In this document: positions 1 through 64,000 of the stretch, one piece after another
Layout: the number at the start of each line of letters is the position of its first letter
How positions within the stretch are numbered: the first letter of the stretch is position 1
Assembly: GCF_000015045.1 (NCBI RefSeq)
Contig: NC_008609.1
Location: 186,001 to 250,000 of the forward strand
Origin: Pelobacter propionicus DSM 2379
GTDB taxonomy: Bacteria > Desulfobacterota > Desulfuromonadia > Geobacterales > Pseudopelobacteraceae
Length of the DNA: 64,000 nt
Reading direction: 5' to 3'
Notes under the pieces: generated by a model
What the model was told of the DNA's origin: nothing
The model's input: the letters and a program-made list of their open reading frames with translations, nothing else
Databases searched by the model: none
Program-made: the position numbers and the translations under genes

Positions 1-1
1 T

Positions 2-232
2 CGCATCGGCGCCGAGGAATGGCGACAGACCTTCCTGTATGCTCGGGAGCAGCGCACCGGGATTGACGCCAAGAGGCATGCCGGTGATTTTGCCAGAAAG
101 GTCATTGAGTGGGCCGATGCCTCCCGTCCGACATCATTGCGGCACGATGCTGCTGAGGCGATCATGATCGGACTTTGGGGCCTGTTGCACCTCAGATGGC
201 TGGATGAATTTCCCAAGGAACTGCACCGATGA
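2..232 (+). CDS. RuvC-like Holliday junction resolvase, C-terminal part
   Basis: The frame is open from the window edge and ends in TGA, giving 76 visible residues. The C-terminal pattern, a Lys-rich segment, then a Trp-Ala stretch, then His-Asp-Ala-Ala-Glu-Ala-Ile before a hydrophobic helix, resembles the last catalytic-acid region of RuvC-type resolvases, which cut four-way DNA junctions. The N-terminal half lies outside the window, so the assignment is tentative. It overlaps the next small gene by four bases and then the RecD-like helicase, which suggests one recombination operon. Confidence 0.45.
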   Translation, partial: RIGAEEWRQTFLYAREQRTGIDAKRHAGDFARKVIEWADASRPTSLRHDAAEAIMIGLWGLLHLRWLDEFPKELHR

Positions 233-354
233 CTCCTCTGGACAATGAGACGATCAAGACAGCACAGAGCCTGGCGGATGAAATGGTAGCCGTTGACGGC
301 AATGAAGAGCTCACCATCTTTATTGCCCCGGTAGGCAAGGTCGTGAAAAAATGA
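229..354 (+). CDS. small hypothetical protein, 41 aa
   Basis: This 41-codon ORF starts with ATG overlapping the upstream stop and ends with a TGA that overlaps the ATG of the RecD-like gene. Both junctions are ATGA type, which is good evidence for translational coupling in an operon. The protein begins [10 protein letters not shown] and ends in a basic tail. No domain is recognised. The coupling is the main reason to call it real. Confidence 0.5.
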
Positions 355-2537
355 ACGGGAAGCCGAACACAACCGACATCCCGGTGGAGCGTCTCTCAGG
401 TTCCGTCGAACGGGTAACCTTCCACAGCGAGGAGTCGGGTTTCTGTGTCCTTCGAGTCAAGGTCAAGGGGAAGCGCGACTTGGTCACAGTCATCGGCAGC
501 GCCGCCGCCATCACTGCCGGCGAATTCGTCGAGTGCGTGGGGAGCTGGCACAATGACAAAACCCACGGTCTACAGTTCAAGACCATCAATCTGAAGACGG
601 TTCCGCCGAGCACCCTGGAAGGGATTGAGAAGTACCTCGGCTCAGGAATGGTCAAGGGGATCGGCCCCCATTTCGCCAAGATTCTGGTGAAGGCCTTCGG
701 CATCGAAGTCTTTACCGTCATTGAGGAGACACCGGAGCGGCTGCTGGCACTCCCCGGCATCGGCAGGAAGCGGACCGACAAAGTCACCGCCGCCTGGGCC
801 GAGCAGAAGGCAATCCGGGAGATCATGGTATTCCTCCAATCGCACGGCGTCGGCACCGGACGGGCAGTGAGGATCTACAAGACCTACGGTGACGAGGCGA
901 TCGTCAAGGTCTCCGAAAACCCCTACCGATTGGCACTCGACATCCACGGCATCGGCTTCAAGACCGCCGACGTCATTGCCGGCAAACTTGGCATCGCCCC
1001 CGACTCGCTGATCCGGGCCCAGGCCGGGGTGCGCCATGTGCTGCAGGAATTGTCCAGCGACGGTCACTGCGCCGCCCCCCACGACAAGCTCATCACGGAG
1101 TCGGTCAAGCTTCTGGAGATTAACGAAGCGATCCTGGAAGAAGCCGTCCGGGAGGAAATCACCCAGGAAAATCTGGTACCGGAAGAGATCGATGGTATCT
1201 CCTGTCTGTTCCTGACTCCACTCCACAGGGCCGAACTGGGAGTGGCGAACAGCATCAGACGGATTCTGGATGGTGCACCGCCGTGGGGTACAATCGATGC
1301 GGAGAAGGCGCTCCCTTGGGTGGAGGAAAAAACGGGCCTGACGCTTTCCCAGTCGCAGAAGGACGCTGTACGACTTGCTCTGGCCAGCAAGGCGCTCGTC
1401 ATCACCGGCGGACCGGGCACCGGCAAGACGACCCTTGTCAACAGCATCCTCAAAATCCTCGCGGTCAAACAGCTCCATATCCTGCTGGCCGCCCCGACCG
1501 GACGTGCAGCCAAGCGATTGACCGAGACCACCGGACAGGAGGCCAAGACCATCCATCGCCTCCTGGAGTTCGATCCGCAGAGCTTCGGCTTCAAACGCGG
1601 GCGAGACAACCCTCTTGAAGCCGACCTCATCGTCATCGACGAGTCATCCATGGTAGATGTGGTCCTGATGAACAAGCTGCTGGCGGCAATCCCCGACAAT
1701 GCAGCTCTGATGATCGTCGGCGACGTGGACCAGCTGCCATCGGTCGGCCCCGGTGCTGTGCTGTCTGACATCATTGAATCCAGAGCGGTTCCCACCGTCC
1801 GGTTGACCGAAATCTTCCGCCAGGCAGCCACCTCCCGGATCATCGTCAACGCTCACCGGATCAACAAAGGGGAGTTGCCGTTGAAAAATGAGAAGGACGA
1901 GCTTTCCGACTTCTACTTCGTCCCGGCGGATACCCCGGAGGAGATTCACGCCAAACTGATGCAGGTGGTTACCGAGCGAATCCCGAAACGCTTCGGCCTC
2001 CATCCGGTCAAGGACGTCCAAGTGCTCACCCCCATGAACCGGGGAGGACTGGGCACCCATTCCCTGAACGCCGAACTGCAGAAGATGTTGAACGCCAACA
2101 GCGAACCACGGGTGACCCGTTTCGGCACTACCTTCTCGCCGGGCGACAAGATCATCCAGACGGTGAACAACTACGACAAGGAAGTCTTCAATGGGGATAT
2201 CGGGCAGATTCTTGAAATCGACACCGAAGAGAGCTCCCTCAAAGCCGATTATGACGGCAGGATTGTGGAGTACGAATTTGGGGAACTTGACGAGGTGTCG
2301 CTTGCCTACGCCACCAGCATCCACAAGAGCCAGGGTTCGGAGTACCCGGCAGTGGTAATCCCGTTGGCGATGCAGCACTATATGCTGCTGGAGCGGAATC
2401 TGGTCTACACCGCTGTCACCCGGGGGAAGAAACTGGTGACGATCATCGGCCAGCCGAAGGCTTTAGGCATGGCGGTGAGAAATACCAACTCCAACCGGAG
2501 ACTGACCAACTTGACGGCGAGGCTTCAACACACATGA
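351..2537 (+). CDS. recD2: RecD2-type ATP-dependent DNA helicase
   Basis: The 728-residue protein has the full RecD2 layout. An N-terminal OB-like segment is followed by tandem helix-hairpin-helix motifs at about residues 80-160. The SF1 helicase core has a P-loop GGPGTGKTT near 353, Walker B VIDESSM near 428, the VGDVDQLPS motif, the EIFRQA arginine motif, and a C-terminal [11 protein letters not shown] plus YTAVTRG. RecD2 enzymes unwind DNA 5' to 3' in repair and recombination without RecBC. Length is typical of the family. It is coupled to the small upstream ORF and overlaps the hydrolase gene by four bases. Confidence 0.9.
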
Positions 2538-3307
2538 AAGACCCGATTCTCGACCATCCGGCTCTGTCGGCCCGATACTTCTATCCCTGGCCGAACCATT
2601 TTGACGAGCCTTTTTTCATCCAAGGGGACGGCTTCCGCCTAGGGTGCCGTTATCGGCATGCCTCCCATGACCTTCCGACCATCATTCACTTCCACGGCAA
2701 TGGCGAAACGGTTGCCGATTACCTCGGTGACTTTGAGGAGCGGATCGTGTCTCTGGGGGCCAATCTGCTCCTGGCCGAATTCCGCGGGTACGGCATGTCA
2801 GACGGGGAACCGGGCTTGGCCACCATGTTGGAGGATGTTCGGCTTATTGTGGAGGCAAGCGGCTCACAGCCTGAGAAGATTATTTTCTTCGGGCGTTCCC
2901 TAGGATCACTCTATGCGGTCCACGCTGCTGCCCTCTACCCACAGGCTGCCGGACTGATCGTCGAAAGCGGACTGGCAGACCCGTTGGAGAGAATCCTTGT
3001 CCGCGTTGAACCTCACCACGTCGGCGCAACCATGGACTCTCTCAGGGAGGCCGTAGCACGGCACCTGAACCAGAAACTAAAAATTTCGTTGTTCAAAGGG
3101 AGGGTACTGATCCTGCACAGCCGGGACGACGATCTTGTGTCCGTCTCCCATGCTGAGAATCTTTACGAATGGGCGAACGATCCGAAGGAGTTGCTGATCT
3201 TTGAGCGGGGGGATCACAACACCATCATGGCAGCCAACGAGAATGCTTATGTCAGGGCGGTGAAGAGGTTTATTGACTCAACTTTCGCAGTTGGCATAAA
3301 AGCGTAA
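2534..3307 (+). CDS. alpha/beta hydrolase with IS-altered C terminus
   Basis: The 257-residue protein shows an oxyanion-hole type HFHGNGE near residue 51, a nucleophile elbow GRSLGS with Ser near 121, an acid in LILHSRDDD near 197 and a C-terminal His in GDHNT near 227. This is the serine-hydrolase triad of a small cytoplasmic esterase or peptidase-like enzyme; the substrate is unknown. The last nine codons lie inside the IS element that begins at 3277. Joining across the 8-bp target duplication restores an ending of Lys-Val-Gln-Pro-stop at 4848-4862, so the ancestral protein was about 252 residues. The catalytic residues are intact, so activity may survive. Confidence 0.8.
3269..3276. repeat. 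IS target site duplication, left copy
   Basis: The 8-bp TTTATTGA sits directly before the left inverted repeat and is repeated exactly at 4839-4846 after the right one. It marks the insertion point inside the hydrolase gene. Confidence 0.9.
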
Positions 3308-4838
3308 CCTGCTGTAATTATAAATAGAATAGCGTCGCAATCTGTATTAATATGGCTTTGCTCCCCAGCAAATCCAATAACGCAGAAAGGCGACGCTATG
3401 AACCGGATTTTACCAGAGATCGCAACAGTTGAGAACCAGATAAACCTGTTCTTTCACAATCATAAACTTGGCGAACTTCTTCGACAAAGCAACGTCAGAA
3501 AAGATAAGGGCGTTTCTCTGGACATTCTGTTCCAGTTTTTGCTGACAATGGCCTTTACCGGAAAGAACCTGTTTCGCTTGTTGAACACGCCTGATACTCC
3601 TGACATACCGCCAGGCATCAGTAAAGACGTTGTCTATCGTTTTTTGAACTGCATCTCTTCCAACTGGCGCAAGTTTCTGTTTCTGCTCAGCACCAGAGTC
3701 ATACTCCAGAAACTTTTACCGTTGACGGACGATGCCACCACCAAGGTACTGATTGCCGACGACACCCTGTATCTCCGTGATCGCAGCAAATGCGTGGAGC
3801 TTTTGGCCCGGGTCCATGACCACAACACCAAGAGATATCACCGGGGCTTCAGAATGCTCACCCTGGGGTGGTCGGATGGCAACAGTTTCGTGCCCATGCT
3901 CTTCTCCATGCTGAGCTCCTCGAAGGAAAAGAACCGCCTTGCCGCAATGCGCACTGACCTCGACAAGCGCACCAATGGCTACAAGCGCCGGCAGGAAAGC
4001 GTGAATAAATCTCCGGATGTGCTGGTGGAACTGGTAAAGGTGGCCATGGCCGCCGGCTCCAAGGCGCGCTATCTGCTGTTTGACAGTTGGTTTGCCTTTC
4101 CCGTCACCATCAGGCGTATCCATGCTTTGGGAATGCACACCATCTGCATGCTCAAGGACTCGAAAACCCGCTATACCTTCCAGGGAGATGGCATGCCCCT
4201 GAAGGAATTGTTTAAATGGGTCCGCAAGCGGCCGGGACGGGCCAAGGTCCTGGCTTCTGTCATGGTGACCATTGGCGAGGATGACAAGGGCAATCCTGTT
4301 GCGGCAAAGATCGTGTTCGTACGAGACAGAAGCAAAAAGAGCTGGCTTGCACTTCTTTCAACCGACACCACGTTGGCGGACGAAGAGATCATCAAGCTCT
4401 ACGGGCGGCGCTGGGATATCGAGGTGTTCTTCAAGATGAGCAAGTCGTTTCTGAATCTGGCAAAAGAGTGTCAGGGCCGCTCCTTCGATGCCTTGGTTGC
4501 CCATACGACGGTGGTGTTCTGCCGCTACATCATGCTGGAACTCGCCAGAAGAACGAATGCCGACCCGCGAACCCTCGGAAACCTGTTCCATGCCACCTGC
4601 GATGAACTCAGGCAAACGAGCTTCGTCGAAGCGCTGGCATTACTACTGAAGTTGCTTGAACAGTCACTGAACAAACTTGCTGGATTTACCAAGGAACTGA
4701 TGCTGCAACTGGTTGAGCAGTTTGTTGCACAACTGCCATTGCCTTTTAAGGCAAGGATGTTACTTTCTGCCTTGGCAACCCAGTAAACCGACAGCATCTC
4801 AGGCGGTTACTAACAAATAGCCTGCTGCGAAAGTTGAG
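3277..4838 (+). mobile_element. complete IS4-family insertion sequence, 1562 bp
   Basis: The ends are a perfect 14-bp inverted repeat: CTCAACTTTCGCAG at 3277-3290 and its reverse complement at 4825-4838. Symmetry continues weakly inward. The element carries one transposase gene and is flanked by identical 8-bp duplications. Intact ends, an intact transposase and a perfect target duplication indicate a recent, probably still functional insertion. It interrupts the last codons of the hydrolase gene. Confidence 0.92.
3398..4786 (+). CDS. IS4-family DDE transposase
   Basis: The 462-residue protein has the IS4 YREK signature (Tyr-x2-Arg-x3-Glu-x6-Lys, in YGRRWDIEVFFKMSK near residue 334-348), with the Glu as the third catalytic acid. 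Candidate first and second Asp residues are in LIADDTLYL near 121 and LLFDSWF near 228. It catalyses cut-and-paste transposition of the surrounding element. An AAAGGCG-type ribosome site lies just upstream. It is full length and shows no frameshift. Confidence 0.9.
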   Translation: MNRILPEIATVENQINLFFHNHKLGELLRQSNVRKDKGVSLDILFQFLLTMAFTGKNLFRLLNTPDTPDIPPGISKDVVYRFLNCISSNWRKFLFLLSTRVILQKLLPLTDDATTKVLIADDTLYLRDRSKCVELLARVHDHNTKRYHRGFRMLTLGWSDGNSFVPMLFSMLSSSKEKNRLAAMRTDLDKRTNGYKRRQESVNKSPDVLVELVKVAMAAGSKARYLLFDSWFAFPVTIRRIHALGMHTICMLKDSKTRYTFQGDGMPLKELFKWVRKRPGRAKVLASVMVTIGEDDKGNPVAAKIVFVRDRSKKSWLALLSTDTTLADEEIIKLYGRRWDIEVFFKMSKSFLNLAKECQGRSFDALVAHTTVVFCRYIMLELARRTNADPRTLGNLFHATCDELRQTSFVEALALLLKLLEQSLNKLAGFTKELMLQLVEQFVAQLPLPFKARMLLSALATQ

Positions 4839-4862
4839 TTTATTGATAAGGTACAGCCATGA
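4839..4862 (+). other. right IS target duplication and severed 3' end of the hydrolase gene
   Basis: TTTATTGA at 4839-4846 is the right copy of the target duplication. Read in the hydrolase frame, the sequence continues Phe-Ile-Asp-Lys-Val-Gln-Pro and a TGA at 4860-4862, which is the natural end of the interrupted gene. The remaining bases to 4920 show no feature beyond the convergent gene ends. Confidence 0.85.
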
Positions 4863-4920
4863 ACTTTTTTTGCGCTACTTGTAAAATTCGTCGATAATTT
4901 CGTCAGGCAGCTGATCGAAG

Positions 4921-5637
4921 TCATCTGCAATCGGTTATCTGCCCTTTGGAACTGCCAAGGATTCTGACGGGGACGATACATTCAGCAGAATCGTTTTTCG
5001 GACTGTTTACCAGTGACGAAACAGGATACGCACTCAGTAGTTCTGAAGAGCAAGGCCGGCAAAACTCCTGCAGTACTGCAACATCTGTAAGCTTCGGATT
5101 GAGCCAGGCCGCTTGACACTCATGACTGAGAATCACCGGCATCCTCTCATGGATTGGTGCCATCAGTTCATTGGCGCTGGTTGTCAGGATGGAACAGGAC
5201 TCGATAACCTGTCCATCGCTCCCCTGCCAATGCTCCCATAACCCCGCAATCGACACCGGACTTCCATCAGCCATCCGGAAATACCATGGCTGTTTTCGTT
5301 TCCCATCCTGCCGCTGCCATTCATAAAACCCTCCCGTCGGAATGATGCAGCGCCGACGCTTGAAAGCAGACCTGAATGACGGTTTTTCCGCGGCGGTCTC
5401 CGACCGGGCATTGATCAGGCTATTGCCGATCGCGATATCTTTCGCCCAGGACGGAATGAGTCCCCATCTGACGAAAGCAAGCTCCCGGCCACCATCCGCA
5501 TCAACTTTGACAATTGGTATGGTCTGGGATGGAGTAACGTTATATCTCGGATTTAGTTCGCGCTCGATGTCCCTGATGATCCCGTAAATCTCAGTGATCA
5601 TTTCCGGTGACAGATCAATGACCAGACGACCGCACAT
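4921..5637 (-). CDS. SOS response-associated peptidase (SRAP/HMCES-YedK family)
   Basis: The 238-residue protein has all SRAP hallmarks: Met-Cys2 at the N terminus (the Cys becomes residue 1 and crosslinks abasic sites), Asn76 in NARSET, Glu106 in GGFYEW and His163 in APIHERMPVIL. Family members form a stable thiazolidine link to abasic sites in single-stranded DNA and shield them. It follows the Y-family polymerase by three bases with its ribosome site AGGTAA overlapping the polymerase stop, so it is the last gene of the lexA-led SOS operon. Such a protein suits an element that transfers as ssDNA. Confidence 0.9.
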   Translation of the reverse strand: MCGRLVIDLSPEMITEIYGIIRDIERELNPRYNVTPSQTIPIVKVDADGGRELAFVRWGLIPSWAKDIAIGNSLINARSETAAEKPSFRSAFKRRRCIIPTGGFYEWQRQDGKRKQPWYFRMADGSPVSIAGLWEHWQGSDGQVIESCSILTTSANELMAPIHERMPVILSHECQAAWLNPKLTDVAVLQEFCRPCSSELLSAYPVSSLVNSPKNDSAECIVPVRILGSSKGQITDCR

Positions 5638-5640
5638 GGC

Positions 5641-6873
5641 TTACCTCACTTGCACGTTCCTGATTCCCTCCGGCTTCCAAGCCGGCGAGATTACGTGTGA
5701 ACCCTTCTCATCATTGTTGCCCAAAAGACTTCCGAACGTCACGGTAAAATCGCCGAACTTGTCATTGACCGTATCCATGGCGTTGACCATAAAAGCCTTC
5801 CGGCGCTCGTCTTCGAAAAGGGGCAACTGTTCGCGCTGGTAACAGAGGTTGGTGATCCTTACCCCCAGCAGGCGTACAGGCTGTTCCAGTTCGATGCTAT
5901 CCAGGATCTTCACGACGCCCTGGTAGATCTCATCGCTCTGGTTGACGTGCTGAGACAGGGTGCCCTGCTTGCCGAAGGTACTGAAGTCAGCGTAGCGGAT
6001 GGTCAGGTGGACCGTTTTCCCTGCCACTCCGTAGCGGCGGGCCCGCCTCCCTACCATCTCCGAGAGCTGCAACAGATATCGCAGAATCTCGCTCCGACTG
6101 CTGATATCCTTTTTAAGTGTCATGGAATGCCCAACCGACTTCACCGCATCGGCGTCTTCAGCCGGTATGACCGGTGAGTTGTCGATGCCAAGCCCCATCT
6201 GCTTCAGCCGGCTGCCGACAATGCCGAATTTCCTGGTCAGACGCCCTTCATCACAACGCCCCAACTCACCACACGTATAGATTCCCATCATGTTGAGATG
6301 CCGCTCCATCTTCTTACCGATGCCGCAAAGCTCCTTGATCGGCATGGTCTCCAGCACCCGGCTGACGTTTTCCGGTGCGATAACTGTCAAACCGTCTGGT
6401 TTTTTCATTTCCGAAGCAAGTTTCGCGAGGAGTTTATTCGGGGCAATGCCGATGGAACAGGTAATATCAAATTGGTGCCGGATGCGGGCCTTGAGAAGAT
6501 AGGCGATATTCTCGGCGCTAGTGAACAGCGACATGGAATGGGTGACATCCATGAACGCCTCGTCAATCGAAAAAACCTCGACCAGAGGGGTGTAGTCCAG
6601 CATCATTTTCATGATCTGTGCTGATGTATGGATATATTTCCGGTTATCCGCCGGTACCATGATGACGTCACGGCACAGCCTTCTGGCCTCGTGCAGCATC
6701 ATGCCGGTCTTGATCCCGAATTTCCGGGCCTCGTAGGAGGCGGTGAGGATCACGGTTCTCTGCTGTGAACCGGTGACAACAACCGGCTTCCCCTTGAGGT
6801 CAGGGTTGGCGGACTGCTCGACGGAGGCGAAAAAACTGTTCATGTCGAGATGCATGACAACCCGGCTGCCCAT
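5641..6873 (-). CDS. dinB: Y-family DNA polymerase (Pol IV / DinB type)
   Basis: The 410-residue translesion polymerase has the first catalytic Asp in MHLDMNSFFASVE near residue 10, the Asp-Glu pair in VFSIDEAFMD near 104-105, and the helix-hairpin-helix and little-finger regions to the C terminus. It copies past damaged bases at low fidelity. The ATG at 6873 overlaps the upstream stop by one base (TGATG); a GTG one codon earlier is possible. It sits between a small gene and SRAP in the lexA operon, so it should be damage inducible. Confidence 0.88.
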   Translation of the reverse strand: MGSRVVMHLDMNSFFASVEQSANPDLKGKPVVVTGSQQRTVILTASYEARKFGIKTGMMLHEARRLCRDVIMVPADNRKYIHTSAQIMKMMLDYTPLVEVFSIDEAFMDVTHSMSLFTSAENIAYLLKARIRHQFDITCSIGIAPNKLLAKLASEMKKPDGLTVIAPENVSRVLETMPIKELCGIGKKMERHLNMMGIYTCGELGRCDEGRLTRKFGIVGSRLKQMGLGIDNSPVIPAEDADAVKSVGHSMTLKKDISSRSEILRYLLQLSEMVGRRARRYGVAGKTVHLTIRYADFSTFGKQGTLSQHVNQSDEIYQGVVKILDSIELEQPVRLLGVRITNLCYQREQLPLFEDERRKAFMVNAMDTVNDKFGDFTVTFGSLLGNNDEKGSHVISPAWKPEGIRNVQVR

Positions 6874-7118
6874 CACGTCACCTCGATGCCGTTCAGGAGC
6901 CAGCTCTGGTCCAACGTATTGTAGACCAGGTCATAGAGAGCATCCCCGTCAGTCACGGCGAAATGCAGGAGTGTGGCTGCACCAACTTGCTCCTTCCAGT
7001 GGTACGTTGTCTCCAGGATGGTGTGCTTCCGGTTGTGCCAGTCGAACCAGACCGGCCTGATCTGTCGGCCTGGGGTAAAGATCGTGGCGATCCGTATCTG
7101 TTCCTTGATCCGCTCCAC
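6873..7118 (-). CDS. hypothetical protein in the lexA-dinB operon, 81 aa
   Basis: The gene starts with GTG three bases after the lexA stop, with GGAGTAAG as ribosome site, and its stop overlaps the polymerase start. The acidic 81-residue protein has several aromatic residues and no recognised catalytic motif. Its place between a LexA-type repressor and a polymerase is comparable to accessory factors of mutagenic cassettes, but no homology to ImuA or UmuD is visible. Function unknown. Confidence 0.65.
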   Translation of the reverse strand: MERIKEQIRIATIFTPGRQIRPVWFDWHNRKHTILETTYHWKEQVGAATLLHFAVTDGDALYDLVYNTLDQSWLLNGIEVT

Positions 7119-7121
7119 GTC

Positions 7122-7724
7122 TTACTCCAACTGTCGATAGATGCCAATTACCTTGCCGACGATCGACACGTCTTTATCCGGACCAACAAATATCGGAGCC
7201 ATATTTGGGTTGGCCGGTTGCAGGCGGATACGATTCTGCTCGCGATGGAACCATTTCAGGGTCGCCTCGCCATCCACCATGACGACCACAGTATCACGAT
7301 TATCAGCCACTGGCTGGGGGCGTACCAAAGCCAGGTCCCCATCAAAGATCCCGGCGCCGATCATCGAGTCACCCTTGACCCGCAATAGAAAGCAGCCATC
7401 CCCCTTCACCTGTTCCTGATCCACGGCAAAGAACCCTTGGATGTCCTCGACAGCAGGTTGAAGGTGCCCGGCCCGTACCGTTCCGACAATCGGCAGCGAT
7501 ATCGACCGCACCTCCTGTGAGGTCAATACAATCCTCCGTGAAGTACCCGCTCGCTTTATCCACCCCTTCTTCTCCAGGGCATCAAGATGCCGATTCACTC
7601 CGAAGGTGCTGGTAATCCCCAGATGCGCCGCAATGTCCCGCCAAGTGGGTGGGAAACTATTGGTTTTAATAAAGCTGGTGATGAAATCCAGAACCTTTTG
7701 CTGTCGGTCAGTAAGGGGGATCAC
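7122..7724 (-). CDS. lexA: LexA-type SOS repressor
   Basis: The 200-residue LexA has an N-terminal winged helix (LTDRQQKVLDF to about residue 65), an Ala-Gly autocleavage site in TVRAGHLQ, the catalytic Ser in VKGDSMIGAGI and the Lys in EATLKWF. RecA filaments trigger self-cleavage and derepression. A GTG start at 7724 is chosen because it has GTGGAGG about 8 bases upstream and gives the usual family length. The longer open frame would run through the promoter and operator. The gene heads a four-gene SOS operon and has a palindrome at its own promoter, which implies autoregulation. Confidence 0.9.
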   Translation of the reverse strand: MIPLTDRQQKVLDFITSFIKTNSFPPTWRDIAAHLGITSTFGVNRHLDALEKKGWIKRAGTSRRIVLTSQEVRSISLPIVGTVRAGHLQPAVEDIQGFFAVDQEQVKGDGCFLLRVKGDSMIGAGIFDGDLALVRPQPVADNRDTVVVMVDGEATLKWFHREQNRIRLQPANPNMAPIFVGPDKDVSIVGKVIGIYRQLE

Positions 7725-7738
7725 AGTTGCGCCTCCAC

Positions 7739-7787
7739 ATAGTGTCCATATGAACACTATATACCCTTGCCCACACCTTCTTGTCAA
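7739..7787 (-). promoter_or_regulatory. lexA promoter with palindromic operator
   Basis: On the minus strand, TTGACA (7782-7787) and TATATA (7758-7763) are separated by 18 bases, a near-consensus sigma-70 promoter. Abutting the -10 is a near-perfect palindrome at 7739-7760 with core AGTGTCCATATGAACACT, well placed for a LexA dimer to block transcription. The site is not the classical CTG-N10-CAG box. It lies in the divergent gap before the transfer operon, so it might affect both directions. Confidence 0.75.
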
Positions 7788-7834
7788 GACGCTGCACCTT
7801 CCCCCCTGCAAGATTATCAGTCAGGAGGAATTGA

Positions 7835-8341
7835 ATGCGCCGATTACCGGGAATCTGCCTGTTCATCATCAGTCTTGCCTGTCTGCCGGTGCATGCTGGT
7901 GCCTTCTGCTTCGAGGAAGCCGGAAGCCTCTACGGCATCTCACCCCAACTGCTCTGGAGCATTGCCAAGACGGAAAGCAACTTCAATCCCGGGGCAATTA
8001 ACCGGAACAGCAACGGCACCTACGATTACGGCCTCATGCAAATCAATTCGAGTTGGGCCAAGCGACTTGGCAAGACCTGGAATGATTTGGGCGAGCCATG
8101 CACGAACGTGAAAGTGGGAGCCTGGGTCCTGGCCCAGTGCATCCAGGACTATGGTTACACCTGGCGAGCTGTCGGTTGTTACAACTCGCGTACTCCGTCG
8201 AAAGGTGACCGTTATGCCGGCAAGGTCTATCGGGTTCTTGTGGGGTACGCCAGGCCGCAGGCAATGACGATCGTTGCCGCCAACAGCACACCCAGGATCG
8301 AATCACCATGGGATGAGGTGTTCGGCAATGCTGTCCGCTGA
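7835..8341 (+). CDS. lytic transglycosylase, VirB1/IagB-like
   Basis: The 168-residue protein has a signal peptide (residues 1 to about 22) and an SLT fold: catalytic Glu in [14 protein letters not shown] near 46, YDYGLMQIN near 68-76 and a late GCYNSR motif. It opens peptidoglycan locally so that the secretion channel can be assembled. Its ribosome site is CAGGAGGAA. It is the first gene of transfer block 1 and overlaps the next gene by 14 bases. Confidence 0.88.
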
Positions 8342-9038
8342 TCTTCTCCACAAATACGGATTGCCGGAGGACGAGATAGTCGATGCTGTTGAATGCGCTG
8401 TGGCAAGGACACTGATGGCAGCTTTTAAAAGGACGGTTACAGTCCGGGCAGAAGGTGAACTGGAAATCATTGCCTATCCCAAACTGGGACACCCGGTCGA
8501 AATGCAGTTGAAGGACATTCCCAAGAAGCTCCGCAGGCATATCATCCACAGTGTCGAAGCGGAACTGCAAACACGCCAGATCCTGCTGGAAGCAAAAAAA
8601 CTGCAGGAACTTCAGGGGAGGGTTTTTTGTGGGTCCGTAGGGCGTATCGGCTCCCGAGGGACATTGCACGTAACCCTGGAAATTGACGACTTACTTAAGC
8701 CGCTGATCCTGTTCGGGGAATGCCCGTTACGCTATCAGCCGCCGCATGAACGTTCCCGCTATCGCATAGGTGAGCAGCGCAGCTTCCTGGTGACAAGCGT
8801 GCGTCCCGTCATGGTGGGCGGCGACATCGCAAAGGTTCGACTTATTCTTAACCGGACATCCCGTGCCTTGCCGGCTTTACTGCTTCAGGACTTGACCGGC
8901 ATTACCGGGATCAAATGCCGACGGCGTATCGCCGGAGGGTTCAGTGAAGTTGTTACCCCGGTTCGGATACCAAAAACATCGATTAATACAGTCGGAAAGG
9001 AGTTGAGGGAACATGTTCAAGTCCTCATCGCCCCATAA
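8328..9038 (+). CDS. NusA-like RNA-binding protein in the transfer operon
   Basis: The ATG at 8328 has GAGGTG upstream and gives 236 residues. The N terminus ([21 protein letters not shown], written here only as a pattern of paired helices) resembles the NusA N-terminal domain. A middle part, with a [16 protein letters not shown] segment, resembles the end of the NusA S1 domain. The following [18 protein letters not shown] and an [10 protein letters not shown]-type segment resemble the first KH module. The AR and second KH modules are absent. NusA binds RNA polymerase and nascent RNA and tunes pausing and termination. A homologue in a conjugation operon could act as an operon-specific antiterminator. 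The family call rests on pattern only. Confidence 0.5.
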
Positions 9039-10386
9039 AACCACCAACCCGGAATTCATGACCTCCATCGGCACCGGAGTCCAGATGGAGAGACCGACAC
9101 GGATAGTTCCGATTTCGATCCCTGATGAATACCGAAAACGGCACATGTTCGTATTTGGCACTACAGGGGTCGGCAAAACGCGACTCTGCGAGAACCTTAT
9201 TGAGCAGGACATCATGAAAGGCAACAGCGTGGTCTACTTCGACCCCAAAGGTGACCAGCAGATCTTCACCAAGATTTTCGAGGTCGCCCGTAAGGCAGAG
9301 AGACTCAAGGATTTGATGCTGGTAACGCCGATTTTCCCTGAATACTCAGCAGTCATCGATCCTATGGCCTATTACTTCATGCCGGACGAACTCGTCGGGC
9401 ATATTGTTTCAGGCATCCAGGGCGGACGTGAGCCATTCTACCGCAACATTGCAAAGGAAATCACTACTGCCATCATCTCGGCCAACATCATCATCGCCGA
9501 TTGGGAAAAACGTCTTCCCAGGCAAAACATGGATGCTATCAGACAAAGCATACGCCGCTCATCATTGAGCAGCACAATGGGGCTACTGCAGGAAATCAAG
9601 AGACCCGAGGCGCTGCTAAACGCCGGCATGATCCAGGATATCCTTGAATCTCCCCAAGAGTATTACTCGAAGGTGTCTTCAACATTACGCACCTGCTTGA
9701 TGGAGCTTTCCTCCGGCAACATCGGCAAGATTATCGGCCAGGCCGACAGCAACCGTTTCATCAGCCGACTTGAACGAAAGAAAGGGGTAATCATGGTCGT
9801 GCACACCGGTACCATGATTACCAGGGAGGCAGCCACAACACTTGGCAAAGTCCTCCTGTCGATGATCCAGTCCTTCATCGGCAGGGTCTATCTCTCTGAC
9901 AAGCAGAAAGTATTCCCGCCGCTGTCCATCTACATAGACGAGGCCCAGAGCCTGTTCTACCAGGGCATTGAGGACCTTTTCGCGAAGGCTGGGTCAGCAG
10001 ACGTGATGGTGCATGCCTTCGCCCAGTCCGTGAACCAAATATATGCCGCCATTGGCGAGGAATACGGTAAATCGATCCTCGACAACACCAACACCAAGAT
10101 CTTCATGCGCTGTTCTGATGCTGAAACATCCGAGTACGTCGTACGGCATTTCGGCGTGCGCAACGTGCTGACCGGAATTTTCGGGTCCAACCAGGTCACT
10201 ACCCGTGAAGTGGAACAGGACATTTTGAAAGTGCAGGATATTCTGGGGCTGCAGCCAAGGGAATTCTACATGCTGACTTACTCCGGTAGGTACAAGGGGG
10301 TGACTCGTGATGCCAGAGACCCGCAGTTGAAGATAGTCTTCCCGTCGGCGCCATCTTCCGTAACCATGAGCAGAGGGGCCGCATGA
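9013..10386 (+). CDS. type IV coupling protein, TraD/TraG-like ATPase
   Basis: The 457-residue hexameric-ATPase family protein has a P-loop GTTGVGKTR near residue 50, FDPKGD after it, Walker B SIYIDEAQSLF near 306 and an AFAQSVNQI glutamine motif near 335. Coupling proteins bring the relaxase-DNA complex to the secretion channel. No N-terminal membrane helices are visible, so it would be soluble or anchored through a partner. A GGAGTTGAGGG ribosome site precedes the ATG. It overlaps the NusA-like gene by 26 bases and the HD protein gene by four. Confidence 0.85.
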   Translation: MFKSSSPHKTTNPEFMTSIGTGVQMERPTRIVPISIPDEYRKRHMFVFGTTGVGKTRLCENLIEQDIMKGNSVVYFDPKGDQQIFTKIFEVARKAERLKDLMLVTPIFPEYSAVIDPMAYYFMPDELVGHIVSGIQGGREPFYRNIAKEITTAIISANIIIADWEKRLPRQNMDAIRQSIRRSSLSSTMGLLQEIKRPEALLNAGMIQDILESPQEYYSKVSSTLRTCLMELSSGNIGKIIGQADSNRFISRLERKKGVIMVVHTGTMITREAATTLGKVLLSMIQSFIGRVYLSDKQKVFPPLSIYIDEAQSLFYQGIEDLFAKAGSADVMVHAFAQSVNQIYAAIGEEYGKSILDNTNTKIFMRCSDAETSEYVVRHFGVRNVLTGIFGSNQVTTREVEQDILKVQDILGLQPREFYMLTYSGRYKGVTRDARDPQLKIVFPSAPSSVTMSRGAA

Positions 10387-11849
10387 TAATCCTGCTCTAC
10401 TGCTGTGGCGTTATCGGCTTCCTGATGGTCACTTACAACCTGTGGCGCATTTTATCCAGGCGTCCGGCTGAAGTAGAGCAAGAACCGTGGGTTCCACTGT
10501 CAATTTCGGAACTGGAACCGGATGATGACCTGCCGTGCACCGACCTCGCTACGGTATCTTCAGTATGGACAGGCCGTGTTGTTCACTTCACTGATCTGTC
10601 TCGACTCTGGCGTGAACCCACTCCGAAACAGGAGGAGGAAGCCGCATTTCCACGACCGACATTCCGGCATTCGGAGATTGAAGAGTTCTACAGGGACATT
10701 GTGGAACCGGAACCGCTTATCAATGGGAACCGCAAGGTTGTGATCGTCTATCTGCTTAAGATCCTTGACGCGGAAGGGACATGCCCATCGGTTGTCGGGA
10801 TCAAGAAATACGCAGCTGTCGGCAAGCAGATATTAGATCCGGATTCTGCGTACGGGGCAGCAGCTCTTGCCCAATTGGCTACCGTACCACTCTATCGGCA
10901 TTCTCTGGGGGTTGCCCGCAAGTTCGTAGAAAAGAACTCTGAAAGAATCATGCTACCTACGATCCTCATCGTGTCACTGGCGCATGACATCGGGAAAATT
11001 CCCTCTTTCCACAGCCAGTATTATTCGACTGCAGATCATCCGCAAATAGCGCTCCTCATACTCGCGAGCATTCCGGAATACGTTGCGCTGTCGAACAGGG
11101 CTGAGCTCGACAGCATCATCCGCAACCATCACCAGATAACTCCGAACAACCCGCTCACGGCCTGTTTGAAACGGTGTGACCAGGAGGCCCGTAATGATGA
11201 GATGGGGGCTTTTATTGGGCAGATGGCGCAGGTGAGGGCTTCTGAAGAAAGTTCGCTGCCAATAGCTGAGTCGCTGCCACAACCTGATGTGCCTGTCGCT
11301 AAAGAAAACATTTCGCAGGAATGGGATCACCCGCTCGGATCTCCAGAATCGGGAAAGTACGTTCCCCAGAAGATAAAGCTTCCTGCATGGTTCAATGCCG
11401 ATGCGATCCTTGGTGGCATCCACGGATTGATCAACCAGGTGGAGAAAACTTCGTCCGGAGTCAAGTGGCTGGCGGTTTCTCTTCCGAACGGGCTTGTCTA
11501 TGTGAAGCCAGAAGCACTTTGGCAGGTGATCCATCAAGTTAGCGATGGCGATCCCATGATCTTGGTGGCTGATGCTGATGAAGAAACCAAACGTAATCTT
11601 CTCTATACCGTCGTCTGGGAACTGAGTACCTCCAGAGATGCCATTGCCACGGAACTCATGACCAATTCGTACTACACAACGAATGCATCCATCGTGTCGA
11701 ATAACGATAAGTCATTCAACAAACTCCTGATCCCGTTCCGGGTCGATGCCTTCGGTGTGCTCACCTCCGATCTGGAAAGCAACAAACCCCCTGTCTTGAG
11801 AAAAATCGTCAAGGACATCAGACCAAAGCAGGCGGAGGATAAAGAATGA
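10383..11849 (+). CDS. HD-domain protein, candidate MOBH (TraI_2-like) relaxase
   Basis: The 488-residue protein has one N-terminal membrane helix (residues 1-20) and a Pro/Glu-rich linker. An HD module holds YRHSLGVA near 176, SLAHDIGKI near 198-206 and IIRNHH near 245. A C-terminal region (about 330-485) resembles the C-terminal domain of MOBH relaxases. MOBH relaxases use HD-type metal ligands to nick oriT. Direct coupling to the coupling-protein gene supports that role, and no other relaxase is seen in the window. It is shorter than the roughly 700-1000 residues common for MOBH, so a non-relaxase HD phosphohydrolase is possible. Confidence 0.5.
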   Translation: MIILLYCCGVIGFLMVTYNLWRILSRRPAEVEQEPWVPLSISELEPDDDLPCTDLATVSSVWTGRVVHFTDLSRLWREPTPKQEEEAAFPRPTFRHSEIEEFYRDIVEPEPLINGNRKVVIVYLLKILDAEGTCPSVVGIKKYAAVGKQILDPDSAYGAAALAQLATVPLYRHSLGVARKFVEKNSERIMLPTILIVSLAHDIGKIPSFHSQYYSTADHPQIALLILASIPEYVALSNRAELDSIIRNHHQITPNNPLTACLKRCDQEARNDEMGAFIGQMAQVRASEESSLPIAESLPQPDVPVAKENISQEWDHPLGSPESGKYVPQKIKLPAWFNADAILGGIHGLINQVEKTSSGVKWLAVSLPNGLVYVKPEALWQVIHQVSDGDPMILVADADEETKRNLLYTVVWELSTSRDAIATELMTNSYYTTNASIVSNNDKSFNKLLIPFRVDAFGVLTSDLESNKPPVLRKIVKDIRPKQAEDKE

Positions 11850-12685
11850 GGAGACTGATACTGGCTTCTATTCTCCAACTCTCCGTGACCACCGCTTCTG
11901 CCGGCTACTATACCGACTCGGCCAAGGGTTGGTGGTGGTACCAGAAAGAACCTGAGAAGCAGGCCGAAAAGCAGGAAAAGAAGAAGAAACCGCCCAAGAG
12001 TACGCCATCGCTCAAGGATTATTCTTATGAGCAGGTTTGGGAGATGCATCCCGACCAGTTCCAGGAGTTCGCCGAGGCATTGAAGAAGAAGGCTGTTCAG
12101 AAGCCGAGCGAAGAAAATGTGAAGGAGTACTTCGAGGTCCAGGAAATCGCCCGCAAGAAGGCGCTGGCTTTTTCCAACGTGGCCCAGTTCGTCTGGCAGA
12201 AGTACCCGGAGTTGACCACCAAGAAGGACTATCCGATCACGACTCCCGGCAACCTGGCCAGGATCTCCCAGATCAATGAGGAGCGGCAGCGCATACTGCG
12301 AGACAACCGGGATGACTTTGCCCTGATCTATTTCCAGAGACCTGACTGCAGCTACTGCGATGAGCAGTCCCGCATCCTTGACTGGTTCACCAACGAGACC
12401 GGCTGGACCGTGAAGAGGGTCAACATCAGTGAGAACCCGGGACTTGCAGCCAAGTTCAGCGTTGAGATCACGCCGACCCTGATCCTGATCCAGAAAGGGA
12501 ACCAGGATTATCTGCCGGTCTCGGCAGGCGTCATTTCCGCCGATGAGATCGAGGACAAGGCATATCGGGCCGTGCGCCTCCTCAAGGGCGACATCTCCCC
12601 GGAGGAATATTCGCTCTACGAATTCCAGAAGGGTGGCAGCTTCGACGTGAAGAAACGCCGTCTTCAGGAAAAGGAGCGGCCATGA
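11846..12685 (+). CDS. traF: F-type conjugal pilus assembly protein TraF
   Basis: The 279-residue protein has a signal peptide, a WWWY segment and Lys-rich linker after it, and a thioredoxin-like C-terminal half with a CSYC redox motif near residue 168. TraF works in the periplasm on pilus extension and disulfide handling of Cys-rich Tra proteins. The ATG overlaps the upstream stop (ATGA). TraH follows 40 bases later, the usual TraF-TraH order of F-type systems. Confidence 0.88.
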   Translation: MRRLILASILQLSVTTASAGYYTDSAKGWWWYQKEPEKQAEKQEKKKKPPKSTPSLKDYSYEQVWEMHPDQFQEFAEALKKKAVQKPSEENVKEYFEVQEIARKKALAFSNVAQFVWQKYPELTTKKDYPITTPGNLARISQINEERQRILRDNRDDFALIYFQRPDCSYCDEQSRILDWFTNETGWTVKRVNISENPGLAAKFSVEITPTLILIQKGNQDYLPVSAGVISADEIEDKAYRAVRLLKGDISPEEYSLYEFQKGGSFDVKKRRLQEKERP

Positions 12686-12725
12686 GTCTGCTTGTCCTAC
12701 AGCAACAGAGAAATGAGGTGTCAGT

Positions 12726-14210
12726 GTGAAACGAACCGTGATTACCAGAACCACCGCCGCCTGCCTGGCGGCAACCATTGCCTTGAACCCGGTCCTTTCC
12801 TGGTCCGGCTGGGTCGATGACTGGGTACAGCAGAAAAGCTCCACTTCGCCCAGCTATTACGAGGGGTCAAAGCGTGGCTACTACACGGGCGGCAGTTTCT
12901 CTGCCAGGTGGGCAAACACCGACGACCATCTGTTCACCGCTTCTCTCCCAAAGCTGAAATCTGGCTGCGGCGGTATCGACATGTTCCTCGGCGGGTTTTC
13001 GTTCCTGAACGTGGATTATCTGGTACAGAAGCTCCAGAACATCCTGTCGGCAGCTCCGGCGGCAGCCTTTGACATCGCCCTGAAGACCCTGGCACCACAG
13101 GTGGCCGACACCATCAAGACCCTCGAAGCGATCACCGACCGGCTGAACTCGCTGCAGTTGAACGATTGCAAGGCGGCCAAGGCGCTGGTGGCAACTGCTG
13201 CCAGTCCGTTTTCGTCGGTCATGTCCGACAGCCTGAAGGCTGAGATGAAGACGGCCCAGACCGACTTCATGGTGTCGAGCGGCGCCAAGGATCTGTATCA
13301 GGATGTCAGCAAGCTGTTCGAGAGCGAACAGAAGACCAATGCCGGCAACAAGCCTGGTGTCCCCGGCACTACCCAGACCTCAGCCACCAGCGCTACTGCC
13401 GGGTGCCCGACTGAAGTCCTGCAAGTCTTCGGGGATGGATCGGTTCTGGAGAACCTGGCTGGCAAGAAAGGGATGAGCAGCGAGTACGTCAAACTGGTGC
13501 GCGGCTTCATCGGCGATGTGGTGATCCAGAACCCGGCAACGACCGGCACGACCTACCAGGCCCAATACATTCCTCCGTGCGACAAGAACAACAGCTTCGA
13601 TTCCTTTATCAGCGGTTCCGCACAAGGACGGGATACCGCCGGGGCCTGTGCCGATATCACCGACGCCAACAAGAACCTGATGGTCTATGTGGCCGGCAAG
13701 ATGCAGTCCATCGCCACCAAGATCAAATCAAAGACAGCACTCACCGCCGACGAGGAGGCGTTTCTCAAAAGCACTCCGTTGTCGGTCGGCCTGATCCTCA
13801 AGAATGCCACAGCCACCAACACCGAGGGCGAGGTCATCGGTAAACTGGCGGAACTGACTGCCCGGGCCTACGGCTACTACATGCTGCTTGATCTGTTCGG
13901 GCGTGCAGTCCAGTTGCAGGAGATGGCCCGCAACATCATGTCTACCCAGAAAGGGAATAAAGCCGGGGCTTCGCCGGAGACCTGCCAGTTGGCGCTCCTC
14001 GGCGAAGGTATGCAGCATATCCAGACGCTTGAGGAAAAGACGCTGCAACTTCTGAGCGTTGCCCAGCAGAGTTACGCCAATGCAGCCTCTGAGATCAATG
14101 CAGTGGAGATGATCGTCCAGAATATGAAGAAGTTCGACGACACGGTGTTTTCGGAATTATCGGACCGCTTCGGCAAGGGAATCGCCATGCGGGCAACCGG
14201 TAGAATCTAA
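12726..14210 (+). CDS. traH: F-type conjugal pilus assembly protein TraH
   Basis: The 494-residue protein has a signal peptide to about residue 28, a GCGGIDMFLGGFSFLN motif typical of TraH near 80, conserved paired Cys and a C-terminal coiled-coil-like region. TraH is a periplasmic or outer-membrane-associated pilus assembly factor that interacts with TraF, TraU and TrbI. The start is GTG with a GAGGTG upstream. Length matches F TraH (about 460). Confidence 0.9.
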   Translation: MKRTVITRTTAACLAATIALNPVLSWSGWVDDWVQQKSSTSPSYYEGSKRGYYTGGSFSARWANTDDHLFTASLPKLKSGCGGIDMFLGGFSFLNVDYLVQKLQNILSAAPAAAFDIALKTLAPQVADTIKTLEAITDRLNSLQLNDCKAAKALVATAASPFSSVMSDSLKAEMKTAQTDFMVSSGAKDLYQDVSKLFESEQKTNAGNKPGVPGTTQTSATSATAGCPTEVLQVFGDGSVLENLAGKKGMSSEYVKLVRGFIGDVVIQNPATTGTTYQAQYIPPCDKNNSFDSFISGSAQGRDTAGACADITDANKNLMVYVAGKMQSIATKIKSKTALTADEEAFLKSTPLSVGLILKNATATNTEGEVIGKLAELTARAYGYYMLLDLFGRAVQLQEMARNIMSTQKGNKAGASPETCQLALLGEGMQHIQTLEEKTLQLLSVAQQSYANAASEINAVEMIVQNMKKFDDTVFSELSDRFGKGIAMRATGRI

Positions 14211-14231
14211 CAACAATAAAAGGGAGGAATC

Positions 14232-14633
14232 ATGGCAGACAAGAATACCAAGGCGGATAAGGGCAACAGCGCTTCTCCGGCTTCCAGGAAAATCGACTGG
14301 CAGGCGAGAAAACTGGAGAATGCGAAACGCGACGATACAAGTGTTGTTTTCTGCCGCGCTCGTGATACCGGCGACTTCATCAACATTCTCAACTCAAACG
14401 ATAATCTCGTATACCAGATGCGGATGAACATGGGGAGGAGGGAGTCCCTGACATTTGAGGTAGTGAAGAGCTACATCGACCGGAGTCGGCGGATCAAGGA
14501 AGAACTCAACCTTATGAATGCCGAAATGTGCCAGTTGCTCGACTACACATACAAACCGCCCCGGGGATTCGATCACCCTCTTAAAAAGCAGGAGAAGCAG
14601 GCGGCCCCTGGGGTAGAAACCGGCAAGAAATGA
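14232..14633 (+). CDS. hypothetical cytoplasmic protein at the end of transfer block 1
   Basis: This 133-residue basic protein has a strong GGGAGG ribosome site, a Lys/Asp/Ser-rich N terminus, a central folded part (about 40-110) and a Pro/Lys/Gln-rich tail. There is no signal peptide or membrane helix. No family was recognised. It is 21 bases after traH and probably co-transcribed; an inverted repeat follows it at 14653. Confidence 0.65.
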   Translation: MADKNTKADKGNSASPASRKIDWQARKLENAKRDDTSVVFCRARDTGDFINILNSNDNLVYQMRMNMGRRESLTFEVVKSYIDRSRRIKEELNLMNAEMCQLLDYTYKPPRGFDHPLKKQEKQAAPGVETGKK

Positions 14634-14989
14634 TTACTCTGTTTCAGTCGAACCGGGACGATGCCAAATGGATCGTCCCGGGTAAATCCTCTTGACTTGC
14701 AAGGGGAAAATCGATAGCGTTTCGGTATTATAGACTCTTTCAAGAGACTCCGTGCGGACTTAGAGCCCCGGACAGACTTTTTCGGATAGCCCGAAGAAGA
14801 AATGACCCCGGCAGGGATGAACTACCTGGAAAGACAAGGCCGCAGTTGCCCCTTTCCGGATGACACCAGGAACGGCTTGCCTTCCTCGATCAGTCGTATG
14901 GGTAATGCGACTTGAATTCAACCTGAGGTGCGCCCATCTATGTAGCGCGTGCCTCTGATAACCAATAATCACGAAGAACAGTGACCTAT
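14634..14989. other. intergenic region with a strong inverted repeat, no gene supported
   Basis: A perfect 10-bp inverted repeat (CCGGGACGAT at 14653-14662 and its complement at 14672-14681, 9-base loop) follows the last transfer gene. It has no T-run and may be a weak terminator, an mRNA end stabiliser or a protein site. A TTGACT at 14692 and a TATTAT at 14726 are too far apart to form a standard promoter. The short open frames here lack ribosome sites. oriT could lie here but no nick site is recognised. Confidence 0.5.
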
Positions 14990-15016
14990 TCTGGCAATGG
15001 CCGGAGTGGGTTTTTT
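14990..15016 (+). terminator. rho-independent terminator upstream of ssb
   Basis: A six-base-pair stem TCTGGC / GCCGGA (one G-T pair) with loop AATG is followed by a GTGGG and six T residues at 15011-15016. It would isolate ssb from upstream transcription. Confidence 0.6.
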
Positions 15017-15072
15017 GTTGTTCAAAATCCGCGACAAGCCTTGTAAGCGGCGGATATTCTCACCACATCCCG

Positions 15073-15149
15073 ACCGGGAGACATTTTGTTCTCTCCCTAC
15101 GGGACAGACATCTGTCTCTTTGCTTCGGGAAAACCAACAAGGAGGCAGT
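15073..15149 (+). promoter_or_regulatory. structured leader A, upstream of ssb
   Basis: The leader contains GGGAGACA (15076-15083), a CTCCCTACGGGA hairpin, TGTCTC (15113-15118) and the ribosome site AAGGAGGCA (15139-15147). TGTCTC can pair with the first element or, with one G-U pair, with the ribosome site. This gives two mutually exclusive folds, a layout shared with the other leaders in this region. Confidence 0.55.
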
Positions 15150-15569
15150 ATGGCAAGTTTGAACCGCGTAGAACTCATCGGCAACCTGGGTCGTGATCCT
15201 GAAATCAGGTACACACCAGGAGGCACCGCTGTCGCAAGTTTTTCACTCGCGACCAGTGAGAAGGTAAAGACCAAAAGCGGTGAATGGGAGATCCGGACCG
15301 AGTGGCACAACATCGTCCTCTACGCACGTCTCGCAGAAGTAGCTGGCGAGTACCTGACAAAAGGAAAGAGTGTCTACCTCGACGGCAAACTCAAGACCCG
15401 TAAATGGCAGGACCGGGACGGTAAAGATCGCTACACAACAGAGATCATCGGCGACAAGCTTCTTATGCTTGGCAGTAAAAATGGCAGCATTCCTGACGGG
15501 AGTGACGACCAGCCATCAAGCAGCCAGGCACATGAGGACATTCCGCACGATGACACCGATCCGTTTTAG
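15150..15569 (+). CDS. ssb: single-stranded DNA-binding protein
   Basis: The 139-residue SSB has an OB fold starting [18 protein letters not shown], a [14 protein letters not shown] core and [16 protein letters not shown] short Ser/Gln/His linker leads to the acidic tip DDTDPF that recruits partner proteins. It coats ssDNA during transfer, replication and recombination. The start at 15150 has GGAGGC upstream; the longer open frame includes the leader and is rejected. It heads the accessory gene run and precedes a likely annealing protein. Confidence 0.93.
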
Positions 15570-15598
15570 GTAAAAACCAGTAACCACAACTCAACAGT

Positions 15599-15682
15599 CC
15601 TACGGGGAGACATTACCAAATCCCCAAAGGGATTGGTCTGTCTTCTCTGTCGGACACAACCCACAGAAAAGGAGACAGACAG
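15599..15682 (+). promoter_or_regulatory. structured leader B
   Basis: GGGGAGACA (15604-15612), an AATCCC-CAAA-GGGATT hairpin, TCTGTCTTCT (15637-15646) and ribosome site AGGAGACAGA (15670-15679). The third element pairs with the ribosome site over ten bases with one G-U pair, and its TGTCT core can instead pair with AGACA of the first element. The loop before the ribosome site, with ACAACCCACAGA, is nearly identical to that in leader C. Confidence 0.6.
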
Positions 15683-16639
15683 ATGCACGCACCAGCTCAA
15701 ATCATTCCCATCAGTCCCACCGCATCATCCCTCACTCACCACGCCGTCAACATCAGTGAACTGAAGGCCCAGGTAAACCTGATCCAGTACGTCATGCGTG
15801 ACGTTATGAAATCAGGCGAGCACTACGGCACCATTCCCGGTTGCGGAGACAAAGCAGTTCTTCTCAAACCGGGCGCCGAAAAGCTCATGCTGACCTTCAG
15901 GCTGGCAAACGACGTGGAGGTGGAAACCATCGACCTGCATCTCGGCCATCGTGAGTATCGCATCAAGGTGACGCTCTACTCACCGGCAGGCCAGCGTCTT
16001 GGTACAGGTGTCGGTTCGTGTTCGACCATGGAAAGCAAGTATCGTTTCCGAGTCGGTCCAGTTGAACTGACGAATAAGCCGGTACCGAAGGAATACTGGG
16101 ATCTTCGCAAGGAGAACCCGGCAAAGGCGCAGGAGATCATTGGTGGACGCGGCTTCAGCGCAAAAAAGGATGACAGCGGCAACTGGAAAATCGCCAGGCA
16201 GGGAGAAAAGGTCGAACACGACAATCCTGCCGATTTCTACAACACCTGCCTGAAAATGGCCAAGAAGCGGGGATTGGTGGATGCAGTACTCACCTCGACC
16301 GCTGCCTCGGACATCTTCACCCAGGACATCGAGGAAGATCCTGACCTTTACCGGCAGACGGAACACAACGGGGGATATAGTGCCGGCAGTACCAGCACCA
16401 CCTCCGGGGCTTCTCAGACTTCCAAACCGGACAGCGACCCATCATCCCACGAAGCCGAACCAGTTTCGACTTCCGAGATCATCGGGTATCTGACGGCCAA
16501 AGGGATCAGGATGGAACTCTCCGCAGATGAATCGGAGATTTTCGCCTTCCCGGACTTCAACGACACCTCAGCCCGCCAATGGCTGAAAGACCACGGCTTC
16601 AAATGGGACGGCAAGGGCAAATGCTGGCAGTACCGGTAG
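15683..16639 (+). CDS. putative phage-type recombination/ssDNA-annealing protein
   Basis: The 318-residue protein has a conserved core (residues 25-215) with GEHYGTIPGCGDK, LLKPGAEKL, GVGSCSTMESKYR and NPADFYNTCLKMAKKR. This core recurs in many phage and plasmid proteins of unannotated function. The C-terminal domain (250-318) ends in GFKWDGKGKCW and is joined by a Ser/Thr/Pro linker. The neighbours, ssb upstream and a Cas4-like nuclease downstream, are the partners expected of a single-strand annealing protein. The role is inferred from that context only. Confidence 0.45.
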   Translation: MHAPAQIIPISPTASSLTHHAVNISELKAQVNLIQYVMRDVMKSGEHYGTIPGCGDKAVLLKPGAEKLMLTFRLANDVEVETIDLHLGHREYRIKVTLYSPAGQRLGTGVGSCSTMESKYRFRVGPVELTNKPVPKEYWDLRKENPAKAQEIIGGRGFSAKKDDSGNWKIARQGEKVEHDNPADFYNTCLKMAKKRGLVDAVLTSTAASDIFTQDIEEDPDLYRQTEHNGGYSAGSTSTTSGASQTSKPDSDPSSHEAEPVSTSEIIGYLTAKGIRMELSADESEIFAFPDFNDTSARQWLKDHGFKWDGKGKCWQYR

Positions 16640-16680
16640 TACCTGACGTACCAGACTGAACCTCACTCACAACCTACCTC

Positions 16681-16763
16681 AGCAGGGAGACAACGACTTT
16701 CTCCCTACCGGGGGTGTCTTGTCTCCTCTGCCGGGTACAACCCACAGACAAGGAGACAGGATC
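16681..16763 (+). promoter_or_regulatory. structured leader C
   Basis: GGGAGACAA (16685-16693), hairpin CTCCCTACCGGGGG, TTGTCTCCT (16719-16727) and ribosome site AGGAGACA (16751-16758). TTGTCTCC pairs perfectly over eight bases with the first element, or over eight with the ribosome site (TGTCTCCT with AGGAGACA). This is the clearest example of the two-state arrangement. Confidence 0.65.
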
Positions 16764-16928
16764 ATGACTACCCACATCATCAAACACGTAACAATCAAAG
16801 GCTGTCAGATACCGGTCTATGCGCCCGTTAAGGAGCGACAGATCAGCATCGATGTCACCAGGATCATTGCCGGCGTTATTTTCGGTTCCCTGCTCACCGC
16901 AGTCGGAACTCTGCCGTTTCTGATTTGA
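16764..16928 (+). CDS. small membrane protein, 54 aa
   Basis: The protein begins MTTHIIKHVT and has one C-terminal hydrophobic helix (about residues 33-53). The ATG follows the strong AGGAGACAGG ribosome site of leader C. The nuclease gene starts 12 bases later with its own GGAGACA site. No family recognised. Confidence 0.55.
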   Translation: MTTHIIKHVTIKGCQIPVYAPVKERQISIDVTRIIAGVIFGSLLTAVGTLPFLI

Positions 16929-16940
16929 AAGGAGACAGCC

Positions 16941-17915
16941 ATGAGCAAACTCGCTGCATTTCTGGGACGGGCTATTCCGACCCATCAGCAGAAACAATCT
17001 TCACATCTTGGTGACCGTACCGGATACGTCGGAGCCTCCGATATTGCCGGCTGCCCGCGTAAAGCAGCTCTCGGCAAACAATGCCCGTCCAGTCACGACA
17101 TCACGACACTCCTGCGCTTTTCCCGTGGCCATGCTGCGCAAGCCATGTATGCCGAGTTTTTCAGGACTGGTGGCGCTCTCTTCGAGGAAGAGGTCGAAGT
17201 ACGTCACCCGGATATCCCTGAAATCAGGTGTCACATTGACTTTCTGTTCTATGCAAACCGGCAGACCAAACGGCTGCACATCGTGGAGATGAAATCGACC
17301 GACGGCATCCCCGATGAACCTTACGCATCCTGGGTGGATCAACTGCATGTCCAGATGGGCCTGCTGCATCTCACCCTCGATCCTGAAGTGGAAATCGGCG
17401 GATCAATTCTGGTGGTTGACCTCAATGCGGGAACATACCGGGAATTCAATAACTATGCACCAAACAAGCTGGTGTTTAATCAGCTTATGGAAAAAGGTCA
17501 GCACATCCTTGCGGCAACACGAGACGAGTGTGCACCTAAAACGGAACCTGGCTTTCTCTGCGGATACTGTTCGTTTCGCCACGGTTGTCCCTCTCATGCG
17601 ATTGACATGGAGCTCCCCCCGGAAATCCACCACGCTGGCAGGGCATACCTGGAACTGAACGAACAGAAAAAAGGGATCGAAGCTCGACTGGAAGTCCTGA
17701 AGAACGAAATCCTCACGTTTGCGGATGGAGTATTCAAGGGGGCTTCAGACGGAATCCTGGTCAATGTCACCTCGGTGGCTGACTCGGTGATCGTCGACAG
17801 CAAGAAGCTGAAGAACTCGTATCCGGATATCTATGATCAAGTCACGAAACCGAAATCCGGTTTTCTAAAGCTTGAAATCAAACCATTCATGCCGCTCGCA
17901 ACACAGGCGGCCTGA
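16941..17915 (+). CDS. Cas4-like PD-(D/E)XK nuclease with four cysteines
   Basis: The 324-residue protein has a first Cys in CPRKAA near 38, an active-site Asp in CHIDFLF near 100, an E-x-K in VEMKS near 116-118, a Gln in HVQMGLLHL, and a C-terminal Cys cluster LCGYCSFRHGC near 206, 209 and 215. This is the Cas4/AddB-type arrangement that binds a 4Fe-4S cluster. Such nucleases resect DNA ends to give ssDNA. With ssb and the putative annealing gene it forms an exonuclease-annealing recombination module of phage type. Confidence 0.8.
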   Translation: MSKLAAFLGRAIPTHQQKQSSHLGDRTGYVGASDIAGCPRKAALGKQCPSSHDITTLLRFSRGHAAQAMYAEFFRTGGALFEEEVEVRHPDIPEIRCHIDFLFYANRQTKRLHIVEMKSTDGIPDEPYASWVDQLHVQMGLLHLTLDPEVEIGGSILVVDLNAGTYREFNNYAPNKLVFNQLMEKGQHILAATRDECAPKTEPGFLCGYCSFRHGCPSHAIDMELPPEIHHAGRAYLELNEQKKGIEARLEVLKNEILTFADGVFKGASDGILVNVTSVADSVIVDSKKLKNSYPDIYDQVTKPKSGFLKLEIKPFMPLATQAA

Positions 17916-17999
17916 TCCAACCCCACAAGGGGGCGTTACGCTCCCCATGGGAAATCTCCATTCATGGAGGCGTGCGCCCCCATTGAAAGGAGATCCCCG
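17916..17999 (+). promoter_or_regulatory. structured leader E
   Basis: An outer stem can form from GGGGGCG (17929-17935) and CGCCCCC (17975-17981). Inside it ATCTCC (17954-17959) pairs perfectly with the ribosome site GGAGAT (17989-17994), or with the local GGAGG at 17966-17970. The anti-ribosome-site element has changed in step with the ribosome site compared with leaders B and C. Confidence 0.55.
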
Positions 18000-18200
18000 A
18001 TGAAAATCTATCGTACCGGCACGTTGCCCCCCGACCTTAAATCCTTCTCAAGTGAGAAAAGGCATGAAGACCTGAAAGAGGCCCTGCATGCCATCGCCTC
18101 ACTGTTGCTGATCGCGGCCATGCTTTTCATGTTCATGATTGCCGCAGCAGCGCCTGAACCTCAGGTTCATCCTGTGGGGTGGGAGGAGGTGCGAGGATGA
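18000..18200 (+). CDS. small membrane protein, 66 aa
   Basis: The protein has a charged N-terminal half and one hydrophobic helix (about residues 30-50). The start at 18000 follows AAAGGAGAT. The stop overlaps the next ATG (ATGA), so the two are coupled. No family recognised. Confidence 0.6.
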   Translation: MKIYRTGTLPPDLKSFSSEKRHEDLKEALHAIASLLLIAAMLFMFMIAAAAPEPQVHPVGWEEVRG

Positions 18201-18466
18201 CGGAGCCAACCATTGCCATCTATACGGAAGAGGAGACTGGCCCGTCTGATGCTGTTGTGAATGAGGTCAACCTCTCGTTGCACGGAGCCAATCGGGTTCT
18301 GGAACGTGACATCCCTCTGGAAGCTCTCGAAGGTGTTCGTCATCTTCTGCCTCTCCTCAACACGAAACCACTCAAATTCAGGTACAAGGGGGTTTTCGTC
18401 GTGGCCCGCCTGGTAAATGGTTCACCAAGAATCATCACCGCCTGGCGCCTACTTCCCCCCTCGTAG
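18197..18466 (+). CDS. DUF4258-like small protein
   Basis: The 89-residue protein, with LHGANRVLERDIPLEAL followed by a KFRYKGVFVVARL strand and IITAW near the end, follows the His-Ala-x-x-R...R-x-I pattern of the DUF4258/RelE-like superfamily. Some members are predicted mRNA interferases. The ATG overlaps the stop of the small membrane protein gene. No antitoxin partner is apparent, so a toxin role is not claimed. Confidence 0.5.
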   Translation: MTEPTIAIYTEEETGPSDAVVNEVNLSLHGANRVLERDIPLEALEGVRHLLPLLNTKPLKFRYKGVFVVARLVNGSPRIITAWRLLPPS

Positions 18467-18500
18467 ATGTCTTAGTAGGACAGCGAAATTAACCATCACC

Positions 18501-18565
18501 CTTGGCGGGATGCATGTCATCTCCGCAAAGGAGAGGTAACCCGCCGTCATTACAAGGAGGCATCC
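18501..18565 (+). promoter_or_regulatory. structured leader G
   Basis: A long hairpin has outer arms GGCGGG (18504-18509) and CCCGCC (18540-18545) and an inner CTCC (18521-18524) / GGAG (18530-18533). The ribosome site AAGGAGG (18554-18560) lies 8 bases outside the stem. The inner CTCC could alternatively reach it, but pairing is shorter here than in the other leaders. Confidence 0.5.
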
Positions 18566-18979
18566 ATGAGTCCTAAAATCCCACGTCCCAAGGCTGTTCC
18601 CGGCTTCACCATCGAACGCCGGTCTGCCTGCGGGAAAATTTACACTACCGTCACCCTGTCCCCCTCGACAGCTACGCCAATGGAAGTCTTCATCCGTTTC
18701 GGCAAGGCCGGAGGTTGTGGTTCTGCCATGGCCGATGGCATTGCTCGCCTGGTCTCCTACGGTCTCCGTTCGGGACTGGAGCCAGTCGATGCGTTCAAGG
18801 CTCTCACCGGCATAGGTTGTCATCTCGGGGCCAATACCTGCCTCAACTGCGTTGCCGAATCCATAGGCATCGTTTTGGAGCATCTGAAAACAGGGCGCGA
18901 TCTCAACGACCTCATCGAGGAAGCTGACTTCGCGGCACTTAACCAAATCGGACAAGGAGCTGATCACCATGAAATATAG
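18566..18979 (+). CDS. TSCPD-domain-like protein
   Basis: The 137-residue protein has MEVFIRFGKAGGCGSA near residue 39 and a late Cys pair TCLNCVAESIG near 92. Together these match the TSCPD domain found at the C terminus of B12-dependent ribonucleotide reductases and as stand-alone proteins. The domain's role is unsettled; it may bind metal or nucleic acid. It is just upstream of, and overlaps by 11 bases, the MoxR-like ATPase gene, so it is part of that unit. Confidence 0.5.
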   Translation: MSPKIPRPKAVPGFTIERRSACGKIYTTVTLSPSTATPMEVFIRFGKAGGCGSAMADGIARLVSYGLRSGLEPVDAFKALTGIGCHLGANTCLNCVAESIGIVLEHLKTGRDLNDLIEEADFAALNQIGQGADHHEI

Positions 18980-19892
18980 CATCAAGGACATCTTCAATAT
19001 TCCCGTGAAAGAGAGTCTCTGCGTAGAAGGTCGGCCTCAGACCGACAACCCCTTCATCCCTGAAGTTGACAGCGACTATGTGTTCAGGAAGGAAATCCTG
19101 TCGGATGTACTTTCCTGGTACATGATGGGCGCCAACGACGGTCTGTACCTGACCGGTCCGACCGGCAGCGGCAAGTCTTCGATCGTTTTGCAGACCGCCG
19201 CCCGGCTCAATATACCGGTCATGGTCGTCACAGGGCACAGCAGACTCGAAACCCCGGAACTTGTGGGGCATCACGTAATTGTCAACAACTCGATGGAGTA
19301 TGTCTACGGACCGCTAGCCATGGCCATGAAGGAAGGTCACTGGTTCCTGCTGGACGAGATCGACTTGCTCGATCCCGCAACTGCAGCAGGTTTGAACGGC
19401 ATAGTCGAAGGAAGACCCCTCACCATTCCGGAAAAGGGTGGTGAAGTCATCAAACCGGCACCGGGCTTTCGTTTTATTGCGACAGCCAACACCGCCGGCA
19501 GCGGTGATCGCTCAGGTCTCTATCAAGGGACCTTACGGCAGAACGGCGCATTTCTGGATCGCTTCTGGATGGTTGAAGTCGACTACCCTGACGAAGTCCA
19601 GGAAAGACAGATTCTGGCCAAAGCCATGCCCAGTCTGGCTGATACGGTCAGGGAAGCGCTGGTATCGTATGCCAACGAAATCCGCAAACTCTTCATCAAA
19701 GGGGAAATAGAAGTCACCTTCTCCACCAGAACCCTCGTCAGATGGGCGAAGCTTGTGTATCTCTTCCGCCCGGCATCTGCCGAAGGGAAAAACCCGATCA
19801 TCCATGCTCTCGACCGTGCTCTCGGGTACCGAGCAGAGCCGGAAAGCCGCGAGGCGTTGCACGAACTGGCGCAACGCGTCTTCGGCGGATAG
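18969..19892 (+). CDS. MoxR/CobS-like AAA+ ATPase
   Basis: The 307-residue AAA+ protein has Walker A GPTGSGKSS near 63-71, Walker B WFLLDEIDLL near 125-133, a sensor 1 ATANTAG near 174 and a sensor region with GAFLDRFW. It resembles CobS, the ATPase of cobaltochelatase, and MoxR proteins, which remodel VWA-domain partners. The CobT-like VWA protein three genes downstream is the expected partner. The SD AAGGAG lies within the preceding gene. Confidence 0.85.
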   Translation: MKYSIKDIFNIPVKESLCVEGRPQTDNPFIPEVDSDYVFRKEILSDVLSWYMMGANDGLYLTGPTGSGKSSIVLQTAARLNIPVMVVTGHSRLETPELVGHHVIVNNSMEYVYGPLAMAMKEGHWFLLDEIDLLDPATAAGLNGIVEGRPLTIPEKGGEVIKPAPGFRFIATANTAGSGDRSGLYQGTLRQNGAFLDRFWMVEVDYPDEVQERQILAKAMPSLADTVREALVSYANEIRKLFIKGEIEVTFSTRTLVRWAKLVYLFRPASAEGKNPIIHALDRALGYRAEPESREALHELAQRVFGG

Positions 19893-19902
19893 GGGGTGCT
19901 GC

Positions 19903-20235
19903 ATGGCATTACGACAGCATCTTCACCTCCAGTGCAACACTGCGGCTGGCGGCAAGTTCTGGATCGCCCAGATTCATGACGATCCGCCACGGGTAACGGT
20001 CAACTGGGGGCCAACGCGAAGCCAGGGGCAGACGAAGTCTTATGACGTCAACTCAATGTCCGAGGCGTTCACGTTCGTTTCCAAGAAGAAGAAGGAAAAG
20101 CTGGCCAAAGGGTACTACGAAGTCGCTTCATCGCCGCCTCGTGAACCTGTTCAGCCAACACCCCGGAAACAGACCGACAAAACAATCATGAAGGATCTCA
20201 TGTCCGGTGCAGACACCAAGGACTGGTTCTTCTAA
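19903..20235 (+). CDS. WGR-domain-like protein, 110 aa
   Basis: A start at 19903 is preferred because the AGGGGGTG site lies just upstream and the stop of the ATPase gene is 11 bases before. The pattern FWIAQIHDD, then VNWGPTRSQGQTKSYD, then KKKEKLAKGYYE fits the WGR domain, which binds DNA or nucleic-acid partners (as in PARP1 and MolR). The family Trp-Gly-Arg is Trp-Gly-Pro here. A Pro/Lys-rich tail ends in WFF, like the end of the DUF3150 protein encoded next. Confidence 0.55.
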   Translation: MALRQHLHLQCNTAAGGKFWIAQIHDDPPRVTVNWGPTRSQGQTKSYDVNSMSEAFTFVSKKKKEKLAKGYYEVASSPPREPVQPTPRKQTDKTIMKDLMSGADTKDWFF

Positions 20236-20240
20236 TGCCC

Positions 20241-20312
20241 TTCAGGGGAGGCCTTCTCCCTGTTGGGGGCCTCCCTTGATCACACCATCAAACTGATCAA
20301 AGGAGAATGAAC
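20241..20312 (+). promoter_or_regulatory. structured leader H
   Basis: A strong hairpin is formed by GGGAGGCC (20246-20253) and GGCCTCCC (20268-20275). In its loop TTCTCC (20254-20259) is perfectly complementary to the ribosome site GGAGAA (20302-20307). It may also act as a terminator for the upstream unit, though no T-run follows. Confidence 0.55.
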
Positions 20313-21197
20313 ATGAACGAAATACTTTCAAAGCTGGTAGTTGTGTCCCTGTCCATTTCACTCTGGACTGGCCGGAAGAAACTCTCGCCGGAAGACCTTG
20401 GGCTCGACTTTTCCAAACTCCCTCCCGAAAAATTGGCCACTCTCGGTAGCAAGAAGATCTGCGACCCGGAAAAACTCGCCGTATTCAGTGCCCTGAAGCG
20501 TCGTGCCGAACGGCAGTGTGAAGCGGTAGGAGTCAGATTCCTCGGTGGCTATGCCATACCGGAGGATAAGGCCGACGAGGTGATGAAGATCCTCGACGGT
20601 GTCCGGGATGAGTTTGAGAAGGAGAAGCAGGAATTTCTGTCGGAGTACGACCGCAGTCTGAGGGAATGGATTGATGCTAACCCCGAATGGGCAGCCATCA
20701 TCGAAAAGGGAGTAGAACCAGCATCAACAGCGGCACGTCGTCTGGGCTTCGCAGTCCAGGCGTTCAAGGTCAAGAACATCGACGGACTGGATAAGGGGCT
20801 GAACGAACATGCCAGTACCCTGTCAGAACGGCTGATCTATGAAATCAATCAACAAGCCAGGCAAGCCTGGGAGGAGTCGTACAAGGGACGCCCTTCCGTA
20901 ACCCGGAAAGCGCTACGCCCGATCAAGTCCATGCTCGAAAAACTGCGTGGTCTTGAGTTCCTCTCTCCCTACCTGCTCACTCTGGCAGTCCAGGTTGAAG
21001 AAGTACTGGCCTCATTGCCAAAGAGCGGTCCCATTGAAGGACGGAATCTGACCTCTCTTATCGGGATATTGCATGTCCTCGGTGATTTGCCGCTGGATGA
21101 AGTCCCGGCAGAGGAAGAAGACGAGGTCGCCGAAACCATCCTTCTCGAAACCAGATCCGCTGAGCCGGTAAGCTTGCCCAGCGAATGGTTTTTCTAG
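20313..21197 (+). CDS. DUF3150 protein
   Basis: The 294-residue mostly helical protein (KKLSPEDLGLD near the N terminus, long coiled-coil-like middle) matches DUF3150. That family regularly accompanies CobS-like ATPases and CobT-like VWA proteins in plasmids and phages. The ATG at 20313 is chosen over 20307 because AGGAGA then has a normal 6-base spacing. The C terminus, PSEWFF, resembles the KDWFF end of the WGR protein, so both may present the same short tail to a shared partner. Function unknown. Confidence 0.6.
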   Translation: MNEILSKLVVVSLSISLWTGRKKLSPEDLGLDFSKLPPEKLATLGSKKICDPEKLAVFSALKRRAERQCEAVGVRFLGGYAIPEDKADEVMKILDGVRDEFEKEKQEFLSEYDRSLREWIDANPEWAAIIEKGVEPASTAARRLGFAVQAFKVKNIDGLDKGLNEHASTLSERLIYEINQQARQAWEESYKGRPSVTRKALRPIKSMLEKLRGLEFLSPYLLTLAVQVEEVLASLPKSGPIEGRNLTSLIGILHVLGDLPLDEVPAEEEDEVAETILLETRSAEPVSLPSEWFF

Positions 21198-21206
21198 GAG
21201 GCCGCC

Positions 21207-22925
21207 ATGAAACACACGACACTGCCCCTGGTTGCCAAGGCACTCGGGGAAAAATACGACATTCAGGTACAGATCTCCGGCGACCAGGCATACACCAACG
21301 GAAGGATTATCAATCTTCCGTCCCTGCCGGACAGCAAAGAGGCTGCACTGCTTGCCCGTGGCTATATCGACCACGAGAGCGCCCACATCCGGTTCACGGA
21401 TTTCAGCGTTAAAAGCAGTACCTCCATGCACAAGTGCCTGACAAACATCCTTGAAGACATCCGTATCGAGAAGATGATGGGAGCGAAGTATCCCGGTTGC
21501 CGGTCGAATCTGAAAGATCTGGCCGAGCATTTGAAGCAACAGGGGAGTTTTACACCGTCACTTCAAGACCCTCCGCAGACCCTACTGTCATGGCTATGCG
21601 CCAGGGGGCGGCTGACCTTGAATCAGGACTTCAGTGACATCCTTGCCATGACCAGCAGTACGGTCAACGGTTTTCTTGGCACCGGATACAAAAGGTTGCT
21701 GGATCTGACCGAGAGAATTCCGAATCTCGTCTCCACCAGGGACTCACAATCCATGGCGGAGGAGATCCTACGGTTGATCCGTGATGAAAAACAGCAACAG
21801 GAGCAGGAACGGAAACGTCAGCAAGACGAGAAGACGAAAACCACCTGCGGCTCTGATGAGTCAAAACCTGATGGCAGTTCCGATGATCAGGAAGAAAACA
21901 ATCAGACATCCGGCACTGACCAGCAGTCAGGGCAACCGGAACAGGGTGCCGGTGGTTCATCACCCGATAGTGATAGCACCGGTACTGCAGCTGGTAATGA
22001 TTCTCAGTCCCAAGCTGCAACCAATCCATCGCCTTCTGTTCCCAAGAGTGGTTCCGGTGGGCAATTGGATGGTAATCCCGAAGCCCTTCAGGAAATGCTC
22101 GATTGTGATCCTGGCGGGTTTGGCGATGTCGGTGAAATTCTCAAACAGGAACTGATAACGGAGGGTGAGACTGTCGGCAATCGGGGTGGTGTTCTGCTTC
22201 CACCGGAGGCCTCTCTTCGCACCTTTCCCATCGATATTCATGAAATCAGAAGACATACGGCGCTGCTCAGAGCCCGGCTCAGCGGATTAATCCAGGCAAG
22301 CCGGCTGAGGAGACGTCATGCACGCCGCACCGGTAGCAAGATTGATAACCGGGTGGTGCATCGTCTCGCATTACACGACACCAGGCTGTTTCTGCATCAG
22401 GAGGAGAAGACGGAGGTCAATACCGCCATCATGATTCTCGTGGACAGAAGCGGGAGTATGCAACACCAGAAGATCGAGGTGGCAACGAAAACCGCCTTTG
22501 TCGTCGCTGAAGCACTTGATTCCATCCCCGGCTGTTTTGCCGCTGTTGCCGCTTTTCCAGTTGGCAACAGCGAAGGGGTAGCACCTCTGGTGCGGTTTGG
22601 AGAGCGTCCCTGCTCGTCCAGATTCGGAATGACGGCAGGCGGCGGCACACCTTTGGCCCAGGCGCTGTACTGGTCTGGGGTTGAATTGCTCAAAAGAGAG
22701 GAACCACGGAAAATCCTGCTCACCGTCACTGACGGCGAACCAGATGACCGGCGTACCTCCAAGAGGGCAATCAAGTGGTTATTGGAGCAAGGCATTGAGC
22801 CCATGGGGCTTGGTATCTGCGAGGAGTCGGTTCGTACGCTCTTCCCGACCAACGGCGTCGTCTATAGCGTCGAAGAATTGCCACCTGCACTTTTTGGAAT
22901 GCTGCAAGACAAGTTGATCCATTGA
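21207..22925 (+). CDS. CobT-like VWA-domain protein
   Basis: The 572-residue protein has an N-terminal domain with DHESAHIRF near 55-63, reminiscent of a metalloprotease-like His/Glu motif found in CobT homologues. A Gln/Ser/Asp-rich low-complexity linker runs from about 190 to 290. The C-terminal VWA domain has MIDAS residues DRSGSM near 413, the Thr in GGGTPLAQ and the Asp in VTDGEPDD near 509. CobT-type proteins form chaperone-like complexes with CobS ATPases. Corrin biosynthesis genes are absent, so a metal chelatase role is unlikely. Confidence 0.8.
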   Translation: MKHTTLPLVAKALGEKYDIQVQISGDQAYTNGRIINLPSLPDSKEAALLARGYIDHESAHIRFTDFSVKSSTSMHKCLTNILEDIRIEKMMGAKYPGCRSNLKDLAEHLKQQGSFTPSLQDPPQTLLSWLCARGRLTLNQDFSDILAMTSSTVNGFLGTGYKRLLDLTERIPNLVSTRDSQSMAEEILRLIRDEKQQQEQERKRQQDEKTKTTCGSDESKPDGSSDDQEENNQTSGTDQQSGQPEQGAGGSSPDSDSTGTAAGNDSQSQAATNPSPSVPKSGSGGQLDGNPEALQEMLDCDPGGFGDVGEILKQELITEGETVGNRGGVLLPPEASLRTFPIDIHEIRRHTALLRARLSGLIQASRLRRRHARRTGSKIDNRVVHRLALHDTRLFLHQEEKTEVNTAIMILVDRSGSMQHQKIEVATKTAFVVAEALDSIPGCFAAVAAFPVGNSEGVAPLVRFGERPCSSRFGMTAGGGTPLAQALYWSGVELLKREEPRKILLTVTDGEPDDRRTSKRAIKWLLEQGIEPMGLGICEESVRTLFPTNGVVYSVEELPPALFGMLQDKLIH

Positions 22926-22935
22926 AACTATTAAC

Positions 22936-22998
22936 CCCACGGGAGGCTCCTCCCGGAAGGGGCGCCTCCCTGACATCACGTTACAAGGAGGCTTGAAG
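22936..22998 (+). promoter_or_regulatory. structured leader I
   Basis: GGGAGGC (22941-22947), a CTCCCGGAAGGGG hairpin, GCCTCCC (22964-22970) and ribosome site GGAGGC (22987-22992). The middle element pairs perfectly with both the first and the last, and all three have changed together relative to leaders B, C and J. Confidence 0.65.
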
Positions 22999-23394
22999 AT
23001 GAAAAAACTTATTATTCCTGTTCACGACAGCAGTGAGTTCTTTTCCGAAAATGCTGACTATGCCGTCATCGAGCTTGATGCAGCTCTCATTGAGCGGATC
23101 AGGAAGCTGGCGGTGGTCGTGAAACAGATGAAGGCCTACAAGATCAGCGAATTCAACTGCACCTGTGATTTCATGACCGCCGACTGGGACGCCGAGCCGG
23201 ATAACGGCAAAGTCGCTCTGAAGGAATTCGAGGGGCGTATGGAGTGTTCCACTCTGAACGTCACCGACAGTGATTTCTTCTGGTCGGGCTACTACAAACA
23301 CACCGATGTCCGGTGGGAAACCGACACGGTGCTGATCAAGTCGCTCGACGAAACTGACATCATGGATGAACGGGAAGAGTGCGTAATTTCCTGA
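22999..23394 (+). CDS. hypothetical protein, 131 aa
   Basis: This acidic soluble protein begins MKKLIIPVHD. The ATG at 22999 follows AAGGAGGC; a TTG two codons earlier is less likely. It contains several Trp and Cys residues in its second half and no recognised motif. It is typical of accessory ORFs of large conjugative elements. Confidence 0.6.
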   Translation: MKKLIIPVHDSSEFFSENADYAVIELDAALIERIRKLAVVVKQMKAYKISEFNCTCDFMTADWDAEPDNGKVALKEFEGRMECSTLNVTDSDFFWSGYYKHTDVRWETDTVLIKSLDETDIMDEREECVIS

Positions 23395-23406
23395 TCATTA
23401 TTTGCC

Positions 23407-23478
23407 AACCCCACCGGGGAGACACGTCTCCCTACGGGGGAACTATCTCCCCGCACCATCAAGTAAAGGAGACAGACC
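23407..23478 (+). promoter_or_regulatory. structured leader J
   Basis: GGGGAGACA (23416-23424), GTCTCCC (23426-23432), TACGGGGG, TCTCCCC (23446-23452) and ribosome site AGGAGACAG (23467-23475). GTCTCC pairs perfectly with GGAGAC of the ribosome site. GGGGAGA pairs with TCTCCCC around a CCC-TAC-GGG hairpin. Confidence 0.65.
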
Positions 23479-24177
23479 ATGGCAGACTACTATTCACAGG
23501 CAGTATTCCAACCTTCGATCCCCAAGCACCTCATCACCGACGAGGACCGGCGCTTCATTGAGGCGTTCAGCATCACCTTTGAAACCGACGGCGAGGATAA
23601 TTTCTATCTCTACGCGGATGAGTGGTGCTGCAATGGTTACCTCGATCCGGAGGAGCCCGGCGGTGAAGAGATCGAACTCACTGAGGAAGATCTTCTCAAC
23701 CGGTTCCAGGAGATCATCCGCCGTTCCAACGGCGAACTCCCCTGGATCTCCAAGGAGAGCGCCTACACCTGCTCGAAGATGCGCCCTGATGGCTACGGCG
23801 GCGGTGCGATATTCATCACTGCCGACGATATCCAGTACTGTTTCACCGGCCAATGGCTGGAACAGCGGATCAGTGAAGTGGAAACCGGCGACATAGGCCC
23901 GGGAACGGACGATCCGCCCCCAGCCAGGCCGGTTGTAGGGGTCATCATCGAAGGTGGTCTGGTGCAAAGCGTGGTCAGCACGGCACCGGAGCAACTCCCG
24001 GTCCTGGATCTGGTCATCCTCGATTACGACGTCGAGGGGGCCGATGCTGATGAGTTGCTCCATGTTTCCCAGGGGGATGGGGCATCAGCTCAGGCGGTCG
24101 GCAGGATCGAACAGATCACCCAGTCCGACATCGACCTTTCCACGGTGTTCGGCCAGATGCTGCAGAGGGGGTGGTGA
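23479..24177 (+). CDS. hypothetical protein, 232 aa
   Basis: This acidic two-part protein has an N-terminal half of about 140 residues rich in Glu/Asp and aromatic residues, a Pro-rich hinge and a C-terminal half of hydrophobic strands with DLVILDYDVEG. A strong AGGAGACAG ribosome site precedes it. It is followed directly by the zinc-ribbon gene. No family recognised. Confidence 0.6.
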   Translation: MADYYSQAVFQPSIPKHLITDEDRRFIEAFSITFETDGEDNFYLYADEWCCNGYLDPEEPGGEEIELTEEDLLNRFQEIIRRSNGELPWISKESAYTCSKMRPDGYGGGAIFITADDIQYCFTGQWLEQRISEVETGDIGPGTDDPPPARPVVGVIIEGGLVQSVVSTAPEQLPVLDLVILDYDVEGADADELLHVSQGDGASAQAVGRIEQITQSDIDLSTVFGQMLQRGW

Positions 24178-24179
24178 CC

Positions 24180-24701
24180 ATGTGCCCTCTCACCCGACAG
24201 ACTGACGAACCGACCAACGAGGAACGTGCCGGCAGAATCGACACGGTCATGCAGGCCTACTGCCTGACCCTCGAAAACCGGGATTTCGACGGCGACGAAG
24301 ACGACGTGAAGGACATGCTCACTGATCTGATGCACTTCTGTGAGCGGATGGAGATCGATTTTGAAGAGAATCTACGCGTCGCCCGCAATAACTACAACCA
24401 TGAACGACTCGCGGAACAAGGCGATACCGGCCAGTTCGGCTGCCCGGTGTGCGGCTGCTTTCTGGAAGTTACCCGCACCGACACCCTGTTGGGGATCGAC
24501 CGGGAACTGTACAACTGCCAGGAATGCGACGAGACCTTCATCCGGGAACTGAATGCCCCGCACAGCCCGCTCCAGCGAGCAGTCAAATGTGTCGACTGCG
24601 GCAACATGATTCCGCAGTCTTCAGCACGCATCTTTTACCAGCGGGACGACTACGCCCACTTCATCGGCGAGTGCTGCTGGGACGAACGGCTGCGTGACTG
24701 A
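24180..24701 (+). CDS. zinc-ribbon protein, 173 aa
   Basis: The N-terminal part is helical. The C-terminal half has Cys pairs CPVCGC, CQECDETF, CVDCGNM and GECCWDE, giving two likely zinc ribbons. Such proteins bind nucleic acid or protein partners. The ATG at 24180 lies two bases after the preceding stop and has a purine-rich GAGGGGG upstream. Function unknown. Confidence 0.6.
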   Translation: MCPLTRQTDEPTNEERAGRIDTVMQAYCLTLENRDFDGDEDDVKDMLTDLMHFCERMEIDFEENLRVARNNYNHERLAEQGDTGQFGCPVCGCFLEVTRTDTLLGIDRELYNCQECDETFIRELNAPHSPLQRAVKCVDCGNMIPQSSARIFYQRDDYAHFIGECCWDERLRD

Positions 24702-24715
24702 ACATGCATTCCCTG

Positions 24716-24780
24716 CCCACAGGGGGAGAACAATACCGCACTCCCTGTGGGGAGGAGTGTGCGAAAAGGAGACTATCACA
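24716..24780 (+). promoter_or_regulatory. structured leader K (divergent)
   Basis: GGGGGAG (24722-24728), a hairpin CTCCC-TGT-GGGGAG centred at 24747 and ribosome site AGGAGAC (24767-24773). It has the general architecture of the other leaders, but complementarity to the ribosome site is limited to CTCC/GGAG. Confidence 0.4.
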
Positions 24781-25191
24781 ATGGGCTATTACTACACCCT
24801 TTCCATCACGAGTTTCGAAGCAGACGACTGTGAAGCATGCCTGGCCGAAATCAGGGAAGCAGTTCCTGATATCGGCGACGACATGCGGATCGTTGACGGA
24901 ACGATCAATTTCGAGCCCGAGGAGTCGAACGGCAAGTGGCGCTCCGCCGAAGACATCGCCATCCCCATCATCAGACGCCATATTCGCACCGGCACAACGT
25001 GCCGGGTGGACTGGCAAGGTGAAGACGGAGAAATGGGTGGCGATCTGATCGGACGTGATCAGAGCTTCGGCATTGTCTATGAGCCACTGGCGGTAACCGA
25101 GGATGGACTGATTCCTCTGCATGAGGCAGTAGCCATGCTGGCGAGAAGTCCTGTCGAACCGCCCGGAACCGGTGTTAAATCAACAGCATAA
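24781..25191 (+). CDS. hypothetical protein, 136 aa
   Basis: This acidic soluble protein begins MGYYYTLSIT. The ATG follows AAAAGGAGAC. It contains a CEACLAEIREAV helix and a CRVDWQGEDGEM strand pair but no assigned fold. The next gene starts 12 bases later with its own AAAGGAGG, so they are probably co-transcribed. Confidence 0.6.
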   Translation: MGYYYTLSITSFEADDCEACLAEIREAVPDIGDDMRIVDGTINFEPEESNGKWRSAEDIAIPIIRRHIRTGTTCRVDWQGEDGEMGGDLIGRDQSFGIVYEPLAVTEDGLIPLHEAVAMLARSPVEPPGTGVKSTA

Positions 25192-25203
25192 AGGAGGATT
25201 GAC

Positions 25204-25719
25204 ATGACCTTGAACGCTACGTTGCAAGCGGCACGGGATATGGGCGTGCCGGAGCGTTACGCGGTAATGCGCCGACTGTCCTTCCTGCAGCCGCAGATCA
25301 AACATTTGGAGCGTGAAATCTGGGGAGCACGACGGCGAATGGAACGCAGTCACGACCCGCTGAGCAAAGCTCTAACCGAATCCTTCATCAGAGACCAGGA
25401 AAAGGAGTTGCGCCCCCTGAAAAGGGAGGCGAAGACGCTCCTCAACCATGTCAACGGCAAGGAGACGGTACAGGCGCCCGGCGGAATCAGCCCGGAGATG
25501 ATCGATCAGGCCCGGCAGTATCCCATAACCAGCATCATCGAATTCTCCAAGGGGCGGTATCGCTGTTGTCCGTTTCACGAGGACCGTAATCCGTCCATGG
25601 CCCTGTACGAAAACCATGTCCACTGTTTCGTCTGTAACCGGACCTGGGATTCGATCAGTGCCACGATGGCGCTGGATGGCGTGACTTTCCGGGAAGCCGT
25701 ACTGGCTCTCCAGAGCTGA
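25204..25719 (+). CDS. orphan DnaG-type (CHC2) zinc-finger protein
   Basis: The 171-residue protein has an N-terminal helical, Arg-rich half and a C-terminal CHC2-like zinc finger: YRCCPFHEDRNPSM, then VHCFVCNRTWDSI and ATMALDGVTFREAV. DnaG primases use this finger to read template DNA. The TOPRIM catalytic domain is absent and not encoded next door. It may be a template-recognition subunit or a regulator, so catalytic primase activity is not expected. Confidence 0.65.
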   Translation: MTLNATLQAARDMGVPERYAVMRRLSFLQPQIKHLEREIWGARRRMERSHDPLSKALTESFIRDQEKELRPLKREAKTLLNHVNGKETVQAPGGISPEMIDQARQYPITSIIEFSKGRYRCCPFHEDRNPSMALYENHVHCFVCNRTWDSISATMALDGVTFREAVLALQS

Positions 25720-25736
25720 AAATAATTTATTTCAAA

Positions 25737-25796
25737 CCCTTTGGGGGCGATGACTGCCCCCCAGGGGGAAGTCCGCCCCCGCTATCGGAGGAGGAC
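25737..25796 (+). promoter_or_regulatory. structured leader L
   Basis: GGGGGCG (25743-25749) and CGCCCCC (25774-25780) form an outer stem, with an inner CCCC/GGGG hairpin around 25757-25768. The ribosome site GGAGGAGG follows at 25787-25794. It matches the outer stem of leader E. Confidence 0.5.
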
Positions 25797-26288
25797 ATGA
25801 ATTTTAATCTCTTCGGTGAACCGGTACCGCCGGTCACTAAACGAATCATGGTGCGCTCAATTGAGGCCCGCTACAGAAACGAAGTCGTGCGCGACGATGC
25901 TCCGGAATGGGTATCGATGCGCTTCACGAAACCAGAGCAGGTCTATGAGATGTTCCGGGATCTCCGGCGTGAGACGAAGGAGCATTTTGTGGTGTTGCAT
26001 CTCGACGGCAAGAACCGGATCGTCTGTTTTGACCGGGTCTCCATCGGTTCGCTCAACCAGGCCATCGTTCATCCCCGGGAGGTGTTCAAGACGGCATGCC
26101 TGTCGAATGCGGCAGCCATTCTGCTTGTTCACAACCATCCGACCGGAGATCCGAACCCCAGCAGCGAAGATATCGCCATCACCAAGCGTCTCAAGGAGAG
26201 CGGCGACATCCTCGGCATCCGGGTACTGGATCACATAATCGTCGGTGATGACGAGTTCCTGAGTTTTGTCGAGCGGGGACTTTTATAA
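25797..26288 (+). CDS. RadC-type JAMM (MPN) domain protein
   Basis: The 163-residue protein has the JAB1/MPN metal motif HNHPTGDPNPSSED near 120-133, preceded by VVLHLDGKNR and followed by LDHIIVGDDEF. It matches the short RadC form common on plasmids and phages, lacking the N-terminal helix-hairpin-helix of chromosomal RadC. It is predicted to be a metalloprotease-like or DNA-associated enzyme; the original repair role of RadC is disputed. GGAGGAGG precedes the start. Confidence 0.85.
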   Translation: MNFNLFGEPVPPVTKRIMVRSIEARYRNEVVRDDAPEWVSMRFTKPEQVYEMFRDLRRETKEHFVVLHLDGKNRIVCFDRVSIGSLNQAIVHPREVFKTACLSNAAAILLVHNHPTGDPNPSSEDIAITKRLKESGDILGIRVLDHIIVGDDEFLSFVERGLL

Positions 26289-26427
26289 ATAACGGGGGAG
26301 CGGCGCTCTAAGCGCCCTCCCTCGACTCTTCCCCCCGGCTCAAGAGGGTTCCTTAGAGCCACCGTTCCGGCGGTGGTTGTAGGGAGCCCTTTTGGGCCAC
26401 CAACAAAACATCAAGGGGGATAGAGTC
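26289..26427 (+). promoter_or_regulatory. multi-hairpin leader M
   Basis: At least three stems can form in 139 bases: GGGAGCGGCGC with GCGCCCTCCC (about 26295-26324), CCACCG/CGGTGG (about 26357-26375) and GGGAGCCC-TTTT-GGGC (about 26382-26396). The ribosome site AAGGGGGATAG precedes the ATG at 26428. It is the longest leader of the group and could also serve as the end of the radC transcript. Confidence 0.45.
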
Positions 26428-26565
26428 ATGTCAGTTCGAGCACGCATTAACGGTAGGGAGTTCACACTGAGTTGGGATGAGTTTGAGAAGGCTCTGCAGA
26501 GAAACAATCTTGCAGGAGGCGAATTCGAGGTTCTTGCCATTCTTTCGGGGGTGAAACCCTACTAG
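26428..26565 (+). CDS. small hypothetical protein, 45 aa
   Basis: The protein begins MSVRARINGR and ends GVKPY. A purine-rich AAGGGGGAT lies 8 bases before the ATG and a terminator hairpin follows 37 bases after the stop. This makes a compact one-gene unit or the last gene of the accessory run. No homology recognised. Confidence 0.5.
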   Translation: MSVRARINGREFTLSWDEFEKALQRNNLAGGEFEVLAILSGVKPY

Positions 26566-26601
26566 CATCTTCAGTCCGGATACCCGTCCGGTCTGGATAG
26601 A

Positions 26602-26626
26602 GGCGGCCCTAGTGGTCGCCTTTTAT
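26602..26626 (+). terminator. rho-independent terminator ending the accessory run
   Basis: A seven-base-pair stem GGCGGCC (26602-26608) with GGTCGCC (26614-26620), one G-T pair, is followed by TTTTATT. It separates the accessory genes from the Fic promoter. Confidence 0.7.
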
Positions 26627-26640
26627 TCGTTGATTCACAG

Positions 26641-26724
26641 AATAATCTTGCCGTAACAACACGCAATAATCTAGCCTTGACAACACACAATAATCTAGCT
26701 ATCGTGAATCACAATAATCTAGCT
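26641..26724 (+). repeat. four direct repeats with exact 24-bp period, fic promoter/operator
   Basis: AATAATCT(A/T)GC(C/T) occurs at 26641, 26665, 26689 and 26713, each start exactly 24 bases apart. A sigma-70 promoter is embedded: TTGACA at 26677-26682, 17-base spacer, TATCGT at 26700-26705. Copy 3 fills the spacer and copy 4 lies just downstream of the -10, so a bound regulator would block transcription of the Fic fusion gene. The AbiEi-like N terminus of that protein is the obvious candidate. Confidence 0.8.
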
Positions 26725-26741
26725 ATGGAAGAAGGAGTGCA

Positions 26742-28268
26742 ATGGCTACAACTCCGGCGCAACGCAGGCTTGCCGATGCTCTAACAGCCCTGAAGAGGTT
26801 GCAGGACGACGGTAAAACCGCCATAAAGTCGAGTGATCTGACACGAATGCAGCGGGAAAGTCTAGTCAAGAATGGCTTCCTGCGACCGATTGTCAAGGGA
26901 TGGTATATGCCCTGTCGGCCTGGCGAAGAGACCGGTGACAGTACACCCTGGTATGCTGCGATGCGTGACTTCATCCAGGGCTATTGCACCGAGCGGTTTG
27001 GAGAACAATGGTATGTGTCAGCTGAATACTCATTATTTCTGCATTCGGGAAAAACTATTACGCCGCAGCAGGTTGTGATCCATTCTCCGCTTGGACAAAA
27101 CGGCCTGTTGAAGCTGCCTGATAATTGCTCGATCCTGGACTACAAGGCAAAGGATTTTGTTCCTGCCGCTAAAATCCAGATGGTGGAGCGAATCCGTGTA
27201 CTGACACTTCCGGTGGCTCTTGTCCGTGTGCCGGAAGCGTTTTTTACAACCTATGCCCAGGATGCCCATATCGCACTTCATCAGTTGCGGGACGCGTCGG
27301 ATCTCAACAGGGAACTGCTTGAAGGTGGGCATAGCATTGTTGCCGGGCGCCTTGTCGGGGCTTTGCGGGCTTCGGGGCGTGAAGAATTGGCGGTTAATGT
27401 ACTGGCAACCATGAGAGCAGCAGGATATGTGGTCAACGAGACAAATCCATTCAGTGTAGCACCGCCGACTCTGGCATTCACCAGAGCGCAATCTCCCTAT
27501 GTTCTGCGGATGCGTTTAATGTGGCAAGCCATGCGAGAGACCGTTTCCGGCTGTTTTCCGCCTGAACCCGGCATCCCGTCTGACATTGAGAAGTTTATGG
27601 ACGCAGTTGAAGAAAACTACAAAACCGATGCTTATCATTCTCTCTCCATTGAGGGGTATCGAGTCACTCCGGAGTTAATTCAAAAGGTCGCCACCGGGGA
27701 CTGGAATCCGGACAGTAATGACTCTGACGCGGAAATGAAAAATGCCATGGCGGCACATGGTTACTGGCTCGCTCATAATGAAGTCAAAACTACGATCAGA
27801 AGCATTTTGACAGGGGCAAACCCAGGCGCTGTTTTCCGGCAGGATCACGCTTCATGGTATCGCAAACTTTTCTCACCCAATGTAGATGCTGGTTTTCTCA
27901 AGCCGGCGGATCTGGCTGGTTACAGGACTGACAAGGTTTTTATCAGGGGAGCAACCCATGTTCCACCTTCACAGGATGCAGTCCGCGACATGATGCCGGA
28001 ACTGTGCGACCTGCTGGAGGCTGAACCCAGCGCAGCAGTAAGAGCTGTTCTGGGACATTTTCTTTTTGTGTACATCCATCCGTATTTTGACGGCAATGGC
28101 AGACTGGGGCGGTTTCTGATGAATGCCATGCTGGCGTCTGGCGGGTATCCGTGGACAGTAATCCGAATTGAGCAGCGAAGTGATTACATGGCTGCCCTGG
28201 AAGCAGCGAGTTCGCTGGGAGAAATAAAACCTTTTGCGGAATTCATTGCCAGTTCAATGAACAGATAA
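26742..28268 (+). CDS. AbiEi-like DNA-binding domain fused to a Fic domain
   Basis: The 508-residue protein has an N-terminal region (about 1-220) that resembles AbiEi-type antitoxin/transcription-factor proteins (a helical HTH, then LVKNGFLRPIVKGWYM). The C-terminal Fic domain has the catalytic HPYFDGNGRLGRF near 446-458. Fic enzymes transfer AMP or other nucleotide groups to proteins. An inhibitory motif SLSIEG near 300-305 matches the Ser-x3-Glu-Gly helix that keeps Fic enzymes inactive. One chain thus combines a probable repressor, an intramolecular inhibitor and the enzyme. AAGGAG precedes the ATG, behind a 24-bp repeat operator. Confidence 0.75.
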   Translation: MATTPAQRRLADALTALKRLQDDGKTAIKSSDLTRMQRESLVKNGFLRPIVKGWYMPCRPGEETGDSTPWYAAMRDFIQGYCTERFGEQWYVSAEYSLFLHSGKTITPQQVVIHSPLGQNGLLKLPDNCSILDYKAKDFVPAAKIQMVERIRVLTLPVALVRVPEAFFTTYAQDAHIALHQLRDASDLNRELLEGGHSIVAGRLVGALRASGREELAVNVLATMRAAGYVVNETNPFSVAPPTLAFTRAQSPYVLRMRLMWQAMRETVSGCFPPEPGIPSDIEKFMDAVEENYKTDAYHSLSIEGYRVTPELIQKVATGDWNPDSNDSDAEMKNAMAAHGYWLAHNEVKTTIRSILTGANPGAVFRQDHASWYRKLFSPNVDAGFLKPADLAGYRTDKVFIRGATHVPPSQDAVRDMMPELCDLLEAEPSAAVRAVLGHFLFVYIHPYFDGNGRLGRFLMNAMLASGGYPWTVIRIEQRSDYMAALEAASSLGEIKPFAEFIASSMNR

Positions 28269-28685
28269 GTTGCCAATCCTGGGATAAAATTCTGATGGAT
28301 ACTTGAGGAACGGCACTGTCAAAACTGTCAGAAGAGCTTTTGGCGGTTTTGGCAGTGCCATGGCATAGAATCGTTGGAAAGTTTATTGATTTCATCTGTC
28401 ACTTGAAACCAACGATTATTATCCGTAATTACGCAAGATTAGAGGAATTGCCTTTAACATTGAATGGGAGTATTGATTCATGGGGGAAAAATCGAGCGGT
28501 TTGTCCCTCCTGCCACAAAAAATTTGTTCCACACAAAAAAAATCTGAAAAAACGACACCACCTGTCATGCGCATGGCTGATACTGGCACCATAAAGAGTG
28601 TATTGTTTTATCTGTTCAGGAGCACGCCACAAAGATTATGTTTTCTTGCAATCAATCACAACACACTTTGCATTAGGGTCCGGAT
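28269..28685. other. AT-rich intergenic region with a long inverted repeat
   Basis: A 14-bp inverted repeat (GGCACTGTCAAAAC at 28312-28325 with GTTTTGGCAGTGCC at 28346-28359, one G-T pair, 20-base loop) follows the fic gene. No T-run follows, so it is a weak terminator candidate or a protein site. The rest is AT-rich with poly-A tracts near 28500-28550; no coding sequence is supported. The promoter of the WYL gene probably lies here. Confidence 0.5.
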
Positions 28686-29591
28686 ATGACTACTGGTAAC
28701 CATGACACCCTCGTTTATCGACTGGCACAAATTCTGGTCAAGCTGAATCAGGGTGAAAAACTTGATCCTTTGACGCTTGCAGATGAGTTCGGCGTCAACC
28801 TGCGCACAATCCAGCGTGACCTGAACGTGAGGTTTGCCTATCTCCCCTTGCAAAAAACTGATGGACGTTATCATCTCGATCCAGCCTATCTTGGCAAACT
28901 CAGCACTCGTGACATTGAGCGGTTCGCCAGTCTGGCCGGAGTTCGTGGTTTATTCCCAACACTTTCCGACGACTTCCTTGGTGATATATTTGATAGCCGT
29001 ATGCAATCGGCGCTTCTGGTCAAAGGGCACAACTATGAAGACCTTGCCGGAAAGGAAGATGTTTTTCGCCATTTGGAGAGGGCCATTGTTGCTCGCTGCC
29101 ATATCTCTTTTGACTACGCAAAGGACGAAGGAATCAAATCCTACACCGTCGTCGCCCCGTTCAAGCTGATCAATAACAAGGGCATCTGGTATCTTGTTGC
29201 GCGTGACGGTGACAAACTCAAAACATTTTCGTTCGCCAGAATTGAACGGGTGGTTCAACTTGACTCCCGATTTGCTCATGAACCGGAAACTGACAGGATG
29301 CTGAAAGAGGAAGATGGTGTATGGCTTGGTGAGGAGAAAAAGGAGATAGTCCTCAAGATATCCCGTGACATTGCCAACTACTTCAAACGCCGGAAATTGA
29401 TTGCCAATCAAGTTATTGAAAAGGAGCTTGAAGACGGGGGCCTCATCGTCTCTGCAAAGGTTGGTCATGTAAATCAGGTGTTACCCATCGTTCGTTACTG
29501 GATTCCCCATATCCGCGTCATCAGTCCGGAGGGTTTGCAAGAGGAGATGGAAAAGGACTTACGGAATTACTTGGAGCGGACCGGTGGTTAA
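28686..29591 (+). CDS. WYL-domain transcriptional regulator
   Basis: The 301-residue protein has an N-terminal winged HTH (LADEFGVNLRTIQRDL near 36-51). The central WYL domain contains VVAPFKLINNKGIWYLVARD near 153-172 (Trp-Tyr-Leu visible). The C-terminal WCX-like extension ends the protein. WYL regulators sense ligands, often nucleic-acid derived, and are common at the edge of defence islands. It precedes the AT-rich membrane and zinc-ribbon gene group and may control it. Confidence 0.85.
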   Translation: MTTGNHDTLVYRLAQILVKLNQGEKLDPLTLADEFGVNLRTIQRDLNVRFAYLPLQKTDGRYHLDPAYLGKLSTRDIERFASLAGVRGLFPTLSDDFLGDIFDSRMQSALLVKGHNYEDLAGKEDVFRHLERAIVARCHISFDYAKDEGIKSYTVVAPFKLINNKGIWYLVARDGDKLKTFSFARIERVVQLDSRFAHEPETDRMLKEEDGVWLGEEKKEIVLKISRDIANYFKRRKLIANQVIEKELEDGGLIVSAKVGHVNQVLPIVRYWIPHIRVISPEGLQEEMEKDLRNYLERTGG

Positions 29592-29617
29592 CCGCTAAAC
29601 AAGGGAGGGCTAGTATC

Positions 29618-29893
29618 ATGAAAGTAATCGGGCTTTTGATCGTATTTTGCGGTGCCATCTGGGTGTTTTGCGACGCCAGAGCCAGAGAAAAGAGCATCTT
29701 TGTTGCGTTGATGTGGTCTTTTGGCACGTTGATATTTCTGGTGGTATTCCTTCCTCTATGGCTCATCACGAGGCCAAAGAAAAACAACCAAATTATGATT
29801 ACAGCTAAATCAAAACATTGTACTTCTTGTGGCAAGTCTTATGAGGGAACACCATCTTTTTGCACAAATTGTGGCAAATCACTGAGTAATTGA
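29618..29893 (+). CDS. two-helix membrane protein with C-terminal zinc ribbon
   Basis: The 91-residue protein has hydrophobic helices at about 3-19 and 28-50, a basic stretch, then CTSCGKSYEG and CTNCGKSL, a four-Cys zinc ribbon facing the cytoplasm if the termini are inside. AAGGGAGG precedes the ATG. It is 26 bases after the WYL gene. Partner or target unknown. Confidence 0.65.
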   Translation: MKVIGLLIVFCGAIWVFCDARAREKSIFVALMWSFGTLIFLVVFLPLWLITRPKKNNQIMITAKSKHCTSCGKSYEGTPSFCTNCGKSLSN

Positions 29894-29973
29894 AACTTTT
29901 ATAAAACGAAGAACCGGATTGATACCTGTAGATTAATAATGAACACAACCTATTTAAAAGAGGAGATTTCAAA

Positions 29974-30903
29974 ATGGCTATGATCAAATGTGCAAATTGT
30001 GGCAAAGACGTTCCAGCACCAGCTAACTTTTGTTGTGATTGCGGGACCACACTTGCAATCTTAAGCGTGAACCCAGAAAATTCGACATCTCAAGCCAGTG
30101 GAAAAATTGGAGACCTGAATGGGGATGGTAAGATTGATTGGGAAGACTTCAAAATTGCATTATCAAAATCCAAAAAGTACGCATCCGACAAAGTCAATGA
30201 TGTCGTGTCATTAGCGCAGGACAAAATGAAATCTGCTCAGGAAAAAGATGCTGCTGCAGTAGAAGAGCTTGTCAAAACCTTTGAGAAGGATGTGCAGATC
30301 GAAAGGTCAGAGTCACAGGTTAACCGTGAAAAATTTCAGTCGGCGCTGACAAGTACGATCGACGTTAAGTTTGCAGAAATCATGGTTTCCAAGAAGGAGA
30401 CTGAGGCGTATCTTACCTATGTTGATGCGCAGATTTTGACCGCTAAAGTGCGTGGTATCTTCAAAAATGTATTGAGTGTTACCCCGCCACAAGTTGAAGC
30501 TGCCTGTCTGTTGAGCGAGACAATTCTTGCCCCCTCAACTAAGGATAAAGAGAACAATATAAAAGCCGCAATCGGCATTGCAGGCGGAACAGCAGGAATT
30601 GGCATCGTTATTGGTGCTATCGGGTCGGCTTTAGGTTGGGGGGCGGGCATTATAGCGACTCTTGGTGCATGGTTTGTAGGTACTTCAATTGCCGGGCCAA
30701 TTGGCTGGGGTGCTGCGGGTCTTTCCCTGGCAGTAATTGCCGGTTATTTCGCATCAACAAGTAATCAACAGACTGACACTGAAAGATTTTTACGAGTTTT
30801 GAAGAGTTCGATAGTTCGTGCTGTTGATGCCATCTGGCTGCAATACGAAACCGAGCTTTCCCGTGTGGTTACTCAAGCAGATAATGACGATGAAAAGAAG
30901 TAA
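29974..30903 (+). CDS. zinc-ribbon / EF-hand-like / glycine-rich membrane protein
   Basis: The 309-residue protein has an N-terminal zinc ribbon (CANCGKD, CCDCGTT). A dockerin or EF-hand-like calcium loop DLNGDGKIDWEDF lies near 49-61, followed by a long charged helical region. The glycine/alanine-rich hydrophobic block at about 200-262 resembles a membrane-inserting hairpin. The combination suggests a sensor coupled to a membrane effector, but no family is recognised. The region is visibly AT-richer than the transfer genes, suggesting separate acquisition. RBS is GAGGAGA. Confidence 0.6.
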   Translation: MAMIKCANCGKDVPAPANFCCDCGTTLAILSVNPENSTSQASGKIGDLNGDGKIDWEDFKIALSKSKKYASDKVNDVVSLAQDKMKSAQEKDAAAVEELVKTFEKDVQIERSESQVNREKFQSALTSTIDVKFAEIMVSKKETEAYLTYVDAQILTAKVRGIFKNVLSVTPPQVEAACLLSETILAPSTKDKENNIKAAIGIAGGTAGIGIVIGAIGSALGWGAGIIATLGAWFVGTSIAGPIGWGAAGLSLAVIAGYFASTSNQQTDTERFLRVLKSSIVRAVDAIWLQYETELSRVVTQADNDDEKK

Positions 30904-30939
30904 TCGGGCACGACTCTATATCTGCTGAGGTCAGAGAAA

Positions 30940-32112
30940 ATGGATAATTCAGAACAACTATTGATGGGAGGTACCGCAATCATTGTTCCGGGACAAATGG
31001 CATACATAAAATTGCCCGCCGAAGTGATCCGGAATTACGTTGACAGTAGGTTCCCGATGCTGGCGAAATGTCCTGATGCTGATTTTATCAGAGGGTATGA
31101 TCATCGATGGATTGGTGGGCATGATCTATTTGTGGACGTTCCACGAACAATGATGGACAGCGGACCGCTTAGCGCCCTCAAGCAAACCGGTCACATCCTG
31201 GCAACGGATTTTCCTACAAAAGCCGGTATACCATTTCCTGGACTGTCTGGTTCGGGATTTGGCCAGTGGCTTGTTGATGCTGGCATCCCAAAAGGATTTT
31301 TAAGTATTCACTGGGCGGATGGGTGTTTGGGATTCCTTTCTATTGCCGAAGGTTCTTCGGACCTGCTTCAGGCAATACACGGGACTCTCGTGATGAATGC
31401 AGATACATTCTTTGATACCTTTGTTGAAGGTGGGATTGAGATCGCACTTGCTGTAGCAGCAAGATCGGCGTGGACTCTTGCAGCATTTAATCCGGTTTTC
31501 GCAGTGGTGGGAGCTGTCGAGAATATTATTGCAGGCATAATTTCTGCCTATCATACGTTCTCAGTATACATTGATCCTTTAACTTTTTTCGGCAGTGCCG
31601 GCACGTCAGCACTAATAGGTTTTGGATTGTCGTATGGCCTTGCGAAAGAATCATTGAGCGATGCGACACTAGATGGGCTTCGGTCAGGTGCAGTCGGTGC
31701 ATTCTTTTCGTTGTCACCAGTGTTCGGATATGGAGCACTAGCCGGCTTTGTTGCTTATAAGTTGGGTGGGAAGCTTGCAAAAATGCACAACACTTCGCTG
31801 CGGGTACTGTTGAAGATTGATGAAAATGCTTACGATCAATTACTTGAAGAAATGTGTAGAGGGAATATTCACCTGGGAGAGTTATTAAGCCGAGCGGAGA
31901 TTAATATATCGTTAGTGGACAATTCGGTTGTTCTTCCAACTCAATCTGACATTTTCGACGATAAAACACAAATATTGCCTGAGAGTATGCCTTTACTTGA
32001 TTCAGACGTGAGAACTATTCCTGTAAAGAATGAGTATTTTGCTGTAAGGTCGAGAATTCTTTCAGACGACAGCCGGATTCTCTCTGATTGGTATCGAAAT
32101 GCTTTGGCTTAA
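30940..32112 (+). CDS. hypothetical membrane protein, 390 aa
   Basis: The protein has a soluble N-terminal domain (1-150, with several Gly/Pro turns and Trp residues), several hydrophobic helices between about 165 and 285, and a soluble acidic C terminus with repeated SRILSD motifs near the end. It follows the zinc-ribbon membrane protein gene by 36 bases and has the same AT-rich composition. No family recognised; a pore or membrane-anchored effector is conceivable from the layout. Confidence 0.55.
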   Translation: MDNSEQLLMGGTAIIVPGQMAYIKLPAEVIRNYVDSRFPMLAKCPDADFIRGYDHRWIGGHDLFVDVPRTMMDSGPLSALKQTGHILATDFPTKAGIPFPGLSGSGFGQWLVDAGIPKGFLSIHWADGCLGFLSIAEGSSDLLQAIHGTLVMNADTFFDTFVEGGIEIALAVAARSAWTLAAFNPVFAVVGAVENIIAGIISAYHTFSVYIDPLTFFGSAGTSALIGFGLSYGLAKESLSDATLDGLRSGAVGAFFSLSPVFGYGALAGFVAYKLGGKLAKMHNTSLRVLLKIDENAYDQLLEEMCRGNIHLGELLSRAEINISLVDNSVVLPTQSDIFDDKTQILPESMPLLDSDVRTIPVKNEYFAVRSRILSDDSRILSDWYRNALA

Positions 32113-32142
32113 CTAAATTTACACTTGAGAGGAGTTGCATCT

Positions 32143-32688
32143 ATGAAGGTATTTTTTGTTTTGGTAATAGCTTTTACCCTTACAGGTTGTGCAAATTTCG
32201 CAACTGGCCGCTACTCAATATCAACTGACAATGCTGTTGCGCTTCGCTCCTTAAGTGGAACACAAGTAAACGTCGGTAATTTTACGGATAAAGAAAATAT
32301 TTCAGAAATCGCTTGCCACTTTCATGGCCCTGTTACGACACTGGATGGTGAAACGTTTGCTAGTTTTATCCAGAAAGCTTTCACAGATGAACTAAAGATG
32401 GCAGGTATTTATTCGAAGACAGCACCGGTAACAATTACTGGTAGATTAGATCGTATTGATTACTCAACTGCTTTTGGCAGCGAGTGGGAGCTGATGCTTA
32501 CGCTAAATGCTTCAACTGGAAAATCAGTAACTGTCTCAGAAAATTATAAGTATACGGGTTCGGTTTTTGCCGCTCCAGGTGGTGAATGCGTTCAGGCTGC
32601 TTTAGCGTTTGTACCTGCTGTTCAAAATCTTATTGGAAAGATAATTGAACAGTTACCAGTACTTAACGCTAACAAGCCAAATTCATAA
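32143..32688 (+). CDS. lipoprotein, 181 aa
   Basis: The start at 32143 follows GAGAGGAG. The signal peptide ends in a lipobox LTGC near residue 16. The rest is a beta-rich domain, repeated as VNVGNFT, then VTITGRLDRIDY, then WELMLTLNAS. This is suggestive of the LptE/TolB-N-like or YajG-like lipoprotein class that assists envelope assembly. It ends the AT-rich group. Role in the group unknown. Confidence 0.65.
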   Translation: MKVFFVLVIAFTLTGCANFATGRYSISTDNAVALRSLSGTQVNVGNFTDKENISEIACHFHGPVTTLDGETFASFIQKAFTDELKMAGIYSKTAPVTITGRLDRIDYSTAFGSEWELMLTLNASTGKSVTVSENYKYTGSVFAAPGGECVQAALAFVPAVQNLIGKIIEQLPVLNANKPNS

Positions 32689-32705
32689 GATAATCAGGAA
32701 ATATT

Positions 32706-33341
32706 ATGAAGAGATGGTTACAGGAAGTCCCAGAACTTGCATCTCATCCGGTACTTGCAAAGGTGTATTCGGCACGTAAGAAAAGCGTCATCTATCCAGC
32801 ACCTGAAAAAGTTTATTGTGCGTTGCAACTTACTGACTTTGATCGAGTGAGGGTGGTACTCTTCGGACAGGACCCATACCATGGAGCAGGGCAAGCACAA
32901 GGACTTGCTTTCTCGGTTCCCGATGGGCTGAAGGTGCCTCCTTCGCTGCGTAACATCCACAAAGAACTCGACAGGGATCTTGGTGTGACTTGCAACAGAT
33001 CAAGCGATTTGTCCCACTGGGCAAAGCAAGGGGTGTTATTATTGAATACTGTTCTGACGGTGGAGGCAGGCAAGGCCAGAAGCCATCAAGGATGGGGTTG
33101 GGAAGAAGTTACTGATGCAATTATTCGTTCCTTGAATGTCCGCCGGGAGCATTTGGTCTTTCTCCTCTGGGGGAATGATGCGAAGAAGAAAATTTCCCTC
33201 ATCGATATTGGGCGACACACCGTACTTTCTACTTCACATCCCTCCGGTTTTTCTGCTTACCGAGGATTCTTCGGCTGCGGACATTTCTCTCAAGTGAATA
33301 AGACACTCGTCGGTTTGGGGCAAGAGCCGATTTGCTGGTAG
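32706..33341 (+). CDS. ung: uracil-DNA glycosylase, family 1
   Basis: The 211-residue enzyme has the catalytic water-activating motif GQDPYHG near 57-63, uracil-recognition LLLNTVLTVE and the DNA-intercalation loop HPSGFSA, where most family members have HPSPLSA. It removes uracil from DNA. Length is slightly short but all key motifs are present. It starts a group of nucleotide- or DNA-related genes. Confidence 0.92.
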   Translation: MKRWLQEVPELASHPVLAKVYSARKKSVIYPAPEKVYCALQLTDFDRVRVVLFGQDPYHGAGQAQGLAFSVPDGLKVPPSLRNIHKELDRDLGVTCNRSSDLSHWAKQGVLLLNTVLTVEAGKARSHQGWGWEEVTDAIIRSLNVRREHLVFLLWGNDAKKKISLIDIGRHTVLSTSHPSGFSAYRGFFGCGHFSQVNKTLVGLGQEPICW

Positions 33342-33446
33342 CATAAACTCAAAAATTTGATGGTGAAAACAGCATCGAATTACGTGTTGACCTTATCGTG
33401 CGGTAAGGGTTGTCGTCCACCGACTTGACCTTGCAGGTAATGCCAC

Positions 33447-33926
33447 ATGAAATTGACGTTGGAAAAAATCGTATCCGGCGGCCAGACCGGCGCCGATCGT
33501 GCCGGGCTTGATGCCGCCATGAAAGTCGGTCTCCCTGTCGGTGGCTATTGTCCCAAGGGGCGCCTGGCTGAAGACGGTACGGTGCCAGACCACTATCCAC
33601 TCACTGAAATGACCAGGGGAGGCTACTCCGCCCGTACTGAACGTAACGTCATAGAATCTGACGGAACCCTGATTTTCAATATTGGCAAGCTGTCCGGGGG
33701 AACCCGGTTAACTCTTGAATGTGCCCGAAAGCACAACAAGCCTCATTTGGTTATCCAGTTAGATGCAGCCAGACCCAATGCGGCAACACTTGCGGAATGG
33801 CTCGACCAGAACAATATCCGGGTGCTGAACATCGCTGGCCCGCGGGAGAGCAAAACTCCCGGAGTGCATCAGATGGCAAGTCGCTTCTTGGATGAGTTTT
33901 TCCATAGTAGTGGCATGGAACCATGA
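33447..33926 (+). CDS. putative molybdenum-carrier/SLOG-like protein
   Basis: The 159-residue Rossmann-like protein has a nucleotide-binding N terminus IVSGGQTGADRAGLDAA and a GGYCPKGRLAEDG motif. It matches proteins annotated as putative molybdenum carriers, which belong to the SLOG superfamily of nucleotide or NAD-derivative binders. SLOG proteins often serve as ligand sensors in defence systems. The stop overlaps the start of the HD gene, so they are coupled. Confidence 0.75.
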   Translation: MKLTLEKIVSGGQTGADRAGLDAAMKVGLPVGGYCPKGRLAEDGTVPDHYPLTEMTRGGYSARTERNVIESDGTLIFNIGKLSGGTRLTLECARKHNKPHLVIQLDAARPNAATLAEWLDQNNIRVLNIAGPRESKTPGVHQMASRFLDEFFHSSGMEP

Positions 33927-34417
33927 TCATAAACGCTCCCCAGTTCCTTTCGCTTGTCAGAAAGAATCTACGCGTGTCTATTGATGGGATTCACGGGATT
34001 CGCCACTGGGAGAGGGTTTATCGAATCGGCAGCGTTTTATCGAATCGGACCGGGGCAGATCTTCAGGTTGTGCAGGCATTCGCTTGGGTCCATGATGCTC
34101 GCCGCTACACAGACGGCAGTGATCCGGGGCACGGGAAAAGGGGGGCAATCTTTGCCCGTCAGATAAACGATCAATTCTTGCATCTTACTCATGACCAATT
34201 GAATATACTGTGCATTGCCTGCACAAGCCATTCAGGCGGAGATACAACAGAAGACCCAACTGTCGGAACTTGCTGGGATGCTGATCGGCTTGACCTGGCG
34301 CGTCTTTCAATCGAACCTGATGTGGGGATGCTGTCAACAGTCGCTGCACGTGACGAAGAGTTCATATGCTGGGCATGCAGTTTATCAGCGGAAGAAACTG
34401 AATCGCGCTATCTCTGA
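33923..34417 (+). CDS. HD-superfamily phosphohydrolase-like protein
   Basis: The 164-residue protein has an HD metal site: HGIRHWERV near 24, WVHDARRYTD near 54 with His-Asp, and HG following. The late Asp in DADRLDLAR completes the site. HD enzymes hydrolyse nucleotides or second messengers. It is coupled by an ATGA overlap to the SLOG-like gene, so the pair may sense and degrade a nucleotide. Confidence 0.75.
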   Translation: MIINAPQFLSLVRKNLRVSIDGIHGIRHWERVYRIGSVLSNRTGADLQVVQAFAWVHDARRYTDGSDPGHGKRGAIFARQINDQFLHLTHDQLNILCIACTSHSGGDTTEDPTVGTCWDADRLDLARLSIEPDVGMLSTVAARDEEFICWACSLSAEETESRYL

Positions 34418-34442
34418 CAACTACTATATATCGGAGTGCCCA

Positions 34443-34709
34443 ATGCCTAAATATGGAAGAGGGTTAAATCGAGAAATTGTAGCGGCGGTCAATGCAGGGA
34501 TGATCCTGGAGCCGTTCTCAATAAAAGATGTCCGAAAGCTGATCAAAGCAAAAAACTGGAAGCCTGAGCCAAGCGAGAACCACATCAACGTCACGCTTGC
34601 AAACGGTGCCAGTGACAGCCATAGCATCACCTACAAAAAATACTTCCTTTCTGTCGGTGACGGTCAGTATAAAGTCAATCCGCACTACAAGGGTAATGAA
34701 TGGCTCTGA
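34443..34709 (+). CDS. small hypothetical protein, 88 aa
   Basis: The ATG at 34443 (MPKYGRGLNR) has CGGAG seven bases upstream and is preferred to the longer frame through the HD gene. It has a helical N-terminal half followed by strands; the pattern DVRKLIKAKNWKP suggests a small nucleic-acid-binding fold but no family was identified. It is the last gene of the plus-strand group and converges with the next gene. Confidence 0.55.
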   Translation: MPKYGRGLNREIVAAVNAGMILEPFSIKDVRKLIKAKNWKPEPSENHINVTLANGASDSHSITYKKYFLSVGDGQYKVNPHYKGNEWL

Positions 34710-34719
34710 ACATAACAGT

Positions 34720-35199
34720 TCAGGAGGTCAACGCTGCGTTCTGAACCCAGCTTTGAACGGCTTCCCGCTTCCGAAAGTCTGTCAATTCCCGTCGCCAGTG
34801 CATCATAGCGCAGTCATCGGAGCAATAGGATACAACCCGAATGCGCGGATCGTCTTCCTCGGTGATCCTCACATGAATCATGCCGTCCTTCTGCCGGGGT
34901 GAGGTACAGGCTTCACAATGTTGAACCGCCGGGCCATCGAGTCCGTCATCATTGCTGACTGTCAGGAACCGAGTGCCCGATACTTTGATGAAGGTGCGGT
35001 GCCAATAGGCATCTCCTTCGACAACCAGGATATTGCGTAGGTGATGGCATGACAATTCCTGGGTATAGCTTCTGTTACAAAAAGGGCAAGTCCCACGATC
35101 GAAGCGGTCGCTTATCCCGGAAATCATGGTCAGCACCCCAGGGGTGAGATCCTTATGATCACAGACAACGGGTTTGCCTTCGTGGTCCCAGAGAATCAT
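34720..35199 (-). CDS. hypothetical Cys-rich protein downstream of the recombinase
   Basis: The 159-residue protein has CPFCNRSYTQELSCHH, CEACTSPRQ and CSDDCAMMHW, which could bind two zinc ions. Its ATG overlaps the integrase stop (ATGA), so it is translationally coupled to the recombinase gene. No catalytic motif is seen. It may be an accessory factor of the recombinase, an inference from coupling only. Confidence 0.6.
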   Translation of the reverse strand: MILWDHEGKPVVCDHKDLTPGVLTMISGISDRFDRGTCPFCNRSYTQELSCHHLRNILVVEGDAYWHRTFIKVSGTRFLTVSNDDGLDGPAVQHCEACTSPRQKDGMIHVRITEEDDPRIRVVSYCSDDCAMMHWRRELTDFRKREAVQSWVQNAALTS

Positions 35200-36284
35200 G
35201 GCGACTCCTCTGTCTCCTGGTCAGGAGCGGATGGTATGCAAGAATCACCAACCGGCGGTGTCGGTGCCGTAGTGATTGCCAGAGGAATTTTCCTGGTGAA
35301 GCGTTTATGCTCCCGGCCACTGGCGGCATAGATGGCGCTGGTGCTGATGTCCTCATGGCGTAACGTATCCTGAACAGCCCGGATGTCCTTGGTGACATCG
35401 TATAGCATTGTGCCGCAGGTGTGCCGCAGAGCATGGCAGGAAACCCGTTTCCGTTTCAGGCCGGCTTTGCTCAGGTAACCGTCAATGACACTATTGAGGC
35501 CGATGCGCGATATCCGGCCCCTGCCTCGGCCATTCTTGCGTACGCTGAGAAACATTGGCGTAACGAACGCTTGCCGGTTATGGATGGTGGTTTCCTCGAC
35601 GGTTACCTCACCCCTGGCCGCAAGGTAGGCCCGGATGGCGGCCACAGTATCTTCCCGGGGATAGATATAACCATCTTTGCGCTTGCCGTGGACCAGAATG
35701 CGCACACCACCCTCAACGTCTTCGATGTCTTCGACGTTGGCCCGTTTGATTTCGACACGGCGGAGCCCTTCGAGCAGCATAAGGGCTATGATGGCCCGGT
35801 CGCGCAATCCCTTGATGCTGCCCAGTTCGGGAAGGTGCATGATCAGCAGTTCCGCCTGGCCGGCGGTAAGGTGCTTTTGCTCAGATTTAGCTTCCCGTGC
35901 GACAGGGGGGCGAACATTTGCCGCCGGATTGATGGTGATCAACCCCCGGTTCATGGCGACCTGGTAAAATCGTCTGATGACGGTCAGCTTTACCGCGATT
36001 GACGATGCTTTCATGCCGGCCTGGATGAGTTCATGGCGAAAGCTCTCCACATCGGCCTGGGTCATGGCAGCCGGAGTGATGCCACGGGCGTTACACCAGC
36101 GGAGCCAATGGTTGAGGTGGGACGTGTAGGTTTTGATCGTGTCTTCGCGTGGATCACCCAGGGCAACTTCACGTTCCAGCCAGTTGCGTACTGCGGCTTC
36201 AAGATCCGCTGGCAGGTTGTCCGGAATCTGGCTGGAGATCAGTGCCGAATGGGGGCCACCGGTCGGGATGATATCATTATTCAT
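35196..36284 (-). CDS. tyrosine recombinase (XerC/D-like integrase)
   Basis: The 362-residue protein has a SAM-like N-terminal core-binding domain (about 30-115). The catalytic domain has Arg in LLEGLRRVEI, Lys in HGKRKDG, HALRH, a His in LRHEDIS and Tyr in SAIYAASG. It performs site-specific recombination: integration, excision or multimer resolution. It stands mid-cargo, not beside a tRNA, and no att repeats were recognised. It could resolve plasmid dimers or be the relic of a nested island. It overlaps both neighbouring genes. Confidence 0.88.
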   Translation of the reverse strand: MNNDIIPTGGPHSALISSQIPDNLPADLEAAVRNWLEREVALGDPREDTIKTYTSHLNHWLRWCNARGITPAAMTQADVESFRHELIQAGMKASSIAVKLTVIRRFYQVAMNRGLITINPAANVRPPVAREAKSEQKHLTAGQAELLIMHLPELGSIKGLRDRAIIALMLLEGLRRVEIKRANVEDIEDVEGGVRILVHGKRKDGYIYPREDTVAAIRAYLAARGEVTVEETTIHNRQAFVTPMFLSVRKNGRGRGRISRIGLNSVIDGYLSKAGLKRKRVSCHALRHTCGTMLYDVTKDIRAVQDTLRHEDISTSAIYAASGREHKRFTRKIPLAITTAPTPPVGDSCIPSAPDQETEESP

Positions 36285-36636
36285 GCGGATGCTCCGATTC
36301 GATGCTGGTAAGTGAAGTGTGCGCTACGGCGCTGACAAACCCGTTGATGAATGCCATGACTTCCCGAGGGGGGCCATGGTAGAGCGATACACTCGGCACC
36401 CGGTCTTGCCGTGGGCGTCGATATAGACGGTTGACGGTGAACCCGGTCCCGGTTCGCTCAACCTTCAAACCCGAGTCCCAGGATTTGAGCTGATTGTTGT
36501 TTGCTGAAATACACGCTTTGCTGAGTGCGCGTTCCGTGATCTTTGACAACCTGACCCCCCTTGTAAATTCCTGTCGAAGTGTGACGTAAAACCTGTCCGT
36601 TGCCCGGCTGTGATCAGAGACGAAATACCTATACAT
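36277..36636 (-). CDS. hypothetical protein upstream of the recombinase, 119 aa
   Basis: This basic protein begins MYRYFVSDHS and overlaps the recombinase start by eight bases. It contains a LYRRPRQDR segment and no recognised motif. Position suggests an excisionase-like or accessory partner, but there is no clear HTH. The 180 bases upstream (36637-36816) are AT-rich and hold the likely promoter. Confidence 0.5.
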   Translation of the reverse strand: MYRYFVSDHSRATDRFYVTLRQEFTRGVRLSKITERALSKACISANNNQLKSWDSGLKVERTGTGFTVNRLYRRPRQDRVPSVSLYHGPPREVMAFINGFVSAVAHTSLTSIESEHPHE

Positions 36637-36816
36637 AATTGGGGAAATGTATAGTTATTCCCTTCTGAACTTATGTCCTCCATTTCGTATCGAAGCAGGA
36701 CAAGAAATTGAATCGTTATCCACAGGTCCCGTTGAGAACCATCCATTATTCTGTGGAGAGGCAAGTGCATTCCACTGAGGTTCCGGTGGCTTCATCAAAA
36801 TGAACAAAAAATAGGC

Positions 36817-37083
36817 TCATCCATAGTGACTCGTTTCCTGGTAACCTTTTCGGGTCTTCTCTCGGTAAAGACGGTTCGCCTCCTTGATGGCATCCTCGAT
36901 ATGGACATACCACTCCTCTTTACAGCGAACCCGATACCCGATCCTTCCCCAGGCCCTGAACAGCACGACATTAAATAGTCCCTGGCAAATCTCCAGGAAG
37001 TAAATACGTCGGCGATTCATCGCAGGGTTGATCAGGACGAGTTGGCACCGGCAATATCCGGTGAACCTCGAAGTGACTGGCAT
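36817..37083 (-). CDS. WGR-domain protein, 88 aa
   Basis: After a short basic N terminus the protein is a single WGR domain: RRIYFLEICQGLFNVVLF, then RAWGRIG with the diagnostic Trp-Gly-Arg, then EDAIKEANRLYREKTRKGY. WGR modules bind DNA ends or protein partners. It is distinct from the WGR-like protein at 19.9 kb. It is isolated, with about 600 bases lacking a supported gene upstream. Confidence 0.75.
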   Translation of the reverse strand: MPVTSRFTGYCRCQLVLINPAMNRRRIYFLEICQGLFNVVLFRAWGRIGYRVRCKEEWYVHIEDAIKEANRLYREKTRKGYQETSHYG

Positions 37084-37684
37084 TAACGTCTCTGTGGTAG
37101 CAGGAATTTATTGCTTCTATTATGTATATCTATTGGGGGGGAAGGTGAGGAGGTGCTTTTCTTGAAAATATTTTGAACGGCGAGATTTCAGAGGCACACT
37201 GCGTCAACTACAATGGTTTGCTATCATAATATGACACCGGCTTTTATCTATTGGTAGAACACAATCTTTACAGAACCAAAGGTTTGAACCTGCTGTTTCA
37301 GCCTGTGAATAGGCCCAGAATGCTATCTTTTCGGTTGCTTCCTGGTTATGGAGAATACTGTGGGAGTCAAATTCATGAGCAAGCGACTTACCATACAGGT
37401 GGTTCCTTTTCTGCCAATTATTCAGATGACAAGGTGCGGCAAGAAAATCTCTCTTGCTCCTATTGCATGATGAATGGGCAAGAACAAAATTGTGTCCGAG
37501 GTCTAGCGGATAGCGTGATTCAATCTCGAACCAGTTTGTAATCTTTTACCAAACGATGGTAAGGATTTTCGGGAAATGTAGGAATGCTGGATCTCAAAAT
37601 TAAAATCAAGCAATCAGTGAATCGAATTTGAGAACTGATCATGAAACATGATCATATATATTCGAGAAAAAATGGCCGAATTTT
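37084..37684. other. AT-rich intergenic region, no gene supported
   Basis: The 600 bases hold a G7 tract near 37135 and several short frames without ribosome sites. The plus-strand frame at 37251-37541 begins with TTG, has no ribosome site and no recognisable protein pattern. No terminator or repeat stands out. Confidence 0.4.
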
Positions 37685-37985
37685 TCAATCCAAATTGAGA
37701 ACCCACGGGGGGGAAAGATACAGCGTGTCTACTACCGGATTTTGGAGAAGATTGAGATTGGTGGCCAGTGACTCTATCACTGGCAAATCGTGCCCCAGCA
37801 GATTATGTCCGAGAACATAATCAACTCCGTCAGCGAAACTGTCCAACTCCTTCAGGGCAGTTTGGACATCGAAGCGCCCCTTCCGTTCCAAATTTCTGTC
37901 CGGAATACACTGCGCCGATGTGGTAGTGCTTGCTACCATCGGTTTCAAGACCTAGAAAGAGGCATCTATCGAGAAATACATTAGC
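37685..37985 (-). pseudogene. remnant of a DEDDh 3'-5' exonuclease N terminus
   Basis: One frame on the minus strand encodes FLGLETDGSKHYHIGAVYSG (about 37959-37900). It resembles the ExoI motif (Asp-x-Glu-Thr) of DEDDh exonucleases, with Gly in place of the first Asp. After a frameshift near 37895-37900 a second frame continues RKGRFDVQTALKELDSF, then VLGHNLLGHDLP (ExoII-like) and VVDTLYLSP. It then stops beside a C7 tract (minus strand) at about 37710. This is the layout of the exonuclease domain at the N terminus of some RecQ-like helicases. The remainder is missing. Confidence 0.55.
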
Positions 37986-38134
37986 TGTCAATCGTTCTCT
38001 GGTCAGTATTCCTTAGATCTATCATCTGGTCGGTAATTTTTGTAAAGGTTACATCATGGCAGATAAGAAATAGATGGTCGTACCAGTTATCGGTCATTGG
38101 ATAGCCAAGCAACGAGTCATAATCGCAATTGATA

Positions 38135-38419
38135 TTAAACCAAGCCATATTCTTTCATCGTGCCGTGGACCTCTCGAATCTCTCGGTTCAATTGGGAAAT
38201 ATATTCATTTGCAACTTGAGAAAATAAATCCTCGCCGACCTCCTCCAGTTTGATCTGGAACTCACCGGTTTTGATTCGGGTTAAAATCTTATTGAAAGCA
38301 CTCTTAACCTCGTTCGGTTTGTCCTCAGACATTGGAATTCTGATCACCTCACCTTCGGATTCAATCTTGATAACAAACTTTTCTTCTAGGTTCTCAACAG
38401 TTGCTCTAACTGTTTCCAT
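38135..38419 (-). CDS. small protein at the end of the defence operon, 94 aa
   Basis: The ATG at 38419 (METVRATVEN) has GAGGAAAT just upstream and overlaps the end of the PHP-ATPase gene by 14 bases, so it is probably translated with it. The acidic protein has an N-terminal strand pair and a helical C-terminal half, KSAFNKILTRIKTGEF onward. It has no known domain. Tight coupling suggests a dedicated partner or inhibitor of the PHP-ATPase. Confidence 0.6.
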   Translation of the reverse strand: METVRATVENLEEKFVIKIESEGEVIRIPMSEDKPNEVKSAFNKILTRIKTGEFQIKLEEVGEDLFSQVANEYISQLNREIREVHGTMKEYGLV

Positions 38420-40547
38420 AGATATTTCCTCTTTCTCCAAATGCTTTTTCTCCGCCTTCAAGGGTTTTCATGCTGACCAATTTCCAATCAAGCTGATCAC
38501 CAACATCGTTCGGATTCACCAGATGGTTCGCGAAGGGGTTGCCGATATAGGTTTTATACCCTGCTTGCCCGTGACACCGGTAAATAGAACTGTAAGGAAG
38601 GGTCCGTACTGCAATATTCGCATCGTGCGTTGATATAAATACCTTCTTGCTTGACCGTGCGCGTTCTTTAATCAATGGCACAATAACATCGTTAATATAT
38701 TCATTCCCCAGGCTTCTCTCTGGTTCATCCAAAATGTATATCTCTTTGTCGTCCCCCAACTCTTTCTGTAGCATTACCATTGAGGACTCACCACTCGACG
38801 GGGAATAAGGATGGCCTTCAAGCGCAAAGTATCTTTTAAAAAGAAGCAATTCGTAAACTGTATTTATGCCTTCTACGTCCTCAATTTCATTTAGTTCAGA
38901 AATAGACTGAAACAGGTCGTCAGCATAGGCTTGAGTAAGGATCTTTCTGGTACAATTGACGAACTTCTTCTGTGTACCCTTTTTAACACCAGTCAAACTA
39001 GACAGAGCGCCATCCGTAATAGCTCCATTTTGAAATATAAACTCCGTTCGAGACTCCAAGTCCCCCTTGCTTGAGCCAAGACTACCAACATGCTCAATCT
39101 GCATTGGAATCAATGAGTCTACGCTCTTAACAATCTCGGCAGCGTAGACTTCAATATTAAGGCGATTATTTGCGTAGTCACGAAAACCAGTTGTTATCGG
39201 TTTGGCTGGTGCCCCCGTTTTTCTCTCCACCTCTCTACGGAACGACTTTATCGCTGAGTTCAGTAGGCTAATCTTTTTCCAACCTGAAAAATTTGTCCAC
39301 TCCCGATTGCGCAGACGCTCCAACAGCTCTGTCAAGATGCGAGTTACTTCCGAAAGCTCCTTTTCGTCGAGCTCTTTCTTAACAGCAGGGTTTTTAGCCA
39401 GAAAGTCCAAAAATTTTGAAGTTTTTTCTACGGCTTCATTAAATTCGAGAAACTCACGTTTAGCGCCGCTCTCTTCCTCAGGCTCAATGTCCTTAAGGAG
39501 AATCTTCTTCGCGTTTTTATTGGTGCTCTTCGCCTTGAAGTAGTCCACATATTTGCTGAGGGCAGTAATGGCAACCTCACCAGCGCCCCTCAGTGCTTCA
39601 ATCTCGTCAGAGCAGTAGTTGATGCCATGCGTATTAAGATTGATTGCCACATCTTTACCTTTGATATTAAAAATTTCATCTAGTCGATCACTTGCTGATT
39701 CATAGACTCTTGCATCGATACCGTTCTCCGAGTAGTGCTTGGCAATGGCTTTCAGAATGCATGATTTGCCAGTTCCTTTCGGACCAAAAATAACATTAAT
39801 GTCATTGAATGCCTTGATGTTCATAGTCGTGCCATCGCTAAAAGGACGTAGAACGAGGTCCTCTGACGTCTTCCTATCCAGCACTGTATTGATGGTCGTC
39901 GGATCTTTTTTGAGTAGCAGACAAAAATGTTCAAAACTATCGACGGGAAGTCTAAGATCTGGCAGGTCACATGAAATTTCTTCGTACTTAGACCAGTCTT
40001 GGATATCGGAACCGTAAATTGAAGAGTGCCCATGTGATATGAAGATGCCTGCCGAAATCGAGTTGGTCACTTCTTTGATCACACATTCCGGGTTCTTGGT
40101 TTCCGTCAGTAGTTTTTCAAGTACATCATACGATAGACTTGGATTCTTCTTGTAATGGGCAACGTATAGTGGATTGAAGACATCAAAACTTTCCAAAACC
40201 TTATCAATTGTTATCGTGAAGCTGTCAGGACTTGAATCGTTGGTCAGTGCTTGTACTGCTGCAGAAAATTTCAATACCGATTTTGGTGAAACGATGACAA
40301 GTAGGTGGCCTCTCGATCCACCTTCAACGACATCAAGTTCGATTCCTGGCCAAACTTGCGCGTCCTCACCCAAACGAGTTTTGATCTCGTTGTACTGGTC
40401 TAGGTCGAAAACATTGTGATTGGTGATTGCAATAATTCTAACCTCCGTAGACAGAACGGTTTCGCAGAAATCTGATGGAGAAATTTCTCTCGTGGGCGCA
40501 TCACCTGACTTACATTTTTTAGTGTGCGAATGTATGTCTATCTTCAT
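38406..40547 (-). CDS. PHP-domain ABC/SMC-like ATPase (TrlF-type)
   Basis: The 713-residue protein has an N-terminal PHP phosphoesterase (DIHSHT at 3-8, ITNHN near 41, WPGIELDV near 66, FISHGHS near 169). It is fused to an ABC-type ATPase with Walker A FGPKGTGKS near 254-261, a coiled-coil insertion (about 330-430), signature SSGESSMVM near 583 and Walker B YILDEPERSLG near 604, followed by ISTHD. Such ATPase-nuclease fusions are typical anti-phage effectors. It is the sixth gene of the minus-strand operon, 51 bases after Res. It is AT-richer than Mod and Res, hinting at later addition. Confidence 0.75.
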   Translation of the reverse strand: MKIDIHSHTKKCKSGDAPTREISPSDFCETVLSTEVRIIAITNHNVFDLDQYNEIKTRLGEDAQVWPGIELDVVEGGSRGHLLVIVSPKSVLKFSAAVQALTNDSSPDSFTITIDKVLESFDVFNPLYVAHYKKNPSLSYDVLEKLLTETKNPECVIKEVTNSISAGIFISHGHSSIYGSDIQDWSKYEEISCDLPDLRLPVDSFEHFCLLLKKDPTTINTVLDRKTSEDLVLRPFSDGTTMNIKAFNDINVIFGPKGTGKSCILKAIAKHYSENGIDARVYESASDRLDEIFNIKGKDVAINLNTHGINYCSDEIEALRGAGEVAITALSKYVDYFKAKSTNKNAKKILLKDIEPEEESGAKREFLEFNEAVEKTSKFLDFLAKNPAVKKELDEKELSEVTRILTELLERLRNREWTNFSGWKKISLLNSAIKSFRREVERKTGAPAKPITTGFRDYANNRLNIEVYAAEIVKSVDSLIPMQIEHVGSLGSSKGDLESRTEFIFQNGAITDGALSSLTGVKKGTQKKFVNCTRKILTQAYADDLFQSISELNEIEDVEGINTVYELLLFKRYFALEGHPYSPSSGESSMVMLQKELGDDKEIYILDEPERSLGNEYINDVIVPLIKERARSSKKVFISTHDANIAVRTLPYSSIYRCHGQAGYKTYIGNPFANHLVNPNDVGDQLDWKLVSMKTLEGGEKAFGERGNIYGNS

Positions 40548-40598
40548 GATTGGATTCCCTATGCAAAGATATCTATCTCAAATTTATTCTGCGAAACA

Positions 40599-43574
40599 TC
40601 AACACCCAGCCATCACATCATCAAGATTCCGAGCCTTGATATACTTCGCCGGATTTTCACCTACAGCCAAAGCCATAAAATGCGCTTCGCCGCATCTGAT
40701 CTTTGCACTTTCCTTATCGCGAAGATCATCTGTAAAGAGGCTGCTCTTGGTTTCGACAACGAAATACAGCCGTTCCACGCCGTCCTTTTCGATCAGCACG
40801 GCCCAATCGGGGTTGTAACTGCCCAGCGGAGTCGGCACCTTGAACCAGCCCGGAAGTTTGGCATAGACCTTTACCGCTTCGTTCTTCTCCATCTGTTCGG
40901 CAAAGGTTTTCTCAACACCGGAAGAATCATAAACGACATGCTCATACACCGACTTTTCCGTCTCAAGCATGTTCTTCAGATAGCCGGTCAACTCTTCCTG
41001 CTCGAACAGCTCCTGAGCGTAGTAGTGCTCATCCCCCAGACGCTGGTAACGGATGCCGTCCACTAGGGCCAAACGCTTGGTTCGATTGATCGTCTCCGAA
41101 GTCAGTTCAATAAATTGCTGCGGGTTCCGCTTGAAATCATTCAACCGGCCGCTATCGGTAAGAATCTGTACAATGCTGCGCCGGGTCAGCTGGGTCTTGT
41201 CCTGAAGATCCGACAGCAGATCCGGCAATTCAATATCGTGCTCATCGATGGTGATGGGGGCAGAAACCGAGGTCTCCTGTGCATCGATGCCTGATTTGCC
41301 GATGGCAAGCTCAGCTTTGCGCCATTGCAGGCGGGTCTTGGCTATTGGCGGACAGTCTCTGATTGCCTCGGCGCATTTGGTGAGCAATGCGTCGTTGTCG
41401 AAGTGTACCCTGTAGGTGGTTTTATGCTTGATCCGGTTCCAGAGTGCCTTGAACTCTTCACTGTTCAACACCGCCTGCCGGGTCTTGACCGGTGTGCGCT
41501 CATCGGCGTTCTTGATTTCCAGCCTGCCGGAGAGTTTGCGCAAGACTTCCTTCACCTGCGGCAAGTGAGCCTTGAACTCATCCGGCAGCGTGAGGGTGCC
41601 GTCCTTGAGGGCCTTCCTGAGGCTGTCCTGAACCTTGCCCTTGTGGTCTACAAAACCAGCCTGTTTCAGGTGACTCCAGATCGCCTCGGACTGTTCCACT
41701 CCCAGCGGGGTCACTTTACCCGTCGGGTCGGTCACCGATATTGCCGCGAACTGGTGTTTTTCTACAATACCGAATCGGATGCCGGTATCATCTTCAATCT
41801 CTTTCTGCAGATTGTCCGCAAACTGCTGATAACTCTCGGTGGCAATGACCGTCAGGGTATTAAGGTCGAAGCCTCGCAGCCGCTCACCCTGCTGATTTAC
41901 GCAAAGACGCAGACCCCGGCCGATGGTCTGGCGGCGCTCCCGTTCGGTCCCGATCTCACGCAGGGTGCAAATCTGGAACACGTTGGGGTTATCCCATCCC
42001 TCGCGCAGGGCGGAGTGTGAAAAGATGAATTTGAGCTTGGTCTCAAAATCCAGCAGCTTTTCCTTCTCCTTCATGATCAGGTTATAGGCGCGTTCGGCGT
42101 TGTCCCGGCTCCCTTGGTTGTTTTCGGCGGTCTCCGTCCAGGCACCTTTCTTGTCTATGGAGAAATAGCCGTTATGCACATCGCCTGCCTCGGTCTCCAG
42201 ATCCACATCATTGAAGAGGGTCTGGTAGTCAGGGTGTTTGATGAGCCGGCGGTACTCCTCCTCGAATATCAGGGCGTACTTCCCTTTCACCTGGTTACCG
42301 TCGGCGTCGTATTTACGGTAATGCTCGACGCTGTCGATGAAGAACAGGGAGAGCACCTTAACCCCACGGGTCTTGAGCCGCAGTTCTTTGTCCAGGTGTT
42401 CCTTGATGGTGCGCCGGATCATCTGGCGTTTGAGCGCATCCTCGTCCACACCGCCGATTGCCTGCCCCGGCTTCAACCATTCCTCACCACCCGGAACCCG
42501 TATCTCCACCAGTTCCTGGCCCTTGGCGCAGCGGATCTCGCCGATGCTGCAGTTCGCATAGATGGCGCGATTGGTCACAAACTCAAGGGCATCACCGTCC
42601 TGCACGTTGACTTCCGCACGGCTTACCTGTCCGCCACGCTGTACGTCCAGTTCCACCCTGGCGGTTATGCTGCCCCGTTTGTTGGAAACCGACAGCAGAC
42701 GCACGAAAGCCTTGTTGTTGCCACCTTCAACGCTGGCCGAGGCGACCTCAATCTGTTTCACAAGTTTCTGTTCATAAGCATCCACGGCGTCCAGGCGGTA
42801 CAGCATGTGATGCTTGTCCACATGGGTTGCCGAATACCGCAAGGTGCAGAGCGGATTCATGGCCCCCAGAGCCTCCTTGCCCCGACCTTCCAGACCACCA
42901 TCAACACTCTGCGGCTCATCAACGATGATGATTGGCGATGTCGCTCGGATCAGATCAATAGGTTTTTCCCCGCCGGTCTTCTCGCTATCCTTGTAGAGAT
43001 TGTTGACATCCTTCTTGTTGATGGCGCCAACCGTCACCACCATGATCTGTACGTTGGGGCTGGTGGCGAAGTTCCGGACTTGACCCAGCTTGGAGGAATC
43101 ATACTGGAAGAATTCGTATCCCTTGGCGGCGGGATACAGTCCCTCAAAATGATCCCTGGTGATCTCCAGGGTCTTGTTGGTTCCCTCCTTGATCGCTACC
43201 GAGGGGACCACAATCACGAACTTGGTGAACCCGTAGCGTTTGTTCAGCTCGAAAATCGTCCGCAAATAGACATAGGTCTTGCCGGTGCCGGTCTCCATCT
43301 CTACGGTAAAATCTCCCGAAGAAAGGGAATCCGATGGCCTCAAGCCGTTGCGAAGCTGGATATCACGAAGGTTGGCGAGCAATTCGTCTTCAAGAAGCTG
43401 CAGACGGTTGCCGATCCCCAGGTCGTTCTGAGCAAAGGCCAGCAGGTGTTGTTCGCCGGTGCCGCTGGTAACAGTGAACTCGGTACGACAGATTTCCTGG
43501 CCACGAAACAGGTCGGCAACCGCCTCAATGGCGGCATGCTGGTAGTCAAGATTCGGTTCAAAGTGGAGTTTCAT
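40599..43574 (-). CDS. res: type III restriction enzyme, Res subunit
   Basis: The 991-residue protein has a SF2 helicase core with Walker A TGTGKT near 95-100, a DEAD-like IVDEPQSVDGG, SATHVDK and a late QTIGRGLRL arginine motif. The C-terminal PD-(D/E)XK nuclease has YNPDWAVL near 920 and VVETKS near 940. Res translocates from two Mod-recognised sites and cleaves when they collide or communicate. It starts 10 bases after the Mod stop. All core motifs are intact. Confidence 0.92.
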   Translation of the reverse strand: MKLHFEPNLDYQHAAIEAVADLFRGQEICRTEFTVTSGTGEQHLLAFAQNDLGIGNRLQLLEDELLANLRDIQLRNGLRPSDSLSSGDFTVEMETGTGKTYVYLRTIFELNKRYGFTKFVIVVPSVAIKEGTNKTLEITRDHFEGLYPAAKGYEFFQYDSSKLGQVRNFATSPNVQIMVVTVGAINKKDVNNLYKDSEKTGGEKPIDLIRATSPIIIVDEPQSVDGGLEGRGKEALGAMNPLCTLRYSATHVDKHHMLYRLDAVDAYEQKLVKQIEVASASVEGGNNKAFVRLLSVSNKRGSITARVELDVQRGGQVSRAEVNVQDGDALEFVTNRAIYANCSIGEIRCAKGQELVEIRVPGGEEWLKPGQAIGGVDEDALKRQMIRRTIKEHLDKELRLKTRGVKVLSLFFIDSVEHYRKYDADGNQVKGKYALIFEEEYRRLIKHPDYQTLFNDVDLETEAGDVHNGYFSIDKKGAWTETAENNQGSRDNAERAYNLIMKEKEKLLDFETKLKFIFSHSALREGWDNPNVFQICTLREIGTERERRQTIGRGLRLCVNQQGERLRGFDLNTLTVIATESYQQFADNLQKEIEDDTGIRFGIVEKHQFAAISVTDPTGKVTPLGVEQSEAIWSHLKQAGFVDHKGKVQDSLRKALKDGTLTLPDEFKAHLPQVKEVLRKLSGRLEIKNADERTPVKTRQAVLNSEEFKALWNRIKHKTTYRVHFDNDALLTKCAEAIRDCPPIAKTRLQWRKAELAIGKSGIDAQETSVSAPITIDEHDIELPDLLSDLQDKTQLTRRSIVQILTDSGRLNDFKRNPQQFIELTSETINRTKRLALVDGIRYQRLGDEHYYAQELFEQEELTGYLKNMLETEKSVYEHVVYDSSGVEKTFAEQMEKNEAVKVYAKLPGWFKVPTPLGSYNPDWAVLIEKDGVERLYFVVETKSSLFTDDLRDKESAKIRCGEAHFMALAVGENPAKYIKARNLDDVMAGC

Positions 43575-43584
43575 ATTGATAACC

Positions 43585-45465
43585 TCACAGGCTCCTCACA
43601 TCATCAAGGCCTTGCTGCTGGAGGATGGCGGTGAGGTTCGTCTTGGCCACGTCGTCGGCAAAGGCGCTGTCCCTGAAGACCAGTCGGGTATCCACGGCAG
43701 GTTTGAGCTCGTTGTGCCATGCCACGATTCCCTGAGCCAACGGCTCAATGGCATCGCGATCGATGGTGTCCGACAGGCACACCAGTAATGCTCCAGCACC
43801 AATGCTGTGCACGGTTTTACCGGCAATCGGTTTCTGTTCAATGGGAACAGTCAGGTCGAGGCCCAGTTTCAGGAGCAGTTCGTAAAGGATGTCCTGTTCG
43901 GAACGACCGGAAACAATATGCTCCGCGTGATCAAGGAGGGTTTGCTCCAGGTCGTCACGGTTTGGCTCCCAGGCTCGAATGTTGGAAGAATCAAGCTTGA
44001 ATACGCGGAAACCGAGGTCCCCAGCAAAAAGAGTGTTATCGTCTTTGACTTTTTTAGCGGCTCGTCTTAGGCGTTCTTTTGTTAGTTCGGCAATTGTGCG
44101 AGGCTTGCCGATCTGGTCGCAGAAATTGGCGGCGGTTTTCTGATCTTTGTTTTCCGGGTCGAGAGGTTCGGGCAGTTGGACAAGTACGTAGCGGCGATTT
44201 CCACCGTCTGCTGAATTTTGAGCCATGACGGCGTGTCCAGTAGTTCCAGAACCTGCAAAAAAATCTACAACTATTTCGTTATTACCAGGGTTTGTTATTG
44301 ATTGGATGAGTGTCTTTAGCAATCGAGTCGGTTTGACAGTGTCAAAACCATGATCGTTACCAAGGATCTCGTTTAGCTCTGCTTTCCCAGCTTCTGAAGT
44401 TGATGACCAGTCTGATTCCATGAAGCAGTAAAAAGGATCATGTTCAGCACCCTCTTCGTCCTCATAATAACGTTTAAAAGGTGTTCCATCCCGAAATTCA
44501 AGATAACCTTCTATATTTAAACGTTTAATTTCTTCTTCTCCTCCTTGCCAACGTTGACCGTCGGGAGGAGCATATCCATCAATTTCAAAAGACATTGTAT
44601 TCCTAAAATTAGCCCCTCTATTGGATTTCAGAATTGTCGTCAACCGATACTTACGACCGTTGATTTCATGAGGGTAACTTCGCACACCCCCAGTATATAG
44701 AGGTTGAAATTTGCCCTCTTTATCGCTTTTTTGATAAATAACAACATACTCTGTTTCGCCTTGAGGCCGGTATTTAGCTTCGCCAATATTGACTGGCTTT
44801 ACCCGAGCTTTCCATGTCACATTACCAACAAAATTTTCTTCTCCAAATATTTCATCACACAACCGCAAAACATGTGCTAATTCACGATAATTTATTGAAA
44901 TAAAGAGAACTCCATCTTCGCTTAATAGATTTCTTGCCAGTTTCAATCGTGGATACACCATATTCAGCCAATCCGTGTGAAAGCGGCCGCTGGCTTCGGT
45001 ATTACTACTGATCTTTGCGCCCCCCTCTACTTGGCCAGTTAATTCCAAATAGTTCTTTATGTTGTCCTGGAAGTTGTCTGGATACACAAAATCATTGCCT
45101 GTGTTGTAGGGCGGGTCGATGTAGATCAGCTTTACCTTGCCGGCATAGCTCTTCTGCAGGAGCTTTAGCACTTCCAGGTTATCACCTTCAATCATCAGGT
45201 TCTGTGTGGTATCCCAATCCACACTCTCTTCCGGGCTAGGGCGAAGAGTTCCTGTTGACGGAGTAAGCGCCAATTGCCGAGCACGACGTTTTCCATGCCA
45301 GTTCAGACCGTATTTCTCTTCTCGTTCATCTATGTCGCCACCAAGAAGCTGTTTCAAGGTGTCAAAATCAATTTTCCCCTCGGTGAGAGCTTCGGGGAAA
45401 AGAGCTTTCAGTTGGTCGATATTATCCGCGACGACATCAGCGGACTGGCCGTTCAATTTTTCCAT
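43585..45465 (-). CDS. mod: type III DNA methyltransferase, Mod subunit
   Basis: The 626-residue beta-class adenine methyltransferase has motif IV DPPYNTG at 117-123, which precedes motif I VDFFAGSGTTGHAV near 400. The region between them carries a long target-recognition segment. Mod recognises the asymmetric site and modifies adenine on one strand, using S-adenosylmethionine. CAGGAG precedes the ATG. The region encoding the target-recognition domain is AT-richer (about 44.3-45.0 kb), as expected for an exchangeable specificity domain. Confidence 0.92.
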   Translation of the reverse strand: MEKLNGQSADVVADNIDQLKALFPEALTEGKIDFDTLKQLLGGDIDEREEKYGLNWHGKRRARQLALTPSTGTLRPSPEESVDWDTTQNLMIEGDNLEVLKLLQKSYAGKVKLIYIDPPYNTGNDFVYPDNFQDNIKNYLELTGQVEGGAKISSNTEASGRFHTDWLNMVYPRLKLARNLLSEDGVLFISINYRELAHVLRLCDEIFGEENFVGNVTWKARVKPVNIGEAKYRPQGETEYVVIYQKSDKEGKFQPLYTGGVRSYPHEINGRKYRLTTILKSNRGANFRNTMSFEIDGYAPPDGQRWQGGEEEIKRLNIEGYLEFRDGTPFKRYYEDEEGAEHDPFYCFMESDWSSTSEAGKAELNEILGNDHGFDTVKPTRLLKTLIQSITNPGNNEIVVDFFAGSGTTGHAVMAQNSADGGNRRYVLVQLPEPLDPENKDQKTAANFCDQIGKPRTIAELTKERLRRAAKKVKDDNTLFAGDLGFRVFKLDSSNIRAWEPNRDDLEQTLLDHAEHIVSGRSEQDILYELLLKLGLDLTVPIEQKPIAGKTVHSIGAGALLVCLSDTIDRDAIEPLAQGIVAWHNELKPAVDTRLVFRDSAFADDVAKTNLTAILQQQGLDDVRSL

Positions 45466-45499
45466 GAATTAAACTCCTGAATCTCTGTGATCTTACCGA

Positions 45500-45600
45500 T
45501 AGCGTTATAACGAGGGCACGCGAAGCCTCGAAGGACGCGAAAAATCTTGTTGATTCTGGTTTTCCCTTCGCGATATTCGCGTCTTCGCGTGAGTCCACAG
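45500..45600. repeat. palindromic intergenic element between DUF4391 and mod
   Basis: Nested inverted repeats occur: CACGCGAAG (45517-45525) with CTTCGCGTG (45583-45591), and GACGCGAA (45534-45541) with TTCGCGTC (45576-45583). The direct motif CTTCGCG recurs. The element resembles REP/MITE-like GCG-rich palindromes and separates the DUF4391 stop from the mod promoter/RBS by 135 bases, the only large gap in the operon. Confidence 0.6.
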
Positions 45601-46365
45601 TCATAAGGCTTTCCTTGCGATTTCAACCAATGCACGTAATTCCTTAATTTCCAAATTCAACTCCACCCGCCGCCCCATCTGTTTCTCCTTCGCGGCAGCA
45701 TTCCTCAATGAAGTTATCCTGGCCTCCAAATCGCAGCACTTCTTCACTGCCTCCAGTCGGGCAATTGCCGCCTCTTTAGAGATGGCTTGACAGAATGTCC
45801 CGCTTATCAGTGACGCTTGTAGTGCGACAAGGGTATCAATCCATCCCTGATACAGCTGTAATAGACTGGCTCTCGGCTGATGACTCAGCGCCAGTGCATC
45901 CAGAAACTGCCTACCCACTGCTGTTGACAGGAAAGGATTACCTGAAACAGCCACCTCAACGCTATCGCCATCCAGAACAAATTTATCCGCCTCATTCTGC
46001 GCCCGGCGTTTATGCGTCAGTGAGAGGACGATTTGATCCCCCTGCACCAAGATAAGAAACAGCGGGTATGGTATAGCGCGATGGAACAATTCAGCCAGAC
46101 GGCCAGCTTTGGCATCAGGCCGCAGTACGACAGACAACACGGCAATTTCCAGATACTCCTGAACGTCGTCACAATATTCCGGCACGCCGATGGTGTTCGG
46201 TTTCAGCGCCGCCAGCCAGTGAATTTCCTCAATGCCGTCGTTGATTCGGCGCTTGTCGGCGGCGGTCGGCGCGCCATTCTCCACCAGCATCTTTTTCGGC
46301 ACTCGCTGGTTTACCAGCGCGCTATCGGGGAGCCCCAATGCACCAATGAAATCATCAGGAATCAT
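45601..46365 (-). CDS. DUF4391 protein
   Basis: The 254-residue protein (MIPDDFIGAL start) matches DUF4391, which is regularly encoded next to SNF2-type helicases and type III-like methyltransferases. The ATG at 46365 overlaps the upstream stop (ATGA), which decides the start over a GTG eight codons earlier. The C-terminal third is a coiled-coil (about 210-250). Biochemical role unknown; position argues for a structural adaptor of the restriction/defence complex. Confidence 0.75.
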   Translation of the reverse strand: MIPDDFIGALGLPDSALVNQRVPKKMLVENGAPTAADKRRINDGIEEIHWLAALKPNTIGVPEYCDDVQEYLEIAVLSVVLRPDAKAGRLAELFHRAIPYPLFLILVQGDQIVLSLTHKRRAQNEADKFVLDGDSVEVAVSGNPFLSTAVGRQFLDALALSHQPRASLLQLYQGWIDTLVALQASLISGTFCQAISKEAAIARLEAVKKCCDLEARITSLRNAAAKEKQMGRRVELNLEIKELRALVEIARKAL

Positions 46366-49046
46366 GATGCAACCATTAAACTTGCCCACCCAGTGACAAA
46401 CATTTCTCTCATCGTATCTATCGGGGACGGAAGCTTATCAATGCAAGTCAATCCAAGATAGGTTGCAGCGCGGGTAGTACCGACATACAAATACTTATCA
46501 AATAGTTGAGGGTGCAAAGTAGCAAGCTTGTCGATATCTACGAAAAACACTACCTCGAACTCAAGGCCCTTAATGTGTTGCACATCAAAAACCCTAACGT
46601 TGCTCTCCTGCCCGACAGTCTGCCCTTCCTTGCATGCTGTTACGGGAATATTGCTCTCGGCAAGCTTTTCGTGTAACGCTTCTGCAACACGCGAGACATC
46701 ATTCTCGCTATTAACAAATATTGCTATAGATGGCAGCTGACCAACAAAACACTCGATCTCCTTGATCCGCTCAGCCAACCAACTAACCACTTTTTCATCG
46801 TCGGCAAACTCAAGAAGCGCAGGTGCTACACCGTTATTATCGACATGTTTCGGCAAGGTAACTGTCTGCTCCTCGCCATGCACTGTTCTGATAATTCCAC
46901 GTGCAAACTCGTTAAGTTGCTTGCTTTGTCGATACGCAACCGTTATCTCCCGCACCTCGAAGTCCGGCATAACCCATTTTAATTCGTCAATTGTTGTTGT
47001 TCCCCACGTAGTCAACCGCTGGTGGAAGTCGCCGCATGCAAAAAATGACCGCAATTGAGGATGAGCCAAGGTAGACATGCACCCAAGCTGCAGCGGAGAA
47101 AAATCTGTAACCTCGTCAACCAAAACCTGATTTCGGTACAGATCAAGCGTCGGCCTGAGAGATGTCCATGGTTGATTATTGATATTCCGTTGTACATTGG
47201 GGCGCTTGAGTATGTCAGTTGATGCCCGGAGAATGCTCAGCAATAGCAGATCCAGTTCTAGAGGATGAAGGTCTCGTGATTCAAAAGCTTCCTTCTGATA
47301 CCAAATGCCTTCCTCTTGGCGGATTCTCCTGAACGTTCGATACCGTTTGGGGATTCCATCGATGTATCGTTTAACAGGGTTTACAAAACGTCGTGCACTC
47401 GCCTGTAACAAGAGACTTGTTCCTACTTCAACTCTATTCGATTCGGGCAAGATGCGATCGCCAAGCCAATCGATAATTTTCCCGTAACGAGTTGTCTTGC
47501 CCAGTGATCGTTTTGAAGCTACAGACCGAGCGTGGGCTCTAACCGCTTGCATGTATGTTGAAAGTGCGGCGGCTCTTCCCGTGCGCGGTGAAGATGTATC
47601 GTCTTCCTCATCAACTTCAAGATCATCCTGATCATCAGTATCCACGACTTGAGCCTGTTGTAGCCCGTCAAGAAAACGTGCAAATTCGTCCAGAAAGCTT
47701 CTATCGTGATTTAGTTGATAGTTCAGGGCGGCTTTGATCTTTTTGTCGGAATCTTCCTTCAAATTTCCAACCAACTCCTGTATTTGCGGAATCAATCCTG
47801 CCAATGACTCAAAAGTTGAGACCAGTCCATTCTTCTCCATTTCTGTAAGAATACGTGAAACCTTACCTTCAAGGTTTTGGGCAGTTTTTATATCCGACTG
47901 AGCAAGAAACCTCGCTGAATCAACCAATGAATCCATGAAAGATATTTTTTGCCAGGAATTGAAATCTTCATACCACTCGATAGGCCGCCCGAGAGAATCA
48001 TTACCTAGGCTTCCAATTGCGTCTTTAAGTACAAAAGTGCCACCGCCGGAAGCAGTCCTGAGCACTCCAAAGGAATTTCTGGCCAACTCTCGCCTATACT
48101 CATACCAAGTTCTAATACGCAAATCCGAAGCAGGAACCCCTTCTCTGGCAAAGGCCTCTTTCAGATACTGCTTCAGCAATTCTGTCGGCGTGAACATAAG
48201 CCATGAGTCACGGTGCGACAAGACACTACCAACATTTTCCACCAGACGTTTTTCGCTGTCGTCCAAGAATGCAGAATCGAGCTTTTGGCCCAAGCGTCTT
48301 ATGAGAGTTGTTGTCTTTCCAGTTCCCGGTGGGCCGAAGATGAATAGTCTATTGTCAAGCGGCAGACGAAAAATTTCATCTTGGTATCGATCAAGAATTG
48401 GTTGATCCCTGAGCCCCATTTTTGTAATAACGCTACGTCGTATGCCGTCTATAATATTTCCTTTTTGATTCTCCTCCGCAAGGATTTGTTCCAACAAATC
48501 ATCTGTAAATTCTTCGCGACCCGCTGCATCCAGCAATAGCCTCAGAGACTCAATGGTAATTGGTCCAATTTGCTCTGTTTCAACGATGGTACCACGTGAA
48601 TCCCATCCATCATGCTCCAAACGGGGATGAAGGCGTGAGCGCTCTAATACCTCAACTACCGTGCCGTTTGGCAGTTTAAATTCTTCCCCAACTTCCAGGG
48701 AACCTAATCGGCCAATAGGTGCTAAGTAACTAGCAAGATTCGGAATGCCTGAAACCGCCGTAGTACGGCAAATATAGTAAGCCTTCTTTCCTCCAGCCCG
48801 ATCTGCAACCATTATTCGTGCAATTGCCGGCTCCGAGCTCAATACTTTATAACTCTCTCGGTTAGCACTACTTATCTGGTCAAGCCTCTCAGTAGAGTTT
48901 GAGGTCATTGTATTTATGCTCGCGAAAGCGTTGGTGCCAGCAACTGCACCCTCATTAAGCTTTGATTTCGCAAGTGATGATATTCTTTCGAAATTTTCCA
49001 GTACCTCACCAGCAAGTGGCTTTATATCGGTCTGTTGCTCAACCAT
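46362..49046 (-). CDS. UvrD/Rep-like SF1 helicase
   Basis: The 894-residue protein has a non-helicase N-terminal region (1-225), Walker A FGPPGTGKTTTL near 236-246, and a DEVTDF Walker B-like motif in place of the usual DExQ near 640. Next come CGDFHQRLT, VAYRQSK and the C-terminal QHIKGLEFEVVFF and YVGTTRA motifs. A very acidic segment lies near 470-490. The start at 49046 is chosen for its GGAGGAGGGC ribosome site and eight-base overlap with the upstream gene. It is an uncommon insertion between SNF2 and DUF4391 genes. Confidence 0.8.
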   Translation of the reverse strand: MVEQQTDIKPLAGEVLENFERISSLAKSKLNEGAVAGTNAFASINTMTSNSTERLDQISSANRESYKVLSSEPAIARIMVADRAGGKKAYYICRTTAVSGIPNLASYLAPIGRLGSLEVGEEFKLPNGTVVEVLERSRLHPRLEHDGWDSRGTIVETEQIGPITIESLRLLLDAAGREEFTDDLLEQILAEENQKGNIIDGIRRSVITKMGLRDQPILDRYQDEIFRLPLDNRLFIFGPPGTGKTTTLIRRLGQKLDSAFLDDSEKRLVENVGSVLSHRDSWLMFTPTELLKQYLKEAFAREGVPASDLRIRTWYEYRRELARNSFGVLRTASGGGTFVLKDAIGSLGNDSLGRPIEWYEDFNSWQKISFMDSLVDSARFLAQSDIKTAQNLEGKVSRILTEMEKNGLVSTFESLAGLIPQIQELVGNLKEDSDKKIKAALNYQLNHDRSFLDEFARFLDGLQQAQVVDTDDQDDLEVDEEDDTSSPRTGRAAALSTYMQAVRAHARSVASKRSLGKTTRYGKIIDWLGDRILPESNRVEVGTSLLLQASARRFVNPVKRYIDGIPKRYRTFRRIRQEEGIWYQKEAFESRDLHPLELDLLLLSILRASTDILKRPNVQRNINNQPWTSLRPTLDLYRNQVLVDEVTDFSPLQLGCMSTLAHPQLRSFFACGDFHQRLTTWGTTTIDELKWVMPDFEVREITVAYRQSKQLNEFARGIIRTVHGEEQTVTLPKHVDNNGVAPALLEFADDEKVVSWLAERIKEIECFVGQLPSIAIFVNSENDVSRVAEALHEKLAESNIPVTACKEGQTVGQESNVRVFDVQHIKGLEFEVVFFVDIDKLATLHPQLFDKYLYVGTTRAATYLGLTCIDKLPSPIDTMREMFVTGWASLMVAS

Positions 49047-52000
49047 TCTGCCCTCCTCCATATCGCAAATCATCCAAAATCACCAAGTATGCAACTACCT
49101 CAAAATCGTTGATCCCCGCAAACTCCCCTTTGATAGCATGGGTACCACCAGGCGAAAAAAGACTGGCAACGGCCCGCTCTTCGCTCTTGCCGACAACCGA
49201 GGCGACTGAAGCGCTCAGCAGACGTTGTGCATGGCGCATATCTTCGCCTTGCTTGGTGGACTTATCGAATCGGGCACAAGCAGCGGCATCGGGCAGGTCA
49301 CGTCCAAGAGAGAGCCGCTTGAGACGATCAAGGATGCGTTTGGCTTGTGTGTAGGGCAACAGCACGGCACCATTGTCACCGACATGCACCAGGTAATGGG
49401 GCGCCATAGGATAACCGGACTCCGTAACCTTAGTGGCGGCAATCCCCTCTGCACGCAGACAGAAGATAACGCCCGGCGCAATCTCCGCCTCGGTGGTCGT
49501 GGTAACGGCGCTGGTCCCCAACGGGAGTTTTTCAAGCTTGCCGGGATAGGCCTTGAGATACTGCGCCAGGTCAATCCGGAAGTCGGTCAACGTCAAATCG
49601 GTTATGGAAACGCCGGTGGAGAGGTCTTCCAGGTCAATCACGGCATCCTGCAACTTCAGGAGCTGCTTGCGGCGATATTCCAGATCGTTCATCTGGTTGC
49701 CGGACTGCTGCTCGATCAGGTTTTCCTCACCGGTGGCCGAGATGTCCAGCAGCACCATACGCCCACTTACCCGCTGTTCCAGGTTAATGTATTCCTCCAG
49801 CTCCATATTGGGCCAGAAATTAACGAGCTGGATGCGGTCGTTGGGCGAACCGATGCGGTCGATGCGGCCGAAGCGCTGAATGATCCGCACCGGGTTCCAG
49901 TGGATGTCATAGTTGACGAGCCAATCGCAATCCTGCAGGTTCTGTCCTTCGGAAATGCAGTCGGTGGCGATCAGCAGGTCCAGTTCCCCCTCATGGGCCA
50001 GTTCTGCTGGACGCTCTTTCGAACGGGGTGAAAATGCCGTCAGAATCGACGCCAGATCTTTACGAAGGCCGGGAAGTGTGGCCTGGTTGCGTCCGGCGCC
50101 GGTTACAAGGGCGGTATCGATGTCGAGTGTCTCTTTCGCCCAAGCCGCCAGTTGCTCGTATAGGTACATGGCTGTATCGGCAAAGGCCGTGAAGACAATC
50201 AGCTTATGGTTGCCGGGATTACTCGGGTGTTGGCATTTGTGAGTGATTACCTCCATCAATGCGGCCAGTTTGGCGTCACGGGAGGCGCATACCTGTGTAG
50301 CTGCGGCGTGCAAGGTCGCCAGACGGTTACGGTCCTCGATCAGGTCCTGTTTCCAGCGAATCAGGTCCACATCCCCCAGCAGCACCTTGACTTTACGTCC
50401 CACCAGAAGGCTCTCGAAGGCTGGATCGTCAATATCCACGTCGGAGATATTGATTTCTTCGATTTCATCGGCATGAGCTTCGATCCGGGCCAACGTGGCT
50501 TCTACGTCTTCCAGTTGCCGATGTACGGTGAGGGCAAAGGATGAGACTGCGCTCTCCATACGCTTTAGCACATTGACCCGCAACAAGTGGATCAAACTCT
50601 CTTCACGGTCAACCTGACGGAAGTAACCCTCGCCGCCACGAATCTGGGTGCTGTATTTGGCATCGTAGGCAGCCTGTTTATGGGGGAGCACATATCGGAG
50701 AGGGGCATAGGCAGCAAGGTTGAGCCGGCGGATTTCTAGGTTGATCTCGCGGATAGAGCGGAATTCGCCGGCCCGATCCACATCCGGCTTGATGTTGATC
50801 GGCTTGAGGCGTTCCGGAAAACGACCGGTCTCGCTTATGCCATAGTATTTCTCGATATGCTTGCGTGAACGGGCAATGGTGAGTTGATCAAGCAAGGTAA
50901 AGTAGTCGAAACCAAGCATCTCGATGAGGCGTGCGGGCGTTTTCTCCGCTTCTTCCAGATCTAGCCAGCGGTTGAACTGCTTTTGCGCCAGCCGGGTGGT
51001 GCTGTCGATACTGGTAATGCCGTAATCAAGCAGGGCCGTATCGTCACCCTCGGTAGCAAAGGCGATCTGGTTGCGCAGATCGGCCAGCCGGTTATTGACT
51101 GGCGTGGCGGTCAGCATGAGCACCCTGGTCTTGACCCCTTCCTTGATGATCCTACGCATCAGGCGATCGTAGCGGGTCTCCTCCCCCTGGCGCGGGGTTC
51201 GCTTGTTGCGGAAGTTGTGCGATTCGTCGATGACCACCAGGTCGTAATTGCCCCAGTTGACATGGGTCAGGTCGATATCGCCGGATGAACCGCCATCGCG
51301 GGAGAGGTCGGTGTGGTTGAGGACGTCGTAGTTGAAGCGGTCGGCAGCCAGAATGTTACGCCGGTCATTGGCCTTGTAAATGGTCCAGTTATCCCGCAAA
51401 CGTTTGGGACAAAGCACAAGGACGCGGTCGTTGCGGAGCTCGTGATACTTGATGATGGCCAGCGCCTCGAAAGTTTTTCCCAGTCCGACGCTATCGGCGA
51501 TGATGCAACCGCCGAAGCGGTTGAGCTTGTCGATGGCGCCGACCACACCGTCACGCTGAAACTTGAAGAGCTTCTTCCAGACTATTGTATTGCGGATGCC
51601 AGTGGCGGCTTTGACGATACTATCCTCGTCAAGCTCTTCACCGCGGTCCTTGAACAGGTGATGGAGGATCAGGGTGTAGATGGTGAAAGGCTCACGATGG
51701 GAAGCCAGGTCATGGAGTGAAGCAATGAGGGCGTTTTTTGCATCAGGTGTTGCCGGCAGGCTTTTCCACAGAGCTTTGAACCAGGAACCAAGCATGGCAG
51801 ATTCTTCGGGACCTTCGGCGCATTGAATCAGGCTGAATTGGTTACCCGGTGTCAGGCCAAGTCCATCGGTGGTGAATGGACAATTACCTGTGATGATCTT
51901 TTGAGTAGCGGACTCAGGCTCGCCTGCAATAATTGTTGACTGGGGAAGGTATGTCGGTGCGCCTCGAACTTCAGCTTTCTTCTGTATCCACTCACTGCAA

Positions 52001-52257
52001 TGACGCGCCAGCCAGCGAGTCTGCAGATGGTTACGGAACGGGCGGTCGGACTCGGAACCAAGCATGCCAAGATCGACTCCTTCAGTAGCCGGAATCACCA
52101 GGCGACACCGCTCAATTTTTTCGAAAAGAGCACTAACTTCTGCGTACGCAAAGAGGGAAAAAGCCGACGAAGCGATATCAAGACTAGACCGTGGCACCAA
52201 ACATGTGCGCAATTCATCAACCACTCGATCATTTCCAGTGTTCTTGATAAGCTTCAT
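49039..52257 (-). CDS. SNF2-family helicase with N-terminal PLD-like domain
   Basis: The 1072-residue protein has an N-terminal region (1-120) that resembles the phospholipase-D-like domain of HepA/DrmD-type helicases. Its SF2 core has DSVGLGKTFEA near 254, VIDESHNFRN near 335, MLTATPVNN near 370, a C-terminal IVFTAFAD near 680 and DCISEGQNLQ followed by QRFGRIDRIGS near 800. It is the first gene of the minus-strand defence operon. SNF2 proteins with this layout occur in DISARM and related methylase-based systems. Confidence 0.85.
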   Translation of the reverse strand: MKLIKNTGNDRVVDELRTCLVPRSSLDIASSAFSLFAYAEVSALFEKIERCRLVIPATEGVDLGMLGSESDRPFRNHLQTRWLARHCSEWIQKKAEVRGAPTYLPQSTIIAGEPESATQKIITGNCPFTTDGLGLTPGNQFSLIQCAEGPEESAMLGSWFKALWKSLPATPDAKNALIASLHDLASHREPFTIYTLILHHLFKDRGEELDEDSIVKAATGIRNTIVWKKLFKFQRDGVVGAIDKLNRFGGCIIADSVGLGKTFEALAIIKYHELRNDRVLVLCPKRLRDNWTIYKANDRRNILAADRFNYDVLNHTDLSRDGGSSGDIDLTHVNWGNYDLVVIDESHNFRNKRTPRQGEETRYDRLMRRIIKEGVKTRVLMLTATPVNNRLADLRNQIAFATEGDDTALLDYGITSIDSTTRLAQKQFNRWLDLEEAEKTPARLIEMLGFDYFTLLDQLTIARSRKHIEKYYGISETGRFPERLKPINIKPDVDRAGEFRSIREINLEIRRLNLAAYAPLRYVLPHKQAAYDAKYSTQIRGGEGYFRQVDREESLIHLLRVNVLKRMESAVSSFALTVHRQLEDVEATLARIEAHADEIEEINISDVDIDDPAFESLLVGRKVKVLLGDVDLIRWKQDLIEDRNRLATLHAAATQVCASRDAKLAALMEVITHKCQHPSNPGNHKLIVFTAFADTAMYLYEQLAAWAKETLDIDTALVTGAGRNQATLPGLRKDLASILTAFSPRSKERPAELAHEGELDLLIATDCISEGQNLQDCDWLVNYDIHWNPVRIIQRFGRIDRIGSPNDRIQLVNFWPNMELEEYINLEQRVSGRMVLLDISATGEENLIEQQSGNQMNDLEYRRKQLLKLQDAVIDLEDLSTGVSITDLTLTDFRIDLAQYLKAYPGKLEKLPLGTSAVTTTTEAEIAPGVIFCLRAEGIAATKVTESGYPMAPHYLVHVGDNGAVLLPYTQAKRILDRLKRLSLGRDLPDAAACARFDKSTKQGEDMRHAQRLLSASVASVVGKSEERAVASLFSPGGTHAIKGEFAGINDFEVVAYLVILDDLRYGGGQNG

Positions 52258-52606
52258 TTAGATGCGATCCTTGAATTTATTGGATATCTTTGGGAGATAA
52301 AAATGAAGCCGCCTGTCAGCACGTGAGAAGACAATGCGGCTTCAGTTCGAACGATATGTTCTGAAGGGCGCAGAGCCCATCTCCTTACCCTCCAAATGCA
52401 TGAAATTACGCCATGTTAATATCTCTTTTCGCCTCAAAAGTCAATTTGAGACAACCATGCTCTCTGTCCGAACAGGACAGGGGGGCGCAACATGCTGATA
52501 TGTTTGAAAATAGATGTGGTTTTTGATTGACAATTCATTTCAGGCTGATCAAACTTAACCTGAAATATTTGTGTACATTGACCGTCGAGAAAGGAGGGAG
52601 GCCGTG
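52258..52606. other. divergent promoter region of the defence operon and a membrane-protein gene
   Basis: Besides the hairpin at 52298-52344 it contains CTGTCC-GAACA-GGACAG (about 52467-52483) and an 8-bp inverted repeat ATTTCAGG/CCTGAAAT (about 52537-52566) near a TTGACA, which could be operators. A GGGGGG run lies between them. No gene is supported. Confidence 0.45.
52298..52344 (-). terminator. terminator-like hairpin in the leader of the defence operon
   Basis: On the minus strand TGAAGCCGC and GCGGCTTCA form a perfect nine-pair stem with a 23-base loop, followed by TTTTTAT. It lies about 40 bases before the SNF2 helicase start. It could end read-through from transfer block 2 or attenuate the defence operon itself. 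Confidence 0.65.
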
Positions 52607-52921
52607 ATGACAAGAAAAATTGCAGCAATTGTTATTGCGGTTGCAGGAACTGTTCTCCCGTGCCTGCTTGCGGGAGCGATGGTGGGGATTGTTTTCAGAT
52701 CTAACTTCTGGATCTGGACACTTGGATTGGCGGCTATTTCGTTTCCCTGGATGCTCATGAACCGAGTACATACCCGATTCTACCGTGGGGCTCTCATCGG
52801 AAAATCTTTGAGTAAAAACATAAAGTATGCATATACAAGCACCGAATATTATCCCAAAACGTCTCTCTTCAGCAATTCATGGTGGAATTGGTATTGGGTT
52901 TTTTTCAGAAGACATTTCTGA
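52607..52921 (+). CDS. small membrane protein, 104 aa
   Basis: The ATG at 52607 follows AAAGGAGGGAGG. Two hydrophobic helices (about 4-25 and 32-50) are followed by an Arg/Tyr/Trp-rich soluble tail with NSWWNWYWVFF. No family recognised. It is a single gene between two minus-strand blocks and ends just before a terminator. Confidence 0.6.
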   Translation: MTRKIAAIVIAVAGTVLPCLLAGAMVGIVFRSNFWIWTLGLAAISFPWMLMNRVHTRFYRGALIGKSLSKNIKYAYTSTEYYPKTSLFSNSWWNWYWVFFRRHF

Positions 52922-52937
52922 CAACTGAAGTGATAGC

Positions 52938-53255
52938 TTACGAAGGGGCATAGGAATACTCCCATGCCCCTTTTATTTTGAGGAGTTCATCACGATGTAT
53001 TTCAACCCCGCCGACAAATGGGGCAATGATGGCATACGGAGATGATTGGTAAAAATAGACATTCGTGCCTTCTGCCTGCTCCAAATGCTCAAGCACCGCC
53101 ACCGAAAGACTGATAATACTGTTTGAAATCCTCAAATCAGCCCCGTGTTCCTGAACTTGTAGTGAAATTGCCGCTTCACGAGCGTCTGTCAGAGTAAAAG
53201 TATCTGCCACCAAAACGATTATACCGTCTGATACCAAGAGAATCTTGTCCAACAC
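52938..53255 (-). CDS. hypothetical protein after TraG, 105 aa
   Basis: The GTG start lies four bases after the traG stop with GAGGAGGTAATTC upstream. The soluble protein has alternating strands and helices (MLDKILLVSDG, then LTDAREAAISL). No family recognised. It is the last gene of transfer block 2; its 3' end overlaps the convergent terminator. Confidence 0.6.
   Translation of the reverse strand: MLDKILLVSDGIIVLVADTFTLTDAREAAISLQVQEHGADLRISNSIISLSVAVLEHLEQAEGTNVYFYQSSPYAIIAPFVGGVEIHRDELLKIKGAWEYSYAPS
52945..52980 (+). terminator. rho-independent terminator between convergent genes
   Basis: AAGGGGCAT (52945-52953) pairs with ATGCCCCTT (52966-52974), followed by TTTTATTTT. It serves the plus-strand membrane-protein gene and lies within the 3' end of the minus-strand gene. 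Confidence 0.8.
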
Positions 53256-53258
53256 GAA

Positions 53259-56200
53259 TTACCTCCTCGGGCCTTTGTAGGGCTGTGGGCCACCACCTTT
53301 TGGCAATGGAGAATTCTTGCTCTGATGCTGAAGGATTCTCCCAGTTCTTTGCAAATCCCTCTCAACACGAGTTTCAGCCGTCCTGGCGGCCTGTTCAGTC
53401 ATGCGTGTCTCAGCTTCACGTTTAGCGGCGCTCTTTTCCATTGAAGAAGTCAAAGGTTTGGCAACAGTAGCGGCATCTCCTATGAGACCAGATGCTTCGT
53501 GCAGCGCTCCCCTTCCAACAGCTATCGTTGTTGCTACAGTTCCCGCGTCAATTGACCGCCCTTCAACAAAATCACTGCTTGCAGCGCTACCTGCATAATT
53601 CTGTACTGAGCTGACAGATGTACCGACAGTTTGTCTCGACGAATAATCCGCTTTCACCCCGCCATCAGCACGAATACTCCCAGTAATTCCACCTCCCGAC
53701 CTGGTACTGACAACCGCCGCTCCCTGCTGTGAGGACTGAACAAATTGATCCTCGGTAATCTCCGAGCGCTGCCCGGCAATAAGATTCCCGCTCTTATCCA
53801 TTTTCCCCTGCACCTGCGAATAGTGCAGATTGCCGTCCTTGTCCTTGGCGTACATCAGCACATTGCCGTCGAGGCCGTTGGAGAACGAGCCTCCCACAAC
53901 CTCCATCTTGCCGGTCTTATCGTTCTTGGCGTAGTACCAGTCGCCATTGACTATCATTTGCTTGCCGCCGGCCTGGATCATGTACGAACCTGACTTCCGG
54001 GTCACGTTCAGCGACTGGTTCTCGTAGCCGGTCTTGATGAAATCCCCGACGGTCTTGCGTAATCCCTTGTCGACGGTTGATACATTCCGATCCAGCCGCT
54101 CCACGTCGGTACCGGTCCGGCTCTGACCGAGATCGAACTTCTGCACCCGCCCGCCCTGATCGACGCTGAATGATGCGAGATTGCCGTTGCGGTCGTAATC
54201 CGCCTTGTAGTCGAACGCCTGTCCGGATAGCCTTGCTACATGGGCGGCGGCACTCTGGAAACCGGCCGCCCTGAGCTGCTTCTGCAGATCGAGCGACTTG
54301 GCCCTGTCCCCCTTTGCAACGGTACCGGCTTCTGAGGAGTTCACGACGCCGCCATCCATGCCGACATTGACGACGCTCTTGCCGTCGGCGGTCGTGAAGG
54401 TGATGTTCTGTCCCTCCATCGCCTTCTGCATCTCGGCAAAGCCCCGTTCGGTCAGGTGACCGTCCCGGTACATTTCAGGATCGCTGGCAAGGTGCGGGGC
54501 AATCTTGCCGGCCATCTGGTCAGCCGCAGCGTGGACCAGTTGGTTGCGGGCGATCCGCCCCGACACGTCATTACCGATGAGCTGCTGGTAGTTGTCGTAT
54601 CCTCCCCCTGCGTAGATACCCTGGATCTTGCCGCCGGTCTCGGTCGCAACGACACGGCCAGCTTCCGTTCCTGCTGCAACCGGCCCGCCTAACTGATTCG
54701 AGAGTCCGGAAACCTCCGAAGCCTGCTTCCCCTGATTGAACAGCGAATTCATTTGCATCAGGTGCGCCGGGGAGATCCCGTAGGAGTCGGCAATCGTTCT
54801 CACGGCATCGGCATTGGCGTAATCGCCCAGAGCAGATATCTCAGAGCGAAGCGAATTGAACTCACGCCAACTGCCGCGGAAGCCGAGCGACCTGGCAGCG
54901 GCATAGGCGCCCATTTCCCCCTGAAGCTGACCGACACTCTTGTCCATGTTGGCGGTCAGGAACCCGGCATAATTGTCGCCGGAGCCAAAGACATTGGCTA
55001 GGCTCCGGTCATTGGCAACCCCCATCCGGGCGAATGCATTGGTATCACCGCCATAGCTGTTGCCGACCACATCCCGGACCGCAGCCAACTTGTCCAGCCC
55101 CAACCGGCCATCGAACGATTTCAGGTCATAGGACGAGGATAGGCCGTTCTCCCGCATGGCCCTGCCGGCGCCTCCGAAACCGATTGTCCGGCCCAACTCA
55201 CTGTCGGCAGTCATCCGGCTGGAGAACTCCATCCCGAAATCCCGGATCATATCGCTCGCCGCCGTGGTCTTGGCCGACATGCCGACCAGCGACTGCGCCT
55301 GTCTCGCCTGAAAACTGTGCTCGTTGCTCCAGGCCTGGGTCGGCATGGCCGTCACGTTGCGTTGCATGGCCGACGCCCGGCCAGCCGGGTCCTCTACTTC
55401 ATGGGCCGCCCGGCTCCCTGCCGACTGCACCTGGCTCCCCAGACTGCCGGCCATCATCGCCATGGCATGACCGCCGAACCGGATCAGCATCCCGGTAATG
55501 ACCGTGGCCAGCATCATGCCGCTCATGCGGAGCGTGCCGAACATGCCGAGGATCTTCACGGTCTGGTCAGGAAAGAAGTAGAGCGCATCCATGCCAAGCT
55601 TGTTCTGGCGCACCGTCTCGTAGGCCTGGTTGGCGTAATCCACGGCGAACTGGTGCACGATGGCGTCGGTCACTCCCCAGGCGGTGAGCCAGATGAAAAA
55701 ACCGGCGATGATCCCCACCGCCTTGCCGATCAGCGGCGTGGGAATGAAGAGCGCCAGGAACGGCAACAGCCCGACAGCAATAGCCGTAAGCGCCGCCTTC
55801 AGGATCGGCAGCCATTCGTTGGCCGCCTTCATGGCGCCGGAGGCGTTCAACAGGAACTGGTAGTTGGTTGCCCCGGTAGCATTGCCGCTGCGGAAGATCT
55901 CTTCCAGCCGCTGGGAGATGTAGGCCTGCCTCAGGAAGTCATCAATACTCGCCGCCCCGAGTCCGGTCCCGCTGTTCACGTTGTTCAGGACCGTCTTGCA
56001 TTGGGTCACGGCGGCGGCATCGGTCACGTCATAACCGAGGTTGGTGCAGACCGAGTAGATGTTTTTCGTTAGACTTGCCGGAGTGAGTGCCGACTTGATG
56101 TTGGTCCAGGCGTCGGTACAGGTGAGCGTCTGCCCCTGCGGGTTGGCGGCATTGTAGTAGACCGTCCAGATGGCCGGGTTGATCGCCTTGTCCAGGGAGC

Positions 56201-56858
56201 TGACAAAGTTGGTGGTCGTTTTCCGGAGTTCATCCACCGTGAGGTTGGCGTTGGGGTTCATCAGGGCATAGGAGACGCAGTCCCTGACGTAGCGCCGCAG
56301 GGAAGCGTCAAGATTGCTGTCCACCGCCGACAGGGGGATACTGGTGAGCTGGGCCAGCCCCAGAAAACCCTTCCCGCCCGCCTGGCTCTGGTAGTTCAAG
56401 GGATCTCCGGCAGTGGTGACGATATCCACCAACCCCCGCTCGATCTTGTTCAGAATACCGGCCACGGCCACCACACCGTCAGGAATCCCGCCCACCGCCT
56501 GATTCTTGTTGTAGACCGGATCATAAACATGGATCGTCCCCTTCGGAACCACCAGGGCCAGATAGACCATGATGCCGATCAGAGTCGGCACGATCCAGGT
56601 CGTGACCGAACCGCTGCCGGTGCCCAGGAGCCTGGCGAACACCGTCACGCCGCCGAAGAACAGGCCGGCGGTGATGACCACAAAATAGAGCGACTTGTAG
56701 GCGTTGTCCCCGAAGATCAGGGCCAGTTTGCCGAAGGCGTTCACCACGGCGTCATGACCTCCCCAGACATAGAACTCCATGTCCAGGGCCAGCGCCAAGG
56801 TCGGGATCAGCACCAGCAGAAGCGCCAGTCCCAGCCTAGATACGGTCCGAATCCACAT
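53259..56858 (-). CDS. traG: F-type conjugation protein TraG (mating-pair formation and stabilisation)
   Basis: The 1199-residue inner-membrane protein has an N-terminal signal-like helix. Hydrophobic helices lie near 45-110 and 380-500 (LLPFLALFIPTPLIG visible). The long Gly/Ser/Asp-rich periplasmic C-terminal domain (about 520-1199) takes part in mating-pair stabilisation in F. The ATG at 56858 (MWIRTVSRLG) is chosen; upstream sequence in frame is Ser/Pro/Arg-rich noise from the neighbouring gene. It is longer than F TraG (938), mainly in the C-terminal domain. No TraS-like entry exclusion gene is recognised. Confidence 0.85.
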   Translation of the reverse strand: MWIRTVSRLGLALLLVLIPTLALALDMEFYVWGGHDAVVNAFGKLALIFGDNAYKSLYFVVITAGLFFGGVTVFARLLGTGSGSVTTWIVPTLIGIMVYLALVVPKGTIHVYDPVYNKNQAVGGIPDGVVAVAGILNKIERGLVDIVTTAGDPLNYQSQAGGKGFLGLAQLTSIPLSAVDSNLDASLRRYVRDCVSYALMNPNANLTVDELRKTTTNFVSSLDKAINPAIWTVYYNAANPQGQTLTCTDAWTNIKSALTPASLTKNIYSVCTNLGYDVTDAAAVTQCKTVLNNVNSGTGLGAASIDDFLRQAYISQRLEEIFRSGNATGATNYQFLLNASGAMKAANEWLPILKAALTAIAVGLLPFLALFIPTPLIGKAVGIIAGFFIWLTAWGVTDAIVHQFAVDYANQAYETVRQNKLGMDALYFFPDQTVKILGMFGTLRMSGMMLATVITGMLIRFGGHAMAMMAGSLGSQVQSAGSRAAHEVEDPAGRASAMQRNVTAMPTQAWSNEHSFQARQAQSLVGMSAKTTAASDMIRDFGMEFSSRMTADSELGRTIGFGGAGRAMRENGLSSSYDLKSFDGRLGLDKLAAVRDVVGNSYGGDTNAFARMGVANDRSLANVFGSGDNYAGFLTANMDKSVGQLQGEMGAYAAARSLGFRGSWREFNSLRSEISALGDYANADAVRTIADSYGISPAHLMQMNSLFNQGKQASEVSGLSNQLGGPVAAGTEAGRVVATETGGKIQGIYAGGGYDNYQQLIGNDVSGRIARNQLVHAAADQMAGKIAPHLASDPEMYRDGHLTERGFAEMQKAMEGQNITFTTADGKSVVNVGMDGGVVNSSEAGTVAKGDRAKSLDLQKQLRAAGFQSAAAHVARLSGQAFDYKADYDRNGNLASFSVDQGGRVQKFDLGQSRTGTDVERLDRNVSTVDKGLRKTVGDFIKTGYENQSLNVTRKSGSYMIQAGGKQMIVNGDWYYAKNDKTGKMEVVGGSFSNGLDGNVLMYAKDKDGNLHYSQVQGKMDKSGNLIAGQRSEITEDQFVQSSQQGAAVVSTRSGGGITGSIRADGGVKADYSSRQTVGTSVSSVQNYAGSAASSDFVEGRSIDAGTVATTIAVGRGALHEASGLIGDAATVAKPLTSSMEKSAAKREAETRMTEQAARTAETRVERDLQRTGRILQHQSKNSPLPKGGGPQPYKGPRR

Positions 56859-57576
56859 GCACGACTCCCGCGGCAATAAGTTTACGGTTGCGCAACCATG
56901 CGGCGAACATGGCGGCAATGGGGATAACAATGAACACCGCCGTCGAAAACAGGACGAAGTAGGCGGAGATGAGGAAGATCCCCTTGAAACCCTGCACCCA
57001 GTAATAGACCTTGGCGACGGTTGCAGGCGTGGTTTTGGCGTCATAGAGCTTGGCCACGGCCCAGAGCACGTTGTTGTCGGAGAAGATCTTGAAGTAGAGA
57101 AAATGGAAGGCGATGAAGACCACCACCGCCTTGACGATCGCGCCAAAGACCATGCCACCCAGGAGGTTCAGCACCATGGCCCGGGTGTACTCGCCGATGA
57201 AACAGGTGGAGGCCTTGGCCATGAAGATGGCGTACCCCAGCGAGAACCCCAGCGCCAGCAGGAAAGCGCTGAACTTGTCGAACAGGGTCGGCGACGGGTC
57301 GCCGAACATGGGGATGTACTGCTCGATCACCCCGATGGCGATGGGGGTGAGGAGTGCCGAGACGCACCCCGAGGCGAAGGAACTCCGGAATCCCACTTCC
57401 ATGAACTCCAGTCGCTGCTTGGTGGTCAGAAAGCGGGACTTGATCATGCAGCCGCCCAGTTCGTTGGCGAAGTTCTGATCGATATACGAGATCGCCTCCA
57501 GAAGACCCCGCGGGTGGATCTCGTTACTCGGTGGCGCCGGAACGATATCCGGTGTGCTGTGACCATCCTTCGACAC
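56836..57576 (-). CDS. polytopic membrane protein of transfer block 2
   Basis: The 246-residue protein has a soluble N terminus (1-75) and five or so hydrophobic helices (about 70-90, 103-120, 130-165, 205-230). The GTG start has GGAGAGGGC upstream, and the 3' end overlaps the traG start by 23 bases. No F counterpart is recognised. Its place before traG suggests an inner-membrane channel or pilus component. Confidence 0.6.
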   Translation of the reverse strand: MSKDGHSTPDIVPAPPSNEIHPRGLLEAISYIDQNFANELGGCMIKSRFLTTKQRLEFMEVGFRSSFASGCVSALLTPIAIGVIEQYIPMFGDPSPTLFDKFSAFLLALGFSLGYAIFMAKASTCFIGEYTRAMVLNLLGGMVFGAIVKAVVVFIAFHFLYFKIFSDNNVLWAVAKLYDAKTTPATVAKVYYWVQGFKGIFLISAYFVLFSTAVFIVIPIAAMFAAWLRNRKLIAAGVVHVDSDRI

Positions 57577-57584
57577 GCCCTCTC

Positions 57585-57836
57585 CTATCCCGTGAATGAC
57601 CTGGCCAGGTTCATCATCCCGCCTCCATAGGCGACGATGGCCGCCAGCAGCAGGCAGATGGCCGCCAGGGTCGGATTGCGCTGCCGCACCCCAACCCAGA
57701 AGGCAGACACAACCAGGGCGACGAAGAAGCAGCGCCCCCAGAAGCCATAGAGGATCGTGGCGAACAGCTTCTGCCAGAAGCCGGTGTATTCGGCCGGCCC
57801 CATGTAGTGCAGCGGGTTGAGTTTTTCGATGGGCAC
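57585..57836 (-). CDS. small membrane protein of transfer block 2, 83 aa
   Basis: The protein has two hydrophobic helices (about 24-47 and 54-72) and a short N-terminal soluble part. The GTG start overlaps a GAGGG ribosome site next to the stop of the peptidase gene. Size and topology are like those of small pilus-assembly or pilin-like proteins (TraL-like); pilin identity is possible but lacks a clear signal peptide. Confidence 0.5.
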   Translation of the reverse strand: MPIEKLNPLHYMGPAEYTGFWQKLFATILYGFWGRCFFVALVVSAFWVGVRQRNPTLAAICLLLAAIVAYGGGMMNLARSFTG

Positions 57837-57845
57837 GGCAATCCC

Positions 57846-58340
57846 TCAGAAGATCGGATAGGCTTTCGCCAGGATGCGTTTCTTGTCCACAAAGCCGAAA
57901 TACCGAGAATCGTAGCTATCCTTGTGCTCTCCCACGACGAACATGGCTCCCTCGGGGATCGTGCCGCTGAAGGCGAAGTGGCGTAGCGGTTCCCCCTTGA
58001 GGGTAAAATTCTTGGCCCTGACCAGGTACTCACCGTTGCAGTAGAATTTCTTCTCCCCATCCACGGTGAGTTGGTCCCCCCCATCGCACCCCACGAGCTT
58101 CAGCACGTCTTCCGATTTCTTCATCCCGACCCTGGCCGCCAATTCCTCATCGTGGAACAGAACGTAATCCCCCCGAACCACATGGTCCGGATTCCGGGTG
58201 AGCCAGTAGACCCGATGCTTGAGGGAAGGCGTCAGGGTGACACAGAACTTGCCTGGGAGCAGTGTTCCTGCAATAAGGAGGCAGGTGATCGCCAACCAGA
58301 GGCGCCAGTTGCGGAAATCAGGGGGCAACGGTTTCGGCAT
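57846..58340 (-). CDS. TraF-type (S26) signal peptidase
   Basis: The 164-residue protein has an N-terminal membrane helix (about 14-30), catalytic Ser in TLTPSLKHRVYW near 37-48, Lys in VLKLVGCDGGD near 81 and late VGEHKDSYDSRYFG. It belongs to the leader peptidases of RP4 TraF type, which mature and in RP4 cyclise pilin. An ATG start at 58340 is preferred to the GTG six codons upstream. In F itself this enzyme is absent, so the system is closer to IncH/SXT-type transfer modules. Confidence 0.8.
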   Translation of the reverse strand: MPKPLPPDFRNWRLWLAITCLLIAGTLLPGKFCVTLTPSLKHRVYWLTRNPDHVVRGDYVLFHDEELAARVGMKKSEDVLKLVGCDGGDQLTVDGEKKFYCNGEYLVRAKNFTLKGEPLRHFAFSGTIPEGAMFVVGEHKDSYDSRYFGFVDKKRILAKAYPIF

Positions 58341-58740
58341 TGCGCACCACCGCGTCACCCATGATGATCACCCGGTTCTTAGGTATGGCCGTGATGACCG
58401 CCTCAAGACGGTCGAAGCTTTTTTTCAATTCGACATCGTTCAGTTTGCCGGCAAGGTAGTTGTCCCGCTGTTGGGCGATATACCCCTTGATATCGACGGC
58501 CACGACCTTCTGGGCAAACCAGCGGTCATACCCGGCAATGGTTGCCAAAGATGCTCCCAAAGATATAACCAAACAGGCACCAATCAGGGCCCGTGTGCCC
58601 GGTTGCCGCTTGGGTTGCTCTTTGGGGCACGATTTGGGAGTCTCTTTGGGTACCGAAACGGCATCCATCTTTTCAGAGGCTTCGCTTGTTTCCATACTGT
58701 TCTCTTCACTCATTGATAGTGACTCTCTTTCCTCGTTCAT
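58318..58740 (-). CDS. TrbI-like conjugation protein
   Basis: The 140-residue protein has an acidic/Lys-rich cytoplasmic N terminus, one membrane helix (about 50-70) and a periplasmic helical domain ending IITAIPKNRVIIM-like then DAVVRNAE. The layout and the final strand pattern match F TrbI, which affects pilus retraction and binds TraH. Start overlaps the trbC stop (ATGA). Sequence similarity is weak. Confidence 0.6.
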   Translation of the reverse strand: MNEERESLSMSEENSMETSEASEKMDAVSVPKETPKSCPKEQPKRQPGTRALIGACLVISLGASLATIAGYDRWFAQKVVAVDIKGYIAQQRDNYLAGKLNDVELKKSFDRLEAVITAIPKNRVIIMGDAVVRNAETVAP

Positions 58741-59726
58741 TTCCGGTCACCCGGAGCAGCCAGGAGGGCGGCCAGTGAATCCGAACCGCTCTCCCTCCGG
58801 ATCTGGTCGAGCAGATATTCCAGTCTGGCGTCTCCGTACGCCGCATAGTGATCCGAGATGGTGGTGTTCTTGGGATCGCCCTCACTCAAACCGGCATCCT
58901 CGGCCTTGAGGCCGCGGGCATAGACCACGGCAGGAACCCGGTCGATCCGGTACCGGCGGAATAACAGGGGATCGACGACCAACCCTGCCGGCAGCATCTC
59001 GCAGTCACCGTCTTGGGGGCGGCATGCCTGGTCGCGCTGCAACACGGAAGCGATGAAGCCGATGGTCGGCTGAATCTTCGTCATCCCGTCCACGAAACCG
59101 CGCATGACCAGGGAGACGTTCGAATCGCCCAAACGGGCCACGGAAGCCGCGTAATTCCTTATGGTCGCAAGCGGCATTGATGACGAAATGAAGACGTAGA
59201 CCCGCTCTGAAGCCGGCAGTTTCCCCCTTAGCGCCTCGATGCCCTTATCTGAGTAGTAACCGGCGGCTTTGTTCCCGAATACTTCGGACTTGATCCGTTC
59301 CGTCTCGTTCAGCAGCCGAAGCTGGAATTCATCCGAGTGGTAGTAGGAATCGAGCGTGCCTGCCAGGGCAGCCATCTCCTTCTCACTCCGGTTCCCGGGA
59401 ACAGTCATCCGCTCCGCAAGCCTGTCAGCCTTGGACAAGGTATCGGCCAGGTCCGGCACGGCCAGTCCCTCCACGTCAGCCTCCTTCCACAAGGTTCCCT
59501 CCACGACGACCTTCACTTTCTTCAGCCTCGTCTCGATATATGCCCGGCCCGGTTTGCCGGTGCAGGCACCAGCTTTCCTGAGATGGACCGTATCACCCAC
59601 CACCCTGTCCACCACACAGCAGGTGTCGGGAGTGGCGATATACCCGGGAGTGCCGGCGGCGGCAACCGAACCGGACGAGGCTACAGCGAGCCAGAAGATC
59701 AATTGAGCGCATAGCCGACGCAACAC
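58737..59726 (-). CDS. trbC: TrbC, F-type pilus assembly protein
   Basis: The 329-residue protein has a signal peptide, an N-terminal Cys-containing extension (TCCVVDRVV, GACTGKP) and the TrbC core ERVYVFISSSMPLATI with SLVMRGFVDGM and RVPAVVYARG, a thioredoxin-like fold. TrbC joins TraW and TraU in periplasmic pilus assembly. The GTG start sits right behind GGAGG; a TTG one codon later has a better distance. The 3' end of traU overlaps it by 28 bases. Confidence 0.85.
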   Translation of the reverse strand: MLRRLCAQLIFWLAVASSGSVAAAGTPGYIATPDTCCVVDRVVGDTVHLRKAGACTGKPGRAYIETRLKKVKVVVEGTLWKEADVEGLAVPDLADTLSKADRLAERMTVPGNRSEKEMAALAGTLDSYYHSDEFQLRLLNETERIKSEVFGNKAAGYYSDKGIEALRGKLPASERVYVFISSSMPLATIRNYAASVARLGDSNVSLVMRGFVDGMTKIQPTIGFIASVLQRDQACRPQDGDCEMLPAGLVVDPLLFRRYRIDRVPAVVYARGLKAEDAGLSEGDPKNTTISDHYAAYGDARLEYLLDQIRRESGSDSLAALLAAPGDRK

Positions 59727-60727
59727 ACCCTCCTTCGTGTCAACGACCAGAGAAAATTGTCCGGCGAGTTGTTGGCCGTTCCAAAGGGAGGGTTCTTCGC
59801 CGCCCCCCAGACCAGCGACGGCCTGCCGATGGGGATGCAGTCATTGCCCCGCACCGGACGCGCCATCTGAAGCCGGTAGTTGCTCTTGACCAGAATCGGT
59901 GTCACGACCCCGCCGCTGGCGCACTGGTTGATGCCGGTATCAAAAAGGAGCGTCTCGCGGCCGAGCTTGAACAGCATCCGTGCCGCCAGGCCGGCGTTCA
60001 CGTTGAGGGGATTGTTCTCGACCATGCTCCCCGACAGGGGGTAGAACGATCCCCAACTCCCCATGCACCAGAACAGGGGATCGACTGGCTGGGTCACCGT
60101 GGCCGCCACGCTGTCTGCCACGCACGCCAACTGTGACACCGGATTACCGAACAGAAGCGCCTCGGGATTGATGATGAACGACAGGCTGTCGTCGTTCCAC
60201 AGTGGGTCCACTTCGGTCATGTAGGCCAAGTCGAAGGCCTTGTTTTCTGAGCAGGGAAAATCCATGAACAGCTTCAGGATCGACCAGGCCGGGAAATGGA
60301 AGTAGTGGGCCTGCTGGAATGCCAGGTTGGAATCGCCGTACTCCGCGTTCCGGTTCTCTCCGGAATAAAAGCCGGGCTTGGGATTTGTCATGCCGGTTCC
60401 CAGTGCCGGAAAGCAGAAAGGTTCCCTGACCGTTTCGATCAGCCGGGCATGCTCCCAGAACGCGGTGGACAATCCCAGAACCAGGATCCCCTTGCTGTCG
60501 GGGCAGACGCAGACCGGCGAGGTGATGTTGCCGGGAGCCGGTTCATCGCCATTGCCAAAGGTAGCGCTGCCGATCTTCACCGGAAACATGCACTGCCAGC
60601 AGATATCGGTCACCGGGTTGAGCATCTTCCCCCTGCAGGCGCCACTGCCTCCGTAGGCAAGCGGCGCAAGCAGGAAAAGCATGGCCAGCGTGAAGATCGA
60701 GATGCTATTGCTCAGGTTCATCCTCAT
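59699..60727 (-). CDS. traU: TraU, F-type pilus assembly protein
   Basis: The protein is about 342 residues, signal peptide MRMNLSNSIS onward, with the Cys-rich TraU pattern: CRGKMLNPVTDICWQC at the mature N terminus, PVCVCPDSKGI, PFCFP, FPCSENKAFD, LFWCMGSWGSFYP and a C-terminal RVCCVGYALN. These cysteines are disulfide-bonded in the periplasm. TraU is needed for DNA transfer more than for pilus growth. Start is uncertain between 60736, 60727 and 60721. Confidence 0.88.
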   Translation of the reverse strand: MRMNLSNSISIFTLAMLFLLAPLAYGGSGACRGKMLNPVTDICWQCMFPVKIGSATFGNGDEPAPGNITSPVCVCPDSKGILVLGLSTAFWEHARLIETVREPFCFPALGTGMTNPKPGFYSGENRNAEYGDSNLAFQQAHYFHFPAWSILKLFMDFPCSENKAFDLAYMTEVDPLWNDDSLSFIINPEALLFGNPVSQLACVADSVAATVTQPVDPLFWCMGSWGSFYPLSGSMVENNPLNVNAGLAARMLFKLGRETLLFDTGINQCASGGVVTPILVKSNYRLQMARPVRGNDCIPIGRPSLVWGAAKNPPFGTANNSPDNFLWSLTRRRVCCVGYALN

Positions 60728-61175
60728 ACCGCACATTGAATTCGGACCCTTCGTCCGTGATGATGATGGCCGATCGGCTCTTTCCGGCCGGATAACGCCC
60801 GACAGTTCCTTTGCCAGTGGAGGTGCTGCTGTTGACCTGGAGCTGCTCCGGGGAGATGTCGCCCCAATCGCGGGCTCGGAACCGGCTCTGCATTGCCAGC
60901 ACCTCTTCCATGAATTTGCCGTCGCTGCTGAAGTCATCCAGGACCCTGCGTGTCAGCACGAATTGCTTACCCCGCTCGGTATCCGACCCCTCGGATGCAG
61001 GTCTGGTAGCAGCCCTGCCGGCCATCGCCACCCAGTTGACCGGTGTCAGGATCGGCGCTGCCACGGATGGAAGGCGTGATGTCTCCTCCACCTTTGTCCA
61101 TGTTTCGTGGGAACACGCAGCGCACAGCGCAAGGATGCAAACCATTGTGAGGCAGTGTACTTTATGTGGCTTCAT
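60705..61175 (-). CDS. lipoprotein between TraW and TraU
   Basis: The 156-residue protein has a lipobox LCAAC near residue 17-21, then a mostly charged soluble domain. ATG overlaps the traW stop (ATGA). It occupies a position where no F gene exists. It is too unlike TraV (no CxxC pair is visible) for that assignment. Probably an outer-membrane-anchored core component. Confidence 0.65.
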   Translation of the reverse strand: MKPHKVHCLTMVCILALCAACSHETWTKVEETSRLPSVAAPILTPVNWVAMAGRAATRPASEGSDTERGKQFVLTRRVLDDFSSDGKFMEEVLAMQSRFRARDWGDISPEQLQVNSSTSTGKGTVGRYPAGKSRSAIIITDEGSEFNVRYEDEPEQ

Positions 61176-61828
61176 GGCGTTCTCTTCCTGTCATGAAATG
61201 TTGCACCGGCAGCCTTGGCATGACCTGCCGGCAGCTTTACTTCAGTTACTTCCATGACCCGCCCCTTCTGCCTGACTACCGACGGCACAGCCTTCAGCTT
61301 GAGGCGTTCAATGATCTTCCTGTCGGCATAGAACAAGGGACGACTGATCCTCTTTGACACGGCCCCGAGTCTCCCTTCGGAGAGGAGGAGCGTCACATCG
61401 AGCCGTTTGTCGCACTCGGATGTGGCAAACCACATCACCTGCTCCGGGTCGGTACCGTCGATGACCACCAGCGTTTTCGGGTAGGTCACATAGTCGAGGG
61501 GGTTGAAGGTATACCCCTTGGGATAGAGGATTCCTCCCTTGCCGTCGGGGACATCGATCTCGGCGGTATAGGTCATGTCAACCTGGAAGCTCCGGTTCCG
61601 CTTCGCACGCGGCAGGCGCACCCTGTCCGGCGGTCCCTGGAAGTTCTCGACCTTCCGTTTGTCCAGCACCTTGTGCCAGTCCACCTGTTTGGCCCGCTCC
61701 TCTATCTCGACCAGGGCATCCCGCTCCACGATCCGGTACGTCATGCCGAAGACGCCAAGCTCTTTGGCATGAGCCGATGAAACGCCCACCAAAAGGACAA
61801 TCGCTGCCAGTCCGGTACGAATGATCAT
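61172..61828 (-). CDS. traW: TraW, F-type pilus assembly protein
   Basis: The 218-residue protein has a signal peptide (to about 22), KELGVFGMTYRIVE at the mature start, ILYPKGYTFNPLDYV (the typical TraW PxGxxxNPL box), LVVIDGTDPEQV, and FYADRKIIERLKLKAVPSVV near the C terminus. It works with TrbC in the periplasm. ATGA overlaps couple it to traN upstream and the lipoprotein gene downstream. Confidence 0.88.
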   Translation of the reverse strand: MIIRTGLAAIVLLVGVSSAHAKELGVFGMTYRIVERDALVEIEERAKQVDWHKVLDKRKVENFQGPPDRVRLPRAKRNRSFQVDMTYTAEIDVPDGKGGILYPKGYTFNPLDYVTYPKTLVVIDGTDPEQVMWFATSECDKRLDVTLLLSEGRLGAVSKRISRPLFYADRKIIERLKLKAVPSVVRQKGRVMEVTEVKLPAGHAKAAGATFHDRKRTP

Positions 61829-63666
61829 TTTGGCGCCGCCTGATATCTGTTCTGGATGTTCTGCATGATCGTTTGCTGCGATCCCTGGATCTTGGTGGCC
61901 AGATCCTTCTGCACGTCCGCGAAATATTCAGAAAGATCGATCCGCGAGAAATCCAGTGCCTGAAATTCTTCGGGCGTGAATCCTCTGCAGTTCGGGTGTT
62001 TCGCGCTCCCCCAGGCGCCGTTCGGCTGGAACGGCAGGAGTTGTGGTCTTCCCTGCTCATGGATAATCCTTGCCATTTTCGAGTTGAAACAGCAGTAGCT
62101 CTTGGCCTTCTGGACACACCCCACCAGCGGCCATTTCTTCTGACAGTAACTGCCCACATAGTGGCAATCCTTGGCGGCATTCTGCATCGCCGTCTGAATA
62201 TCTCCCTGATCACAGCCTCCCCCCATCAACAGCTTCATCACCACCATGACAGCCACGGCAACGGCAATGGTTGCCGGATTTAACAGCGCCGTGGCATAGG
62301 CCTGCAGGCCTGCGCCGATGGCCGAGGCTCCCGTAGCGCCGCTGGCCATGGTGGCGTAGGCTCCGGTTGCCACCGCTCCCGACAGGGTCGTGGTGGTTCC
62401 GGCCGCGGTGACCACGGTCATGGACGCGACCGTGCCGGTTGCGGTCGTGGTGATGGCCGAAATCTGGGCGGCGCCGGTCAGCAGGGCATTGCCGTAGTAG
62501 GCGACCTGACCGATCTCGTATGCCATCTGAATCCCCTGCGTCGCCGACAGGATACTGTTACCGGTGTCTTCCGCAGCCACCTGGTCGCTCTCGCAGCAAT
62601 CGTTGATCATCCCCACCTTCATCCCCGGCGGGCGACAGCGGGACGCCTTGCCGTTGAAGACGTACAACTGCCCGAGACACTGCCCCAGGGCATCCCGATC
62701 CCCGTCGTCCCGCAGCATCGATTCATCGATGTCATCTGCCTCCTCCTCAGTCGTTGTTTGATCGAAGCAGGAATTCGACGAGCAACGCATCACACCCTGG
62801 TATTCCATGCAAACGTACTGGGAGCCCAGCGGGCAGACGTATGCCGAGTTGACCAGATTGCACTCGACGGAACCCACCGGACAGTACTGCCCCTGTGGCG
62901 TCACAACACAGGTGGCCACCTCGCCCGGATCGGCGGCATAGCCATTGTTGTTCAGGTCCTGGGCGCAGATGATGGTGCCGAACGTCTCGGTAGCGGGTGG
63001 CGATACCGGCGGTAGCGTCGTCGGATCGATGTAGGAATACGAACAGTCCAGTTTGCCGGGAAACTGTACGATCTGGGACGACCTGACCCCATCCAGGCCG
63101 CTGGTCCAGATCCCGTCACGTCCCATGACTACCGCTTGCGGATCCTGTCCCCCATAGGGTGTTCCCGTGCCCCAGTTGGTGAAAGGAAGTCCCGTACCGG
63201 CAAGGGCGGTAAAACCGGTCAGGCCGAACTCCTTCCAAGCGTCGATGTAGGTGCTTTGTGGGGAATCCGCCGAACCGAGATAGGCTCCGAAACGTTTGAG
63301 AACGAAATCCAGCGTCTGCCGACTGTCGATCCTGACCGGCCTGGCCTCACCGAATCGACCAAGGGCGAGCATCCGTTTGAGTGATGCCGTATCGGTTCCG
63401 GTCGTCAGGTATTCCCGGCTGATGTTCGCCTCGAAATTGAAATAGCCGTCCGGCAGCGACTGGCTGCCGCTCACGGCCGATTTGGCGATGGCATAGGTTG
63501 TGCCGTTGTACTCGGTGAACAGTGCCAGAGCATCGATGTAACGATGCGGCGTATTTGCCGAAATCCTGTCCTGGCAACTGACAAGAGCCAGCGCCGTCTG
63601 GTGGGCACCCGAGAGCGAGAGCAGAAGCGTGACATAACATAGTGAACAGACGACACGGACGAGCAT
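61825..63666 (-). CDS. traN: TraN-like Cys-rich mating-pair stabilisation protein
   Basis: The 613-residue protein has a signal peptide (MLVRVVCSLC start at 63666 with GAGGTGAG upstream), a variable N-terminal half, a Cys-rich middle (CVVTPQGQYCPVGSVEC and similar), a Gly/Ala/Thr-rich hydrophobic stretch near 420-510 and a TraN-type C terminus with YCQKKWPLVGCVQKAKSYCC and CRGFTPEEFQALDFS. TraN is an outer-membrane adhesin contacting the recipient. The hydrophobic glycine-rich block is unusual for F TraN. Confidence 0.75.
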   Translation of the reverse strand: MLVRVVCSLCYVTLLLSLSGAHQTALALVSCQDRISANTPHRYIDALALFTEYNGTTYAIAKSAVSGSQSLPDGYFNFEANISREYLTTGTDTASLKRMLALGRFGEARPVRIDSRQTLDFVLKRFGAYLGSADSPQSTYIDAWKEFGLTGFTALAGTGLPFTNWGTGTPYGGQDPQAVVMGRDGIWTSGLDGVRSSQIVQFPGKLDCSYSYIDPTTLPPVSPPATETFGTIICAQDLNNNGYAADPGEVATCVVTPQGQYCPVGSVECNLVNSAYVCPLGSQYVCMEYQGVMRCSSNSCFDQTTTEEEADDIDESMLRDDGDRDALGQCLGQLYVFNGKASRCRPPGMKVGMINDCCESDQVAAEDTGNSILSATQGIQMAYEIGQVAYYGNALLTGAAQISAITTTATGTVASMTVVTAAGTTTTLSGAVATGAYATMASGATGASAIGAGLQAYATALLNPATIAVAVAVMVVMKLLMGGGCDQGDIQTAMQNAAKDCHYVGSYCQKKWPLVGCVQKAKSYCCFNSKMARIIHEQGRPQLLPFQPNGAWGSAKHPNCRGFTPEEFQALDFSRIDLSEYFADVQKDLATKIQGSQQTIMQNIQNRYQAAPK

Positions 63667-63671
63667 ACGGC

Positions 63672-64000
63672 TCACCTCGACTGCACGGGCTGTTTCAGGC
63701 CGCTGGAACAGATGGAGTCCTTTCCCGCCAGTCTGAGTACCTGGAACACGGATGCGGATTCGGCAAATTCGTTGATGCACCGGCAATCGGTGACGATTTC
63801 CTCTCCGGGACCAAGCGGGCAGGCTCCGTTACCACAGGTTCGGTAATAGATGTCGAAGGAACTGGCCGGAACACGCACATCGGTTACGGTTCCACTGGTC
63901 GTCGCCTGGGTATCTGTCTTGGCGACGCGCGTCTTGCAGGCAGCCTCGCACTCCTCCACCTGGTCCCGTTGCGGCAAGGTGATGCTGCCATCGGCAACAG
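63672..64000 (-). CDS. C-terminal part of a Cys-rich exported protein of the transfer operon
   Basis: The frame is open to the window edge; 109 residues visible. Cysteines occur in EECEAACKTRV, YRTCGNGACPLG and TDCRCIN. It ends six bases before the traN start, so the two are co-transcribed. The pattern suggests a periplasmic or outer-membrane tra protein, perhaps a second TraN-like piece, but the N terminus is missing. Confidence 0.55.
   Translation of the reverse strand, partial: VADGSITLPQRDQVEECEAACKTRVAKTDTQATTSGTVTDVRVPASSFDIYYRTCGNGACPLGPGEEIVTDCRCINEFAESASVFQVLRLAGKDSICSSGLKQPVQSR

Follow-up and report, generated by a model that had tools for sequence, protein, structure and literature searches.

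At the locus studied here, a group of SOS-type repair genes stands back to back with the first genes of a conjugative transfer operon, and a palindrome lies in the gap between the two. The window, that is, the whole 64,000-nucleotide stretch of Pelobacter propionicus DSM 2379 DNA that was analysed, thus raises the question of whether DNA damage induces mutagenesis and transfer together through a single LexA operator, or whether the two programmes respond to different signals. We consider it probable, judging from sequence, that the cassette is an autonomous SOS/translesion module riding on a mobile element, and that transfer is wired separately.

The repair cassette

The genes and sites around the shared gap are the following:
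4921..5637, minus strand: SRAP (Pfam PF02586, 255.8 bits; Cys2 present, MCGR start)
5641..6876, minus strand: dinB, Y-family polymerase (Pfam IMS and IMS_C; NCBIfam)
6873..7118, minus strand: candidate standalone ImuB-C, earlier orf81 (W73, all-strand model, DUF6504 matches in homologues, operon position as in PMC6511836)
7122..7724, minus strand: lexA (GTG start after GGAGG; Pfam LexA_DNA_bind and Peptidase_S24)
7740..7759, strandless: LexA operator TAGTGTCCATATGAACACTA, predicted from sequence evidence (palindrome 7741-7758)
7758..7787, minus strand: predicted lexA promoter TTGACA-18-TATATA, read by eye (TTGACA 7787-7782, TATATA 7763-7758)
7797..7816, plus strand: C-box 1, putative leader/promoter element of the slt operon (motif match)
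7835..8341, plus strand: slt, lytic transglycosylase, first transfer gene (Pfam)
8331..9038, plus strand: transfer gene 2 (orf254; 235 aa from the likely start; no Pfam family), used as the marker for the element family
9013..10386, plus strand: TraD-like coupling protein (domain match; TIGR03743 at 151 bits, under the cut-off of 366)

The four minus-strand genes follow each other head to tail, three of them with Pfam families, and their reading as a single lexA-orf81-dinB-SRAP operon holds on this layout. The lexA product reaches 192 bits against TIGR00498 (cut-off 111), with both its HTH and its S24 domain above the curated cut-offs, and its alignment contains RAG, GDSM and ATLK, of which we take the Ala-Gly dipeptide and the Ser/Lys dyad to be the residues of a cleavable LexA. 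In the dinB product, a clamp-type motif (QLPLF) and a tail resembling RecA-NT can be read by eye. SRAP belongs to the HMCES/YedK family, and the C-terminal residues of the window ORF are out of frame agreement with the tails of three relatives. LexA self-cleavage and the polymerase and abasic-site shield activities are predictions from family membership. Comparison of the window with one related locus (L011) gave dN/dS of 0.03-0.08 for all four genes, at dS near saturation, which argues for purifying selection on the cassette.

In regard to the 81-aa ORF, the first-pass annotation saw a possible new polymerase accessory factor. Neither a Pfam family nor a PDB match was found for it at E 0.001. 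Its predicted structure is all-strand and beta-barrel-like (pLDDT 94), and a C-terminal Trp, W73, is invariant in 11/11 homologues. When E values up to 10 are admitted, six of these 11 match DUF6504, which we take to be the ImuB C-terminal family; the best reaches 1.8e-4, and the window copy itself E 0.063 and 14 bits, below the cut-off of 24.2. The gene sits between lexA and an active-looking polY, as standalone ImuB-C does, and the order lexA-81-aa-dinB recurs in loci from Clostridia (L019) and Omnitrophota (L020 and L021), as well as in two other sets in the host genome. A conserved C-terminal Trp and a beta-barrel without close PDB relative are described as traits of standalone ImuB-C (PMC3765255, PMC12926913). 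By its sequence and model, the protein fits the standalone ImuB-C known from the lexA/ImuB-C/polY operon of Geobacter, on which papers appeared in 2013 and 2019, and its reading as a new factor is not supported.

The cassette is therefore a known operon, here on a conjugative element. The lexA-imuB-C-polY operon of G. sulfurreducens is reported to form a single transcription unit that is induced by DNA damage (Timinskas and Venclovas 2019, PMC6511836, citing Jara 2003); the first three genes, their order and the active-looking Y-family polymerase are the same, while the present cassette differs in its position on a conjugative element and in the addition of SRAP. Likewise, LexA, ImuB-C, DinB and SRAP have been grouped together, with a RecD-like helicase also accompanying SRAP (Aravind 2013, PMC3765255), and the present cassette resembles those operons; the word "conjugative" is absent from the main text of that paper. 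Within the portions of the literature that our search covered, no lexA-ImuB-C-dinB-SRAP operon on a conjugative element was described, and the consulted portions of the Geobacter KN400 genome paper do not mention lexA.

The rumAB and mucAB operons are comparable in that conjugative elements carry them and that their Y-family polymerase is under SOS control. They depend on host LexA, whereas the present cassette brings its own.

The predicted operator

The palindrome, which differs from its own reverse complement at two positions, overlaps the predicted lexA promoter within the 110-bp gap from lexA to slt, as had been proposed. A consensus promoter scanner, which requires T at position 6 of the -10 element, reported no promoter in 7600-7900. 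With up to 3 mismatches, 0.01 occurrences of the palindrome are expected by chance in the window, and a position-weight scan of the window plus strand gave one site scoring 28.6, with the runner-up at 7.5 and a maximum of 18.5 in 20 shuffled windows. The search for further copies on the element and the chromosome, suggested earlier, did not extend the set: the 4.24-Mb host genome holds no second copy at up to 2 mismatches and a single further palindrome-like site at up to 3, with 3 mismatches, compared with 3 matches per strand for a backward control pattern.

Among 277 genomes, a degenerate form of the operator occurs at one site per genome in 12, compared with 4 single matches of the backward control. 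Each of the 12 sites is followed, at a distance of 10-16 nt, by a lexA-type gene, in one case a chimera. In the ten distinct operator/helix pairs, the inner bases shift with the LexA recognition helix: seven STFGV helices go with half-sites TTC, CTC or TCC, and three SPSGV helices with AAC, TAC or CAC. The palindrome is thus best read as LexA's own predicted operator. The pairs are phylogenetically non-independent, SPSGV being one group.

The operator AGTG-N10-CACT is also unlike GGTT-N10-AACC, the motif of G. sulfurreducens (PMC8565304), and unlike the repeats upstream of the host's two other lexA genes; because of the latter difference, the module should act independently of host SOS.

Spread of the layout among relatives

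The transfer marker gave 43 matches, of which 30 were made into loci; the other 13 lay outside the lexA survey (one, on contig C1, was later seen in L074). Nine of the ten closest transfer loci, the window included, show lexA next to slt, one with a chimeric lexA, which supports, at the level of sequence, the proposal of a mobile translesion cassette with its own LexA. No lexA was found upstream of the tra genes in the 20 more distant loci, four of which hold less than 300 bp upstream of slt.

Such a distribution could also arise if the cassette came to lie beside tra by chance in one element lineage and mattered for repair of the host or the incoming element alone. Its absence from the distant loci fits this reading, as do the two other lexA-81-aa-dinB sets of the host and plasmid pSD of Geobacter anodireducens, where SRAP, lexA, ImuB-C and dinB are grouped in this order some 17 kb away from slt (the dinB and SRAP each match in two frames). 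However, adjacency and purifying selection are maintained across diverged elements, and we regard a chance association as somewhat unlikely.

The transfer operon and the C-box

If the element LexA repressed both directions from the palindrome, damage would switch on both the polymerase cassette and the transfer operon. Several observations speak for such joint control: lexA and slt share the gap, the operator and its spacing are kept in relatives, and the TATATA by the palindrome is identical on both strands. Moreover, the fetched locus of genome G261 retains the operator without ImuB-C, dinB or SRAP, suggesting a possible role for the operator beyond the repair genes; there, the LexA DNA-binding domain is fused to another domain, in a chimera without RAG, GDSM and ATLK. 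On the other hand, the operator travels with lexA, 3/12 sites (G008, G009, G139) having no slt in the fetched 1.5 kb, and by our estimate some 70 bp separate the palindrome centre from the putative slt start site downstream. The slt leader also has an element of its own, which we term the C-box (CCTKCCCCCC-N4-AGATWW), 37 bp beyond the operator. Relatives that have no lexA next to slt carry it as well, and G274 retains it although lexA and operator are lost there. The palindrome as a transfer switch is not upheld by these findings, and joint control appears quite improbable.

The exact C-box has four copies in the host, all inside C3:193796-263894, preceding four element operons: slt, integrase, second tra operon and parM. 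The second copy and its genes are located as follows:
37126..37145, minus strand: C-box 2 (motif match), before the WGR-orf119-tyrosine integrase genes
36817..37083, minus strand: WGR-domain protein, first gene after C-box 2 (domain search)
35196..36284, minus strand: tyrosine integrase after C-box 2 (domain search)

No palindrome was found at the integrase, second tra or parM C-box operons in the window and host genome scans, which also counts against joint control. As a site of an element-wide regulon the palindrome was rejected, with one site in the window.

Across the 277 genomes, 85 C-box matches fall in 31, compared with 2 for the backward pattern; when 2 mismatches are allowed, two C-box-like sites appear elsewhere in the host, with 3 for the backward control. 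The exact C-box is absent in 16/36 transfer-positive genomes, and 9/31 C-box genomes lack both the transfer marker and the sigma-like gene described below. A classical sigma site made of two hexamers was considered for the C-box; the 48 C-box contexts collapsed to 42, and across these no conserved -35 was found upstream. Of the 40 contexts kept for a crude ORF test, 22 are followed by an RBS-led ORF, compared with 8/40 on the reverse strand, so not every copy looks like a promoter. An RNA hairpin masking the ribosome site was also considered: by eye, pairing of the C-run with a G-run is possible in a part of the slt and parM leaders, whereas C-box 2 does not allow it.

The distance from operator to C-box is 37-38 bp in all seven elements measured; the other two of the nine with lexA beside slt (L042, L043) fall outside this pattern because their C-box is degenerate. 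This constancy, together with the lexA-slt adjacency, could mean joint control and stands against separate wiring.

With 9 bp from the lexA -35 (7787) to the C-box (7797) and a gap geometry constant in seven elements, the opposite coupling is also conceivable, in which the two promoters compete for RNA polymerase, SOS firing dampens transfer and LexA repression frees the slt promoter. This reading is purely geometric and uses a predicted slt start site. Mobile elements often have gaps as compact as this one, and we hold such competition to be unlikely.

A sigma-like gene and a second repressor

All 19 genomes with at least 2 C-box copies carry a sigma-like gene (P0001), present in 40/277 genomes overall. 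Its host product scores below the curated cut-offs of TIGR02937 (40.9 against 42.9) and Sigma70_r4 (22.8 against 24.1). The best 50 Foldseek matches of its model (pLDDT 67) are nearly all RNA polymerase or sigma chains, the best at E 3e-3 and none below 1e-3. These sub-threshold scores and the C-box without a recognisable -35 partner are observations against separate wiring.

A second S24 repressor, of the CI type (P0005, C3:267893-268654; CI HTH and S24 domains), is encoded outside the window, next to the sigma-like operon and divergent from it. In 14 of the 21 genomes where both were found, such a repressor is divergent from the sigma-like gene and within about 2.2 kb of it. On contig C1 and on plasmid pSD, the CI-like genes that precede slt have the CI HTH and no S24 match at E 0.001.

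In SXT/R391, the S24-type repressor SetR governs the activator SetCD, and several element operons are fired via one motif (PMC4344509). The counterparts here would be the CI-type repressor, the sigma-like gene as candidate activator, and the C-box as motif, with the differences that this activator is sigma-like and that the motif abuts a possible -10, whereas in SXT/R391 it stands just upstream of the -35. LexA does not correspond to SetR: in the host its operator is located before lexA alone and not at the promoter of a transfer activator. The SetR-like damage control proposed earlier is not supported for LexA and finds a better fit in the CI-type repressor, through which SOS control of transfer, if any, would more plausibly run; damage may still induce both programmes via two repressors. 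In the portions of the literature searched, no on-point report was found of a sigma factor that acts in conjugation and is encoded by an element or a plasmid.

Proposed wiring and its meaning

According to the separate wiring that we favour, the element LexA would bind the palindrome at the lexA promoter, holding the cassette off until RecA-stimulated self-cleavage released the Y-family polymerase, its ImuB-C partner and the abasic-site protein. The module would also be briefly derepressed upon entry into a recipient without element LexA. The slt operon and the three other C-box operons would be read probably with help of the element-encoded sigma-like protein, whose operon, divergent from the CI-type repressor, would place transfer under control apart from LexA. 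The lexA and slt promoters would lie back to back, near enough for mutual exclusion.

A more far-reaching version, a private promoter code for conjugation, is offered tentatively, as a possibility that we rate below an even chance. The C-box and the sigma-like factor would drive the integrase, both tra operons and partition. The operon of the factor itself would answer to the CI-type S24 repressor in the lineage that bears lexA, and to a C-box of its own in relatives that have no lexA at this place. The orthogonal LexA repair module would stand alongside, its promoter overlapping the tra promoter, so that repair and transfer on one element would each have a DNA-damage sensor of their own.

Should this wiring be correct, an element can carry its own SOS response that ignores host LexA, with transfer under a different damage sensor, and the C-box, the sigma-like gene and the CI-type repressor would together offer a directly testable switch-on model for the conjugative elements of Geobacter relatives.

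The cassette and its element

The first-pass annotation had picked out a real feature and named its parts well, the 81-aa protein apart. The element that carries it appears chromosomal, since contig C3 accounts for 4.0 Mb of the 4.24-Mb genome (the window being C3:186001-250000), and judged by its gene content it is predicted to be conjugative, with SLT, TraD-like, TraG, TraU, TrbC and TraN genes inside the window and TraC, TraK, TraE and DsbC past its end.

Features of the element (window positions unless C3 or L071, the host locus beyond the window, is named)
351-2537, recD2
7724-4921, minus strand, four genes: lexA, 81-aa ORF, dinB, SRAP
7741-7758, palindrome over the lexA promoter, far beyond chance in the window
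7835, slt, first transfer gene, divergent from the cassette across a 110 bp gap
7797-7816 and 37126-37145, and in L071 C3:259405-259425 and C3:263874-263894, C-box copies ahead of four operons
L071:15238-15897, P0001, sigma-like by Foldseek and profile matches
C3:267893-268654 (L071:17893-18657), P0005, CI-type HTH and S24 domains

The 81-aa protein, earlier suggested as a possible new factor, fits the known standalone ImuB-C in its tryptophan, its all-beta model and its operon company. The near-C-terminal tryptophan is invariant in 11 of 11 homologues, six of which weakly match DUF6504, which we take to be the ImuB C-terminus. The host has two further lexA genes, both with an 81-aa homologue and then dinB behind them, and contig C1 holds a fourth homologue. 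The predicted structure is confidently all-beta (pLDDT 94) and found no PDB match at E 0.001, in line with the beta structure lacking a PDB match that PMC12926913 describes for ImuB-C. The cassette is a known kind of operon: in Aravind 2013 (PMC3765255), standalone ImuB-C occurs with DinB, LexA and SRAP, and SRAP also with a RecD-like helicase, just as the window holds recD2.

An insertion sequence with 20-nt inverted repeats and a DDE transposase lies between abh and SRAP (window 3276-4839), its left end within the end of the abh ORF. The SRAP C-terminal tail (window 4921 region) differs in frame from that of relatives L011, L012 and L014, which have an acidic tail in common. Elsewhere in the window, a DNA methylase gene (N6_N4_Mtase) and an adjoining large gene resembling, by eye, a restriction helicase (40599-45465) could represent defence cargo.

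The operator and its LexA

The operator pattern TAGTG-N2-CA-N2-WG-N2-CACTA was found in 12 of the 277 genomes of the class, at a single site in each, and its backward control gave four single matches in the same 277. All 12 sites lie 10-16 nt ahead of a lexA-type gene, the one in G261 being a chimera, and those of G008, G009 and G139 head lexA-81-aa-dinB sets, with no slt seen in the fetched flanks and no match to the tra marker (transfer gene 2) in these genomes. Among ten distinct operator/helix pairs, the seven with the STFGV recognition helix have inner half-sites TTC, CTC or TCC, and the three with SPSGV have AAC, TAC or CAC; the chance of such a perfect 3-of-10 split is 1 in 120, an optimistic figure because the lexA genes are related. 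Relative L016 carries GGTTATCATTTGACAACC. Compared with the Geobacter LexA motif GGTT-N10-AACC, as given in PMC8565304, the layout is equal and the outer bases are changed.

The operator thus appears to go with lexA, and the palindrome, formerly proposed as a transfer switch, is best read as a site of lexA autoregulation, as all 12 sites precede a lexA-type gene. The repeats at the host's two other lexA genes differ from it, so the cassette should be orthogonal to the host SOS response.

Relatives of the locus

Transfer gene 2 matched 43 places in 36 of the 277 genomes, and 30 of these places were turned into loci. Loci L010-L014 and L028, apparently duplicates of class genomes, were counted once. 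In the ten closest, L034-L043 with the window included, lexA is divergent from slt in nine. At the other 20, lexA was found at slt in none, four of them (L044, L046, L049, L051) holding less than 300 bp upstream of slt. G274 lacks lexA, cassette and operator beside slt, with the slt leader intact. In G261, one of the nine, only the first ~77 lexA residues are kept, continuing in frame into a pyridoxamine-oxidase-like domain; ImuB-C, dinB and SRAP are missing from the fetched locus and the operator is kept. The chimera (L134:8479-9180) joins a LexA DNA-binding domain to a pyridoxamine-oxidase/Nim-like domain, with the operator intact in front. In plasmid pSD of Geobacter anodireducens (L138, CP014964.1 2600-5460), SRAP, lexA, ImuB-C and dinB lie at a distance from slt, and two of them, dinB and SRAP, match in two frames each.

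Synonymous distance between the window and L011, L012, L014, G261 and G274 is 0.06-0.34 at transfer gene 2 and beyond, and 0.52-0.76 at slt and the leftward genes. This step between slt and the next gene points to a recombination point near 8340, beside the repressor/operator block, which would have moved repressor, operator and slt as one.

A proposed separate signal for the transfer operons

The slt leader reads CCTTCCCCCC-N4-AGATTA, with similar versions in relatives showing no lexA there. The transfer operon would therefore seem to have its own signal, the C-box. An exact search of the host with ACCTTCCCCCCNNNNAGATWW gave four sites, every one within C3:193796-263894, and allowing two mismatches added two sites elsewhere (three in the backward control). 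The copies head slt, a WGR-integrase operon (window 37126-37145), ompA-dsbC-traE-traK-traB-traC and a ParM-like gene. Across the class, CCTKCCCCCCNNNNAGATWW was matched 85 times, spread over 31 of the 277 genomes, against 2 for the backward control; at least two copies occur in 19 genomes, 17 of them with the tra marker, and the exact C-box is absent from 16 of the 36 tra-marker genomes. Within the shared gap, direct control of slt by LexA is possible, and so is interference between overlapping lexA and slt promoters.

All 19 genomes with at least two copies have a homologue of P0001 (40/277 overall). Almost all of its 50 listed Foldseek matches are RNA polymerase or sigma chains (best E 3e-3), and its profile matches, to sigma region 4 and an ECF sigma, score under the curated cut-offs. 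We infer that P0001 reads the C-box; P0002 and P0003, encoded alongside, are the alternatives. Six P0001 loci were fetched from genomes apparently without lexA beside slt (L127-L130, L136, L137; in G163 no slt was seen, and in G205 a contig end lies close by), and in five the C-box also stands ahead of trfA-P0001. These five genomes gave no P0005 match, and L071, L131 and L133 have no C-box ahead of the P0001 operon.

A putative second repressor of the S24 type

When the host was searched for S24 proteins, five came up: the three LexAs, P0005 and, elsewhere, one partial protein. P0005 is divergent from XRE-trfA-P0001 and is followed by a serine recombinase. Its homologues at 70% identity or more occur in 11 of 277 genomes, including nine of the ten closest elements (not G160), and of the 21 genomes having both the CI and the sigma-like gene, 14 have them side by side in divergent orientation. 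On host contig C1 (202 kb) and pSD, a CI-type HTH gene lies directly ahead of slt; HTH is present in both, and S24 gave no match at E 0.001. By analogy with SetR (PMC4344509), P0005 is where SetR-like control would be expected. DNA damage may still co-induce mutagenesis and transfer in this element, through two repressors.
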